NCBI GenBank assembly: GCA_905480095.1
Contig: CAJQPF010000030.1
Span: 1-60,482 of the forward strand
DNA: 60,482 bases
Reading direction: 5' to 3'
Source of the DNA: an uncultured Flavobacteriales bacterium
Lineage (GTDB): Bacteria > Bacteroidota > Bacteroidia > Flavobacteriales_D > Sanyastnellaceae
The notes beneath the pieces were generated by a model that saw nothing but the letters and a program-made list of their open reading frames with translations, was not told the DNA's origin and did not search any database. Of the stretch, positions 1 through 60,482 are shown one piece after another; positions within the stretch are counted from its first letter, which is position 1; the number at the start of each line of letters is the position of its first letter. Position numbers and translations under genes: made by a program.

Positions 1-861
1 TATCCAGCGCTCCTCAATCACCTGCATGAACCGATTCGGACTCCCCTGCCCCATGATTCGATCAAAGGGTTAAAGCATTTGGACAAATCCATCGCCATAG
101 ACCAAACTCCGATCGGTCGTACCCCAAGATCAAATCCAGCGACTTACACAGGGATCATGGATCACATCCGCAAACTATTCACAATGTTGCCCGAATCTCG
201 GATACGGGGATACAAACCTGGCCGCTTCTCCTTTAATGTAATCGGTGGGAGATGTGAGGACTGTAAAGGTGCAGGCGTGAGAACTGTGGAAATGAATTTC
301 CTTCCCAATGTCCATGTACCATGCGATACGTGTTCAGGACGGAGATTTAATCGCGAAACACTTGAAGTGCGCTATAAAGGACGGAGTATTTCTGACGTTT
401 TAGACATGACCGTGAGCGAGGCTGCTGACTTTTTCGATGCATATCCGAAAATCAAACGCATCGTATCGACACTTAAAGACGTCGGACTTGGATATATCTC
501 ATTGGGCCAGCCATCCACAACATTGTCTGGCGGAGAAGCACAGCGTGTAAAGCTGGCTGCTGAATTGGCGCGTGTTGGGACCGGAAACACCCTATATATT
601 CTAGACGAACCCACAACTGGCCTTCACTTCTCCGATGTCCAAATGCTCCTAGACGTATTAAACAGACTCGTGGATCAGGGAAACACTGTCCTTGTCATCG
701 AGCACAATCTAGACGTCATTAAAGTCGCAGACCATGTGATCGACCTCGGTCCCGAAGGAGGGAATGGTGGTGGAAACATCATCGCCTCAGGAACTCCTGA
801 ACACATCGCTTGTGTAAAAGAAAGCCATACAGGAAATTATCTCTCTAAGATTCTGCACTAA
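1..861 (+). CDS. uvrA: Excinuclease ABC subunit UvrA, C-terminal part (5' truncated by window edge)
   Basis: Frame is open from base 1 ([51 protein letters not shown]). Zn-finger CEDCKGAG...[12 protein letters not shown] signature [12 protein letters not shown], Walker [13 protein letters not shown]. Confidence 0.97.
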
Positions 862-870
862 GTTTGGCAC

Positions 871-1560
871 ATGTCTAAACCTTTAAAACACCGTACTTGG
901 GCCGAAATCATGTCGAAAGACAGCTGGTCCATTTTTAAAATCATGAGTGAATTCGTTGAAGGATTCGAAGCTCTACAACGAATAGGACCCTGTGTCTCTA
1001 TCTATGGATCTGCAAGAACAGGCCCAGAAACTCAAGTTTACAAAGACGCTCAACAAATCGCCTCCCTCCTGTCTAAGGCTGGCTACGGAGTCATTACTGG
1101 AGGAGGCCCAGGTGTAATGGAGGCGGGAAACAGAGGGGCACATGAAGTGGGTGGGCCATCAGTAGGGCTGAACATCCAACTCCCATTTGAGCAACATGAC
1201 AATCCATACATCGACAGAGACAAGAGTATCGATTTCGATTACTTTTTCGTTCGCAAAGTGATGTTTGTGAAATACAGTCAAGCGTTCGTAGTCATGCCAG
1301 GCGGTTTCGGCACGTTGGATGAGCTATTTGAAGCACTTACTTTGGTCCAAACTGGAAAACTAAACCACCGACCAATCGTGCTCTACGGATCACATTTCTG
1401 GGGAGGTTTGATCGAATGGTTCCGCGAGATTTTGCTGAAAGAATTTAAAACCATTTCAGCAAAAGATCCCGACCTGCTCTTTATTGTAGACACACCTGAC
1501 GAAGCGGTGAAAGTGATCACGGATTACCACACAAAAGCCAAGCTTAAACCCAATTTCTAA
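871..1560 (+). CDS. LOG family / TIGR00730 Rossmann-fold protein (putative nucleotide 5'-monophosphate phosphoribohydrolase)
   Basis: GGGPGVMEAGNRGA and PGGFGTLDELFEALTLVQTGK motifs of the LOG family. Confidence 0.9.
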   Translation: MSKPLKHRTWAEIMSKDSWSIFKIMSEFVEGFEALQRIGPCVSIYGSARTGPETQVYKDAQQIASLLSKAGYGVITGGGPGVMEAGNRGAHEVGGPSVGLNIQLPFEQHDNPYIDRDKSIDFDYFFVRKVMFVKYSQAFVVMPGGFGTLDELFEALTLVQTGKLNHRPIVLYGSHFWGGLIEWFREILLKEFKTISAKDPDLLFIVDTPDEAVKVITDYHTKAKLKPNF

Positions 1561-1625
1561 TTTGGGTGACCAATATCTGATCTTGGTCAACTGACATCCT
1601 GACGTAAAACCGCACTAAAAACTTC

Positions 1626-1664
1626 AAAAACTGCCCTGTGATGTGTCATGGTGGCAGTTTTTGT
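1626..1664 (+). terminator. Rho-independent terminator-like hairpin
   Basis: AAAAACTGCC (1626-1635) pairs perfectly with GGCAGTTTTT (1653-1662), with a T-run, in the gap after the LOG gene. Confidence 0.75.
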
Positions 1665-1729
1665 TTGGCATAAAGCGATGGCATAAGACTTGTGTAAGGA
1701 ATGTTCAATAACTATGAAATCAAGTCCAA

Positions 1730-3673
1730 ATGGCTACTACAGATAAAACAACAAAGAGCGAAAAGTCTCAAAAGGGAAGTATTAATGTTACAACGGAAAA
1801 CATCTTTCCTATCATTAAAAAATTCCTCTACAGTGACCACGAAATTTTTCTAAGAGAACTCGTGTCAAATGCTGCTGACGCGACAATAAAACGTCAGACG
1901 ATTTCAAAATCTGGAGATGTAACTGCATTTAAAGGAGATACGCCACAGGTTTTCGTCAAACTAGACAAAGAGGCAAAAACGATTACCATTTCAGACAACG
2001 GGATTGGAATGTCTGCCGAGGAAATCGACAAGTACATCAACCAAATCGCTTTTTCTGGCGCTACCGAATTCCTAGACAAATACAAAGAAGATGATGCAAA
2101 GCAAGCAATCATAGGTCACTTCGGACTGGGGTTCTACTCATCATTTATGGTTTCTGAGAGGGTCGACATCATTTCAAAAAGCGCCAAGAAAGGATCTAAA
2201 GCCGTCACTTGGAGCTGTGATGGCTCTCCTGACTACACGATTACACCTTCTAAGAAGAAAGAAGCTGGAACTGACGTCATACTTCACATTGCAGAAGATT
2301 CTTTGGAGTTCTTAGAGGATGAACGCTTGATGAGCATTCTTAATAAGTATTGCAAGTTCATGCCCGTGGACATCATCTTCGGTACGCGTTCAATTCAGGA
2401 GGATGATCCTTCAGGAGAAAAAGATGAAGAAGGCAATACTAAGAAGGTCAGTGTAGAGATTCCAAACGTTGTAAACAACACGGCGCCGGCTTGGATGAAG
2501 AAGCCTTCTGACATTACCGATGAGGAATATTCTAGCTTCTACAGAGAACTTTACCCCATGAATATGGAAGATCCTCTCTTCAATATTCATCTCAATGTAG
2601 ATTTCCCATTCAATCTCACCGGGATTCTCTACTTCCCACAGCTCAAGAAGCAGATTGATCTCCAGAAAAACAAGATTCACCTTTACTCAAATCAAGTCTT
2701 CATAACAGACAATGTTGAGAACATCGTCCCCGACTTTTTAACGATGCTACATGGTGTCATTGATTCACCCGACATCCCATTGAACGTCAGCCGTTCATAC
2801 CTACAGGAAGATGGCAACGTCAAGAAAATATCGGGCTATATATCAAAAAAGGTGGCAGACAAGCTCACCTCGATGTTCAAAAATGACCGCACATCTTTCG
2901 AGACACAGTGGGACGATTTAAGAATCTTTGTCGAGTACGGCATTCTCACTGATGAGAAATTTGCAGAGCGTTCTAAAAAATTCTATCTATACAAGGATAC
3001 TGAAGGCGTATGCAGAACACATGAGGAGTTAATCGAGGCTGTGGGAGAAACACAGAAGGATAAAAACAACAAAGTCATCCTACCCTACACCTCTGATGTC
3101 AACGCACAACACTCATTTGTGAAAGATGCAACAGAACGAGGCTTTAAGGTTCTCAATATGGAGGGACAACTTGCAGCACATATTGTTGGAAAGTTAGAAC
3201 AAACACATACAGACATTCAATTCAAGAGAGTCGATTCAGAAATCATCGAGAACCTCATTGAAAAGGACGAAGAAACAACTAGTGCGTTAGATGAGAAACA
3301 ACAGGAAACGCTTACGCCTATTGTTCAAAGTGCTTTTCCAGAAAAAGGATACGATATAAAATTCGCAGCAATGTCTCCTACTTCATCTCCGTTTATCATC
3401 ACTAGAAGCGAGTGGATGAGAAGAATGAAAGAGCAACAAGCCATTGGAGGCGGCGGTGGATTCCAAATGTTTGGAGAAATGCCGGAAAAATATGATGTCA
3501 CCGTCAATTCAAATCACCCAATCGCAATGCAGCTTTTGAATGAAAAAGATGACGTAAAACGTTCAGCGACAATAAAAGATGCTGCCGACTTAGCAAGACT
3601 TTCGCAGGGAATTCTTGAAGGCGAAGAACTCACCGCATTTATTGAGCGTGGATTTAAAAACTTACAAGCCTAA
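1730..3673 (+). CDS. htpG: Molecular chaperone HtpG (Hsp90)
   Basis: FLRELVSNAADA, ISDNGIGM, GHFGLGFYSSFMV, and DSPDIPLNVSRSYLQ motifs. Confidence 0.98.
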   Translation: MATTDKTTKSEKSQKGSINVTTENIFPIIKKFLYSDHEIFLRELVSNAADATIKRQTISKSGDVTAFKGDTPQVFVKLDKEAKTITISDNGIGMSAEEIDKYINQIAFSGATEFLDKYKEDDAKQAIIGHFGLGFYSSFMVSERVDIISKSAKKGSKAVTWSCDGSPDYTITPSKKKEAGTDVILHIAEDSLEFLEDERLMSILNKYCKFMPVDIIFGTRSIQEDDPSGEKDEEGNTKKVSVEIPNVVNNTAPAWMKKPSDITDEEYSSFYRELYPMNMEDPLFNIHLNVDFPFNLTGILYFPQLKKQIDLQKNKIHLYSNQVFITDNVENIVPDFLTMLHGVIDSPDIPLNVSRSYLQEDGNVKKISGYISKKVADKLTSMFKNDRTSFETQWDDLRIFVEYGILTDEKFAERSKKFYLYKDTEGVCRTHEELIEAVGETQKDKNNKVILPYTSDVNAQHSFVKDATERGFKVLNMEGQLAAHIVGKLEQTHTDIQFKRVDSEIIENLIEKDEETTSALDEKQQETLTPIVQSAFPEKGYDIKFAAMSPTSSPFIITRSEWMRRMKEQQAIGGGGGFQMFGEMPEKYDVTVNSNHPIAMQLLNEKDDVKRSATIKDAADLARLSQGILEGEELTAFIERGFKNLQA

Positions 3674-3743
3674 TCCATTCTTGCCCTGTTACTGAAATAG
3701 TAAGTCCGGAACAGATTTTCAAATAACACGAAAAAAGTAAATC

Positions 3744-4463
3744 ATGTTAGGATATGGAAAATGGGTCGGCGGCGCTATTGGGTGGGCATTGGGTGGTTAT
3801 ATAGGTGGGATTTTAGGTTATCAAGTTGGAAAGTTTTTAAGTTCTGGCGTTCAGATAGGAGGAAGAAATCAAGGAGGCACACGGTCTGGTGATTTTGCAA
3901 TGTCGCTTGTAGTCTTGAGTGCTGCTGTGATGAACGCCGACGGAAAGGTGCTCAAATCTGAGCTCAATTTCGTGAAGAAATTTCTAAAAATGAACTTCGG
4001 TGAAGTTCAAGCAGACCAACTCATTATTCTACTCAAAGAAGCACTTAAGCAAGCGGTTGATGTAAGAGGTGTTGCGGACCAGATCCGCATGAATATGGAC
4101 CATCCGAAAAGGATGCTTCTTCTTCAGTATCTCTATGGAATCGCGAAAGCAGATGGGCATATCGACACACGTGAACGCGAATTAATCCGTTTGATTGCGC
4201 GGCACCTTGGGATCAGTCTCAAGGACGTTGCGAGTATTGAAGAGCCTTTCCATTCCGGAACACTGAACCCTTATAAAGTCCTTGAGATTACAGATACCGC
4301 CACAGATTCCGAAGTGAAAAAGGCATATCGAAAATTAGCCATAAAATTTCATCCTGATAAAATTGGAGATCTTGGAGAAGGTCCACGCAAACAGGCAAAA
4401 GAAAGGTTTTTACAAGTACAAGGGGCATACGAACAAATAAAGAAGTCTCGGGGGTTTAAATAA
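3744..4463 (+). CDS. TerB-like / DnaJ-domain co-chaperone (DjlA-like)
   Basis: Gly-rich N-terminus, central TerB-like helical region, C-terminal J domain (YKVLEITDTATDSEVKKAYRKLAIKFHPDK). Confidence 0.85.
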   Translation: MLGYGKWVGGAIGWALGGYIGGILGYQVGKFLSSGVQIGGRNQGGTRSGDFAMSLVVLSAAVMNADGKVLKSELNFVKKFLKMNFGEVQADQLIILLKEALKQAVDVRGVADQIRMNMDHPKRMLLLQYLYGIAKADGHIDTRERELIRLIARHLGISLKDVASIEEPFHSGTLNPYKVLEITDTATDSEVKKAYRKLAIKFHPDKIGDLGEGPRKQAKERFLQVQGAYEQIKKSRGFK

Positions 4464-4491
4464 GAATATTAAACCTACTGGGTATATATTC

Positions 4492-7092
4492 GTGTTCCAT
4501 TTTAAGATACATCTCATGACAATTCGTGCTCCATTTATGCTTGCCGCACTGGTGATTTCGTTCACATCATTAACACCTCAAAACGCAGACGCTCAGATAT
4601 TTAAGAGGAAGAACAAAACAGAACTTCCGGGTGATAAAAAGTCTGGGAAATCAGATGTTAAATCGATTGAAGAAGTCACAAAATCTGCTGTGAAATTAGA
4701 AGGACTGTTCACCATGTATAGGGATACAGTGACTGGTGAGTCTTGGATGGCTATTCCAGAAGAGGCCTTTAAAAACGAATTTATTTACTTTTCCCAAGTT
4801 GAAGATGGAGTTTTACAGACAGGGAATTTCCGGGGGAGTTACAGATCAAACAAGATCGTGACTTTCCACAAACATTATGACCGAATAGAATTACATCAGG
4901 AAAACACTGGCTATTATTTCAATCCTGAGAGTCCCCTGTCAAAAGCGAAAGATGCAAACATCAACTCCCCTATTTTGGCCAGTTTAAAGATATTGGGCGA
5001 AGACAGTGCAAGAACGACATACTTGATCTCTGGAGATGCACTCTTTTTAAGTGAGAAAATCTCCATGATTAAGCCTCCAAACAGAAGCGGAGGAAAAAGT
5101 GCCCTAGGCAAGCTTTCAAAGGAAAAAACCAAGATTACTGAATTCAACAACTACCCTGAAAATCTTGAAGTGAAGGTGGACTACGTCTATGACAATCCCA
5201 GCCCTTCTGTATATGCAAGCGCGCTGACAGATTCCAGATACATCTCCGTAAGTTACCGTCATGCATTGCTGCAAATGCCAGAAGAAAGTGGCTTCACACC
5301 GCGTAAAGACGATGGTCGAATCGGTTTTTTCATGACACAAGTCAATGACATGACCAGCCCAAACAGCACCCCCTGGAATGACATGATTCACAGGTGGAGA
5401 CTTGAAAAAAAGAACCCAGAGGCTGAGCTCTCTGAACCCGTGAAGCCGATCACATGGTGGATTGAGAACACGACACCATACGAATTTAGAGATTATATTA
5501 AAACAGGTGTTGAATCATGGAATTTGGCCTTTGAAAAAATCGGTTTCAAGAATGCAGTCGTTGTCGAAATACAACCCGATGACGCTGAGTGGAATGCGGG
5601 AGATATTCGATACAACGTACTTCGATGGACTTCATCTCCCTCAACCCCCTTCAGCGGCTATGGACCGAGTTTTGTAAACCCCAGAACAGGAGAAATTTTG
5701 GGCGCCGATATCATGCTTGAATTTGCCGGGATGGCACGTAGACTATGGAAATCCGATGTTTTTGAAACAGCGGGGATGCACCTTTCATCGAGACAACAAA
5801 CTGCGGAGATGATGAACAGGTGCAATGCAGGAGATGCGATGGTGGGGAACACACTTTTTTCTCTTGCAGCCATGCAGGTTCGTTCTTTTGACGATGACGC
5901 GCATAAGGAGTTTACCCGTCAAACGCTTCACCGTCTTGCCCTTCACGAGGTAGGCCACACACTGGGATTAAGCCACAACATGCACGCAAGTACCATGTTA
6001 ACACCTGATGAGCTTAAAGATCCCGACGTGGTTGCTGTAAATGGAATGTGTAACAGTGTGATGGAGTACCCTGCAATTAATTTTGCGTTAAACCCTGAAG
6101 ACCAAACCCTGTACTACGACGATTCTCCAGGTCCTTACGATTATTGGGTGATCGAATACGGTTACAGCGTGGGTGTCGAGGATGAAAACGAAGAGGACAA
6201 GCGACTTGAAGCGATTCTGTCAAAATCCAATTCACCACTCCTTCAGTTTGGCAATGATGCGGATGACATGCGCGGCGCAGGGAAGGGAATCAACCCTGAT
6301 GTTAATATTTACGACCTTTCTAGCGACCCTGTAGCATATGCTTCTGAACGTTGTGAGCTCGTCAACGAACTGCTCAAAGGTTTCGTTGATAAATATGCAA
6401 GTTCTTCGAAGACATTTCACGATGTACGTGACGCCTACTTAACACTCACTGGAGAGTATGCCATTCAATTGAGAGTCATGACTCGACAGATTGGTGGTGT
6501 GCGTTACAACCGAACTGGGACAGAGAACATCGGAGATAACAAACCATATACGCCTGTCTCTTTAAAAGACCAAAAGAAGGCTGTAGATGCACTTTCTAAG
6601 TACGCATTCGCACCCAACGCATTCGATGCCGCTGAGGACTCATATGCCTACCTTCAAGCGCAACGCCGTGGCTTTGGATTCTTTGGATCGGGTGAAGCTC
6701 CGCGCATACACGCCCGCGTCCTTGCCTCACAACAAGAAGCGTTGTATCATCTCTTGCATTACAATGTCCTGCAGCGCCTCACGGATTCCGGCATGTATGG
6801 AAATGAATACGACGTCGCGACATACATGGGAGATTTGACTGATGCCGTATTTAAAACCGACCTTAGAAAGTCCGTGAACACATTCCGTCAACAACTGCAA
6901 ATCTCTTACACAGAATCACTGATCAAAGCGTTGGCACCGAAGACCCGTTATGACAGAATCGCCAAAAGTGTTATTCTCTCAGAGCTCAAACGCATAGATC
7001 GATTTGAGAGAGATGCATATTCTCCCGACGCATTGACAAGGGCACATAGAGCGCATGTCAGACACTTAATAGACCAAGCTTGGAAGCACTAA
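4492..7092 (+). CDS. Secreted zinc-dependent metalloprotease (DUF5117/DUF5118-type)
   Basis: Signal peptide region; LHEVGHTLGLSHNMHAS zinc-binding motif; MEYPAINF downstream of it. Confidence 0.88.
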   Translation: MFHFKIHLMTIRAPFMLAALVISFTSLTPQNADAQIFKRKNKTELPGDKKSGKSDVKSIEEVTKSAVKLEGLFTMYRDTVTGESWMAIPEEAFKNEFIYFSQVEDGVLQTGNFRGSYRSNKIVTFHKHYDRIELHQENTGYYFNPESPLSKAKDANINSPILASLKILGEDSARTTYLISGDALFLSEKISMIKPPNRSGGKSALGKLSKEKTKITEFNNYPENLEVKVDYVYDNPSPSVYASALTDSRYISVSYRHALLQMPEESGFTPRKDDGRIGFFMTQVNDMTSPNSTPWNDMIHRWRLEKKNPEAELSEPVKPITWWIENTTPYEFRDYIKTGVESWNLAFEKIGFKNAVVVEIQPDDAEWNAGDIRYNVLRWTSSPSTPFSGYGPSFVNPRTGEILGADIMLEFAGMARRLWKSDVFETAGMHLSSRQQTAEMMNRCNAGDAMVGNTLFSLAAMQVRSFDDDAHKEFTRQTLHRLALHEVGHTLGLSHNMHASTMLTPDELKDPDVVAVNGMCNSVMEYPAINFALNPEDQTLYYDDSPGPYDYWVIEYGYSVGVEDENEEDKRLEAILSKSNSPLLQFGNDADDMRGAGKGINPDVNIYDLSSDPVAYASERCELVNELLKGFVDKYASSSKTFHDVRDAYLTLTGEYAIQLRVMTRQIGGVRYNRTGTENIGDNKPYTPVSLKDQKKAVDALSKYAFAPNAFDAAEDSYAYLQAQRRGFGFFGSGEAPRIHARVLASQQEALYHLLHYNVLQRLTDSGMYGNEYDVATYMGDLTDAVFKTDLRKSVNTFRQQLQISYTESLIKALAPKTRYDRIAKSVILSELKRIDRFERDAYSPDALTRAHRAHVRHLIDQAWKH

Positions 7093-7640
7093 ATATTGTT
7101 TGACACATAGATGATTCTTTCATAGAGTGCGTCCTTGTGAGACTCCCAATTTGGAAATTTGTGTGAGACACCCTTTCCGTACTTCCAAATTTTCTCCCAA
7201 GCAACGATTTCAGATTGAAGACCGATATAGCCTGTGAGCGCTAGACTACTCTTGATTTTATGAAGGATAATTGCTGCGACGTCTGATGATATCGCTGCTT
7301 CTAGTACAGGCAAATCCTGATCAAAACTCCTTTTTGCGAGAATCTTTACTTCATCAATCATTTCAGGCATTTCTCCATAAAGCAACCTCAACGCATTAGA
7401 ATCTGTCTTTATGGCTGGTTGAGCCGGAAGGTGGTCTGAAAGAAAAGTATAAAAAGATTCTGCATTCAAAATCGGCGCCTCGGCTGATTGTATGACAAGG
7501 TCATATTCTGCGACGTTAGACACAGAGGTGCCTGTTGTGACCACTAATCCCCAGCTATCTAGCGCCGAAATTAATGAATCAGGGATAGCGCCAATAAAAA
7601 AAACAGAGTAACCTGCAAAAGCATCTGGAGTGTCGTGCAT
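7089..7640 (-). CDS. Hypothetical protein with Hpt-like C-terminal domain
   Basis: ILHKIKSSLALTGY resembles the Hpt HxxKGSS motif. N-terminal half resembles a degenerate receiver/Rossmann fold. Confidence 0.55.
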   Translation of the reverse strand: MHDTPDAFAGYSVFFIGAIPDSLISALDSWGLVVTTGTSVSNVAEYDLVIQSAEAPILNAESFYTFLSDHLPAQPAIKTDSNALRLLYGEMPEMIDEVKILAKRSFDQDLPVLEAAISSDVAAIILHKIKSSLALTGYIGLQSEIVAWEKIWKYGKGVSHKFPNWESHKDALYERIIYVSNNI

Positions 7641-7656
7641 AATAGTAAGTTACACT

Positions 7657-8439
7657 ATGTACTTTTACAAAATGCAATTAAGACTCATTATATTTAATAA
7701 ATGTGCTTTGTTTTTATTTTGTATTGCGCTAAGTATTGTATCGTTTTCTCAAGATCAAAACATGCAATCTCTTACATCTTTACCTATATCACTTGATCAT
7801 TTTCCTTTATTAAATTTCAATCCAGAACTTAAATCCAGTCTTCGCGCTCCCGATCAATGGGAGCTGGCCATAAATGTCGCAGCTGACAACAAAGAAGTTC
7901 AGTCCTTAATCATGTCATTTTACAGAGACAACGACTATGCTGAATTGCAATGGCTGAATCTTTGGCATTCTCGATGTGCTGACATCTGGAGTGATATAGC
8001 CGATTCATTGCACCTGCCCATTTCTGCATCTTTTATCCCGGTGATGCTAGAAAGAAACAATCTTGAGTTGTGTTCGTGCACTGGTTCAGGGGCCGTCTTA
8101 AAGGATTTTGTCGGTCTGGAAAATGAGAGCACTGAAGTAATCACCAAACTCGAAGAAGTTTTTAAAAAATCTGAACATAAGCATGAACCGTTCATGATAT
8201 GGCTGCACGAACTCAGAATAATAATAAGACTGTTAGAGAACTTCGAATTGCCTGATTACAAGGATTATTGGCTGAACAACACAGGCGTGAAAAAAAGGCA
8301 CACAGTATTGAAAGGAGAAACGCTTTATCGATTATCCGTTCTATATCAGGTTCGGATACAAGACATTCAATTGTTGAATGAATTAGGTAACAGTACCGTG
8401 ATTTCTGAGGGACAATCTTTATTTATACCCGTGGAATAA
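7657..8439 (+). CDS. Secreted LysM-domain protein
   Basis: Hydrophobic signal region after MQLRLIIFNKCALFLFCIALS; C-terminal LysM (HTVLKGETLYRLSVLYQVRIQDIQLLNELGNSTVISEGQSLFIPVE). Confidence 0.8.
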   Translation: MYFYKMQLRLIIFNKCALFLFCIALSIVSFSQDQNMQSLTSLPISLDHFPLLNFNPELKSSLRAPDQWELAINVAADNKEVQSLIMSFYRDNDYAELQWLNLWHSRCADIWSDIADSLHLPISASFIPVMLERNNLELCSCTGSGAVLKDFVGLENESTEVITKLEEVFKKSEHKHEPFMIWLHELRIIIRLLENFELPDYKDYWLNNTGVKKRHTVLKGETLYRLSVLYQVRIQDIQLLNELGNSTVISEGQSLFIPVE

Positions 8440-9914
8440 TGAAATTTCACGAACCGGTCATCACCGCTTTTTTTCTTCTGTTGCTTGTTTCCACATTGTA
8501 TCTCGTGCCCTGGGCTGAAAACCTGACTGTTTTCAGTGAAGTGCAAACAGAACCAAATAAAAATGCTGAATTAGAAATACCTGGTTGGGCCGATTTCACA
8601 TTAGACATTCAAGAGGTAGACCTTGAAATTGAAGACTATTTAGAGGAAGTGGAAGTGGAAAGAAGCATGGTTGAGAAGCGGACGACACATCTGCGACACA
8701 ACCTTTGGACTCCGGAATTTGACACATGTACGGTAGAAAACATTGGCGAATCGATGAGGTTTCATGGCTCTGATGACGCAATCTCAAGACTTCACAATCT
8801 CTTCATCAACTTGAATGAAATAGGAAGTGATGAACGTGAAGCGATACATGTTTTTCATTTCGGTGATTCTCAAATTGAATGTGACCGCATCACAGGCAGA
8901 ATTAGATCGAGCTGGCAGAAAACATGGGGAGGCAGTGGGCCAGGATTAATTCCTGCAACCCAACCCGTTCCTTCATTGTCTGTCCGGCAAGAAACTGAGG
9001 GAGATGTGACGAGGTTTACGAGGTTTGGCAGAGTCGACACAACTTTGGGGCACACGTGCTATGGAGGAATGGCTTCGTTGGCCGTGATCAAAGACTCCGC
9101 AAGAATTATTTTAATGGCACACCCAATGGGGTTTCATAAAAACAAAATTTGGGAGGAAGTCGAGATTTTATTTGGCGCTGTCCCTATGGGAGGCACATTA
9201 AAAATTTATGGCCAAGCTACAGACACGACAATCACCGACATCCCTCCTTCTTCAGAAGGGAAACATTCCTCTGTAACAACTAAGCTCAAGGGCGAATTAG
9301 AGGACCTGGTAATAGGTATAGAAGGCTATCACGTTGAAATCACAGGCATAAGAATTGGCAGTCCAGACGGAGTCCAAGTCCACAACATTCCCATGAGAGG
9401 AAGTTCTGGCACACTCTTCAGTCGACTCCATAAAAAGCATTTTAAAGCGTACATGCAAAACTGGGATGTCGGAATGGTGATTCTCCAATACGGAGGAAAC
9501 GCCGCACCCTATATTTCAGACGCTACTTCAGCTGAGCGATACGGAAAACGATTTGGCAGACAGGTGAAATATATTCGATCGATTTTACCAGAGGCGGCCG
9601 TTTTGGTGATTGGCCCCTCAGATATGGGCCAAACACTTGATTCTACAAATCTCTCTTATCCCATGCTCGGGAATATTAGGGCTTCTATCCGAGATGCCAC
9701 CATCAAGGAGGGTGGCTTATTTTGGGATTTAAGCGATGTCATGGGTGGACCAGGCACAATGGAAGCATGGGCATCAGCCCAGCCCCAACTTGCTGCGCCA
9801 GATCTCGTTCATTTTACGCCGAAAGGTGCGAGAAAAATTGGACAAGAACTTGACCGTGCATTCAGAGCAGAATACAGAACTTGGGTAGACGAGATCAGAG
9901 AGAATAACAAATGA
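8439..9914 (+). CDS. SGNH/GDSL-type hydrolase (putative O-acetyltransferase/esterase)
   Basis: HFGDSQIECDRITGRIR block I, ILQYGGNA block III-like, DLVHFTPKGARKIGQ block V-like. Overlaps the MBOAT gene start. Confidence 0.82.
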   Translation: MKFHEPVITAFFLLLLVSTLYLVPWAENLTVFSEVQTEPNKNAELEIPGWADFTLDIQEVDLEIEDYLEEVEVERSMVEKRTTHLRHNLWTPEFDTCTVENIGESMRFHGSDDAISRLHNLFINLNEIGSDEREAIHVFHFGDSQIECDRITGRIRSSWQKTWGGSGPGLIPATQPVPSLSVRQETEGDVTRFTRFGRVDTTLGHTCYGGMASLAVIKDSARIILMAHPMGFHKNKIWEEVEILFGAVPMGGTLKIYGQATDTTITDIPPSSEGKHSSVTTKLKGELEDLVIGIEGYHVEITGIRIGSPDGVQVHNIPMRGSSGTLFSRLHKKHFKAYMQNWDVGMVILQYGGNAAPYISDATSAERYGKRFGRQVKYIRSILPEAAVLVIGPSDMGQTLDSTNLSYPMLGNIRASIRDATIKEGGLFWDLSDVMGGPGTMEAWASAQPQLAAPDLVHFTPKGARKIGQELDRAFRAEYRTWVDEIRENNK

Positions 9915-11593
9915 GCTCAGAATTACTTTTTACACAGCCGGGTTTTTGGGTTTTCATGCTCGTTGTGATGATCGCACTCGCACTCCTGAAGCATAAAATT
10001 GCGATGCGTAACGTTTTTCTTTTCGCAGCGAGTTTGTTTTTTTACTGGAAAACCAGCGCGAGTTTTGTCTTTCTACTCTTGTTTTCCACTTTAGCAGATT
10101 GGGGCATCGCCATGGCAATGGCCCGAAGTGAAACATGGAAAAGAACAACGTGGCTCATTTTAAGTGTGGTCATTAATTTGGGGTTGCTGGGGTTCTTCAA
10201 GTACGCTTATTTCTTTGCTGATGCGAGCGCCACTTTGTTTGGCACATCATGGGAAGCAGTTATACCTGGGGCAAATTGGATGAACGCCCATCTCAACACA
10301 TCCTTCCGTGTTGACACGATTTTACTGCCTGTAGGAATATCGTTCTATACATTTCAAACCCTGAGTTACGCGATTGATGTATACAGGCGTGAAATTGAGC
10401 CTGTCAAGTCATTTTGGGATTTCGGATGTTATGTCACATTCTTTCCGCAATTGGTGGCGGGGCCAATTGTCAGGGCCAAATCTTTTATACCACAACTGCA
10501 CGCTGCGTATCAATTGAGCAGAAAAGAATTTAAAATGGGGGTCTGGTGGATCCTTACTGGCCTCATTAAAAAAGTGATTTTCGCAGATTATATAGCCATG
10601 AATCTTGTCGATCGTGTTTTTGCCTCACCCACAAGTTACAGTGGCCTCGAGGTGATGCTTGGCCTCTATGGATATAGTCTACAGGTATTTGCCGATTTTA
10701 GTGGCTACAGTGACATTGCCATTGGTGTTGCACTGTTGATGGGATTTCGCCTAGATGAAAACTTCAGGTCACCATATAAAGCGAGAAATTTAGGAGAATT
10801 CTGGAGAAGATGGCATATCTCTCTATCCACTTGGCTACGGGACTACTTGTACATTCCTATGGGGGGAAGTAGAACGGCAAGCATCTTTTCTGGGATATTT
10901 TCTTTGGCAACAGTATTCTTCTTATCCATGATGTTTGGTGAGTCTGGCGAGATTAATTTCGGTGTATTGTTTCTTGGATTTGGAATGATGTTGTTGCTTT
11001 GGTCTTCAGGGGTGATGTATCCCAGATGGGGACAAAAACTCGCTTCATATGTGAATATTATGGCCACGATGGTGATTGGCGGGCTTTGGCATGGCGCCTC
11101 ATGGAATTTCCTCCTTTGGGGCGCCCTAAATGGGTTGGGCTTACTCGTATACAAAGTCATTGGGACCAAAATGCCGTGGGCCTCACACCATGGTTGGTGG
11201 GCCAGAGCTATAGGCCTGATTACAACCTTCAATTTTATCACATTTACCAGAATTTGGTTCAGGTCTGGGTCTGGAATCGGATGGGAAACAACGCCCGGAA
11301 ATCACAACCTTCTCACAGAGTGGTTTACAGCGAATGACCTTCTTTATCAAATGTCAAAACACTTCAATGACATTCCATGGATGGATGTCGCTTGGGGACA
11401 TCTCACATGCATCGCAATCATGGCTGTGGGTTTCACACTCCATCTCAGTCCAGAACGAATGAGATCAAAGGTCATCGATAAATTCACCTCTTTCTCTATT
11501 CTTACAATTTGGGTGATTACTGCGAGTGTGGCAGCATTGTTATGGAAGGTTGGAGCGGCATTACCTACGCCATTTATTTACTTCCAGTTTTAG
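9911..11593 (+). CDS. MBOAT family O-acyltransferase (AlgI-like)
   Basis: Multi-pass protein with LPVGISFYTFQTLSYAIDVYR, FADFSGYSDIAIG, FWRRWHISLSTWLRDYLYIPMGG, and GGLWHGASWNFLLWG motifs. Confidence 0.95.
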   Translation: MSSELLFTQPGFWVFMLVVMIALALLKHKIAMRNVFLFAASLFFYWKTSASFVFLLLFSTLADWGIAMAMARSETWKRTTWLILSVVINLGLLGFFKYAYFFADASATLFGTSWEAVIPGANWMNAHLNTSFRVDTILLPVGISFYTFQTLSYAIDVYRREIEPVKSFWDFGCYVTFFPQLVAGPIVRAKSFIPQLHAAYQLSRKEFKMGVWWILTGLIKKVIFADYIAMNLVDRVFASPTSYSGLEVMLGLYGYSLQVFADFSGYSDIAIGVALLMGFRLDENFRSPYKARNLGEFWRRWHISLSTWLRDYLYIPMGGSRTASIFSGIFSLATVFFLSMMFGESGEINFGVLFLGFGMMLLLWSSGVMYPRWGQKLASYVNIMATMVIGGLWHGASWNFLLWGALNGLGLLVYKVIGTKMPWASHHGWWARAIGLITTFNFITFTRIWFRSGSGIGWETTPGNHNLLTEWFTANDLLYQMSKHFNDIPWMDVAWGHLTCIAIMAVGFTLHLSPERMRSKVIDKFTSFSILTIWVITASVAALLWKVGAALPTPFIYFQF

Positions 11594-11608
11594 ATAAGCG
11601 TTGTCGTT

Positions 11609-11761
11609 TTACTCTGATTCAAATTCGAGTTCTATGCTTTGATATGCTTCACACGCCTCGTTGTGAGATGCACAAGAAGGGAGCGTGAGTGCAATCATCA
11701 CAAGAACAAATGCAGCTGAAACGTATACACGCTTTCGTGTTGTAGAAAAAGTAATCTTCAT
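11609..11761 (-). CDS. Small (50 aa) putative lipoprotein, absent from the supplied ORF track
   Basis: Minus-strand translation MKITFSTTRKRVYVSAAFVLVMIALTLPSCASHNEACEAYQSIELEFESE*; positively charged n-region, hydrophobic core, LPSC lipobox. Confidence 0.6.
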   Translation of the reverse strand: MKITFSTTRKRVYVSAAFVLVMIALTLPSCASHNEACEAYQSIELEFESE

Positions 11762-11879
11762 GTATCTAAAATTTATAAGTGAAAAGTTAAGGTATTGAGT
11801 TCAATAACCAAGTGAATATTTATTTCATTGCTCACTATAAATAGTTAAAAACCCTTTTTATGCACACTATCTTTGCCAA

Positions 11880-12200
11880 ATGGAAAAAGATGTCAAGTAC
11901 ATACGCGTAACATTATGGGCAATGATCGCCATTAATACTTTATTCCTGTGGTCTGAGTTTATGGATGAGCTATCTCCCATTAGCGCTGCATTAATCGCAG
12001 AGAAAATTGAGACCGTGCGAACACCTTTAATGATCTTAGAACTCCTCGCGATCGCAACCCTATTTGTTGACTTAGTGGTCCGCTATGACCGCATTAAGGA
12101 ACGCTTACAAACACTCCACGTTCTTGCAGTAGGCTTCTGTGTAGTCTCCTTCACCTTTCAAATTTTTGTGTACTATATGGACTCTGCTTTTCTGAACTAA
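11880..12200 (+). CDS. Small multi-pass membrane protein, hypothetical
   Basis: 106-aa ORF with three hydrophobic segments. Confidence 0.6.
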   Translation: MEKDVKYIRVTLWAMIAINTLFLWSEFMDELSPISAALIAEKIETVRTPLMILELLAIATLFVDLVVRYDRIKERLQTLHVLAVGFCVVSFTFQIFVYYMDSAFLN

Positions 12201-12201
12201 A

Positions 12202-12963
12202 TCAGTCCAAATCGTATCTATAATCTCCGTCTTCCAATTTGCTGGGCAACATTCTGAAAAGTCCATATTGTCTTTTAACATAGAGGATGAACTCGTACTG
12301 CGTCATTTTCTTCAGCATTGCGTCACCAGGATCACAAAACGCAGCAAAACTTTCAAATTCATCTGTCTCAAGCTGAACGATATCATAGTCAACATACTTC
12401 ACAAAGAGCTCTTGAAGTAAATCTCGTCTGTTGTCCTTGTTGATTAACGCTTGCTCCAATCTTTTTGATTGTTCGCGTTTTGAAAATTGTTCGTATAAAA
12501 AGGTGATGGGGCTTTGCATTGCATTTACCCCTGAAACCCGAAAATCTTTTTCGTCATACCCAAGGGCCTCGATATCGTGAAGAATCTCTCGTAACGCACG
12601 AGGTGCATAGACTTCAGCAACCCCCACGGAGACTTTGAGGCGTGCCAAATCAATGTGAAGATCCATTGTCTTCATCAAAGCGATCACCTTTTTTTCGACA
12701 GAATAAAATCCGATTGCACCAAATACAATTGTATCACCTGGGCAGGCACGAAGCAGGAAACTACCGTCTCTCTCTACAAATACACCACCCCCACTTTCCT
12801 TGTTGACAGCCATGGCCGCGGGAATGATACCACCGCCCAATTCAAAGACCCACCCACTCACTACAATCGCGGAGTCGCATCGGGTTTGGGCTTGGATCGA
12901 AGACGCAGAAGATAAGACTTGTAAAACAGCCACAAAGGCTACGACAAAAAAACGATATACCAT
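12202..12963 (-). CDS. Secreted protein with carboxypeptidase-regulatory-like domain, hypothetical
   Basis: Signal peptide followed by VSGWVFELGGGIIPAAMAVNKESGGGVFVERDGSFLLRACPGDTIVFGAIGFY. Confidence 0.65.
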   Translation of the reverse strand: MVYRFFVVAFVAVLQVLSSASSIQAQTRCDSAIVVSGWVFELGGGIIPAAMAVNKESGGGVFVERDGSFLLRACPGDTIVFGAIGFYSVEKKVIALMKTMDLHIDLARLKVSVGVAEVYAPRALREILHDIEALGYDEKDFRVSGVNAMQSPITFLYEQFSKREQSKRLEQALINKDNRRDLLQELFVKYVDYDIVQLETDEFESFAAFCDPGDAMLKKMTQYEFILYVKRQYGLFRMLPSKLEDGDYRYDLD

Positions 12964-13023
12964 ACACGCAAGTTACATCTACAAAGATGTGGTCAGATAT
13001 GAAACGATTGTTAACTTCACCAC

Positions 13024-14100
13024 ATGACGAATAGAAAGTCCTCATCGAAAGAACATGCGGTTGATGCCGCGCGTAAGAGAATAAAGTCTAACAGACTTGA
13101 AAGTTCAAACATTCAAGACATCGCAAGGTCAGTCATCGCTGGTCATCGAGAAGATTTGGCAAAAGCCATTACTTTAATTGAAAGTGAACTTGCATCAGAC
13201 AGACCACTCGCACAACGTCTTCTAAGTGAAATAAAAACACTTACACAAAGCTCAGAAGAAAACAAGACCGTGAGGATTGGGATCACTGGAATCCCTGGGG
13301 TTGGAAAGAGCACGTTCATTGAACGTATGGGAATTGACTTAATCAATGAAGGCCACCGAGTGGCTGTACTCGCAGTAGACCCCAGTAGCAGAAGAACTCG
13401 GGGAAGTATTTTAGGTGACAAAACACGAATGGATGAACTCGCTGTTCACAGAAAAGCATTCGTGCGCCCATCACCTGCATCAGATGCATTAGGTGGCGTT
13501 GCTCGGGCCACCATGGAAGCTATCCTCCTCTGTGAGGCAGCAGGGTTTGATCGCATCATCATTGAAACTGTAGGTGTAGGCCAAAGTGAAATTGCGGTTC
13601 GTGATATGGTGGATGTTTTCATCCTTTTGCTGATCGAGGGAGCAGGTGACGACGTCCAGGGGATCAAGCGTGGAATTGTAGAGATGGCCGATTTGATCAT
13701 CGTACACAAGGCAGATGGAAAGCGCATCGATGCCTGTGAAACTACAGCTCAATCTTATCGCAATGCATTGCATTTATTCCCTACCCCTGATGGCGGTGAA
13801 GTTGTTGATGTAATGACTGCAAGTAGTTTAGAAAACAAAGGCCACAAAGAAGTACGTACAAAAATAAATCACATCATTGCAGTATGGAAAAGCAATGGAT
13901 GGTGGTTAACGCAACGAACCCATCAACGAAGTGACAGAATGACGTCACATGCCTCAGAACTTTTATTTTTAAAACAATTGAATACCCCCTCCTCTGCAAA
14001 ACAATGGCAAGCGCTTAAAGACGATGTTATAAATGGCACACGAAGTGCATTTTCTGCTGCCTGGGACTGGGTACATCGCGGGGAGGACAAAAACGATTAA
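13024..14100 (+). CDS. meaB: Methylmalonyl-CoA mutase-associated GTPase MeaB (ArgK)
   Basis: GITGIPGVGKSTFIERMG, AVDPSSRRTRGSILGDKTRM, and ETVGVGQSE motifs. Confidence 0.95.
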   Translation: MTNRKSSSKEHAVDAARKRIKSNRLESSNIQDIARSVIAGHREDLAKAITLIESELASDRPLAQRLLSEIKTLTQSSEENKTVRIGITGIPGVGKSTFIERMGIDLINEGHRVAVLAVDPSSRRTRGSILGDKTRMDELAVHRKAFVRPSPASDALGGVARATMEAILLCEAAGFDRIIIETVGVGQSEIAVRDMVDVFILLLIEGAGDDVQGIKRGIVEMADLIIVHKADGKRIDACETTAQSYRNALHLFPTPDGGEVVDVMTASSLENKGHKEVRTKINHIIAVWKSNGWWLTQRTHQRSDRMTSHASELLFLKQLNTPSSAKQWQALKDDVINGTRSAFSAAWDWVHRGEDKND

Positions 14101-14135
14101 GCAGATTCTTGTGATTCTCACCCTCAGAAACACCA

Positions 14136-14822
14136 TTGGACATATTAGAAAACATACTCTCACTCTCAGCAGCCATAGTCACGATGGGATGCTTGGGCTA
14201 TTTTCTAGGCTTGATATATCAAAAACGGATACTGAAGCACGGAGACAACGTCATCAGTTCGGAAGACAACAGTGTCATCAGTCAGCGATTAATGAATGTT
14301 CGAAATCACATGATGAGACTCCACGAGCTGGACAGTTTAAAGAAACGCGTCAGCGATTTTAAGCGTGAAAGTAAAGCAATCGACAAATCAATTGATCGAT
14401 TAGAAGTCACCTTAGACCACCTCCACAAGATGATTGAAGATGGAGAAGAAATATTGGCAGAAACAGTACTTACAAGATTCAGTAAACATTTGAGACAACT
14501 TCTTCATGAATGTGCTTCCCCTGAAATTGAAGTGTCCGTTCATTTAGAGCATATCGATTGCATATTGGCATTGCTATGCGCTTTAAATCACAACAAATGG
14601 TCCTATGAAATAAATACCGATACACTGGCGGATATCGATCTGGGCAGATCCATTAAATCCATGACAATATCGCCTTGGATATTTGAAAAAATGGGGGGGT
14701 TAGTACAAAGTGTAGGAGCAGGAAATGTGGTTAAACTGAAGATATGCAGCGACACCTACAATGTAAAATACACTCTAGAATCAAACGGTAAAATTTATTT
14801 TCACGAAACGATATTTACTTAA
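14136..14822 (+). CDS. Hypothetical membrane-anchored coiled-coil protein
   Basis: N-terminal TM segment and central heptad-like region. No family recognised. Confidence 0.55.
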   Translation: MDILENILSLSAAIVTMGCLGYFLGLIYQKRILKHGDNVISSEDNSVISQRLMNVRNHMMRLHELDSLKKRVSDFKRESKAIDKSIDRLEVTLDHLHKMIEDGEEILAETVLTRFSKHLRQLLHECASPEIEVSVHLEHIDCILALLCALNHNKWSYEINTDTLADIDLGRSIKSMTISPWIFEKMGGLVQSVGAGNVVKLKICSDTYNVKYTLESNGKIYFHETIFT

Positions 14823-14868
14823 ACTATATATTTAATAAAAACAACTTAAATATATAATTTACAGATAC

Positions 14869-16245
14869 TTAATTTCTAACAGAGTCAAAAACATCATTCA
14901 TTAAAAGCAATTCCTGTGAGCCGTCAGACATGTTTTTTAGAGTGACCTTCCCTGCTGTTCTTTCCTCATCTCCTATCAAAACTACAAAGGGAATCTCACG
15001 GTCTCCAGCATACTTCATTTGCTTTTTGAGCTTCACAGGGTCTGGGTACATTTCTACTGCAAGTCCCTGAGACCTTAATTGAGAAACCAACTGTAATTCA
15101 ACGTCGCAGTTCTTTTCGTTCATATACGTCACTAAGACGTCAGTCGTGAGGTCCAGTGCTTCTGGAAATCTATTAAAATGCGTCAACACATCTTCTATCC
15201 TATCGACGCCAAAACTAATCCCTACCCCACTCATTCCAGACCAACCAAATATGCCTGTTAAATCATCATATCTCCCTCCTCCACAAATACTTCCTACCGG
15301 AGAATCAGCAACACGAACTTCAAAAATGGCACCTGTGTAGTAATCCAAGCCTCGTGCAAGCATTGCATCAAACTTAATTTTCGGAGCTTCTATACCGTCT
15401 GCAGATGCTCGAGATAACAAGGCTTTCATGTCCGAGACCCCCTGCATCCCCTCGCTGTTGTTAGAGATCAAAGAAGCTATGTTTGAAAGCACATCCAAAC
15501 TGTCTGACGCTGCATTGATCTTGAAAAGCTTTTCTATGCCTTTTGCGACATCGACATCGAATCCCCTAACCTCGAGTTCTTTGACGACACCATCAACACC
15601 CACTTTGTCGTATTTGTCAACGGCCACCGTCCAGTCAGTCAATTTGTCGGCACCGACACCCATTGACAGAGCTACAGCTGACAGGATACGACGGTCGTTT
15701 ATTAAAATCGTATATCCAGGTACTCCTAGGGACGCAAGGGCCTCGGAGAACACTTGGACCAAGTCGAGTTCACACAACGTACTTGTGCTGCCTATAATGT
15801 CTGCATCACATTGAGTGAATTCTTGATACCTTCCCTTTCCAGGCCTGTCACCTCGCCAAACAGGTTGAATTTGGTATCTCCGAAAGGGAAATGTTAATTC
15901 ATTCCTATGCATCACTACAAATCGCGCAAAAGGAACTGTGAGATCGTATCGCAACGCCTTCTTGCTTATAGTCGGCGTTAACAGCTTGCTGTCCTTAGAC
16001 ATCAAAGCTTCAGGGTTTGCTTTGGATAAATAATCTCCATTGTTAAGAATACGGAAAATTAATTTATCGCCCTCTTCGCCATATTTGCCTGTTAATGTCT
16101 TCAGGTTTTCAAACGAAGGGGTTTCAACTGGCAGGAATCCATGCCTTTCAAAGACGCCGCGAATCGTTGAACATACCCATTGTCTGCGGGCCATAGCACG
16201 TGGACCAAAATCTCTGGTCCCTTTTGGAATGGAGGGTTTACTCAT
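14869..16245 (-). CDS. hisS: Histidine--tRNA ligase
   Basis: KGTRDFGP, RYDLTVPFARFV, FRRYQIQPVWRGDRPGKGRYQEFTQCDADI, GGRYDDL, GVSFG-like motif. Confidence 0.97.
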   Translation of the reverse strand: MSKPSIPKGTRDFGPRAMARRQWVCSTIRGVFERHGFLPVETPSFENLKTLTGKYGEEGDKLIFRILNNGDYLSKANPEALMSKDSKLLTPTISKKALRYDLTVPFARFVVMHRNELTFPFRRYQIQPVWRGDRPGKGRYQEFTQCDADIIGSTSTLCELDLVQVFSEALASLGVPGYTILINDRRILSAVALSMGVGADKLTDWTVAVDKYDKVGVDGVVKELEVRGFDVDVAKGIEKLFKINAASDSLDVLSNIASLISNNSEGMQGVSDMKALLSRASADGIEAPKIKFDAMLARGLDYYTGAIFEVRVADSPVGSICGGGRYDDLTGIFGWSGMSGVGISFGVDRIEDVLTHFNRFPEALDLTTDVLVTYMNEKNCDVELQLVSQLRSQGLAVEMYPDPVKLKKQMKYAGDREIPFVVLIGDEERTAGKVTLKNMSDGSQELLLMNDVFDSVRN

Positions 16246-16326
16246 CTGGCAACAATTATACTTAATTAATTCTATCTACTTCAATATGTTTCGATCTTTT
16301 ATCAAGAATGATCATCTCTTTTCTTG

Positions 16327-17064
16327 TTACCAAATAACCGGTGTTTGACCTGAGTTCTCTAGGGCGTCATTTACCCTTGAAAAAGGCTTAGAACCAAGGA
16401 AACCTCTATATGCAGAAAGGGGACTTGGATGCGATGAAATAAAAACGCTGTGGCGGGTCGTATCAATGATGGCTTCGAAACGTTTTGCATATTGACCCCA
16501 AAGCAAAAAACAAACCTTGCTTTGCTTGTCGTTGACTGCTTTAATCAAATCAGAAGTGAGATTCTCCCAACCCATGTTCGCATGTGACCCCGGCTCCTGA
16601 TGCGCCACCGTTAAGACAGAATTAATCAACAACACTCCTTGTTTGGCAAGATCTGACAAATCAGAACTTCTAGCATCAACATCTAAATCGTTTTTTCTTT
16701 CTTTAAAAATATTACGAAGAGATGGGGGTATTTTTGTTCCTTCTGGCACGGAAAACGCAAGACCATCTGCTTGATGTAATCCGTGATAGGGGTCTTGTCC
16801 GATGATGACCACTTTCACATCTGAATACTGACATAATCTGAGTGATCTGAAAATGTTATCAGGAGCAGGAAAACACAATCCGGCCTTGTATGCTTCGATA
16901 ATACGTGCTTCAAGTGGGCTCCAATACGCTTGTAAAGACATTTTATCAAAAGTTATCCCCCAATCCCCCACTCCTTCTCCAACACACAAAGCATCCCCTA
17001 AAGAACTTATTAAGTGGTCTTTAGGTGGTTCAAAGTGATGTGGTTCAAAACGTTCTTTTGACAT
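16327..17064 (-). CDS. ung: Uracil-DNA glycosylase
   Basis: VVIIGQDPYHGLHQADGLAFSVPEGTKIPPSLRNIFKE and SSHPSPLSAYRGFLGSKPFS motifs. Confidence 0.97.
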   Translation of the reverse strand: MSKERFEPHHFEPPKDHLISSLGDALCVGEGVGDWGITFDKMSLQAYWSPLEARIIEAYKAGLCFPAPDNIFRSLRLCQYSDVKVVIIGQDPYHGLHQADGLAFSVPEGTKIPPSLRNIFKERKNDLDVDARSSDLSDLAKQGVLLINSVLTVAHQEPGSHANMGWENLTSDLIKAVNDKQSKVCFLLWGQYAKRFEAIIDTTRHSVFISSHPSPLSAYRGFLGSKPFSRVNDALENSGQTPVIW

Positions 17065-17162
17065 CTTTTTTAATAATCGTTCGGAATTAATTTTTGACTA
17101 TGCAAAGTAAAAGTTATTTTTGTCTTTTCCCTATCAAATTGCAGACCACTATTCTCCCCACC

Positions 17163-18698
17163 ATGGATCCTAAAATTAAGGCTCGACTTCAAAGTAAGAG
17201 TGGGAAAACACTTTATGGCTACCAGAAGGAGGCCATAGATGAAATGATGGGTAAATTCAATGATAAGTCAACGAATTTCAACCTTCTTTTCCAACTGCCA
17301 ACTGGAGGTGGTAAAACGGTCATTTTCTCCGAATTGGCGAAACGATTCATCCTGTCTACCGGAAAAAAAGTCCTTATCCTTACGCACCGTATTGAGCTTT
17401 TAGGCCAAACAAGCAAAATGCTTTCTGAAATCGGTGTGCCAAATAAGGTGATCAATGCAAAAGTAAAAGATTTAGACGACGGGAAAGAGCACTGGTGTTA
17501 CGTGGCCATGGTTGAAACGTTAAACAATCGGATTAACGATGAGCAAATGGTGTTCGACAATCTCGGACTTGTTATTGTTGACGAGGCGCACTACAACAGT
17601 TTCCGTAAGCTTTTTAAGCACTTTCGTGAGCAAATACTTCTAGGCGTTACCGCTACTCCCCTGAGCTCGAACATTAAACTGCCTTTGAACGACAATTACA
17701 ATGAGCTTATCGTTGGAGAAAGTATTTCAAGCCTTGTTGAACAAGGGTATCTCGCCCGAGCGCACACCTACAATTACGATGTCAACCTAAGGGCTTTAAA
17801 GGTGGGGATAAATGGCGATTACACGGTAAGTTCCTCAGAGCGTCTTTATGGAAATTACCTCATGCAGGAGAAACTTCTCTATGCATATGAGGAGAAAGCA
17901 AAAGGCACCAAAACCCTCATCTTCAATAACGGCATAAACACCTCCAAGCAGGTGCAAGCGATGTTCGAGGAAGAAGGGTATGAGTGCAAGCACCTTGACA
18001 ATACCCACAGTGAAAAAGAACGCGCTGAGATCCTACAGTGGTTCCATGATAAACCCGATGCCATCTTATCCTCAGTAAGTATTCTTACAACCGGTTTTGA
18101 TGAGCCTACGGTTTCTACCATTATACTCAACCGTGCCACGAAATCTCTCACACTTTACCATCAGATGATTGGTCGTGGATCAAGGTCTCTTCCAAAAAAG
18201 AAAGAATTCAGTGTCATTGATTTGGGCAACAATGCCAGAAGGTTTGGATTGTGGGATGCGCATATCAACTGGAACGAAATTTTCAAAGCGCCTCAATCCT
18301 TTATAGACGGCTTATACACGGATGAGGAAATCGAAGATGAATTCGTTTACAAAATGCCTCAAGAATTATTAGACCGATTCGAAGGTGGCCCAGAGACATC
18401 ATTCGATATGCTTAAGGTATATGAAGATGTCATGAAGCAAGCAGAGCGTCCGAAAAAAGCAGTCGACATCAGTTTATTACAACATAAAGCGATTATCCAG
18501 TATGCAGCAGACGATTACTGGGATGCTGTTGAAATAATTACTGCGCTCGAAGAAGACATTAATTTCCGTGTTAAAATCTATGCCAAATGCATGGCGAAAA
18601 CAACGGACAATTATCGCACTTGGCTTCAAGACGAGTATACGCGTCGCCTAAAAACGGAACTGCGACACGATTTTAACAAAGCTTCTTCTGAAGAATAA
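17163..18698 (+). CDS. DEAD/DEAH-box (SF2) helicase
   Basis: QLPTGGGKTVIFSELA (motif I), VIVDEAHYNSF (motif II), LGVTATPL (III), HQMIGRGSR (VI). Start placed at the internal ATG 17163; the ORF extends upstream to 17094. Confidence 0.92.
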   Translation: MDPKIKARLQSKSGKTLYGYQKEAIDEMMGKFNDKSTNFNLLFQLPTGGGKTVIFSELAKRFILSTGKKVLILTHRIELLGQTSKMLSEIGVPNKVINAKVKDLDDGKEHWCYVAMVETLNNRINDEQMVFDNLGLVIVDEAHYNSFRKLFKHFREQILLGVTATPLSSNIKLPLNDNYNELIVGESISSLVEQGYLARAHTYNYDVNLRALKVGINGDYTVSSSERLYGNYLMQEKLLYAYEEKAKGTKTLIFNNGINTSKQVQAMFEEEGYECKHLDNTHSEKERAEILQWFHDKPDAILSSVSILTTGFDEPTVSTIILNRATKSLTLYHQMIGRGSRSLPKKKEFSVIDLGNNARRFGLWDAHINWNEIFKAPQSFIDGLYTDEEIEDEFVYKMPQELLDRFEGGPETSFDMLKVYEDVMKQAERPKKAVDISLLQHKAIIQYAADDYWDAVEIITALEEDINFRVKIYAKCMAKTTDNYRTWLQDEYTRRLKTELRHDFNKASSEE

Positions 18699-18718
18699 GC
18701 TGAGAGCCAAACGCCACC

Positions 18719-19528
18719 ATGTTTGTCCTTTATTTCATAGGTATAACAGCAAGTTTAATTGTGGGCTTCGGCATTGGGTTACATTCTGGCGTAAGCACCA
18801 CGAATGAGGGCATCTCATTCAACCTTTCCGAGAGATACAGGGGAATAAACACTTCTTTCATACAGTTGAGAAAGAGAGCAGACGCAGAAGAGGAGTTGGT
18901 CAAAGCAAAACAAAAAAACTTGCAGCTTCAAATGAACCCACACTTCATTTTCAATGCGTTAACCGGAATCCATATGCTCATCTTAAGAAGCGATACAAAA
19001 CCCGCTTTAACGTCTTTAAATCAGTTTAAAGGACTACTTGTCAGAAGTTGGGGGAGCGCGACAGACAACCCCAGGACCCTTCGCCCATCCACTGTTGCTA
19101 AAGAAATAAAATTCTTAAAAGAATATATCGCACTCGAGTCCCTCAGACTTTCAGATGAAATTGATTTTAAAATTCATTCGTCTGTTCATCCCACGCTCAA
19201 AATTTCTGCATTTTTAATTCAGCCATTGGTAGAGAATGCGATTTGGCACGGATTGGATGGCAGTAAAAAAGGAAGACCTGAGATCACCCTTACATTCAAA
19301 ACAGAACCTAAGAAGGGATGCCTCGTAATTTGTGTTGAAGACAATGGAGGCGGCTTGTCAACCTCAAATAATTTCGCAGCGAAAAGACAATCACATGGCT
19401 TAAGAATCATTCAAGAACGATTGAAATTAATCTCTCCATTGGCAAGCTTGCGTTTAGAGAACAGAAAAGACGCACAAGGATGTATTGCGACAATTTCAAT
19501 TCCTAGCGAGGAGATCCGCAAGGCTTAA
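18719..19528 (+). CDS. LytS/YehU-type sensor histidine kinase (His_kinase PF06580-like)
   Basis: LQLQMNPHFIFNALTGIHMLI H-box; FLIQPLVENAIWHGL and VEDNGGG ATPase motifs. Confidence 0.9.
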   Translation: MFVLYFIGITASLIVGFGIGLHSGVSTTNEGISFNLSERYRGINTSFIQLRKRADAEEELVKAKQKNLQLQMNPHFIFNALTGIHMLILRSDTKPALTSLNQFKGLLVRSWGSATDNPRTLRPSTVAKEIKFLKEYIALESLRLSDEIDFKIHSSVHPTLKISAFLIQPLVENAIWHGLDGSKKGRPEITLTFKTEPKKGCLVICVEDNGGGLSTSNNFAAKRQSHGLRIIQERLKLISPLASLRLENRKDAQGCIATISIPSEEIRKA

Positions 19529-20534
19529 GTTCTGGCATTCTGGGTTGCGGTGTGTCACGTAGTGTTCCAAACCTGCCCTCAGATGCATCTAACACGCCTA
19601 CAATGCCTACCATTGCCGCATTGTCTGTACAGTAACTTAGGGGCGGTATAAAAACCTGCCAACCTTCCCTTTGCGCCAACGCTTTTCTGAGCCCACTGTT
19701 AGCAGAAACCCCACCTGCAATGGCCACCTGAGTGATCCCAGTCTCCATAACGGCCTGCTCCAGTTTAGACATAAGCATCCCCACAATTGTCGCTTGAACT
19801 GATGCACAAAAATCATGTAAATGAGATTCCATAAACTGAGGGTCTGACTTAAGTCTAGCTTGTAAAAACCTGAGGACTTGAGTCTTTAAGCCACTAAAAC
19901 TCATGTTTAGCCCGTCTACTTTAGACCCCTTAAACACAAACGATTCCGGATTGCCCAAATCCGCATATTTATCTACGAGAGGGCCTCCGGGATACGGAAG
20001 ACCTATGAGTTTGGCAACTTTATCAAACGCCTCTCCAGCTGCATCATCCACTGTCGTACCGATAACATCCATTTTTGAAGCGCTGTGGACATGAACAATC
20101 TGGGTATGCCCCCCAGACACAGTCAAACAGAGAAACGGAAAGTCCGGAGAAGGGCTTGGCGCTATGAAATGAGCCAAAATATGAGCCCGCATATGGTGAA
20201 CGGGCACGGTGGGCAAATTGTGTGCCCACGCCCATGACTTTGCAAAAGAAGTCCCCACAAGCAAAGAACCACTTAAACCAGGACCTATGGTATAGGCAAC
20301 AGCATCAATATCTGATGGAGAAATCTTCGCGTCTTTCAGGGCCAAATCAACCGTTGCAATGATGTTACTCATGTGGGCTCTTGAGGCAAGCTCAGGCACC
20401 ACGCCACCGTGCCGGGTATGTATTTCTTGATTTGCGACAAGATTAGAAAGCACGGTGTCCCCTTTCACTACAGACACTCCCGTATCGTCACAAGACGATT
20501 CAATAGCGAGTATCGTTAAGTTTGGAATTTTCAT
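19503..20534 (-). CDS. tsaD: tRNA N6-adenosine threonylcarbamoyltransferase TsaD
   Basis: ILAIESSCDDTGVSVV, VPVHHMRAHILAHF, LCLTVSGGHTQIVHV, and VAIAGGVSANSGLR motifs. Confidence 0.97.
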   Translation of the reverse strand: MKIPNLTILAIESSCDDTGVSVVKGDTVLSNLVANQEIHTRHGGVVPELASRAHMSNIIATVDLALKDAKISPSDIDAVAYTIGPGLSGSLLVGTSFAKSWAWAHNLPTVPVHHMRAHILAHFIAPSPSPDFPFLCLTVSGGHTQIVHVHSASKMDVIGTTVDDAAGEAFDKVAKLIGLPYPGGPLVDKYADLGNPESFVFKGSKVDGLNMSFSGLKTQVLRFLQARLKSDPQFMESHLHDFCASVQATIVGMLMSKLEQAVMETGITQVAIAGGVSANSGLRKALAQREGWQVFIPPLSYCTDNAAMVGIVGVLDASEGRFGTLRDTPQPRMPELKPCGSPR

Positions 20535-20622
20535 CTTTTATGAGTTGGCAAACTAAAATAAGTACAACTGCGAAAGTACGGCGCACAAGACTTCTTATCT
20601 TGCTTTCGCAATCAAAGAGTAA

Positions 20623-23600
20623 GTGCCCAAAAATTCAAACATATTAAAGAACAAGTATCGCAACCTTATTAAGCGGGCCTTCCGCACTACTAAAATATTT
20701 ATCATCCTCGTTTTAATTCTATCTGGTGTCACCCAACTTCCACCCGTCCAAACCGCGATTTTAAATTATGCAACTGACCTCGCCACTGAATCTTTGGGCC
20801 TTGAAATGGAAATCGGCGCTGTAGAACTCCACCTCTTTCAAAGAACTTTAACCTTGAGTGACCTTACTTGCACCACAGGAGGTGCAGAGATTTTGTGCAG
20901 CACATTGGACTTGAAGTTCAAAGGAGCTAATTCTGAAGGCGTTTCTGAGTTTGGCCCAATAAGTTTAGATGGTGTCCGTTTTTTTGCGGACAGCTTAGAA
21001 CAAATCTATGACGCATTCCCAAGTGATTCAACAAGCGAATATTCTAGCCGTAAGATGTTATTTGAACGTTTCGAAATGTCCAATTTTGAATGGCAAATAG
21101 GCGATTCACTCAATGGACATATCGCATTATTCGCACTCGATTCAATCGTCATTGAAAGTGGGAAAGAAATGAGCAAAGATGATCTTGATGTAAACATTGG
21201 CGGATATGAAATCCGAGGCGCCAACACAGATTTCAACGGAACAAACGTCATGTCAGTTGAAACAACTCATGGAAAAGGAACACTTACAAACAACGAATTT
21301 TACTTGACAATCTTGGACTTTAAGGCGGCAGGAATACAGCTCTATGGGGAACTTGGAAGCGGAAATCTGTCGGAATTGGAAGATTCGTTGGCGGAGCATC
21401 AAGGCCCACATTGTGAGATCGCGGTCGTCGTCCACCCCAACTTCATTGCCCCATGGGCAAACGATAAGGCGAACCACATTCTAGAAGCGCTTAAAACTGA
21501 TGAATTGACCGGGGATGTCGTTTACAAAGACGGAGCGCTTGTGGTTAATAATCTATCTAATTCTGACTTAACTATTTCGGGAAGTGCCCGAAACATAGGC
21601 GAAGAATATGCATGGAATCTCAACCTAGACCTTAAAACAAGCTTATTAAAACCATGGACTGAGGATTTAAAGATGGCCATGCAAGAAAAGTCTCCTGACG
21701 CTAAAAAAATAGCAGATAAGATAGATTCCATTCATCTTTCGGCAAGCGGAAGCCCAAATAACATTGAAGGCGCTTTGGCTGTCTCACAGGATGCAGAAGG
21801 TGGTCTTTCTCTTCAAGCAAATTACACATTGAATTGGGACGAACATGGTTTTGATACGGGATGGGGATGTACGTTTCATCTTGACAGCCTCCACACCGAA
21901 TATGGTATCCTCGAAAATTTACGTGCCCAAATCAACGGCGAAAAAGGACATGTCGAGGTGAAATGGGAAAACGACATCCTAAAAGCAAAGGCAATGTCAA
22001 ATCGTTGGGGATTGTATTCCCGTTTAAACGGCTTTGCAGAATGGAATGACGACAACAGGGGCGGCAAACGCTCAGCAAGTCTTAACTTCAGAAAACCCTT
22101 GCTAATTCAACTTAATGACGACAATACAGCAATACAAGCGCCGATTAAATTCGACAGATTCAATCTTGTTGTCGACATTCATCCAGAGAAAAATCGCACG
22201 ATAGAAAAAGAACTTCTAGAGGTTCAAGTTGAGTCGGATGTGATCATCGGAGATGCAACATTCTCTATGGATACAGAAGTGTGGACAGAATGGCTTGACT
22301 TAATGATCATGAGAGTCGATCGCGAGAACAAATCATCCGTTTCAAACTCACTACTGACAAGTGGTCGCTTTGAGATTCTTCGATCCAAGCCCCTTTCTGC
22401 AATACTGGGGACCACGCTAGCTGTATCACAAGGCACTGAATTCAAATGGCTCATTGACAATCAAAAAACAGAAGCCGTCGGAAAAACTGATTGGATAGCG
22501 TTTGATGACTTTCAATTAAACCAAGTCTTTCTTGACTTCAGTGGACGAACGGATGAGAACTGGATAAATATAGAGGCTTTAGAGCTTTTAAAGCAGGGGG
22601 ACATCTATGCGCAAGACATGAATATAGACATCCATGCAGACACGGTTTGGACTGCAGATTGTGGATGGAAAAACTTTGCTGGAAATGAAGGCATCGTCAG
22701 CTTAGAAGGCCTGCTAGAGCAAAAAGGGTCATGGGGATTTGACCTCTATGAGGCAACTATACCTCTGGGGAATGACACCCTCGAGCTCACGAGAATCCCA
22801 TCCTCTTTGTCGCTAAATTCAACTGAGGCATCTAGTGATGGAATGAGCTGGACAGGGGGCGGATTTAAAGCTGATATCGAAGGTGAAATAGGTGGCGACA
22901 GTGCCAGGCCGTTAAACTTCTTAATCCATACAGACCGAATCGATACAAACAGAACGAAACGTTGGTTTAATTTACCCGTAAGCGCCTCAAACATCAATCT
23001 TTCTGGATCACTTGGCGGGACATTTAGCACCCCTGTGCTCCGTGTTTCTGGAGAGGGTGAAGGGGTGTCATATGGCGGAGAAACAATCCCTAAAAGCACA
23101 TTTGAACTCACGTATTCAAAGCGAGACATTCACATTGAAAGCGACTTGACGGGTTTTGGAGAAAACGGAGAGGGCATTATCCACACCTCAGGATATGTCA
23201 CTCCCCTCCCCTTAGGCGATTTCAATTTAAACCTCATGTCTTATACCACAGATTTTCCTCTCAGTTGGGCAAATACAATCTTAAATGAAAAAACGGCCAA
23301 ACTGGGTGGGAAACTCGATGCAGCATTCACCATTCAAGGCCCATATCGAGAACCTAGCGTATTAGGTGGGGGTGATTTAAAAAAGGCAAAAGTAAAAATC
23401 GAATACTTGGGCACTGAGTATGATGTAAGCGGAAAATTTAACGTCAAACCTGACGGAATTGAACTCAACGGAATTGACATCAAAGACAACTATGGTGGTC
23501 AAGGATTCATGGTGGGAACCGCTTTGCATGAAAACTATGAGAAATGGAATTTAGACATTTCTATGAGCATAGACGACCCCAAGAAACCTTTAGAGGTCAT

Positions 23601-24813
23601 GAACATACCACGATCGCCAGAGGCCTATTTCTATGGAAATGCAAATGGCATAGGGGATATAAATGTCTTCGGTTATGAAGACAAACTCTATATTGAAGCG
23701 CGACTTAAAACAACAAAAGGCACTCAGTTTGTCCTTCCAATGGATGCTGGCACGAGCTCTACATGGTCTTCCTTTGTAGAAATCATTGACAACTCTCCTC
23801 AGGAAAACATTGGGGAAGCAACCATTGCAGAGAACCAGTCCAAAACCTCCGTTCGTCTTGACTTAATTATTGATGTGGATCAAGAAAGTGAAGCCAGAAT
23901 TGTGTTTGACGAAGCTGTGGGAGATGAAATTATCGGGAAATGTGAGGGCGTCATCCAATTGGCCCTTGATGATTTTGAACGGTTGGCGATGTTTGGCTCA
24001 CTCAAGGTGATAGAAGGTGAATACCTCTTCACCTTATCCAACTTCATAAATAAGAGATTCATTGCAGAACCTGGGGGCACGATAAAATGGTATGGCGACC
24101 CATATCAAGCAGAAATAGATTTAAGAACGTTGTACTCAACACGAACCACCCTCCTACCGATTGCTCCTGAAACATTAGATAACAGCAAACAAAAAGTAGA
24201 CTTGATTCTAGAAATGCATGGCGACCTCATGAGACCTGGCATAAATTTCGATATCCAACTTCCAGAAGGAGATTCTAGGACGAAGGCTACCTTGGCCTCA
24301 CTCTTGGCAAACGAAGAAGAAATGAACAGGCAAGCCATATCGCTCCTAATTCTTCAACAGTTCCTTGCTCCCCAATGGCAAGCCGCCGCTATAGGAAGTA
24401 CTGGACTACAAGAAAACAGCACAGAGCTGATCTCAGCCCAATTGGGAAACTGGTTGTCAGGACTTAGTGACGATGTAAATATTGGAATAGATTACGATGC
24501 GAAAAACAATTCTGGCAACGAAGCTGCGCTCGCTGTGGCACTTTCTACTCAACTTCTTAATGACAGGCTCCACGTTGAAGGCGAGCTCGGTACGCAACAA
24601 CTCAATACTGGCTCCTTGGATGATTTACAACTCAAAGAGTTCCGTATCAAATACGACCTCAAAGACGATGGAACGCTACAACTTACGGGGTATTCAACGC
24701 AACGCGCAAATATTCCCGGCCTGGAGGGTGAAAGCGTTCAGGGCGTTGGAATACTATTACACCGAGACTTCACTCGGTTCAAGGATTTATTTGGAAAACG
24801 TAACGATCGATAA
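20623..24813 (+). CDS. tamB: Translocation/assembly module TamB domain protein (DUF490)
   Basis: 1396-aa protein with N-terminal TM, AsmA-like beta-rich body, C-terminal TamB features (QFLAPQWQAAAIGSTGLQENSTELISAQLGNWLSGLSDDVNIGIDYD). Confidence 0.9.
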   Translation: MPKNSNILKNKYRNLIKRAFRTTKIFIILVLILSGVTQLPPVQTAILNYATDLATESLGLEMEIGAVELHLFQRTLTLSDLTCTTGGAEILCSTLDLKFKGANSEGVSEFGPISLDGVRFFADSLEQIYDAFPSDSTSEYSSRKMLFERFEMSNFEWQIGDSLNGHIALFALDSIVIESGKEMSKDDLDVNIGGYEIRGANTDFNGTNVMSVETTHGKGTLTNNEFYLTILDFKAAGIQLYGELGSGNLSELEDSLAEHQGPHCEIAVVVHPNFIAPWANDKANHILEALKTDELTGDVVYKDGALVVNNLSNSDLTISGSARNIGEEYAWNLNLDLKTSLLKPWTEDLKMAMQEKSPDAKKIADKIDSIHLSASGSPNNIEGALAVSQDAEGGLSLQANYTLNWDEHGFDTGWGCTFHLDSLHTEYGILENLRAQINGEKGHVEVKWENDILKAKAMSNRWGLYSRLNGFAEWNDDNRGGKRSASLNFRKPLLIQLNDDNTAIQAPIKFDRFNLVVDIHPEKNRTIEKELLEVQVESDVIIGDATFSMDTEVWTEWLDLMIMRVDRENKSSVSNSLLTSGRFEILRSKPLSAILGTTLAVSQGTEFKWLIDNQKTEAVGKTDWIAFDDFQLNQVFLDFSGRTDENWINIEALELLKQGDIYAQDMNIDIHADTVWTADCGWKNFAGNEGIVSLEGLLEQKGSWGFDLYEATIPLGNDTLELTRIPSSLSLNSTEASSDGMSWTGGGFKADIEGEIGGDSARPLNFLIHTDRIDTNRTKRWFNLPVSASNINLSGSLGGTFSTPVLRVSGEGEGVSYGGETIPKSTFELTYSKRDIHIESDLTGFGENGEGIIHTSGYVTPLPLGDFNLNLMSYTTDFPLSWANTILNEKTAKLGGKLDAAFTIQGPYREPSVLGGGDLKKAKVKIEYLGTEYDVSGKFNVKPDGIELNGIDIKDNYGGQGFMVGTALHENYEKWNLDISMSIDDPKKPLEVMNIPRSPEAYFYGNANGIGDINVFGYEDKLYIEARLKTTKGTQFVLPMDAGTSSTWSSFVEIIDNSPQENIGEATIAENQSKTSVRLDLIIDVDQESEARIVFDEAVGDEIIGKCEGVIQLALDDFERLAMFGSLKVIEGEYLFTLSNFINKRFIAEPGGTIKWYGDPYQAEIDLRTLYSTRTTLLPIAPETLDNSKQKVDLILEMHGDLMRPGINFDIQLPEGDSRTKATLASLLANEEEMNRQAISLLILQQFLAPQWQAAAIGSTGLQENSTELISAQLGNWLSGLSDDVNIGIDYDAKNNSGNEAALAVALSTQLLNDRLHVEGELGTQQLNTGSLDDLQLKEFRIKYDLKDDGTLQLTGYSTQRANIPGLEGESVQGVGILLHRDFTRFKDLFGKRNDR

Positions 24814-24852
24814 CTTTCAATGAACCTGAAAAGGTTCCATAAAAACGCTCTT

Positions 24853-25611
24853 TTATTGGGTCTTCCGCGCCTTTCTCAGTTCTTGAATATACGTGTAACG
24901 CATCGCAACAGCTTTTGCCTGGTAGGATGAAATGACAAAGCCAACATACCCATCAAGTATCCCAAGCTGAAGAAAATAATGCTTTAAAAATCTGACTATT
25001 GGTTTAACCACAGTGTGAAAAGGCGTGATATATTTCACTTTTTTGTCATAGTCTTTTGCCTGCAATTTGGCATAACGATCAAGTTTGGAGAGGTAAGCTT
25101 CTTTGCTGACAAATGTGTTGTGAAGGAGTTTGTGGTGAAGGAACCCTATTTTACCAGAACTAATGATTTCAGCATGAACATGTTTGTTCTCATATTTACA
25201 TTCATCTCGCCTGAAAAGACGGATGACTTTATCACCTTGCCACCCACTAAAGCGAACCTTTTGACCCATAAAATAATTTTCTCGGCGAATCCAAAACCCA
25301 CTGTATTCAGTATTTGAATTGATCATGCGCATCACTTCCATTTGCAATTCAGATGTGACGCGTTCATCTGCATCAAGAAGTAAAATCCATTCATGCTTCG
25401 CCTGTGGAATCGCCCAATTCTTTTGGGAGGCCGAATTCACGTATTCCCTTTGTAAAATCGTATCGACGAGTGGCCTTGCTAGTTTTACGGTGTCATCCGT
25501 ACTCAAAGAGTCGACAACCATCACCTCATCAGAAAAACGAACGGATTTAATCGCGTCAATGATGTTGTTCTGTTCATTTCCAGTCGGAATGATAGATGTA
25601 ATCTTAGTCAT
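24853..25611 (-). CDS. Glycosyltransferase family 2 (WaaE/KdtX-like)
   Basis: SIIPTGNEQNNIIDAIKSVRFSDEVMVVDSLSTDDTVKLA; WILLLDADERVT. Confidence 0.9.
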   Translation of the reverse strand: MTKITSIIPTGNEQNNIIDAIKSVRFSDEVMVVDSLSTDDTVKLARPLVDTILQREYVNSASQKNWAIPQAKHEWILLLDADERVTSELQMEVMRMINSNTEYSGFWIRRENYFMGQKVRFSGWQGDKVIRLFRRDECKYENKHVHAEIISSGKIGFLHHKLLHNTFVSKEAYLSKLDRYAKLQAKDYDKKVKYITPFHTVVKPIVRFLKHYFLQLGILDGYVGFVISSYQAKAVAMRYTYIQELRKARKTQ

Positions 25612-26734
25612 CTAACAACGTATTATAAACTTGAAATAAGTTTGAGGCAATCTTGTGGTCAGTGAAGTTTTGGGCATATTCAAACCCTTTTGAGGCCATT
25701 GTGTTTTGTAAATCTGTTGAATGTTGAATCTCGAGAACAGCCTCTTTCATTTCATGGACTGACAAGGGGTCAATGTATTTGGTATATGGACCTCCAGCTT
25801 CAATAAAACACCCCTGCTTAGTAGAAATTACCGGGGTTTTTGAAAACAGAGCCTCTAAAATAGGAATGCCAAACCCTTCAAATACAGAGGGATAAATCAG
25901 CATTTGTGCGTTTTGATATACAGCCGCCATTTCTTCCGTCTCAATACCAGTTAAAAAGAAAACGCGGTCAGATAAGTCATGCTTTTTAATGAATCTTATG
26001 CACTCCATTTTATAGCGTTTCCCACTGCCAATAACGACCAGTTTTTGATGTGGCAATTCTATCAAGGTCTTAAGTATAGTTAAGAGGTTTTTGCGTTCCT
26101 CTATGCTACCCACGCTGAGGATATAATCCTCAGGCAAGTTGTATTTTATTTGCACTTCTCGCTTTGTCTTATCTGGAACGTCATGATGAAATACGTCATT
26201 GCAACCTTGATAAACAACGTCAATTTTCTCTTCCGGAATGCCGAAGAATTCAATGACATCTTGTTTGGTTTGCTTGCTGACAGCAATGATTTTATCAGAT
26301 CTGTCACACGCTGACTTGAATTTTTTGTAATATATTTTCCGATCAAGCGATCGAAACAATTGAGGATAACGGATGAAAATCAAATCGTGAATAGACACGA
26401 CCGTTTTAATGTTTGTTTTCTCAATACCTAAAGGCAACTCATGACTTAGTCCATGAAAAAGATCGATTTTATCGGAAACTAAATCTTTGACGACACTTTT
26501 GCTTCTCCAGTAGGATTTAAAAACCTTATTAATGAAAGACTTAGGCGTGCGTGTCACAGTATTTGCGCGCCCATTTAAAAAGAACAAATGGTGCTTTTCG
26601 TGTGCTTTTGGTGTGAAGAGAAAATAATTGTTTTTAGGAAAAACATGAGAAAGGACACGAATAGCATCACGTGAATAGTTCCCTAAACCTGTGTTGTTTA
26701 AAAACGCTCTTTTTGCATCAAATCCTATCTTCAT
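25604..26734 (-). CDS. Glycosyltransferase family 1/4
   Basis: VVSIHDLIFIRYP, ILSVGSIEERKNL, YPSVFEGFGIPILEAL motifs. Start at internal ATG MKIGFDAKRAF. Confidence 0.9.
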   Translation of the reverse strand: MKIGFDAKRAFLNNTGLGNYSRDAIRVLSHVFPKNNYFLFTPKAHEKHHLFFLNGRANTVTRTPKSFINKVFKSYWRSKSVVKDLVSDKIDLFHGLSHELPLGIEKTNIKTVVSIHDLIFIRYPQLFRSLDRKIYYKKFKSACDRSDKIIAVSKQTKQDVIEFFGIPEEKIDVVYQGCNDVFHHDVPDKTKREVQIKYNLPEDYILSVGSIEERKNLLTILKTLIELPHQKLVVIGSGKRYKMECIRFIKKHDLSDRVFFLTGIETEEMAAVYQNAQMLIYPSVFEGFGIPILEALFSKTPVISTKQGCFIEAGGPYTKYIDPLSVHEMKEAVLEIQHSTDLQNTMASKGFEYAQNFTDHKIASNLFQVYNTLLDD

Positions 26735-26868
26735 CTCAAAGGCAAAATTATAAGTTTGCAAGTTACACAATAGAACTCAGCAGAAAACTTTGCTGTTTGA
26801 CATGAGGGAGGGACCGGGAGATCGGAATGATTGGCAAACTCAAAGATTATAATAACGTAACTTGCAGT

Positions 26869-27966
26869 ATGAAAACTATACCATACATCTGCAGCCTTGT
26901 TGCACTTTTGTTCGTTGTTCATTGCAACCATGCTCAAACCACTGTAAATGCATCTGACCTTCCTCAAGCAGGTGGAAGCTATCTCATTCAAACATCTACG
27001 GCGGACATCACAGGAGATTATGTGAGTACTGGTGCAGATTATGTTTGGGATTTCTCGACATTAGATTCAAATTCAGAGACACTTGTTGAATTCGGAGCAA
27101 CAAATGAAGCCCCATTTTTAGCTCAGCTTTCTTTCAACAACGCGTTGACTAATCCAGATTATATATGTGATGTTTTCGGGCCTGGAGAGTTTGATCTCGC
27201 TTTCTTGTCTGAGTTAGGCATAGACCTCCCTGTGACCATTTCCAACATGATGAGCTATTACCAAACCTCTGGTTCTTCATATAATCTCGCAGGAATTTCA
27301 ATGAATTTAGAAGGATTCGATCTACCTATCGAATACAGCGACATTGATGAAATCCATCCCCTGCCATTAAATTTTCAGGATGTCATTTCATCTACTTCTG
27401 CCTACGAAGTTGACATTCCAAGCGTGCTTAACTACGCGACTTCCGCAACGCGTGAAGGCTCAGTGGACGGATGGGGAACGTTACTTCTCCCAAACGGCGC
27501 ATCGCACGAAGTCCTGAGAATAAGCACCACAATAACGACGCAAGATGTTTTAACGCAAGAAGGAGGCGAACCCTTTGAAATTGACCGCATCTCAACAGTT
27601 TACACATGGCTCGGAGACGGGGGACTCCCATATCTTGAAGCAAAAACACTTTTCGGCACCACATACAGTGTGAAGTATCAAGGAGAAGCGCCAAATCAAG
27701 ACACCTCAAATACAGATGGAATGACCGCGCTTACGCCTTCTGATTTCGTCGCATTCCCTAACCCAGCTACTTCAGGAGAAAACATTGTATTAAATGGAGC
27801 GGATCAAGAAATAACATGGGATGTGTCAAATCTCATGGGTAAAATAATCCTGTCTGGAATCGGAACCGTGATTGCTACTGACCTCTTTTCCCCTGGCACA
27901 TATATCATCTCCACTTCCTCTAAAAAGGGGTTGAACACGGAATCCGTCAGGGTCATTATTCAGTAA
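26869..27966 (+). CDS. Secreted protein with T9SS type-A C-terminal sorting domain
   Basis: Signal peptide MKTIPYICSLVALLFVVHCNHAQ; C-terminal FPNPATSGENI...GTYIISTSSKKGLNTESVRVIIQ. Confidence 0.8.
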   Translation: MKTIPYICSLVALLFVVHCNHAQTTVNASDLPQAGGSYLIQTSTADITGDYVSTGADYVWDFSTLDSNSETLVEFGATNEAPFLAQLSFNNALTNPDYICDVFGPGEFDLAFLSELGIDLPVTISNMMSYYQTSGSSYNLAGISMNLEGFDLPIEYSDIDEIHPLPLNFQDVISSTSAYEVDIPSVLNYATSATREGSVDGWGTLLLPNGASHEVLRISTTITTQDVLTQEGGEPFEIDRISTVYTWLGDGGLPYLEAKTLFGTTYSVKYQGEAPNQDTSNTDGMTALTPSDFVAFPNPATSGENIVLNGADQEITWDVSNLMGKIILSGIGTVIATDLFSPGTYIISTSSKKGLNTESVRVIIQ

Positions 27967-27981
27967 TCGACGTTGTGGGGC

Positions 27982-28392
27982 CTAAATTTCTTTTCCTTCC
28001 ATATGGCTATACCACAAATCAATAAGCCACCCTTTTGCGACCTGAGTATTGCGAAAAATTCTAAAGGGAACAGAGGGCCTGAATAACGCCCATCTAATTT
28101 TATCCTGAATGACTGCAAGGTTTGATGGAACGACCACAGCGCGAGCAATAACACCGTTCATCGCTTGGTCACTTCCCAACCATTTAAGCGCATCGTGTTC
28201 AACGAGTGGCGAATCTGCTGGGATGATGTGTAGTACTGGCCCTGAATTTGAAAGTGCTTTTCTGTCATCTTCTGTACGCATGACACAGGCCAAATCAATC
28301 ATAGAAGCTGCACGGTATTTCACGATACACATCCCCATAGAAAGCTCTATTTCAGCTTGACTATGTTTAGAAATTAAAGCATGTTCGTTCAT
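27982..28392 (-). CDS. Hypothetical protein (DUF7793/SpoIIAA-like fold possible)
   Basis: 136-aa ORF. The family assignment is tentative. Confidence 0.55.
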   Translation of the reverse strand: MNEHALISKHSQAEIELSMGMCIVKYRAASMIDLACVMRTEDDRKALSNSGPVLHIIPADSPLVEHDALKWLGSDQAMNGVIARAVVVPSNLAVIQDKIRWALFRPSVPFRIFRNTQVAKGWLIDLWYSHMEGKEI

Positions 28393-28414
28393 AGGTCAGT
28401 AGATCGCAAGCGAA

Positions 28415-29566
28415 TTATTGACAAGTATAGTCAGAAAACGGATTTGGGGTACAGAAATTAAGTTCGGCAGTATCATCGCCCTCCTGAAGGTGCTCGATTG
28501 TATCCGTTGTATATCCCAAACCTAAGACGCTTTGCGTCGTTCTTGAAGCCCAAAGACCAAGCGCGCCATTTATATTTGAATATTCAGGGCGCTCTTGTAT
28601 AATACCCGTGACAGGCGCGTTCACATCTAGATATATCGCAAGTTCTTCGTTTGCGACAATAAGCAAGAAATCAAACGCACGTGCAATTTGGCTTTCCTCA
28701 TCCCACACCCCCAACTCTCTTGTAATTCTGATGTTTTTATCCAAACGGGTTTTTAATGTGGTGAAAAATATTTGACCATCGAATAATTTCTCAAGCTCTT
28801 GATTCCCTGCATCGCCAGATGGATCTACCGTGCCAATGGGTATTTCAATGGTACGGTCACGTGAGCTATCTAACACAGTATGAAAATCATCGGCCCAATA
28901 GTGTTCGATGAAATGAACACGTAAAACCGCGTCATAACGGGCTGCTCCAGCTGTAGACCTCCACTTGAAAGGATAATTTGGATAAGTGACTTGCGAGGGT
29001 CCAACGTTCGCAAAATTGAGTTTCACATTGTTTAAACCCGCTGGCGGTTGTTGAATATTACCAACGGAAACAGAAATCATATTTGTCTCTGCTCCAACAT
29101 TGACTGAATCGTCAATCACGATTGCCAAACGATAGCGCGCATCAGGGTTAAGTGATTCATTCGCACGTGTAGCGGCAAAATACGCTTTATGTTCTGGCGC
29201 AAAAAACACACCATCCTCATCTTTGTTTTGGAGTATAGTATCCTTGAGCTCAAAAACTCGGGTAACATTGTCATTGTCATCAAGCTCCTCAAAATGCGCT
29301 GAAAGCCTTGATGTTTCATATTCTGAGGAATCCGAGACTAGGGCGATTTGGGTTTGGTCTCCATCCCCTAACCACGTGCGATTAATCCTGACCCACTGTG
29401 TATCTGCCTCAGCATCTAGAAGGCCAAAAACCACAGGGATAGACACATATGGTGCCGTCAAATCAACATCCGTGGTACAACGCGTAAATCCCAAAGTAAA
29501 TATAGCGGCAAGCAAAAAGATTGTGCCACGCTTAACAATCAGATGTCCATCTTTTTTTTCTTGCAT
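28415..29566 (-). CDS. DUF4249-type lipoprotein
   Basis: Lipobox-like FTRC; VSIPVVFGLLDAEADTQWVRINRTWLGDGD resembles the DUF4249 N-terminus. Confidence 0.75.
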   Translation of the reverse strand: MQEKKDGHLIVKRGTIFLLAAIFTLGFTRCTTDVDLTAPYVSIPVVFGLLDAEADTQWVRINRTWLGDGDQTQIALVSDSSEYETSRLSAHFEELDDNDNVTRVFELKDTILQNKDEDGVFFAPEHKAYFAATRANESLNPDARYRLAIVIDDSVNVGAETNMISVSVGNIQQPPAGLNNVKLNFANVGPSQVTYPNYPFKWRSTAGAARYDAVLRVHFIEHYWADDFHTVLDSSRDRTIEIPIGTVDPSGDAGNQELEKLFDGQIFFTTLKTRLDKNIRITRELGVWDEESQIARAFDFLLIVANEELAIYLDVNAPVTGIIQERPEYSNINGALGLWASRTTQSVLGLGYTTDTIEHLQEGDDTAELNFCTPNPFSDYTCQ

Positions 29567-29597
29567 GATGCGAATATACCAAGAATCTCGGCAAGCA

Positions 29598-30650
29598 TTA
29601 AATTTTTAACAAGAACTCGACCGTATCCACACCATCGGCATAGTCACTTAGTGAAGGACATTGTGCCAAACCCAAATCTTGCTGTGAGATACTGGGTGCC
29701 AAAACTGACAATTCTTTTGTGAAAGCTTTCGCTCCAGACCTAGAAGTCACAAGCTGCAATCCCTCTTTATAACCGCTTAGCTTCTTGATTAATTCTCCAA
29801 CATCATCATATCTCTCAATGAAAAGCGTACCCACTGGTGACACCCAATTTTCATCTTCTTTCACCAATAAAAACCCATTTTCTATTAATTCTTCTCTATT
29901 CAGTAGCCAAATCGCTTTGTGGTAATCATAATTGTTTGCGTACTTGTTGTTGTTCGCCAAAAAACTCCAAGACACCCAGGCCGCAAAACACCTGTCCAAA
30001 TCAAAATCAGTCGGGAGGAATACTTTTGTCGTGCTTCTACATCCAAGTCCAAAATGGGTAAACATATCCTCCCCCAACATTTTCAATTCGTCTTCAGATT
30101 CTTCACCATCTAAAACGGCCACACCTGTTCTTTGTGTTCTAAATAAATGCGGAATGTGGCCAAAGTAGGCATCGAAATACCTCATGGTATTTGAACTCCC
30201 AGTTGCGATAAGCGCATCGACATCTCCTAATTTACCTGAAACAAATTCGATTCTACCTTTTAAAGCAGGTTCAATCGCTTCTATTTCTTGCACCACTCTT
30301 TTCGGAAGAACTGTATCATCTCTAGATGTTTTTACTGCCACTTTGTGACCGACAATGAGTGCACAGAGCATATCATGAAGCCCCACCAAAGGCAAATTAC
30401 CCGCCATGATAATTCCTATTCTTTTGCCAGAGTCAGCATGAATCACATCAGGGAGCTGATACGCCTTAAACCATTTTTCAACAGCTGCATCTCGTAAAGA
30501 ATCCCCATGAGATTGAAACGATTTGGCAACACTTTCTTTTGTAAACCAGCCGTTATTAGCTTCAGCCAATCGCAGCAATTCGCTTTCAGTATGTGCTTTT
30601 TCTCGAAACCAAATTCCGAGTTTTGATAATACGTGTTTAAGACTGTTCAC
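29598..30650 (-). CDS. Acyl-CoA reductase (LuxC-like)
   Basis: GIIMAGNLPLVGLHDMLCALIVGHKVAVKTSRDD, ATGSSNTMRYFDAYFG, FGLGCRSTTKVFLP. GTG start at 30650 chosen; the ORF track extends to 30752 into the ferredoxin gene. Confidence 0.85.
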   Translation of the reverse strand: MNSLKHVLSKLGIWFREKAHTESELLRLAEANNGWFTKESVAKSFQSHGDSLRDAAVEKWFKAYQLPDVIHADSGKRIGIIMAGNLPLVGLHDMLCALIVGHKVAVKTSRDDTVLPKRVVQEIEAIEPALKGRIEFVSGKLGDVDALIATGSSNTMRYFDAYFGHIPHLFRTQRTGVAVLDGEESEDELKMLGEDMFTHFGLGCRSTTKVFLPTDFDLDRCFAAWVSWSFLANNNKYANNYDYHKAIWLLNREELIENGFLLVKEDENWVSPVGTLFIERYDDVGELIKKLSGYKEGLQLVTSRSGAKAFTKELSVLAPSISQQDLGLAQCPSLSDYADGVDTVEFLLKI

Positions 30651-30687
30651 TGTACCTTTGTATCTGTAAATTGAAAGGCAAAAGTAC

Positions 30688-31035
30688 ATGGCAATCATTA
30701 TAACTGACGACTGCATTAATTGTGGGGCTTGCGAACCGGAATGTCCGAACACAGCAATCTATGAAGGCGCCGCAAAATGGCGTTTCACAGATGGCACAGG
30801 ATTTACCGGAACTGGCGTTCATCCGACTGCAGGAGAAATAGACTCCGAAAAGGAATACGATGCGATAAGTATGGATCTATACTACATTTCTCCTGACAAA
30901 TGTACTGAGTGCGTTGGCTTTCACGATGAACCTCAATGTGCCGCAGTCTGCCCTGTGGATTGTTGTATTGATGATGAAGACCGAAGAGAAAGCGAAGATG
31001 TGTTGCTTTCAAAAAAAGCGTTTTTACATGTATAA
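30688..31035 (+). CDS. 4Fe-4S dicluster ferredoxin
   Basis: [12 protein letters not shown] and [22 protein letters not shown] motifs. Confidence 0.95.
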
Positions 31036-31057
31036 CTGTTCAAAGTAATATCTTTGG

Positions 31058-31966
31058 ATGATTGATCGTTTTATAAGTATGAATTTAAAATTATCTGGAA
31101 TCCTGATCCTTTTACTCATGATCAGCACTCCGTATTCTTCATATTTGGCCCAAACCCCTCAATCTTATCAAATACCAACAATGTTTGAAAGTCTGGGTAG
31201 AGCTTCCAATGATGACGAACGTTTTATCCTTCACAATGAACTGAAGGCCCTCGTCAGAGAAACCCTGACCGATTTCGACTCTGCAGAATCTTTGTCTGAA
31301 CTCTTCGCGCTATGGCCTGCAGGAATTGCGACAGTGGGAAGAGGAGAGGAAATGGTGACTGTATTATCATGGAATTCTGAACGACAAGATAGAACTCAAG
31401 ATTACGGCGCATTTGTAATATATGGCTTTGACAAAGCGGGACAGTTTGAGAATCTCAAATGGACTGAATTGGTTCATGACAGACGTGAAGATCCCAAAGA
31501 CGAATCTCGAAGCTACAGAGTGGATGATTGGCCTGGTGCGATCTATTACGATATAATCCTTACACATGACGGCAAAACCCCTGTATATACACTACTGGGA
31601 TGGGATGGTGCCAATGCGCAAGTCACGAGGAAAGTTATGGAAACCATGGTTATATCTAATGACTATATCAGAATAGGCGTGCCGTATTTAAACCGTCCAG
31701 ATGGCATCCGAAAGCGCCATGTTTTGGAATACTCCGACGAGTTACAAGCCACACTGAGATACGAACCTGACAACAACAGAATCGTCTTGGACCGCTTGGC
31801 GCCTAGTGACCCATCACTCGCGGGGGCCACTGCCTTTTACGGACCTACAATGTCGTATGATGAATATGTTTGGAAGGACGGAAAATGGGCGTTCACATCA
31901 AATATTGCAGTGCGAAACTCAAAGGACAGGGAGCGCAACAGGCCATACAACGCGACAGAAAATTAG
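31058..31966 (+). CDS. Secreted hypothetical protein
   Basis: Long ORF with signal peptide; likely start at the internal M (MNLKLSGILILLLMIS). Confidence 0.65.
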   Translation: MIDRFISMNLKLSGILILLLMISTPYSSYLAQTPQSYQIPTMFESLGRASNDDERFILHNELKALVRETLTDFDSAESLSELFALWPAGIATVGRGEEMVTVLSWNSERQDRTQDYGAFVIYGFDKAGQFENLKWTELVHDRREDPKDESRSYRVDDWPGAIYYDIILTHDGKTPVYTLLGWDGANAQVTRKVMETMVISNDYIRIGVPYLNRPDGIRKRHVLEYSDELQATLRYEPDNNRIVLDRLAPSDPSLAGATAFYGPTMSYDEYVWKDGKWAFTSNIAVRNSKDRERNRPYNATEN

Positions 31967-31985
31967 AAAACACGTATTCAAAGCC

Positions 31986-32804
31986 ATGAAAGTATTTTTA
32001 AAGTTCAGCATTTCCGCATGTTTTCTATTGTTCCTCTTGAATGCCAACTCTGACACCTTTGCACAAGACGCCAACAAACGCCCCCCTTCTGTGGCTGATG
32101 AAGTTGCGAATCTCACCAGACTTCCTTTGGGTGAAGGGACACTCATATTTGAGAACTGGCTGGTCTACTCTGTAAATTTAAAAGGAAAAAAAAGGACTGC
32201 GAAGATTTATTATTCCGACAACCACCCCACGTTCTGTTGGACTGATGATTTGAATAACACGAAGTCTTTCTTTTTCAGAGACTCATTAAATGCGACCACA
32301 CTCACCTTAATCCCGAAGAAAAAACAAGGCACTGAACTTTCCCCAGCTATGATGAAAGCCATGGGGTTTACAAAAGAAAAGCGGGATAAAGTAATCTATA
32401 AACGCAACAAAGAGGCAGAGTATACTATAATCAAAGACCATACATGTCACGCAGCGACATCTTTATTTGAAGATATCGAATATACAATGTGGGTCGCAGA
32501 TCGTAAGAATATAAAACGCTCTGAAAGAAAGATGTTGGGCAGAGGATTACGATTTTGGTTTTCTAATCAGCAGAGCGCAGCTATATCTTCGGGAAACATG
32601 AAGGAATCTTGGATTCCTTTGGGATTTAATTTTGAAGGATACGAATTCCGAGTTCTAGATTGGGGGACCGAAGGTTCTTTCAGCGTGGTGAAAGATGACT
32701 TCATGATCAATGTTCCGGGACGTGACCTCAAAGAGGTTGCAAAAAAATATGTCGAAGAGTTAAATAGGAAAAAGGAAGAAAGTGAGCCTCAGAACGAGGA
32801 CTGA
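31986..32804 (+). CDS. Secreted hypothetical protein
   Basis: Signal peptide MKVFLKFSISACFLLFLLNANSDTFAQ. The upstream ORF extension to 31806 overlaps the previous gene and is probably spurious. Confidence 0.65.
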   Translation: MKVFLKFSISACFLLFLLNANSDTFAQDANKRPPSVADEVANLTRLPLGEGTLIFENWLVYSVNLKGKKRTAKIYYSDNHPTFCWTDDLNNTKSFFFRDSLNATTLTLIPKKKQGTELSPAMMKAMGFTKEKRDKVIYKRNKEAEYTIIKDHTCHAATSLFEDIEYTMWVADRKNIKRSERKMLGRGLRFWFSNQQSAAISSGNMKESWIPLGFNFEGYEFRVLDWGTEGSFSVVKDDFMINVPGRDLKEVAKKYVEELNRKKEESEPQNED

Positions 32805-33394
32805 CCCAACAACACCTCTGTCGCCCCTGAGCCATATTCACGGGGATTCCCATCCCTAACAGTACAATTGGGATAATACAATTCAAGACGCGTACGGATT
32901 TGGTGTCTCAAAACACCTTGACCAATGCCATGGATGAAAATCACTTTCCTTATTCTATGCTCTGCAGCAATCCGCATCATCCGTTCGAAATGATTTAATT
33001 GAATATCCAATTTCGTTCGATCTCTAAGACCCGACTGATCGTCAACAAGCTCATGAATATGAAGGTCAATAACCATATGCTCCCCCCTCCTTTTTTGATT
33101 CGTGGCATTCGCATTCGCATACTTGATGTCAAATTCTCTTTGAATTTCCTTTTGTCGTCCCTCATCTAGATCTTGTGCCAAAATAGACGCCAAATCTGGC
33201 AACTTGTTGTTGTACGCTTCAATCTCATCTTCACGACTCATCACGCGCATGAGCTCATGCAATTTGTAGTTCATGTCAAACCCATCTTCCCCCTCCACAG
33301 TCGCTGTCCCATCAGAGAATACCTCCAAAACCTCACCCCCACCTACTTCATTCAGAAACCGAACTTGGTCGCCTTTTTTAATTTCCTGTGACAT
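32789..33394 (-). CDS. Smr-domain protein (DUF2027-type)
   Basis: N-terminal KGDQVRFLNEVGGGEVLEV; C-terminal Smr domain VIDLHIHELV...VIFIHGIGQGVLRHQIRTRLE. Confidence 0.85.
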   Translation of the reverse strand: MSQEIKKGDQVRFLNEVGGGEVLEVFSDGTATVEGEDGFDMNYKLHELMRVMSREDEIEAYNNKLPDLASILAQDLDEGRQKEIQREFDIKYANANATNQKRRGEHMVIDLHIHELVDDQSGLRDRTKLDIQLNHFERMMRIAAEHRIRKVIFIHGIGQGVLRHQIRTRLELYYPNCTVRDGNPREYGSGATEVLLGQSSF

Positions 33395-33401
33395 CCGTAA
33401 A

Positions 33402-34448
33402 TTAAATATTTGAGAGGTAATGACAAGCGCCATCTATTTGATCGTCAGTATTTTCCAAATGGGTTACAAACCGTATGCTGGAAGGTCCAAACTGAAAACA
33501 TTCAATCCCATTTCTCCCCCACTCAGCGGAAAGTGCGTCAGCATCGACCCCTTTCTGAAGCTCGAGAATGACAATATTTGTATCTATCGGATAATGTGAT
33601 ATGACGCTGGGGTGATGAAGCGCAGCTTCTCCCAATCTTTTCGCACGAGCATGATCTACTTCAAGGCGATCAATGTTGTTTTCTAATGCATATATTCCCG
33701 CAGCAGCGACGATTCCGGCTTGACGCATCCCCCCACCAAATACTTTCCTTGCTCTGTGTGCTTGCGCAATGAATGACTTGGAGCCAACAAGCACCGATCC
33801 TACCGGACAACCTAATCCTTTTGACAAGCACAGCGAAATCGAATCAAAATTGGCACCATAAGCATGAAGTGCTTTCGCATCATTATGGATGCCCCGAGCC
33901 ACAAGGGCATTCCAAAGACGTGCCCCATCTAGATGTACCGCAAGCCCCAATTCCCTTGAGACTTTAGAGACTTCCCTTAATTCAGAAAGATCCCAAATCG
34001 ATCCACCTCCTTTGTTGCATGTATCTTCCAAACTGACCAAAGACGTTTTGGCATAATGGCTGTCTAAAGGGTTTACATTCGACCTTACATCCGAAGCAGT
34101 AAATCTTCCAAGGTCACCATGTAAAAGACGAACAGAAGCACCACTTAGTCGCGCAATACCACCACCCTCATAATTGTATATATGTGAAAGCTTGTCACAG
34201 ATCACCTCCTCACCGGGTGAAGTATGAACGGCAATAGCTATTTGGTTTGTCATCGTGCCTGAAGGGCAGAATAAGCCATCCTCCATCCCAAACATCTCAG
34301 CACATCTTTTTTGCAATTCATTGATCTCAGGATCTTCAGCAAAGACATCATCTCCCGTCACAGCCTTATGCATACATCCCCTCATTTTGGCAGTTGGTCG
34401 CGTCACTGTGTCACTTCGAAGATCAATTGTGAAGGTTGGCTTTGTCAT
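33402..34448 (-). CDS. ltaE: Low-specificity L-threonine aldolase / beta-eliminating lyase
   Basis: DLRSDTVTRPTAKMRGCMHKAVTGDDVFAEDP, VHLDGARLWNA, SLCLSKGLGCPVGSVL. Confidence 0.93.
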   Translation of the reverse strand: MTKPTFTIDLRSDTVTRPTAKMRGCMHKAVTGDDVFAEDPEINELQKRCAEMFGMEDGLFCPSGTMTNQIAIAVHTSPGEEVICDKLSHIYNYEGGGIARLSGASVRLLHGDLGRFTASDVRSNVNPLDSHYAKTSLVSLEDTCNKGGGSIWDLSELREVSKVSRELGLAVHLDGARLWNALVARGIHNDAKALHAYGANFDSISLCLSKGLGCPVGSVLVGSKSFIAQAHRARKVFGGGMRQAGIVAAAGIYALENNIDRLEVDHARAKRLGEAALHHPSVISHYPIDTNIVILELQKGVDADALSAEWGRNGIECFQFGPSSIRFVTHLENTDDQIDGACHYLSNI

Positions 34449-34535
34449 GGAATTTTAAAATATAAACAAATATAAATTAGGAAAGTTCAAAAAAAATTTG
34501 CTATTTGATAAAGAATCGCAATAAAGCTTTACATA

Positions 34536-37500
34536 ATGAAGACCACATTATCCTCCCTCCTAATGGCATTTTTCGCATTTTTCGCGAGTGCTGAATTCAA
34601 AGCTCAAGACCCCTGCACGTTGCCAACCTATAGCGTAAATGCATCCTTCGCTCCTGGCGATGTTGCATTCGACCTGTTCCAAGCACTTACCAATGATGGA
34701 TACAATTTTCTGGGTTTTGAGAATTGTTATGGCTCTACGGGTGATGGAGGGTGCTTTGATTCGAATTTCATTGTGAATGAGGCCTTAACGCCAATGGGAT
34801 GTGCGATAAGTCAGTGGGAAATTTTATTGTCACCTAATGCAAATCAGGACGCATGTTGCGGAGATCATCTACTGCCATATTACTTATTCTACAATGCTCC
34901 TGATGGTGTATCAATGTTTTGTGAAGGATTCTTAAATATCACCATTGATTGTGGTCATGATTGTGGAATTATTGACTTCACGGACCCTGCCCTAACCCCT
35001 AGCATAAGTTCCTCAGGAGATGGGTCCGCAGGTACCATTGAATGCATCAAAGTTTGTGAAAATTCATCTCTTATCGCTTTTGCTCCAGTGTTCGGTTCAG
35101 GCTTTATATATGATTGGGATGTACAAGGTGGAATCATCACAGGCGGCCAAAACACTTCAGAATTAGACGTACTATGGGGGCCTCACGGTGCGGGGAATAT
35201 CGCTGTGACCATCACAAACATAGACCCTAATTTCACGCCTGTCACCTATACCGTTTGTATAGAAATACTAGAGGGGCCTGAGGCACTTTTCAGTTCTACA
35301 GGAAATGCTTGTTTAGATAGTCCCATTCAGTTTACAGACTTGAGTAGTTCTGGCGCATCGAATTATTTTTGGGATTACGGAGACGGACAATCGTTCTCTT
35401 CCGTTAGCTCCACAAACCCTTCTCATATTTACAGTACTCCAGGCCTATATGACGTTACACTCACGGTATATAGTGACATACTTGGCCCAGAGGGAAATGT
35501 ACTTTGCACATGTGCTGACACATATACTGAACAAGTTCTGGTGGACAGCCTTGTCGGTCCAGACATCCAGTGTATCTCGACTTTATGTGAAAACGACACA
35601 GCCTCATATTTTACAAACGCAGACTGTCTCGATTACACGTGGTCTGTTTTCGACGCATTTGGCGTTCCTATTCTTCCTGTCAATGGACAAGGCACAAACG
35701 AAATATTCGTACAGTGGGGACAAGGACCCTACGGGACGGTTGAATTGCAGGTCGACAATTGTACGCCTGCTCACTGCAACACCCCCACGTCAATACAGAT
35801 TCCAATTATCCCTGCCAATGGTTCTATAAATGGACCTGACATCGTATGTGAAGGAGAAGTCGTTTCATATGACTTAACCAAATGGGTCAGTGTAGATTAT
35901 GACTGGTCTGTCACAGGTGGATCGGTTATTAATCAAGAGGGATCTGTTGCAACTATTCAATGGAACACTTCAGGTATCGGGACCATCGATGTCACATATA
36001 CAAGTGATTTTTTACAAGATTTACCTGGAAATGGACCCAATGACTGTACTGGGTTTGCGACATTAAATGTCGAAGTCAAGCCCAAGTTTAATGTTTACCC
36101 GTCACAATTGGATGTATGTTTAGGTGCAACAACACTCTTTTCCGCATCCGGAAGTTTAGGTGGCATTTTTGATTGGTCTAATTCAGGAGGCTTGGCTCAA
36201 AACGTGACAGGAAATACCGCAGAGATAACATGGACTTCAAGTGGTTCTTATACTGTCACTGCAGACCTCAATGCAGCCAATCCAGATTTATACTGCAATT
36301 CAACAGTGACTTCCTTCGTCACTGTCCATGAAGTTGCTCCCCCTACTGCCGTCACCGGACCAATTGAGGTTTGTGTGAATTCACCCAGTTATATATATGA
36401 AGTCGCAGCAAATCAAGGACTTAATGCAATTTGGACACCCAATAGCACAAACCCTGGCGGGGGGGTTCCGGTCGCAAACCCAGTTGTTGGTTTATATACT
36501 GAGGTCACATGGGGCATGTCGGGCCTTTTCAATTTAGAGGTTGTTTATGAAATGGCTGAAGCACCTTTTTGCACTTCAAATCCTTTTACATTGGTCGTCG
36601 AAGAACGTACGCACGGTCCAGCAGTTGCGATCACATCTCCTGATGCACCATGTGCAAACGAAATCGCAAATTATTCGATTTCGGACATCCACCCAGACGC
36701 AACGATTCACTGGACGATAGACCTCCCTCAATACGGCAGTGTGGTAGGTGGACAGGGCACAGATAACATGACGGTACAATGGAATGACATCCCCAGCAAT
36801 TCTGTGAATACAACGGTTACAGCCACGGTTGAATTATGTGGCAATACGACCATATACACCATGGGAATCAGCCTGAATAGAGCAATTGTACCTACAGTTG
36901 TTGGCGCAGATTTCTGTGTTGGAACATCGGGAAGCGTAGCCGTAAGTAATGCAGGATCATTTATCTCACCCTTTATTTGGGTTGGATCTTCACAAACGAC
37001 CAGTTCAATCAGTACGTCAAGTGCTGGAGACTATATTGTCAACACTATTGACATTAATGGATGCGCATCTTCAGGTGGTGCTACAATTGGAATCTTACCA
37101 GCTCCTATGCTGAATTTGACGACAAATGGCCCAAACACCCTTGTGGACGGCGTCCCAGGTTCCACGCAAATTGTTGCTCCATACAACCCAAACTACCTAT
37201 ACAGCTGGAGTTCAGGAGGGGGAACATCGGAAACAATTACGCACTTTTGGCAAGGCGGAACATTGCCTAATGCCTACACCTATACCCTCACAATTACTGA
37301 GCAACCGTCTGGCTGTACAAACACAGAGTCTATCACGATTTATGAGGAAGATGTTAGTGGTCCACCAATCCCATGCACTGGCCCCTGCTGTGATCTAGAG
37401 ACTTATTCCATAGTGCCTTCAGCAACCATTTCCGGCGGATATTGTGATACTTGGGCATTCAGTTCTTCTGGGAGCTCTGCAAATGTCACCAATATTAATT

Positions 37501-40500
37501 GGAATTTTGGTGATTTCAGTGGGTCATCTTCAAACCCAACCACACATACCTACACTGAAATTGGATATTACAATGTTATTATGTCTGGCCAAGTTCCAAA
37601 TATGGCAGGCACGGCATTTTGCCCTGTCTCTGAAAAGATTGTTGTTGAGGTGGCGATGATCGCTCAATTCGGAACTGAGGTGAGTTGTGCCCCCAACCCT
37701 ACTGACATCCCACAATTGTGCTTAACAGATGAGACAGCATACCTGCCGGGAACATCTCTCAGTGCTATTAATTTCACTTTAGGGTCAAACAACAGTAGTC
37801 TTTCGCCTGCTTGTTTTGGCAATTTAACTTTGGGGTCTCCATATACACCAAACCTAACTGTGACACATTCTTCTGGGTGTATCGACGATTTCTCTCAGGC
37901 AGTTACCATTCCAGGACCCGTTATAATAAGTGGTCCTTCGCCTCTTTGTCTTGAAGAATCTGGGGCTTTCTCAGCTTCATGTGCGGGTGCCGTGAGTTTT
38001 GACTGGAATTTTGATGACACAGCTGTAGGGGCAAATGACAACTGCATTTTTGATGGCGCGAGTCCGCAACATGCATATGCCCAAAACCCAATTACACAGA
38101 CACAAAACGGACCTTACAATCCTGTTGTGAGCGTTGTGGCTACTCATGTAAATGGATGTCAGTTTACAAACAGCATGAACATTGTTGTGAATGACTTGCC
38201 ACCTGGAAACACAATTACATCTGTGGATGGAGACTTTATGTTTTGTTTTGGATCTACGGAAACACTAGAGGTTTCCCCTCTGCCGCCTTCTCAAGTAACA
38301 TGGTGGTCTACTGACCCAGGAAATCCTGTTGGGTCTGGAACATCTTTCGATGTGAGCGCTGAGGGAGAATACGGAGCTACGATTATCAACCCTGTCACAG
38401 GATGTTCAACAGAACTTGACCCCGTACTTGTACAACAGTGGCCATTGGTTCCTGCATTTATCACGGGACCGAGTATTCTTTGTGAAGGAGAGTGTACAAC
38501 CTTACTCGCACCTCAGGGCAACTACCTCTACGAATGGTATGATTTGGCCGGAAATTTACTGGGAACAACAAACTCCATTGATATTTGTTCGTATCAAATA
38601 ATTGGAAATGACACCTTTACCTTAAAAGTGGTGGATGCCACATCTGGATGCAACAACTCATCTGACCTTGCAATCACGGTTGCGCAAAGTCCAACAGTCC
38701 AAATAGGCACATTTCCTGACCCACCCTGTGAGGGCTCAGAGGTCACACTGTTCGTTGACCCATTAGACCCGTCGCTTAATTATGTTTGGACTGGCGGACA
38801 AACAGGACAAACCTTTACAACCTTGTCTGAAGGAATCTATACTGTCGTTGCAATCGATCCGCTTACAGGATGCAAAGGTTCTGCAAACGAGACTGTTCAC
38901 CCTTGCCCAAATCTATGTGAAGTGCCAACAGGTTGCTATATCGCTTGTGATTCAGGAAAAACAGTCTGTGGACCACTTGGGCTTGCATCGTATGAATGGA
39001 ATTACATCCCACCAGGATCGAATGTTTCTACAATTGTAGGGATGACGAGATGCATCACGATGACTCAGGATGGAGACTATTCTCTAACAGCTGAAAACAT
39101 CTATGGATGTCCCAAAACATCTGGACTTTTAGAGATGGAATTTATCGACTGCGACAGTTGCCAGTTTTCTGAAACCGATATGCTAGACTTACAGCTTCTG
39201 TCATTAGGCACATCCCTATACAATACTGACATTGATGGTGATGGAGTGAATGAGGACGTGGCATGCTGCCTTTGGTCTATAGACCCATTGATATCATATG
39301 CAAATGGGGCAAATCCAAACACATTGTGTATGGATATCATCTGGGGTGACGGAACCGTTCAAACCAACCTTCCTTTGGGATCTCCTGTCGAACATTGTTA
39401 TACGGATGGATGCACTGACTATCCAGTCACTGTGAAAATTAAATGCTGCGACGATGGATCAAATGCATTTGGATTCACTGCAACTGCATTTTGCGATTGT
39501 GTTCCCGATTGCTATGTGAGAAATTCGTTCTGGGAAGCCATTACTGAAGTCCCGGGAGCAGATAAATGTCACATTGAATTTACGGGCACTCAATTTTTAG
39601 GGCCCAATATGGTGTCGTATCAAAACCCTGAGTATACCATCATAGGGGTAGAAAACAGCGGAAACCTCATCAATTTAAGTAGCTTAAGTTATGGGGGTGG
39701 ATACAACTTCAGCTTCGACTTAAACCCAGGTGTATACGAGGTTTGTTATTCAATAGAAGGTGTTTCAACGCTGGGCGAAATCTGCAGTTCCGAACATTGT
39801 CATGAAGTCGTCGTTAATTGTTGCCAAGACCCTGTCGTTACGGATGATTGTTTGGTCAACTGTAGCAATTTAGAAGTGGGACTGGGCCTCGTTGACCTTG
39901 GCACATCCACTGATTCCGATGGGAATGCGTGTTGTGAGTATGGCCTTTCACCCATAATATTAAGCAACTGCCCAGTTAATCTGCTCGACCTCTGCATCAA
40001 CATAGACTGGGGGGATGACTCTGCGCCCCTTCAAAATGTTTCATTCGCTCAAGGATATACACATTGCTATCCATCTGGAGGGACTTACGTTGTAAAGTTA
40101 GATGTCTTTTGTTGTGCGCAAGGTCAAACACAATCTTGGACATTTACAGACACCGTTACTTGCCCAAGTGGTGGATGCGATATTCCTCAGGAGTTTGACT
40201 TTGAATGGGGAACAAATACAAGTTGTCCCACGACAGGATGTGATCAGATGTGGTTTTGCGCGGTGAATTTCACTGGACAAGACCCGAACATCTGTATAAG
40301 CTGGGATTTCGGAGATGGAAACATCTACAACCCCTCTCTTCCTGACTGTCCGATACATTGCTATAATTCAGGAGGAAACTACAATGTTTGTATGACAGTG
40401 TATTGTTGTGATGAAGGACCAATGGGGCCCTCAGCATATACAGTTTGTCACACAATAAATGTGTCATGTGGCGTTGTCGCATCCGACTGCACTGGTGATT

Positions 40501-40574
40501 ATGACCTCGATGGATTTATAGGCGTCGTCGATCTGTTGGAGCTTTTGGGTCAATATGGAGGTGCTTGCCAATAA
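34536..40574 (+). CDS. Giant secreted Cys-rich PKD-domain protein with dockerin-like C-terminus
   Basis: 2012 aa; signal peptide; several PKD-like blocks (FWDYGDGQSFSS...SHIYSTPGLYDVTLTVYS; NWNFGDFSGSSSNPTTHTYTEIGYYNV; ISWDFGDGN). Ends CTGDYDLDGFIGVVDLLELLGQYGGACQ. Confidence 0.85.
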   Translation: MKTTLSSLLMAFFAFFASAEFKAQDPCTLPTYSVNASFAPGDVAFDLFQALTNDGYNFLGFENCYGSTGDGGCFDSNFIVNEALTPMGCAISQWEILLSPNANQDACCGDHLLPYYLFYNAPDGVSMFCEGFLNITIDCGHDCGIIDFTDPALTPSISSSGDGSAGTIECIKVCENSSLIAFAPVFGSGFIYDWDVQGGIITGGQNTSELDVLWGPHGAGNIAVTITNIDPNFTPVTYTVCIEILEGPEALFSSTGNACLDSPIQFTDLSSSGASNYFWDYGDGQSFSSVSSTNPSHIYSTPGLYDVTLTVYSDILGPEGNVLCTCADTYTEQVLVDSLVGPDIQCISTLCENDTASYFTNADCLDYTWSVFDAFGVPILPVNGQGTNEIFVQWGQGPYGTVELQVDNCTPAHCNTPTSIQIPIIPANGSINGPDIVCEGEVVSYDLTKWVSVDYDWSVTGGSVINQEGSVATIQWNTSGIGTIDVTYTSDFLQDLPGNGPNDCTGFATLNVEVKPKFNVYPSQLDVCLGATTLFSASGSLGGIFDWSNSGGLAQNVTGNTAEITWTSSGSYTVTADLNAANPDLYCNSTVTSFVTVHEVAPPTAVTGPIEVCVNSPSYIYEVAANQGLNAIWTPNSTNPGGGVPVANPVVGLYTEVTWGMSGLFNLEVVYEMAEAPFCTSNPFTLVVEERTHGPAVAITSPDAPCANEIANYSISDIHPDATIHWTIDLPQYGSVVGGQGTDNMTVQWNDIPSNSVNTTVTATVELCGNTTIYTMGISLNRAIVPTVVGADFCVGTSGSVAVSNAGSFISPFIWVGSSQTTSSISTSSAGDYIVNTIDINGCASSGGATIGILPAPMLNLTTNGPNTLVDGVPGSTQIVAPYNPNYLYSWSSGGGTSETITHFWQGGTLPNAYTYTLTITEQPSGCTNTESITIYEEDVSGPPIPCTGPCCDLETYSIVPSATISGGYCDTWAFSSSGSSANVTNINWNFGDFSGSSSNPTTHTYTEIGYYNVIMSGQVPNMAGTAFCPVSEKIVVEVAMIAQFGTEVSCAPNPTDIPQLCLTDETAYLPGTSLSAINFTLGSNNSSLSPACFGNLTLGSPYTPNLTVTHSSGCIDDFSQAVTIPGPVIISGPSPLCLEESGAFSASCAGAVSFDWNFDDTAVGANDNCIFDGASPQHAYAQNPITQTQNGPYNPVVSVVATHVNGCQFTNSMNIVVNDLPPGNTITSVDGDFMFCFGSTETLEVSPLPPSQVTWWSTDPGNPVGSGTSFDVSAEGEYGATIINPVTGCSTELDPVLVQQWPLVPAFITGPSILCEGECTTLLAPQGNYLYEWYDLAGNLLGTTNSIDICSYQIIGNDTFTLKVVDATSGCNNSSDLAITVAQSPTVQIGTFPDPPCEGSEVTLFVDPLDPSLNYVWTGGQTGQTFTTLSEGIYTVVAIDPLTGCKGSANETVHPCPNLCEVPTGCYIACDSGKTVCGPLGLASYEWNYIPPGSNVSTIVGMTRCITMTQDGDYSLTAENIYGCPKTSGLLEMEFIDCDSCQFSETDMLDLQLLSLGTSLYNTDIDGDGVNEDVACCLWSIDPLISYANGANPNTLCMDIIWGDGTVQTNLPLGSPVEHCYTDGCTDYPVTVKIKCCDDGSNAFGFTATAFCDCVPDCYVRNSFWEAITEVPGADKCHIEFTGTQFLGPNMVSYQNPEYTIIGVENSGNLINLSSLSYGGGYNFSFDLNPGVYEVCYSIEGVSTLGEICSSEHCHEVVVNCCQDPVVTDDCLVNCSNLEVGLGLVDLGTSTDSDGNACCEYGLSPIILSNCPVNLLDLCINIDWGDDSAPLQNVSFAQGYTHCYPSGGTYVVKLDVFCCAQGQTQSWTFTDTVTCPSGGCDIPQEFDFEWGTNTSCPTTGCDQMWFCAVNFTGQDPNICISWDFGDGNIYNPSLPDCPIHCYNSGGNYNVCMTVYCCDEGPMGPSAYTVCHTINVSCGVVASDCTGDYDLDGFIGVVDLLELLGQYGGACQ

Positions 40575-40612
40575 ACGTATGCATCTCATCTGGTTTTGAG
40601 TAGATTGCATGC

Positions 40613-42055
40613 ATGATCAATCGCAATGATATAAAAGCAGTCACGAAGTCAATTTTACTTGGTGGCTGCTTTGTTTTTCTAAATGGATTTGGAACTATTC
40701 TAGGCCAAACCTCCACCCCATCGGATTCTGCTGCGATCCGCGCCATTTATGATGAGGTCCTTACAAATGGGGAGGCATACGAGAACTTACGTGTCCTTAC
40801 AAAAACGATAGGGCATCGACTCAGTGGCTCTCCTGAAGCCGAAAAAGCCATGGAATGGGGTGCAGAATTGCTTCGCAACTACGGGGCAGATCATGTTTAC
40901 GTCATGCCCGTTGTGGTCCCAAGCTGGACACGCGGAGACACAGCAAATGCGTCTATAGAAATGTCCTCCGGAGAGAAAATTGACCTTCACATTACCGCTT
41001 TGGGTGGATCTGTAGAGACACCTTACAACGCCCCTGTGACCGCTGAAATAATTGTCGTCAAACACCTTAGCGACCTCGACACGATGCCGCAGCATAAAAC
41101 AAAAGGTAAAATTGTACTGTTCAATCGCGCGATGGATCCTGTCCTCATCAATACAGGGTCTGCATATGGCGGGGCAAACGACCAAAGAGGTCAAGGCGCG
41201 ATATACGCATCTAAAGCAGGCGCTGTAGGTGCTTTGGTAAGATCTCTGACACATTCATTGGACACATTGCCTCATACGGGCGCGATGCACTACGATGAGG
41301 ATATTCCACGAATCCCAGCAGCAGGAATTTCAACAATGGATGCACGAAAACTGGCCCAGCTCTATAAAACAGACCCTGGCCTCCAAGTAACATTTCAAAT
41401 GAACTGTGAGGCGTTGCCGGATGTCGTACAAGGAAACGTTATCGGGGAATGGATTGGATCGGAATTACCTGATGAAATTATCACACTCGGTGGACATCTC
41501 GACTCATGGGACATCGGAGAGGGCGCGCACGATGATGGCGCTGGCATTGTTCATACCATAGAAGTACTACGCACGCTGAAAGCCATCGGATATACACCCC
41601 GAAGAACGATCAGATTCGTCCTTTTTATCAACGAGGAAAATGGAAATCGAGGGGGCATTAAATACGCAGAAATTGCAGCTTCTGAACTCGCAAAAGACGA
41701 ACACGTTTACGTGGCAGCCATGGAGTCAGATGCTGGAGGGTTCAGCCCACGCGGATTCAGTATGGACGCCACAGACACACTTGTGGACATTGTAAAAAGC
41801 TGGAAGCCCCTTTTCGAACAGTACAACATACACCGATTCAAGAAAGGATGGTCCGGAGTTGACATCGGTCCACTAAAGCAACTTGACAGGCGCCCCTTGT
41901 TAATAGGACTTGTTCCAGACGGCCAACGTTACTTTGATTTCCACCACAGCACCTCAGACGTTTTTGAAAACGTACACAAAAGAGAATTGGAATTGGGGGC
42001 CGCCACCATGGCGTCGATGATTATGCTCATCGACAAATACATCCCCGCCCCATAA
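40613..42055 (+). CDS. M28 family peptidase (carboxypeptidase Q-like, PA domain)
   Basis: ITLGGHLDSWDIGEGAHDDGAGIVHTIEVLRTL and INEENGNRGG motifs. Confidence 0.92.
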   Translation: MINRNDIKAVTKSILLGGCFVFLNGFGTILGQTSTPSDSAAIRAIYDEVLTNGEAYENLRVLTKTIGHRLSGSPEAEKAMEWGAELLRNYGADHVYVMPVVVPSWTRGDTANASIEMSSGEKIDLHITALGGSVETPYNAPVTAEIIVVKHLSDLDTMPQHKTKGKIVLFNRAMDPVLINTGSAYGGANDQRGQGAIYASKAGAVGALVRSLTHSLDTLPHTGAMHYDEDIPRIPAAGISTMDARKLAQLYKTDPGLQVTFQMNCEALPDVVQGNVIGEWIGSELPDEIITLGGHLDSWDIGEGAHDDGAGIVHTIEVLRTLKAIGYTPRRTIRFVLFINEENGNRGGIKYAEIAASELAKDEHVYVAAMESDAGGFSPRGFSMDATDTLVDIVKSWKPLFEQYNIHRFKKGWSGVDIGPLKQLDRRPLLIGLVPDGQRYFDFHHSTSDVFENVHKRELELGAATMASMIMLIDKYIPAP

Positions 42056-42069
42056 ACACGCCTTACAGT

Positions 42070-43812
42070 TTAGTCACAAACAGTACCAAACGTAGACAAC
42101 AAAGCCAAAAGGTCTGAAGTACCCGCTGTATTGTCTCCATCTAAATCACCCAAACAAGTTGATGTGCCTGGGAAAATACACGAGCCATCATCATCATTTG
42201 CAAGTTCATTGTAGTTGTCAGCATTTGGATACATACATCCGCCTATGACAATAACTGCCTCCTCACAAGGTGTACCGCCATATGTAACACAATCTGCTGC
42301 ACTGAATGTCGCATTGAAAGCGCCAAAACCATCTGGATAAATACATCCGTATTCTGGAACATCATCACAAGAAGCATAGATACAGCTTGAGTTTCCGTAT
42401 TGATCGTATGCTTGAGTTGTTGCAGTAGCGTCATAGTTGGATGCATTTGCATCAAGACAACCTTCTACTCCTACAACTGGCTCTTCACAAGGCGTTCCTC
42501 CATAAGTAACACAATCTGATGCACTGAATGTCTCATTGAAAGCGCCAAAACCATCTGGATAAATACATCCGTATTCTGGGATATCATCACAAGACGCATA
42601 AACACAGCTTGAGTTTCCGTATTCATCGTATGCTTGAGTTGTTGCATTAGCGTCATAGTTAGAAGCATTTGCATCAATACAACCTTCTACTCCTACTACT
42701 GGGGCCTCACAAGGTGTGCCTCCATAACTCTCACATTGCGTTGCATTAAACTCAGCATTGAAAGCGCCAAAGCCATCAGCATATATACATCCATACTCTG
42801 GGATATCATCACATGAAGCATATACACAGCCTAAGTTTCCGTATTCATCGTATGCTTGCGCTGTTGCATTGGCGTCGTAGTTAGATGCATTTGCATCAAG
42901 ACAACCTAAAACATCAGCACAACCAGGTGTCAATGTTGATGTGGTTACTGTTCCAGCCTCTCCTGCTGTTACGGTAACATTTGTATTCAAACAGCCGTCA
43001 CCCCATTGCAATCCCCAGCCAGAATAACCATCAGCTACTCCACTAACGGCAACAACATATTCAAAAGTAGTCCCAGGTGCTATCTCAAGTGATCCAGTGT
43101 AAACACCATCACCATCTTCGTCAAAAAGTTCAGCACCAAATCCGTTCCAACCATTCCAAGAACCATTTACAGTGACAAGTGCGTAGTCAGCACTTGGTTG
43201 ATCAACACCATTCATATCCACAATAAATTCAATTGTTGCAATTGGCAATACACAAGAACCATCATCAATCGTTGCATCTGGATCATAGTTTGATGCTGTA
43301 GCATCTGTACAACCATAAACATCAGAGGATGAAAAAGAAGCCGTCACTGTGATATCTGTTAGTGTCACTGAAACATCTTGAGTCGTGACGTATAATAGGA
43401 ATGAACTAAATGTATTCGAACCCTGAGAAGGAATGTCTATTGAGTATAATCCAGCCTCACCACTAACCGTGACAGGAACCGTATTGAAACTAGGCTCTGT
43501 ATCAGGGTACGGATTATATTCAAATCGAAAATAGACATCAGTCGCGGTCATCTCAGGAGTAGAACCTGTAAACGTGATTGAGCCACCATCTACAAAACTT
43601 AAGGGATAAAGACTAGCGTCTTCATTTGCAAAACCTCCCCAAGACTGAGAACCAGTTGGGTTCGTGTAAACTCCAGAATCATAGAATGTTCCACCGAACA
43701 CGCCAGAGAATACGACATCTGTAAAGGTTGTTTCTTGTGCGTAAGAGGATACTGAGAAACTTATAAAAACAAGAAGAGCTAGAGCTCTTGAAAATGAATT
43801 ATTATAGGTCAT
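42070..43812 (-). CDS. Secreted modular repeat protein with dockerin-like C-terminus
   Basis: Signal peptide, beta-sandwich module, GSWNGWNGFG module, three 74-aa repeats, terminal CLGDLDGDNTAGTSDLLALLSTFGTVCD. Confidence 0.82.
   Translation of the reverse strand: MTYNNSFSRALALLVFISFSVSSYAQETTFTDVVFSGVFGGTFYDSGVYTNPTGSQSWGGFANEDASLYPLSFVDGGSITFTGSTPEMTATDVYFRFEYNPYPDTEPSFNTVPVTVSGEAGLYSIDIPSQGSNTFSSFLLYVTTQDVSVTLTDITVTASFSSSDVYGCTDATASNYDPDATIDDGSCVLPIATIEFIVDMNGVDQPSADYALVTVNGSWNGWNGFGAELFDEDGDGVYTGSLEIAPGTTFEYVVAVSGVADGYSGWGLQWGDGCLNTNVTVTAGEAGTVTTSTLTPGCADVLGCLDANASNYDANATAQAYDEYGNLGCVYASCDDIPEYGCIYADGFGAFNAEFNATQCESYGGTPCEAPVVGVEGCIDANASNYDANATTQAYDEYGNSSCVYASCDDIPEYGCIYPDGFGAFNETFSASDCVTYGGTPCEEPVVGVEGCLDANASNYDATATTQAYDQYGNSSCIYASCDDVPEYGCIYPDGFGAFNATFSAADCVTYGGTPCEEAVIVIGGCMYPNADNYNELANDDDGSCIFPGTSTCLGDLDGDNTAGTSDLLALLSTFGTVCD
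42264..42905. repeat. 222-bp in-frame tandem repeat, about 2.9 copies
   Basis: The anchor CACAAGG recurs at 42264, 42486 and 42708 (spacing exactly 222 bp) with high identity between units. Confidence 0.9.
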
Positions 43813-43851
43813 GATTATAATATTGATAGTTTTCAACAAGGATGCGTTGTT

Positions 43852-43889
43852 AAATATACACTAAGTTTATAGTAAAATATACAATAAGT
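43852..43889 (-). promoter_or_regulatory. Two copies of a shared upstream box (ACTTA[T/G]TGTATATTT on minus)
   Basis: AAATATACACTAAGT (43852-43866) and AAATATACAATAAGT (43875-43889), 23 bp apart, upstream of the 43812 start. The second recurs exactly at 48482-48496. Confidence 0.55.
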
Positions 43890-43942
43890 GAACTTTTTTT
43901 TTATGTGCAACTTTAAATGAATAGCAAAAACATATAAACCAG

Positions 43943-44641
43943 CTACATTCTAAACAAATAATTTTCTTCTTCTACAATTTTTGAATATCGCTCAAAATCA
44001 AATTTGAATAAATTAGCAGGTCGATGTTTGACATTCTTCTGCTTCTCATCAAGGTTTATAAGCGGAATGGGCTTAATCTTTTTACGAAAATTTGCTTTAT
44101 CTAGCGCAGAATCCTGAGAATATTCATACAGCTTTTGCATTTCATTCAGTGTAAATTTCTCTGGCAATAAATCAAAGCATATAGGCTCCCTTTTTAATTT
44201 TTGACACAAGAGATTAAATGTCGATTCTAGAATCTCATTGTGATCAAAAGCCAATTGAAGTGTTTCGCGAATAGGCACCCACTTAACCTCTTCAGCCCAA
44301 GAATCTGCTACTGCATTGATGTCTTCTTTTCTAACAAGCGCAAAATAAGCGTTCGTAATCACACGGCCTTGAGGATGCCTGTCAGGTTTGCCAAATGTTT
44401 GACCTTGGTGAAGTGTCACTTCCTTGACTTTGGTTAATTCTGTAAGAATTCTATTTGCAGCATCTGTCAAATCTTCATCAGGATAAACAAGGTCACCTGG
44501 AATTGCCCAAACGCCCATATAAGGCTCAATTGCTCTTTTAATTAACAAAGCATGAATCTCACCTTTATCATATCCAAAAATAACACAATCTAAAGAAAAT
44601 GAATATGAGAAAAAGTTATCGAACTTAATTTTATACGCCAT
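43943..44641 (-). CDS. NrtR/AraR-like Nudix-related transcriptional regulator
   Basis: N-terminal Nudix-like domain with degenerate box GDLVYPDEDLTDAANRILTELTKV; C-terminal winged-helix-like region (FTLNEMQKLYEYSQDSALDKANFRKKI). Confidence 0.88.
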   Translation of the reverse strand: MAYKIKFDNFFSYSFSLDCVIFGYDKGEIHALLIKRAIEPYMGVWAIPGDLVYPDEDLTDAANRILTELTKVKEVTLHQGQTFGKPDRHPQGRVITNAYFALVRKEDINAVADSWAEEVKWVPIRETLQLAFDHNEILESTFNLLCQKLKREPICFDLLPEKFTLNEMQKLYEYSQDSALDKANFRKKIKPIPLINLDEKQKNVKHRPANLFKFDFERYSKIVEEENYLFRM

Positions 44642-44875
44642 CCTTTATTTCAGTTAACAAACGCCTTTAAAATATTAAAAAACCAATTATTATAACTCAA
44701 AATTCCCATATATAAATCCCAATAGAACTAATTCTTGGTGATCCCGAACGAATCGTCTGCACATATGAATGGTTCATTCTGAATGATCAGATGGAAAATG
44801 TTGCCTTTATATTAAGCAACAAATTAAGGAAAAAAAAACCAACTATCATTTAACCTTATTTTTCCTGGATAAATT

Positions 44876-46978
44876 TTAGCATTCGTTACCGAAAGCAGCT
44901 AGAATTTCTAAAATGTCAGAAACCCCAACTATTCCATCCATATTTAGGTCGTATTGGCAACCTGCACTGCAACCAAATTCGCTTAGTACAGTAAGCACAT
45001 CGCTTACTGTAACAAAACCATTGTTATCTATGTCTTCAGGACATCCTGGATCAACTGTTACACAACCCGAACATGACCCCCAAGTATCAACTGTTGTAAT
45101 CGCGCCTACTGTAATTAATCTGTTTGCCCAATTTGAGTAATCTGTAACCGGCGCACACGTCCCACCATTTAGCATTTCTTCTATTAAGCCAGGTGTTTCT
45201 TGCTGGCCCCATCCATCTGTACAATATATATATTCAAATGTCCCTGCAGGCAAGCCAAATGTGCCTTCCCAGACCCCATCTCCATCTCCATCAGTTAATG
45301 AATAGCTCCCACATGACCACCCCTCTGATGGACCTGTAGCTGCAACAGCTGTAGGTGTAAGTCCTGAACAATTCATATCTACTGTTAAGGTGACTTCATA
45401 CATGCATGAACCATTGTCTGTAGAAGCAGATGCATTATAATTAGACGCTGTGGCATCTGTACATCCTGAAACGACACCACAACCAGGCGTTAATGTAGAT
45501 GTGGTTACTGTTCCAACACCTCCTGCTGTAACGAAAACATTTGCATTTCCACAACCGTCTCCCCATTGCAGCCCCCATCCAGACCAATTATCAGCAGAAC
45601 CTGTGACAGCAACTACATATTCAAAGGTCGTCCCTTGCTCTATCTCAAGAGATCCGGTATAAATACCATCAGAATCTTCATCAGCTAAAGTTACACCCCA
45701 GCCGTTCCAACCATTCCAAGAACCGTTTACAACGACATTGTCATATTCAGCACTTGGCTGGTCTACACCGTTCATGTCTACAACAAATTCAATCGTTGCT
45801 GTTGTAGACTCTCCCTCACAGGATCCACATGTCCCATACGTATTTGAAACATCTCCTGAACCCACCACCCATTGTCTGTTTGCATATGAAAAGTTATCTG
45901 TCACGGGAGTACATGACCAATCTTCTGAAGCTGAACCTGCAGCAACTAAATCCTCCTGAACTCCATCTAACACTAACAAATACTCCATGTTATCTGCTGG
46001 TGCAGGGTCAAATGTAAATGTCCAAGAACCATCGCCATTGTCAGAAGCTGTTGGACCTGCAGCTGGATCCCAGCCCCACCATGGACCAGTCATTTCAACT
46101 GAAGTAGCTGCACCGCAAACAGTTGTTGTAATATTGAGTGTGGTGGATGAATACGTACACGAACCATCATCAGTCGTTGCATTTGGATTATAGTTGTCAG
46201 CTGCTGGGTCTGTACATCCAACATCAGCATCTTGATACACCCGAACATAATCAACCTGCATAACTGCAGGAAATTGAGTTGCCCCATTAGGTGGACCAGG
46301 CCAATTACCACCTACAGCAAGGTTAATGAGAAAAAAGAACGGCTCATGAAACTCTTCTTTTGAAATTGAACTGGAACTAATATCAGTCTCATAATACATA
46401 ATCCCATTTAGAAACCATTGAATACTCGAAGGGGACCATTCAATACTATATACCTGGAATTCATTGGCATCGCAAGAAATAGACCCTCCAGAATATTGGT
46501 GTCCGTTGTTGTTGTAATGATGGGTTCCATGAATAATGGTCTCATTATTAATATGCTCCATCACATCAATTTCTCCGCATTGCGGCCAACTTACATTGTC
46601 AATGTTGGCGCCAAGCATCCAAAATGCTGGCCACAGACCTTGACCCACAGGAACTTTAATCCTGGCTTCAACCCTCCCATAAGTAAAGTCAAATAAACCT
46701 TTTGATTTGATTCTCGCAGATGTATAGCTTGCGGCACCGAATTGTTCATTAATGGCTGTAATATTTAGATAGCCATTTTCAACAGAGACGTTAGAGCTGC
46801 TATTTGTGTAATACTGTTGTTCGTTGTTGCCCCACCCCCAATTACCTTGACCGATATCATAGGTCCATTGATTGAGATTTAACGCACTTCCATCAAATTC
46901 ATCAGACCAAATCAAAGTGTTCTGACCCAGTGCTGTAAGATGCAAAAAGGAAAATAATAATACAAGGTGAATTTTCAT
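44876..46978 (-). CDS. GH16 beta-glucanase (laminarinase-like), multimodular, dockerin-like C-terminus
   Basis: LIWSDEFDGSALNLNQWTYD; WPQCGEIDVMEHIN catalytic motif; HEPFFFLINLAVGGNWPG; GSWNGWNGWG-type modules; double EF-hand-like C-terminus. Confidence 0.93.
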   Translation of the reverse strand: MKIHLVLLFSFLHLTALGQNTLIWSDEFDGSALNLNQWTYDIGQGNWGWGNNEQQYYTNSSSNVSVENGYLNITAINEQFGAASYTSARIKSKGLFDFTYGRVEARIKVPVGQGLWPAFWMLGANIDNVSWPQCGEIDVMEHINNETIIHGTHHYNNNGHQYSGGSISCDANEFQVYSIEWSPSSIQWFLNGIMYYETDISSSSISKEEFHEPFFFLINLAVGGNWPGPPNGATQFPAVMQVDYVRVYQDADVGCTDPAADNYNPNATTDDGSCTYSSTTLNITTTVCGAATSVEMTGPWWGWDPAAGPTASDNGDGSWTFTFDPAPADNMEYLLVLDGVQEDLVAAGSASEDWSCTPVTDNFSYANRQWVVGSGDVSNTYGTCGSCEGESTTATIEFVVDMNGVDQPSAEYDNVVVNGSWNGWNGWGVTLADEDSDGIYTGSLEIEQGTTFEYVVAVTGSADNWSGWGLQWGDGCGNANVFVTAGGVGTVTTSTLTPGCGVVSGCTDATASNYNASASTDNGSCMYEVTLTVDMNCSGLTPTAVAATGPSEGWSCGSYSLTDGDGDGVWEGTFGLPAGTFEYIYCTDGWGQQETPGLIEEMLNGGTCAPVTDYSNWANRLITVGAITTVDTWGSCSGCVTVDPGCPEDIDNNGFVTVSDVLTVLSEFGCSAGCQYDLNMDGIVGVSDILEILAAFGNEC

Positions 46979-46984
46979 GGCTAT

Positions 46985-47000
46985 GAATATAACAATAAAT
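46985..47000 (-). promoter_or_regulatory. Diverged copy of the shared upstream box
   Basis: GAATATAACAATAAAT, similar to AAATATACAATAAGT, just upstream of the GH16 start. Confidence 0.3.
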
Positions 47001-47017
47001 GGGTCAAAAGGTCGTAT

Positions 47018-48439
47018 TTAATTCTTGATAAATGATACGGTGTTAAAATTATTCCCGCCAATCAATTGAATGAAATACATCCCACTCATCAAAGATGAAA
47101 TATCTACTGAACCTGAGTTTGATCCAGACATTAATTTACGCCCCATTGAATTATATATGATATAGCTGTAATGACTTGGAACATTAGATAGTGAAATCTT
47201 GTCAGAAGCAGGATTAGGATATACTTCAAACTCCAGTTCAAGATCCGACACACCAACTTCATCCTCACATGCGGGACACATTGCACCACCACAATCAATG
47301 CCGGTTTCGTCTTGGTTCATCACACCATCATTACAGGTTTCTAGCAAAGACTCCCCTTTATAAAGATATAAATTGTCATACCAAGCGTTTGGTAAATTAG
47401 AAGTAATATGTATCTGAGCCAAGTCACTTGTCGTTAAGTTACCAATCACAAGAGGCCCAAAAACAGTGATATCAACATCAACGGAAACCCAAGCCCCAGC
47501 TATCATAGCGGGATTCGTTCCAGCATTAAAATTAACTTCTAAACCAGTGGCTCCAGCTTCTGTTTCATTCCCTGCCCAATCCACTAATTTTAAGTTAAAA
47601 ACTTTATCGATAACATACGTTTCATCCGTATAGAAATCAAAATGAAGATGTGTAAATGCAGAGGCATCTATTCTATTGTTCTCAAAATTGATTCCTTGGC
47701 AACCTTCACCCAAATAACGCTGTGTTGGATTGCCTACAATCATCTCTTCTGCTACTGCAGGAGAAAAACCACACAAACCAAAATCAAAATCATCAATTAC
47801 AACATCCGCATAAGCATCACTGTAAATAGAAATCACATCGCCTGGCTCTCTGGCTGGCGGTGTTGGAGCTGAAACCATTGGTCCACCAATCACAACAACA
47901 CATTCCCCATCAACACATTCTTGTCCCTCAGGACATGTGACATCCGCACAAGGGTCTGCGATGGCACTACTTGAAACAGTCATATTTGTTAATGTTACTG
48001 GCGCATCTAGCGTAGTCACATACAATAGGAATGAACTAAATGTATTGTCTCCTTGAGCAGGAATGTCAACTGAGTAAGATGTTTCAACTGTACCACTCAC
48101 GGTCACAGAAGCAGTGACAAAACTAGGCTCAGTGTCAGGATATGGATTGTACTCAAATCTGAAATACACATCTACGTCTACCCCAGCAGTTGCACCTGTA
48201 AAGGTGATCTCGCCACTGTCGGAAAAACTCAATGGATAAAGACTGACATCTTCATTCGCAAAGCCAGCCCATCCTTCAGAACCTGTAGGGTTTGTATAGG
48301 TGAAGCCATCCTGAGTTGCACCCCCAAATGTACCGGAGAACACCACGTCTGAATGTATGACTTGAGCGTGTAAAAATACAGAAGCACTGATGGAAATTAA
48401 AAAAGCAAAAACTCTGAATAATGAAGTCTTGTAGGTCAT
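47018..48439 (-). CDS. Secreted protein with T9SS type-A C-terminal sorting domain
   Basis: Signal peptide; N-terminal module closely matching the 42070-43812 protein; C-terminal VYPNPASDKISLSNVP...GMYFIQLIGGNNFNTVSFIKN. Confidence 0.82.
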   Translation of the reverse strand: MTYKTSLFRVFAFLISISASVFLHAQVIHSDVVFSGTFGGATQDGFTYTNPTGSEGWAGFANEDVSLYPLSFSDSGEITFTGATAGVDVDVYFRFEYNPYPDTEPSFVTASVTVSGTVETSYSVDIPAQGDNTFSSFLLYVTTLDAPVTLTNMTVSSSAIADPCADVTCPEGQECVDGECVVVIGGPMVSAPTPPAREPGDVISIYSDAYADVVIDDFDFGLCGFSPAVAEEMIVGNPTQRYLGEGCQGINFENNRIDASAFTHLHFDFYTDETYVIDKVFNLKLVDWAGNETEAGATGLEVNFNAGTNPAMIAGAWVSVDVDITVFGPLVIGNLTTSDLAQIHITSNLPNAWYDNLYLYKGESLLETCNDGVMNQDETGIDCGGAMCPACEDEVGVSDLELEFEVYPNPASDKISLSNVPSHYSYIIYNSMGRKLMSGSNSGSVDISSLMSGMYFIQLIGGNNFNTVSFIKN

Positions 48440-48481
48440 AATTGATTAAATTGTTTTGAAGTAAATGAGAGGTATATAGTC

Positions 48482-48496
48482 AAATATACAATAAGT
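48482..48496 (-). promoter_or_regulatory. Shared upstream box, third exact/near-exact copy
   Basis: AAATATACAATAAGT identical to 43875-43889. On minus it reads ACTTATTGTATATTTG, including TAnnTTTG, the Bacteroidetes -7 consensus. Confidence 0.5.
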
Positions 48497-48605
48497 ATGC
48501 GTTACATGGTAAGCCTATAACAAGGGCTTCGTGTAAAAATTACACTGTATTCCGTAAATTTTGAAAATTAAATGCGTAGATTTTGCGGTTCAATAAACAG
48601 AAAAC

Positions 48606-50231
48606 ATGACCAAGCAAGAAACAAACTACAGTGCACTGACAACATTGACAACAGTATTCTTCTTTTGGGGGTTTATTGCCGCCGGCAATAGTATTTTCAT
48701 TCCCTTTTGTAAAAATTACTTTTCGTTAGACCAATTCCAATCTCAACTTATTGACTTTGCTTTTTACCTCGCATACTTTGTGGGTGCTTTGGGATTATTC
48801 GTTGTAGGCTCTCAGAAAAACAAAGATCTTGTCGGAAGCTGGGGATATAAAAAAAGTACAATATATGGTTTGCTCTTCTCGGCGCTCGGCGCTGGAACGA
48901 TGATTGTATCTGTCTATATGAACACCTTTACTGGAATGCTATTGGGACTGTTTGTGGTCGCTCTAGGATTCTCACTTCAGCAAACATCTACAAATCCGTT
49001 TATGATCGCATTGGGCGACCCTAAAACGGGCAGCAACAGAATCAACCTTGGAGGTGCCATCAATTCCTTAGGCACAACATTGGGCCCGATTATTATTGCT
49101 TTGGCGCTATTTGGATCTGCTGCCGCAGTAGATGATGACATGATTGCGTCTTTAAGTTTAAGTAAGGTGATCGTGTTATATGGCGCCGTCGGCTTATTAT
49201 TTATTGCACTCGCTACCATTTTAGGGAAGTCAAAAAGTGTGCCCGCAGGCATTTCTGAGGAAACTCCTGAAAAAGCAAACAACGCACTCCTCACACTGTT
49301 AACTATGACAGTATTACTTGCAGTCTGCTTTGCCCCCGTTTTTAACAGCTACAGGTTCGATTATGCAGTACTTGACATGCCCGGAATTGAAATGACCAGA
49401 ATGAGTTGGCTGTCGGGAGGCCTTGCGGTCATTGTCATCGGCATTCTTTTTGCGCAATTTAAATCATCACGCAACGCTTCTGGTTGGGGCGCAATGCAAT
49501 ACCCGCAGCTTACACTGGGGATGCTCGCTATTTTTGTATACGTAGGTGTAGAAGTGGCGATCGGATCGAACCTCGGAGAGTTTTTAAAGCAGCCTGAGTT
49601 TGGAGGATTTGAGTCTTCTGAAATCACACCATTTGTTGCGATGTTTTGGGGGAGTTTAATGATTGGTCGTTGGGTTGGCGCAGTCAACGTTTTTCCGCTT
49701 TCTTCTGTCCAGAAAAATATTCTAAAATTTGTCGTACCGTTCGTGGCTTTCGGCGTCGTGATGGGTGCCACACACCTCGCTGGGTATGACACCTCAGCCC
49801 TCAAGTGGTACTTTATTTGCATCTTAGTCCAAATCGCAGCGTTTTTTCTCACGAAAGACAAGCCCGCATATACACTTAGCGTTTTCGGGATTCTCGGACT
49901 GACCTCCATCATTATTGCGCTCAACACGACAGGTCTTGTCGCAGTTTACGCGCTTCTTGCTTGTGGACTTGCATGCTCGATCATGTGGCCTTGTATCTTC
50001 TCATTGGCAATCGCTGGACTGGGAAAGTACACCACACAGGGATCTGCATTCCTCGTCATGATGATTCTAGGAGGCGCCATCATCCCTCCCATTCAAGGGA
50101 AACTTGCCGACCTTGAATCCGTGGGGATTCAGAACTCTTTTGTGGTCGGAGGACTTTGCTTTGCTTATCTCGTTTACTACGCTTGGTTTGCAAAACGCTC
50201 GCTCAACAAACAAGGTCTAACATTTGAGTAA
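48606..50231 (+). CDS. Sugar MFS transporter (FucP-like)
   Basis: 12-TM-like protein; FFFWGFIAAGNSIFIPFCKNYF N-terminus and QQTSTNPFMIALGDP motif typical of FucP-family permeases. Confidence 0.88.
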   Translation: MTKQETNYSALTTLTTVFFFWGFIAAGNSIFIPFCKNYFSLDQFQSQLIDFAFYLAYFVGALGLFVVGSQKNKDLVGSWGYKKSTIYGLLFSALGAGTMIVSVYMNTFTGMLLGLFVVALGFSLQQTSTNPFMIALGDPKTGSNRINLGGAINSLGTTLGPIIIALALFGSAAAVDDDMIASLSLSKVIVLYGAVGLLFIALATILGKSKSVPAGISEETPEKANNALLTLLTMTVLLAVCFAPVFNSYRFDYAVLDMPGIEMTRMSWLSGGLAVIVIGILFAQFKSSRNASGWGAMQYPQLTLGMLAIFVYVGVEVAIGSNLGEFLKQPEFGGFESSEITPFVAMFWGSLMIGRWVGAVNVFPLSSVQKNILKFVVPFVAFGVVMGATHLAGYDTSALKWYFICILVQIAAFFLTKDKPAYTLSVFGILGLTSIIIALNTTGLVAVYALLACGLACSIMWPCIFSLAIAGLGKYTTQGSAFLVMMILGGAIIPPIQGKLADLESVGIQNSFVVGGLCFAYLVYYAWFAKRSLNKQGLTFE

Positions 50232-50235
50232 AGTG

Positions 50236-51246
50236 CTACTTGACGACAAACCTTTTGATGTCGTGGTGCACCCTTCCGCTACTTAGCACGTTAATCTGAA
50301 AAACGTACGCTCCAGGCGCAAGCTTTTGAGATCCTGGTTGCAATGGGATTTGATGGCTCCCTTCATTTATCATTCCAAGGGATTTCTCATAGACTTTGCG
50401 CCCACTGATCGCATAAATCGAAATCTCTACATCTGAGGATGTCAGTAGATTCAGGGAGATCTTAGAATTCAAAGAAAGTGGATTGGGGGTGGGCTCACCG
50501 AGAGAAAATACTTTTGCGGCTTCTCTTTCCAAATAGCCAACGCCATTGACACCTGTTCCTGCAACGGCAACCTCAATGTCACTTACATAAGACTCTAGTT
50601 CCTCATCCCAAACAAGTGTCGCAAGTTGATGTTCATACCCATCGTTAAACGCACCATCCATTTCAGGTGTCATCGGGTCAGGACCTTGGGTATGTATGGT
50701 CGGGTTGTTTATCGCGATATCGACTGCCGCTTCGTGAGGCCACGTAAATTGTGAGACCGCTGCAAACGACGTACTGAGATGGACTTGAAAGTGCATGTGT
50801 ACGACTCGACCTGGATACCAGCCAGGCAAGATTGAAATAAACGTTACCTCACCATTGTCATCTGTGATTTTGTATCCACGCATATATGTTTGGCCTTCAC
50901 TGTCAAAGGCAGAATACCCTGAGTAATCTCCATTGACATCACACGCCCAGAAGTTCACGCGCAGGTTAGGCATGGGTTGACAATTGTCAACGCCCACAAC
51001 ACGCATGCGTTGAATGACACGTATCCCAGGTCTCCCTTCAGTAATGTCTTGTCTGAAGAAAAAAGTATTGTCCGACAAATCGAGCGGAAACGGACCTGGG
51101 GTCTCAGATGGAATCAATGTACATCCACCTTGACCCCCAGCTGGACTCACTGACAATTCAGACGCTGCTGCGGCTGCAACAAGAGGTGCAGAAATGATGG
51201 CGCCACTGGCGAGGCCCAAAGAACGAAGGAATGTTTTTCTTTTCAT
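50236..51246 (-). CDS. Intradiol ring-cleavage dioxygenase-like protein with T9SS sorting domain
   Basis: MKRKTFLRSLGLASGAIISAPLVAAAAAS signal; TLIPSETPGPFPLDL, YKITDDNGEVTFISILPGWYPGRVVHMHFQV dioxygenase core; C-terminal T9SS-like domain. Confidence 0.85.
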   Translation of the reverse strand: MKRKTFLRSLGLASGAIISAPLVAAAAASELSVSPAGGQGGCTLIPSETPGPFPLDLSDNTFFFRQDITEGRPGIRVIQRMRVVGVDNCQPMPNLRVNFWACDVNGDYSGYSAFDSEGQTYMRGYKITDDNGEVTFISILPGWYPGRVVHMHFQVHLSTSFAAVSQFTWPHEAAVDIAINNPTIHTQGPDPMTPEMDGAFNDGYEHQLATLVWDEELESYVSDIEVAVAGTGVNGVGYLEREAAKVFSLGEPTPNPLSLNSKISLNLLTSSDVEISIYAISGRKVYEKSLGMINEGSHQIPLQPGSQKLAPGAYVFQINVLSSGRVHHDIKRFVVK

Positions 51247-51363
51247 TCTTGTAAGGTAACCATTGGGATTAGATTTCACAAGAAAGCCCTTAGCTCTGCG
51301 AGCGATTTGGGCTTTTTTATACACTTTTTCTTACACAAGCTTCGCTTGTGACGACAGCGCATA

Positions 51364-51405
51364 AAAAAAGCCCGATACACTTTATGTATCAGGCTTCTTT
51401 TTTTT
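51364..51405 (-). terminator. Rho-independent terminator downstream of tRNA-Arg (could act bidirectionally)
   Basis: Minus strand AAGCCTGATACATAAAGTGTATCGGGCTTTTTTT: long GC stem flanked by A/T runs. Confidence 0.85.
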
Positions 51406-51407
51406 TG

Positions 51408-51481
51408 TGACCCTGTAGGGATTCGAACCCCAAACCTTCGCATCCGTAATGCGATGCTCTATCCAGTTGAGCTACAAGGCC
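51408..51481 (-). tRNA. tRNA-Arg (anticodon ACG)
   Basis: Full cloverleaf on minus: GGCCTTG/CAGGGTC acceptor, GCTC/GAGC D-arm, TCGCA-TTACGGA-TGCGA anticodon arm, TGGGG-TTCGAAT-CCCTA T-arm. CCA not encoded. Confidence 0.95.
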
Positions 51482-51559
51482 AATTCGAACTCAATGACGA
51501 GTTCTAAACGGACGGCAAAGATACTCACGTTCAAGCATCGTGCAAATTTTAAATGAAAT

Positions 51560-52620
51560 TTTCGTGAAATAAGAAATCCGCACCGGTGGCTTGGATTTCA
51601 AGTCGAAACTTTCGTCGTCAGCAACACCGATGCGGATCCTCCCAGTCTCCGTCACCTGAACCGGGTAGGAGTCCTTTGAGGGGCCAGGGCACAAGGCCCT
51701 AGCATCTCTCCGGTCCGATCAATGTCAATGTTCATTTCTATCGATCGGCTGGCTTCCTCAAGCATCTTGTTCCGTGCTGTCTTGCGACGTCGTCCATATC
51801 CTCACCAACAAAAGAAAACAAGAGGGGAACCTCTTTATCTCTCCAGTGGATCGGGGTCGGTGCTTTACAACCGAAGTTGCAGCGACACGGGTACGATACC
51901 CTTTGGAAAACCGAGCTTCACCTTAATGGGTTGATCTCGGCCTTTGCGCAGCTTTCACTGGCGCTGTTCGAACGGCGGGCCTACTTAGAACTTGGTCTTC
52001 TAAGGCGTGTCGAAACACGACAAAGAATTCCTCAGTTTTACAAATGCAAAGACAAGCCTTGCTTTCGTGTATTCCGCTGCTTCCGTCATGTAGAACCCAT
52101 TTAGTCCGTTAGTATGCGCGTATACACACAAGGTGTATCGGTTGCATACCCGTTACTCAACTGACAACTTAAACTTTGACCAGGTCAAATCTCAAACTGC
52201 GAAGTCCAATAGTACCTTTCGATAACTACGAGATGATTCATTCTACATGTTTTTCAATGTGTCAACTTCAGATCGCCGAAGCTTTCTTACGTGATCCCTT
52301 TCGAAATCCAACCATTCTCAGGCAGAGACGCATCTCAAACTCGAACTCCCACTCAACGTTGCGAGTGAGATCGCAATCTAAACCTAAATCGGTCTAGGGT
52401 CTGTTCAGAATTTCATTGCTGAACTTCTTCACTTCCTGTAACGTCTGTTTCTCTCTCAAGAATTACCCCCTTTCGGGACCCCTTTCACCTTTCGGATGCC
52501 TTCTATATAAAATTCGATTTGCATCTCGTTGAACATAGATCGCTTTGGGGGTTCAGCCACATTGCTTGAAGCAAATAAGCAACTAATTTCCTATGTCAGT
52601 CAAATTATTGGGGCAAAAGG
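51560..52620 (-). ncRNA. Candidate large (~1.1 kb) structured non-coding RNA, class unknown
   Basis: No credible ORF. At least 14 short-range perfect or near-perfect hairpins; six CGAAAG (C-GAAA-G tetraloop) motifs and a canonical CAAC-UUCG-GUUG on the minus strand; a 13-bp terminal helix (51576-51588/51625-51637, one G-U) followed by a T-rich tail. Confidence 0.6.
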
Positions 52621-52685
52621 AATTCACAAGAAACACACATAGCTTATAAACAATTGTTAACTACGTGCTTATGCACGTCAAAGTG

Positions 52686-54248
52686 TTACGCTATAAAGTA
52701 TCGAATACTGACTGTTGCCGGCAATTCCGCGGGGAAAGTCCGTGAACAAGATTCGTCAATCCTGAGGCCTGCTTCGGCAGCCATGGCATCGTATACAGGG
52801 ATTTCTACGATATATTGATCCGCAAATCCATGTGTCGCGTCATATGCTGTAGCAGGCATACCTCCCTGACGATCTGCAGCATCATCGGGATCTATTGTGT
52901 GAAGCTCGACGACAAGAAGACCGTGTTCTGCGACATATGGAGACCATCGTAAAAAATGTTCTTTTAAGCTCTGTTCTACATGACGAAGTTTAAGACGTTC
53001 ACCTCGAAAGGCAAAGGCGCCAGTAGAAACAGCTCTATCAGGCCTGTCAATGAGCGGACGATTGAAGATACGGTTGTGATCCAGAAAAGAGCGCACACTC
53101 ATTAAATCTCCCAAGCGAATCTTGTGATGTGTCCAAAGGTCTAAGGCGAGTTGATCGGGGTCACCAATGTCTCCCCAAATAAAATGGCCATCCACGCCCT
53201 CCTGTTTAAAGTGATCTGCTGTGGCCACCAGTGCTTCTTGATTAAAATCCGCACCCACAAGTTCCAAGGGGTGACTGTCTAGGTTTTTTCCGCGTAAAGT
53301 GGAATTTTTGATTACCTCATATAAGTGCAGTAGCATGGCTCCATTGCCGCAACCCATATCACAAATTCCGACAGGTTGATCTTCTAAAGGCGCGTTAAAT
53401 ATTGATTTAACCACCTCATCCAAGTGGGTGAAATATGCTTTGTGGGCACCTCCTGAACCCCACACATTTAAGGTTCTATCTACATGAATTTCTGGTTCAC
53501 CTGGCTCGGTACGCCACAGATAAGAACCATCTCCGAAAATCAATTCTCGGGCCCAGATAAATGTTTTCGTGTAAGATGTTGTCACACCATAAGAAGCTGA
53601 ACGATTTAAAAAGAAGGCTCCCTTTTCTGTTCTGTCCCACCCCAATAGCTGAATGACTCTGCCCCAAGCCTCCTGCTTAGATGCATCCATTTTAAGGACT
53701 GCAGCATCGTGAGCTTCCCAGGTGGACAAAGGTCGCGTTCCGTGAATGGTGCCAAGGGTGACAAGCCATGGAGACACAAGTGCCCCTTCCAAATGGTTTT
53801 TTATCCTTCCCATAATCCCCTCATCAGGCATCTCTGACCAGGCATCCATTAAAATCTCCATCGCCATGATTGCGGAGGAGGTCATGGGTGTTGTGGGTGT
53901 ATTCCAAGTATTTGCCGATTCTTCTAGCCAAACCCGACCTGTGGCATATGAACTGCTGTGACGGTACCAATCTGTTGGTGTTTTCCCTACAGCAGGTCTG
54001 TAATTAATTTTATCTTCAGCGCGGACTGCTTCTAGTAATCCTTGTGAACAGAGCATTCGGAGGGCCACATTTAAATACCCTGCATTTGCTCTATACTCTG
54101 CAGCAAGTTCATCGACATCACCAGAAGAACGAAACACCCTCTCTAACAATCCCCATTCCTCAAGAACAGGAACAACTCCACACATGGCCAAACCATCTAG
54201 ATGATAGAACAGCCTCTTCCTTAATATACGTTTTTCTGATGTCTCCAT
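52686..54248 (-). CDS. Class I SAM-dependent methyltransferase with winged-helix-like N-terminal region
   Basis: VGICDMGCGNGAMLLHLYEVI motif I; LVGADFNQEALVAT; N-terminal dimerisation/wHTH-like YLNVALRMLCSQGLLE. Confidence 0.82.
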   Translation of the reverse strand: METSEKRILRKRLFYHLDGLAMCGVVPVLEEWGLLERVFRSSGDVDELAAEYRANAGYLNVALRMLCSQGLLEAVRAEDKINYRPAVGKTPTDWYRHSSSYATGRVWLEESANTWNTPTTPMTSSAIMAMEILMDAWSEMPDEGIMGRIKNHLEGALVSPWLVTLGTIHGTRPLSTWEAHDAAVLKMDASKQEAWGRVIQLLGWDRTEKGAFFLNRSASYGVTTSYTKTFIWARELIFGDGSYLWRTEPGEPEIHVDRTLNVWGSGGAHKAYFTHLDEVVKSIFNAPLEDQPVGICDMGCGNGAMLLHLYEVIKNSTLRGKNLDSHPLELVGADFNQEALVATADHFKQEGVDGHFIWGDIGDPDQLALDLWTHHKIRLGDLMSVRSFLDHNRIFNRPLIDRPDRAVSTGAFAFRGERLKLRHVEQSLKEHFLRWSPYVAEHGLLVVELHTIDPDDAADRQGGMPATAYDATHGFADQYIVEIPVYDAMAAEAGLRIDESCSRTFPAELPATVSIRYFIA

Positions 54249-54257
54249 TGTAACTGC

Positions 54258-55397
54258 TTACCTTAATACTCTTTTCACAGCGTCTTTGTGGATGAGCACT
54301 GCAATGGTTTTTGAACGGAAGTAAGCCATCGAAATGTATTGACGACCTCCGTATTCATTTCCTTGCCCCCAGCTGTTTTTAATCACAAAATATTTTTTCC
54401 CTGACTGATCCGTCGCCAATCCAACAATATGCATCAGGTGGTCATCAGTCGTGGTTTGATTGTCAAAGCCTTTCTGACGAGACTCCTGAGTCACATCAGC
54501 CTCAACAATCTCTTGCTTCCACAGTTTGGACTCCTCACCTGCTGCAGGCAAAAGAGCCATTCCATTGCGGAAACTGAAACCCTTCTCGCTCACATCGGCA
54601 TCCCACGCGACCGTATAACCATTAACGATTGCAGCCTCCACAGAACGTTGGAGATCATCTAAAGGAACATTGTAGAACTCACCTTTGCTGAAGTTATCTG
54701 GAACTTCAAGAATAAATGTCTTGCCAAACGGGTGATGGCTGAACGACGTAATATTTATATACGCTTGGGGATCAATTCCAAGGTAATCTCGGAATGACTC
54801 AGGTGTATAAGACTGGCCTTCGAAGTCAAATGATGTTGGAAGTTCACCGAGATAGGTGTCTAAGATCCCATCTATTGTTTCTTCCCATCTTGGATCAAGC
54901 GTGCCGCTTGGCTTTTTCACAAGCGCTTCCACAGTCGCGAGAAGTGCAGCGTCCATGTCTCCATGATTATGAATCGTTTCACCATCTTGAAGGCCAGTAT
55001 ACGCTTCTTGTGGTGCAAGACCCCATCCGCTTGCAGCATTGAGTACATCGTGACAAAGACTACCAGCACTAAATTGATACTTCCCTTGCATTCTGAGATA
55101 CATGTCAGCTTTAAGGGGGTAGGTATACCTTACGGTCGCCATTTCACTCAAATCAACAACATGACCAGAAATACGCGCAGCCTCAGATTCCAGAAAGCTT
55201 GAAGTAGAATAACTCCAGCACGTGCCTGTTCGACACTGATCTTTTACAGAAGTGGCAGTAATATCTGCCAATGACTTAAACGAATATGAGAACGATTCAG
55301 CGTCCTTATCCTGAGCCAGCAAAGAACTGTTCGTAAAGAAAAAAGTTGCCAAAAGTGCGAAACCGCCCGCGTAAATGAATTGATTTTTAATTTTCAT
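54258..55397 (-). CDS. C1-family (papain/bleomycin hydrolase-like) cysteine peptidase
   Basis: KDQCRTGTCWSYSTSSFLESE active-site Cys; HLMHIVGLATDQSGKKYFVIKNSWGQGN His/Asn motifs; signal peptide. Confidence 0.92.
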   Translation of the reverse strand: MKIKNQFIYAGGFALLATFFFTNSSLLAQDKDAESFSYSFKSLADITATSVKDQCRTGTCWSYSTSSFLESEAARISGHVVDLSEMATVRYTYPLKADMYLRMQGKYQFSAGSLCHDVLNAASGWGLAPQEAYTGLQDGETIHNHGDMDAALLATVEALVKKPSGTLDPRWEETIDGILDTYLGELPTSFDFEGQSYTPESFRDYLGIDPQAYINITSFSHHPFGKTFILEVPDNFSKGEFYNVPLDDLQRSVEAAIVNGYTVAWDADVSEKGFSFRNGMALLPAAGEESKLWKQEIVEADVTQESRQKGFDNQTTTDDHLMHIVGLATDQSGKKYFVIKNSWGQGNEYGGRQYISMAYFRSKTIAVLIHKDAVKRVLR

Positions 55398-55423
55398 GGC
55401 CTAAAAATACGAACTTGCAATCC

Positions 55424-55812
55424 ATGAATAAAGAATTATTACTAATAAGCACGTTCATTGCAATAAGTTTTTTGCAAATTTCTGCTCAAACAACAGTCCA
55501 GATGAACTCGACTATTTGTGGTACCATGTATGGCCAAATGCGTACAGCAGTACCAAGTCAGCCCTCGCAAAACAGCAGTTCAGGGAAGGAGATTTATTCA
55601 TGTTTTATGCCATGGCTCGAGATTTGGGAGGCATGGATGGACTCGACTTCAAAATCAATGGCGAGGCTGCACGTTGGGAGTTTCACAACGAACACCCAGA
55701 CATTGTAAAAGTTCATTTAAACACCCCACTTAAACCTGGGGAGTCAATAGAAATAAATACGCCATTTCATGTGAGAATACCCAACGGCAAGATTTCACGA
55801 CTGAGAACCCAT
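55424..55812 (+). pseudogene. Truncated and frame-broken remnant of an M1-family metallopeptidase
   Basis: Signal peptide (MNKELLLISTFIAISFLQISAQ) in one frame; NNSPDELDYLWYHVWPNAYSSTKSALAKQQFREGDLFMFYAMARDLGGMDGLDFKINGEAARWEFHNEHPDIVKVHLNTPLKPGESIEINTPFHVRIPNGKISRL in another. Stops at the 3' end of the convergent gene; the catalytic domain is absent. Confidence 0.75.
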
Positions 55813-56742
55813 TTAGAAGGAAGCTCTCACAAAATCTCCTATGTGAGGTGGAATCAGCCAGGTGACATACAAAGAAAAATTCCAAAGTTTTTCCTGGTAT
55901 GCGCCATCTCCATTACCCAGTCGGATATTGTCGCGACTTGCTCTTAGATTTAATTCAAGATTCCCACCCTCTTCAAACATGGCTTCAAGTCCGACCACAG
56001 CGTAATATCCAAAACCCACTGATGTTAAATTGCTCGTGGCGCCCATAAATTGATTTCCGTTAAAGAACGTAATCAAATCATAGGAGTTGTTTTCAATCAT
56101 TATAAAATTATCCTTGATTTGAATCGCTGTAGCTGAACCACCGAACTCAAGAGTCCAGGCCGCTTCGTCAATAATGTAAGCTGAAGTGCGGTATCCCAAT
56201 GAACTGATCAACCTACGCTCTTTTCCGAAAATTCCATAGACACGAATATCATTACTCCCCTGCCCACCCCCAGGCAACATGTCAGTCTGCAAGGTCCAAG
56301 GTCCCGCTGCATTTAAGTTAACAGCATCAATACTCATGACGAGCGCACTTTCAGGATTCCAGAAATAAAGAAGCTTCAGACCCATCATTAAACCTGGGTC
56401 ATAAGGCATAAGCAAAGGTGAAGAATCATAGGGGATCCAAAAATTACCACCGCCAAGGTTAAGTAAATTGTTAATCTGGTCTTCCGTATTCCCAAGATAC
56501 AGTCTGTCCTCAATGGTGTATAGGGAGGCTTGATTGTCACCCAATTCATACCATCCCGCTCCATTGTAAAAAGCACTAGAATTTTGATTTGCTTGATATA
56601 CGCCCAAGTTGATTCCATATTCCAAACCTTGTCTGCGTGGAACGTAAAAATCATCGTCATCATCCCAATTTTGGCTCAACAGTGTGACAGGCAAACATGA
56701 AATAAAAGCAATCGTAAGAATGAAGGAAGATTTAAAATTCAT
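55813..56742 (-). CDS. Secreted/outer-membrane hypothetical protein
   Basis: Signal peptide MNFKSSFILTIAFISCLPVTLLSQ; beta-rich body. Confidence 0.65.
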   Translation of the reverse strand: MNFKSSFILTIAFISCLPVTLLSQNWDDDDDFYVPRRQGLEYGINLGVYQANQNSSAFYNGAGWYELGDNQASLYTIEDRLYLGNTEDQINNLLNLGGGNFWIPYDSSPLLMPYDPGLMMGLKLLYFWNPESALVMSIDAVNLNAAGPWTLQTDMLPGGGQGSNDIRVYGIFGKERRLISSLGYRTSAYIIDEAAWTLEFGGSATAIQIKDNFIMIENNSYDLITFFNGNQFMGATSNLTSVGFGYYAVVGLEAMFEEGGNLELNLRASRDNIRLGNGDGAYQEKLWNFSLYVTWLIPPHIGDFVRASF

Positions 56743-56787
56743 AATTGCAAGATACAACGAGGGATATTTCGTGCCTATTTTTCACAA

Positions 56788-57591
56788 ATGGATTTAAGGA
56801 TACTCCCCTTGCTGTTAATTTTTGGTTGTGGTATGAACACTCCATCTGAAGAAGAAAGCACGGCAACTGTTGAACACAGTGCAGAAAAAAAGGTCGTAGA
56901 TCCAGAGCTTGCAGCCCGAGTCAGAGCAATGCTTGGCTTAGAATTTCCGACACTTGACAATGAGAACGCTGAGGATTTCCTACTCGATTGGGGCGTTGAA
57001 AACAACCAAGATTTTGTCACAATGCATACAAAACACGGCGACATTGTGGTCGAACTATTTAACGACGTGCCCTTGCACAAATCTAATTTCCTCTACAAGA
57101 TTCACAGACAATACTACAGTCCGAGTGAATTTATTCGCGTCCTGCCAGATTTCGTAATTCAGGGTGGAAATAGCGAAGAAGAAAAACCACAACAGATGAG
57201 ATATCTGATAGGTACACACTCCTTGCCGCAAGAAATGAAGGACAAGTACGTCCATACACGAGGTGCGCTTGCGATGTCTCGATCTTATATAAATAACCCG
57301 AAAAAAGCATCATCATCCTATGATTTCTATATCGTGACTGGCCGAAAAATATCTAACCACGAACTGGCGAGTATAGAGCTTGAAAAAAACATAAGATATA
57401 CCTCTCAACAAAAAAGACGCTACAACGAATTCGGGGGAACACCACATTTGGATGGTGAACATACCGTTTTCGGAAGCGTCATTCAAGGAATGAATGTCGT
57501 AGATAAACTCGCAGCAACCCCCACAGACAACAGTGATTGGCCAGTAGAGCGCTTAGAAGTTAATATGACTTCACATTCGAGAATTGAGTGA
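56788..57591 (+). CDS. Cyclophilin-type peptidylprolyl isomerase (lipoprotein)
   Basis: Lipobox-like LLIFGC; TKHGDIVVELFNDVPLHKSNFLYKIHRQYY...FVIQGGN; HTVFGSVIQGMNVVDKLA. Confidence 0.93.
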   Translation: MDLRILPLLLIFGCGMNTPSEEESTATVEHSAEKKVVDPELAARVRAMLGLEFPTLDNENAEDFLLDWGVENNQDFVTMHTKHGDIVVELFNDVPLHKSNFLYKIHRQYYSPSEFIRVLPDFVIQGGNSEEEKPQQMRYLIGTHSLPQEMKDKYVHTRGALAMSRSYINNPKKASSSYDFYIVTGRKISNHELASIELEKNIRYTSQQKRRYNEFGGTPHLDGEHTVFGSVIQGMNVVDKLAATPTDNSDWPVERLEVNMTSHSRIE

Positions 57592-57807
57592 TTTTTTACA
57601 TCAGTTTAATGAAATTGACATCGATAATTTACCAATATTCTCTGTTTTCACTACGCACGTAGAGAGAGAGTAAGCGAGAATGTTTCGAATTGAGGATAGT
57701 CTCGGGCGTCTGCCTGTGACCTTTAAAGTAATTTGCTTCATGCATTTTAGGTTTAATATTCAACCAAATAACGCCAAGCTTTTTAAGATATTGTTTCACA
57801 GAGAGAA

Positions 57808-58392
57808 TTAATATGATGTAAGTTGAACGCCATTGTCATCCACCAGTTTTTTCAGATTAATGATCGCGTAACGCATCCTTCCTAATGCCGTATTTATACT
57901 GACATTTGTGGTCTCTGCAATTTCTTTGAAGCTGAGGTCTTGATAGATGCGCATTCTCACAACAGACTGCTGTTCCGGTGGAAGGAAATCGATCAGGTCA
58001 CGAACGTCAGAATGAATCTGTTCTTGCACCAACTTATCTTCAATGTGTGTCTCACCAGTATCTAATATAGAGAACACATCAAAGTCATCACGACTGCGTA
58101 CCATGGGCATCTTTTTATTTCGACGGAAATGATCAATGGCCATATTATGGGCAATGCGAAGAATCCATGGAAGAAACTTCCCTTCCTCTACATATTTGCC
58201 CTCACGTAAAAGTCCAACTACTTTTATAAAAGTATCTTGGAACAAGTCGTTTGCCAAATCAGTATCTCTTACAATAAAATGAATTTTTGTAAAGACTCTT
58301 TCTTGGTGACGGGAAAGTAAAATTTCGAAGGCTTGCTCGTCTCCACCGCGGTAAGCACGGATTAACTCGCTGTCAGAATAAGATGCACGCAT
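57808..58392 (-). CDS. ECF-type RNA polymerase sigma factor
   Basis: DLANDLFQDTFIKV region 2 and FKEIAETTNVSINTALGRMRYAIINLKK region 4. Confidence 0.94.
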   Translation of the reverse strand: MRASYSDSELIRAYRGGDEQAFEILLSRHQERVFTKIHFIVRDTDLANDLFQDTFIKVVGLLREGKYVEEGKFLPWILRIAHNMAIDHFRRNKKMPMVRSRDDFDVFSILDTGETHIEDKLVQEQIHSDVRDLIDFLPPEQQSVVRMRIYQDLSFKEIAETTNVSINTALGRMRYAIINLKKLVDDNGVQLTSY

Positions 58393-58572
58393 AACACTAC
58401 ACTTTTAGATCAAAATGGCCAGTTGAACCGGCTTTTGAAGGATTAATTAGAGTAGAAGTGTTTCTATACGTTTTTGTTTTTCTGATTTAACTACACTCAA
58501 GATACGATTTAATTTCATATTAACAATTCCAAAAGTACCTTTAACGTGTTAAAAAGTATTAAACCGCATTTC

Positions 58573-60482
58573 ATGGAGATTATCATTAGGGGGGCACGCA
58601 TGCACAATCTGAAAGATGTAGATGTTTGTATTCCTAAGAAAAAACTCACTGTTATTACGGGTCTCAGCGGATCAGGAAAGAGTTCTCTCGCTTTTGATAC
58701 GCTATATGCAGAAGGCCAAAGACGGTATGTCGAATCACTTTCTTCCTATGCCAGACAATTCCTGGGACGTTTGGACAAACCAGATGTAGATTCAATACAA
58801 GGACTCTCCCCAGCAATAGCCATTGAGCAAAGATCAGCCTCGGGAGGACCTCGCAGTACTGTAGGAACAAGAACAGAAGTTCACGATTATTTACGTATGC
58901 TCTATGCGCGAATTGGAAAAACGTACAGCCCCATTTCTGGAGAACTTGTAAAAAGAGATCGCCCCACAGAAATCATCGACAAAATTTTCGTACTAAAGGA
59001 CGACCGACGGTTTATGGTGGTTGCGCCCATCCTTGAAAAGGAAGACCGAACGCGTGAAAAACACCTCGAGCTTCTACGTCAACAAGGATTTTCAAGGGTG
59101 CTTACAAAAAAAGGGCCTGTCTTAATTGACGAACTGCTGGAGAAAAACCAGACTGAGGAAGTCCATGAAAGTAATTTGCAAATTGTCATCGACAGGATGT
59201 CGGTATCAGCAGCAAAAGAAGAGATGTCGCGGTTGGCAGACTCTCTTGAAATTGCCTTCTTTGAAGGAAATGGAGACTGTTCAGTTGTTTTTTCTGAGGA
59301 GAACGAAACGTGGGCATTTAACAATCGATTTGAACGCGATGGAATCACATTCTCTGAGCCCAGTCCAGATTTATTTAGTTTTAATAGTCCTGTAGGGGCT
59401 TGCCCGACATGTGAGGGATTTGGAAGCACGCTTGGCATTGACCCTAACAAGGTGGTTCCAGATGCTTCAAAAAGCATTTACGAAGACGCCATCGCACCAT
59501 GGCAAAGCGACAGTATGAAGAAGTGGAAGGAGAATTTAATCTTAGGGGCGGAAGAAGCAGGCATTAACATTCACGCACCATGGCATGAATTAAGCAATGA
59601 AGAGGTCGCAAAGGTTTGGTCTGGCACAAAGCGCATCAAAGGAATCAACAGGTTCTTTGAGTATGTTGTGAAAAAGGGATACAAAATTCAGTACCGCGTT
59701 TTACTGAGTCGTTACAGAGGACGGGCGATTTGTACGGAATGCAATGGCGCAAGGATTCGGAAAGAAGCATCCTACGTGCTCATCGATCAAGTGCCTGTGA
59801 CTGATATTCTTGATTGGCAAGTCAGTAAGGTCCTGAGGCATTTCAAAAATATCAATCTGAGTGAAAACGATGCAACCATCGCAAAGCGAATCATCCGTGA
59901 GATCACAGAGCGACTTGAATGCCTTTGCAACTTAGGGTTGGGATATTTAACGCTTCTAAGATCGAGTCCCACATTAAGTGGGGGCGAAAGCCAAAGAATA
60001 GGCCTAAGCACATGCCTTGGCAGCTCTCTGGTAGGCAGCACATACGTCCTAGATGAACCCAGCATAGGACTTCATCCCCACGATACAAAACGATTAATCT
60101 CCGTGCTTTACGGTCTTAGAAATCAAGGGAACACAGTTGTGGTGGTTGAACATGATGAGGATATTATGCGCGCAGCAGATTATCTTGTGGACATGGGGCC
60201 CATGGCCGGCACGTTTGGCGGCGAAGTTGTGTTTTCTGGAAACCACCAAGAACTCGAGGAATTGCCAGAAGAACATGAATCGTTGACCTCGGCATACCTC
60301 ACAAAAAGAAGAAGCATCGTCGTACCTCCTGAACGACGGGTCCTTAAAGATAAACTGACCATTTTAGGAGCAAGAGCAAACAATCTGAAGGGATTTAATG
60401 TCGATGTCCCTCTGCGGGGTTTGGTCGCAGTGACCGGTGTAAGTGGTTCAGGGAAAAGCACCTTAATCACAGATATTCTTGT
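58573..60482 (+). CDS. uvrA: Excinuclease ABC subunit UvrA, N-terminal part (3' truncated by window edge)
   Basis: MEIIIRGARMHNLKDVDVCIPKKKLTVITGLSGSGKSSLAFDTLYAEGQRRYVESLSSYARQFLG...; ends in the second Walker A (VTGVSGSGKSTLITDIL). 636 codons plus 2 nt with no stop. Confidence 0.97.
   Translation, partial: MEIIIRGARMHNLKDVDVCIPKKKLTVITGLSGSGKSSLAFDTLYAEGQRRYVESLSSYARQFLGRLDKPDVDSIQGLSPAIAIEQRSASGGPRSTVGTRTEVHDYLRMLYARIGKTYSPISGELVKRDRPTEIIDKIFVLKDDRRFMVVAPILEKEDRTREKHLELLRQQGFSRVLTKKGPVLIDELLEKNQTEEVHESNLQIVIDRMSVSAAKEEMSRLADSLEIAFFEGNGDCSVVFSEENETWAFNNRFERDGITFSEPSPDLFSFNSPVGACPTCEGFGSTLGIDPNKVVPDASKSIYEDAIAPWQSDSMKKWKENLILGAEEAGINIHAPWHELSNEEVAKVWSGTKRIKGINRFFEYVVKKGYKIQYRVLLSRYRGRAICTECNGARIRKEASYVLIDQVPVTDILDWQVSKVLRHFKNINLSENDATIAKRIIREITERLECLCNLGLGYLTLLRSSPTLSGGESQRIGLSTCLGSSLVGSTYVLDEPSIGLHPHDTKRLISVLYGLRNQGNTVVVVEHDEDIMRAADYLVDMGPMAGTFGGEVVFSGNHQELEELPEEHESLTSAYLTKRRSIVVPPERRVLKDKLTILGARANNLKGFNVDVPLRGLVAVTGVSGSGKSTLITDIL

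Follow-up and report, generated by a model that had tools for sequence, protein, structure and literature searches.

A conserved large structured noncoding RNA with a dedicated promoter region in one family of Flavobacteriales

Introduction

In a Flavobacteriales draft genome (G000; 2.1 Mb, 83.5% complete) nothing but short open reading frames is found between the stop of a methyltransferase gene (52686) and the gene of tRNA-Arg(ACG) (51407-51481, minus strand), which raises the question of what this interval encodes. Positions are those of the window, i.e. the whole stretch of 60,482 nucleotides that was analysed, on contig C30. A prediction made from the sequence alone (hereafter the original prediction) had named these boundaries and the short reading frames between them, and had proposed a giant structured noncoding RNA on the minus strand upstream of the tRNA. 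The boundaries and the description of the reading frames held, and the proposal is supported by conservation, by structure above the null, by the absence of a coding signal and by the absence of an Rfam family.

Few bacterial RNAs are this large and complex (rRNA, RNase P RNA, OLE, GOLLD, ROOL, HEARO and the group II introns), and several of them are without a settled job. Here it is shown by sequence comparison that a conserved large structured noncoding RNA, with a dedicated promoter region and a terminator-like end, is shared by four or more genera within a single Flavobacteriales family. In the window the minus strand from about 52567 to 51567 (ends inferred) in all probability encodes an independent structured RNA of about 1 kb and not a leader of the tRNA.

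Results

Conservation and genomic context

The giant RNA was placed at 51567..52567 on the minus strand, with a length of about 1000 nt and inferred ends; it is present in most genomes of the genus, has structure above the null, is noncoding and has no Rfam match. The distance from the promoter region to the terminator is 869-1112 nt across the genus and about 1000 nt in the window. The BLASTN search that had been suggested for the region retrieved it from 12 of 14 examined genomes belonging to the genus (g1), with about 68-95% identity where long matches were reported; the two genomes without the RNA are incomplete drafts (63% and 82%). In all 12 genomes carrying it, the RNA stands directly upstream of tRNA-Arg(ACG).

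Beyond the genus, R1, a covariance model covering 190 nt at the 3' end, identified the RNA in 8 genomes of the sister genus g3 (E 8e-17 to 5.5e-6). The R1 matches in genera g5 and g11 were weak; they lie in noncoding gaps of about 0.7-1 kb, at the 3' end. A model of the 5' domain (R2) matched nothing outside the genus. Additionally, nucleotide profiles built for each genus matched the other genera in a mostly colinear order, namely at the 5' end, in the CCUGARAAUGG hairpin and at the 3' end, and zero shuffled decoys were matched up to E 0.1. These sequence comparisons show that three or more other genera of the family carry relatives of the RNA. It should be emphasized that the comparisons rest on draft genomes.

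The order methyltransferase, RNA, tRNA-Arg is kept in the g3 genomes where both flanks are on the contig (G034, G118, G114 and G015). No tRNA was found downstream in two other g3 genomes (G115 and G119), or near the RNA homologues in g5 or g11. The upstream neighbour in the window is an AprA-type methyltransferase-domain protein (52686..54248, minus strand; PF23525, PF23526), a homologue of which is also the upstream neighbour in g3. This protein adjoins the RNA in both g1 and g3, and its role in these marine bacteria is unknown. The tRNA-Arg (ACG) at 51407..51481 (minus strand) is a neighbouring independent gene, and beyond it a cluster of secreted proteins (44876-51324) comprises a GH16 beta-glucanase-like protein, a T9SS-tailed protein (47018-48439) and a dioxygenase fold with a T9SS tail (50236-51324).

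All named records sharing the terminator are metagenome-assembled genomes, and they are labelled Flavobacteriales, Crocinitomicaceae or Bacteroidetes with the exception of a single one labelled Euryarchaeota, which is presumably a mislabel. The gene appears to be single-copy, chromosomal and vertically inherited.

Secondary structure and coding potential

The structure was assessed against a null of 12 alignments per genus, which were simulated without structure, the tree and the substitutions being those of the real alignment, and folded with RNAalifold. In g1 (12 sequences) the folding energy was -329 versus -192±6 in the null, and 79 pairs changed on both sides versus 50.5±5.8. The corresponding values were -396 versus -173±9 and 138 versus 65.5±5 in g11 (15 sequences), -265 versus -136±10 and 88 versus 48±6 in g3, and -263 versus -222±8 and 69 versus 46±4 in g5. 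Furthermore, in all four genera the transcript strand outfolds its complement, and the minus-strand orientation that had been proposed for the RNA held.

The two terminal domains of the g1 RNA were also evaluated separately. The named structure pairs 97.6% of cells in the 3' domain (A1) and 98.1% in the 5' domain (A2), where 7 pairs changed on both sides. In the A1 region 14 of 42 pairs changed on both sides, which is reached by 0 of 500 shuffles; in neither domain does any shuffle equal the observed pairing or covariation score, and pairing falls to 43-56% when the partners are slid by one column. The covariation check suggested in the original prediction was carried out as an R-scape-like per-pair test on the 15-sequence g11 set, and no base pair reached E<0.05. 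Since no single pair is significant there, our structural claim concerns the whole structure only, for which the aggregate tests lie above the null.

A selected protein frame, named beforehand as a possible refutation, was checked: no reading frame is shared among the aligned sequences, and the lengths of gap runs modulo three (0/1/2) are 59/204/52, i.e. in the majority not divisible by three. In some sequences the stop-free stretches exceed the shuffled ones in length, mostly on the opposite strand.

Architecture of the RNA

The consensus structure was derived with MAFFT and RNAalifold, pseudoknots being excluded, and individual helices may be wrong. All elements described below are on the minus strand. 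The 5' domain (52438..52567) is closed by a helix at 52560-52555/52443-52438 and contains a CCCC/GGGG helix (52551-52548/52482-52479), the hairpins CC-GAAA-GG and CCC-GAAA-GGG and the conserved CCCCCAAAGCGAUC. In one member of the genus (L026 of G004) a 24-nt insertion in this domain repeats the GAAAGG hairpin unit (TGAAAGGAATCCTGAAAGGGATTC) and points to expansion by such units.

The central domain (51967..52345) is closed by a long-range helix (52345-52341/51971-51967) with 2 pairs changed on both sides. The hairpin CC-UGAGAAU-GG (52310..52324) is the most widely shared internal motif, being present in g1, g5 and most of g11, and it was not found in g3. It is followed by the covarying hairpin GAUUUC-GAAA-GGGAUC (52293..52308; 2 pairs changed on both sides) and by nested helices at 52249-52240/52096-52087 (4 such pairs) and 52086-52080/51978-51972 (2 such pairs). 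The CCUGAGAAUGG hairpin, GAUUUC-GAAA-GGGAUC and the nested long-range helices are all inside the central domain. Parts of this domain, or much of the variable middle, are absent in three genus members (G004, G006 and G010).

The 3' domain (51641..51752) is closed by a CCAG/CUGG helix (51752-51749/51645-51641) and carries hairpins at 51748-51715 and 51702-51684 together with the conserved CCGGUUCAGGU. At the end of the RNA stands a terminator-like hairpin (51567..51638), the arms of which (51636-51625/51588-51577; GGAUCCGCAUCGGUG...CACCGGUGCGGA) are followed by UUUCUUAUUU. This hairpin is near-invariant and is the 3' element common to g1, g3, g11 and part of g5.

Fourteen local hairpins had been listed in the original prediction. 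Five of them (51576-51637, 51637-51670, 51683-51703, 51715-51748 and 51911-51940) match conserved or covarying helices and the remaining nine are absent from the consensus structure, and long-range helices such as 52345-52341/51971-51967 and 52249-52240/52096-52087 had been missed. Both GAAA hairpins quoted there (52308-52293 and 52478-52467) held, as they coincide with conserved or covarying helices. The claim that CGAAAG occurs six times on the minus strand held exactly (52494, 52475, 52303, 52221, 52067 and 51614), with none on the plus strand; the expectation by a first-order Markov model is 0.64, somewhat higher than the 0.3 claimed, and the excess is still clear.

Promoter and phased array

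A phased array (the GTTAACAATTGTTTATAAGCTATGTGTGTTTCTTGTG region, 52625..52662, minus strand) precedes the RNA and consists of an inverted half-site and three TGTK half-sites about 11 bp apart. In its cross-genus consensus the array is similar to DnaA boxes (TGTKGATAA), to which the degenerate copy in the window is a poor match. The pattern ACAATTGTKnnnAAnnnnnGTKnnnnnnnTGTK has one exact match in the window's genome; across the order 61 of 399 genomes contain it exactly, while the reversed control gave 1 match. With at most one mismatch it is present in 65 of 115 genomes of the family, the control having no match. The consensus of 59 sites reads TTATcAACAATTGTTGATAAC-nnn-TGTtaAT-nnnn-TGTgnATAAC. 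The group-weighted consensus, gTTaTcA-ACAATTGT-TgAtAAc-nnn-TGTtaAT-nnnn-TGTgnATAAC, has the look of an inverted pair followed by a series of DnaA boxes spaced about 11 bp from each other. It resembles TGTKGATAA/TTATCMACA, and exact TTATCCACA/TGTGGATAA is present in only 15 of the 59 sites. DnaA is one possible reading of the array and the best match by sequence; there are no binding data, and the copy in the window is degenerate.

Downstream of the array a putative -33 element (TTG, 52601..52603, minus strand) is present in 12/12 genus members, and a spacer of 21 separates it from a putative -7 element (CTTATTTG, 52572..52579, minus strand), comparable to the flavobacterial sigma-A consensus TAnnTTTG (PMC9723704); the start of the RNA was inferred near 52567. 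Counted from the start of the array, the -7 element stands at +77/+78 in the majority of sites in g1, g3, g5 and the families f3, f4 and f5. At that spacing it is weaker and seen in only part of g11, where the sigma-A -33/-7 pair is also weak. An initial placing of the promoter (-33 at 52629-52627, -7 near 52607-52601) was replaced after comparison of all arrays.

The neighbouring tRNA-Arg has a promoter of its own at 51516..51546 on the minus strand (TTTG ... TATCTTTG, i.e. TTG-N19-TATCTTTG), which also fits the sigma-A consensus (PMC9723704), and the identical motif and spacing are found in 17/17 g1 and g3 genomes. Because this promoter follows the terminator-like hairpin and is present in all 17 genomes, the RNA and the tRNA look like separate transcription units, an inference that is probable and rests on sequence only. 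The tRNA context, originally regarded as suggestive, is refined in this respect: the link looks incidental, since the tRNA has its own promoter and no tRNA adjoins the RNA in g5 and g11.

Several further observations were made on the arrays. In one genome (G126) two array copies are present (C24 and C30), possibly reflecting two RNA copies or mixed strains. The array also precedes unrelated-looking noncoding stretches in three other families (f3, f4 and f5); these stretches (about 400-900 nt) do not align to the giant RNA. An alignment of f3 and f4 (group B) gave a modest structure signal (energy -54 versus -31±7; two-sided pairs 33 versus 19±3), and the aligned array-driven stretches of genera g9, g13 and g16 (group D) gave none. 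Given these modest or absent signals, homology of the other array-driven stretches to the giant RNA is not claimed. In L096 and L097 (f4) and L099, L101 and L102 (f3) GAGAGAU or a similar motif stands near the 5' end of the stretch, without an Rfam match, and most of these five have AACUGUARUU ... GGCGGA ... UCCGCC-UUACUGUUUU at the 3' end. In L098 (f5) two tandem, similar noncoding units of about 640 nt follow one array, from about +90 to +1500, and each ends with GCGAGAAUAC...GUAUUCUCGCUUUU. In L105, L106, L108 and L188 (g9, g13, g16) the array lies within a noncoding gap of 240-500 nt, which in the first three is just before a queE-like gene (named by eye), and g9 members have ATCCACGCGGG ... 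CCCGTGTGGATTTTTT arms reminiscent of the terminator of the giant RNA. Array matches in family f9 precede protein genes or fall in coding sequence, and may be unrelated.

Comparison with known RNAs

The Rfam scan suggested in the original prediction was run on the window at the gathering threshold, on 51300-52800 at E<=5, and on 20 loci from relatives; only tRNA was above the cut-off, and the hit to a known common RNA that would have refuted the prediction is absent. RNase P RNA and tmRNA were rejected as candidates, as RF00010 lies elsewhere in 8/14 genus genomes above the cut-off (including G000:C37) and RF00023 elsewhere in 11/14. In the 14 genus genomes neither 6S RNA (RF00013) nor 6S-Flavo (RF01685) was detected, but the search for the latter matched no control genome either. 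No phage, plasmid or viral-contig match was found for the RNA, the viral scan being limited to the exact terminator pattern, and the RNA is undescribed in the open-access literature searched.

GOLLD resembles the present RNA in being large (>800 nt), ornate, noncoding, near a tRNA here and more conserved in its 3' part (GOLLD description: PMC12286853). However, no GOLLD match was obtained from Rfam in the window at the gathering threshold or in 51300-52800 at E<=5, and GOLLD is carried on phages or prophages near tRNA islands, whereas here there is no phage match, a single tRNA and vertical chromosomal synteny. The parallel with GOLLD drawn in the original prediction is accordingly refined to one of kind only, with no homology and no phage association found. 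ROOL is also large, with many helices, of unknown function and often near tRNAs (PMC12286853), but there is no Rfam match and the giant RNA was not seen in phages. OLE is likewise a chromosomal large ornate RNA kept in one bacterial group; it differs in its length of about 600 nt and in its mostly Bacillota hosts (PMC12054373, PMC9723947), and it gave no Rfam match in this other host group. OLE is further marked by a membrane RNP with Oap proteins; no Oap protein was named among the neighbours scanned, although a dedicated search for Oap homologues was not part of the scan. The giant RNA belongs to none of GOLLD, ROOL and OLE by any sequence test. The raiA-motif RNA (ModT) is a conserved structured bacterial RNA as well, but without an Rfam match here, and it was described from Bacillota and other phyla (PMC11706538). 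Regarding the array, the DnaA-box clusters (datA, DARS and DnaA-regulated promoters) share with it DnaA-box-like sites outside the origin; here, in contrast, the array is at a fixed spacing from the promoter of a structured noncoding RNA, with no DnaA binding data.

Discussion

The existence of the RNA and of its structure is well supported; its transcription, its function and its control by DnaA are inferred, and no transcript data are available. We consider it probable that the RNA represents a new class of large ornate RNAs, like GOLLD, ROOL and OLE in kind and not by descent, which would act as an RNA particle or ribonucleoprotein scaffold, the role being assigned by analogy. In the mechanism that we propose the housekeeping sigma factor would transcribe the region from about 52567 to 51567, and a protein bound to the phased array, most plausibly DnaA, would tune the promoter by activation or repression, for which there are no binding data. 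Control by DnaA would tie the output of the RNA to the replication or growth state. The RNA itself may act through the shape into which it folds, either as a homo-oligomeric particle of RNA or as a ribonucleoprotein scaffold holding or sequestering partners, and not by coding, by full-length antisense pairing or as a tRNA leader. GOLLD, ROOL and OLE form homo-oligomers (PMC12286853), that of GOLLD being a nanocage; for the present RNA this is an analogy only, without partner or oligomer data. A scaffold role fits because the sequence turns over fast, compensatory changes preserve the helices, and whole peripheral domains are gained and lost.

Among the alternatives, the RNA could be a functional analogue of 6S RNA, i.e. 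an abundant transcriptional regulator that binds RNA polymerase. It is single-copy with its own promoter, and such a role is still conceivable given that the 14 genus genomes yielded no 6S RNA, the 6S-Flavo search being uninformative. The 6S RNAs are long hairpins of about 180 nt with an open bubble. The giant RNA is not such a hairpin and has no Rfam similarity, thus we regard this reading as unlikely. We are similarly doubtful that the RNA acts mainly by base-pairing, as a trans-acting antisense RNA or sponge the structure of which shields a few exposed seed loops. Short near-invariant stretches that are partly unpaired in the consensus (CCCCCAAAGCGAUC, CCGGUUCAGGU and the UGARAAU loop) speak for it, but the size and the number of conserved helices are far beyond those of typical small RNAs, and the near-invariant stretches differ among genera.

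There is very little room for the view that the RNA belongs to the pre-tRNA-Arg transcript as a long 5' leader, or is transcribed together with the tRNA as a processing element. It is always co-directional with the tRNA and directly upstream of it, both in g1 and in the five g3 genomes with a recovered tRNA; against this, the terminator-like hairpin separates the two, the tRNA has its own promoter in 17/17 genomes, and no tRNA is near the g5 and g11 homologues. It is just as improbable that the region is a chromosomal replication origin, with a DnaA-box array and structure at the DNA level, and not an RNA gene. The array does look like phased DnaA boxes with an inverted pair, but in the single-contig 4.1-Mb genome G025, which carries a one-mismatch array, the array stands at 0.69 Mb, in mid-replichore, and the skew flips sign near 1.65 Mb and 3.7 Mb; neither G005 nor G090 has a GC-skew switch near the locus. 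The clearest of these tests comes from genus g13, to which G025 and G090 both belong and in which the noncoding stretch behind the array is shorter. The origin was rejected on GC skew, and the compensatory changes and the strand preference indicate RNA. Finally, a decayed protein gene, pseudogene or mobile intron is all but excluded: the stop-free stretches longer than shuffled ones occur in some sequences only and mostly on the opposite strand, there is no frame in common, indels are mostly not multiples of three, and no Rfam intron family and no phage, plasmid or viral match was found.

Conclusions

Besides the preferred reading of an RNA particle or scaffold, a bolder and less likely one is possible, in which a core, replication-coupled giant RNA is produced from a dedicated promoter fired by a phased DnaA-type array across several Flavobacteriales families. 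If true, this would be a DnaA-controlled RNA machine with a promoter better conserved than its fast-evolving folded product (about 300-1000 nt by lineage).

The RNA described here adds what is probably a chromosomal, vertically inherited class of large RNA in uncultured marine Flavobacteriales, and it has been retained for so long that its sequence is largely replaced, whereas the helices are still there. The fixed promoter array is a regulatory handle that most giant RNAs are without, and through it a possible connection between the initiation of replication and a giant RNA could be tested directly.
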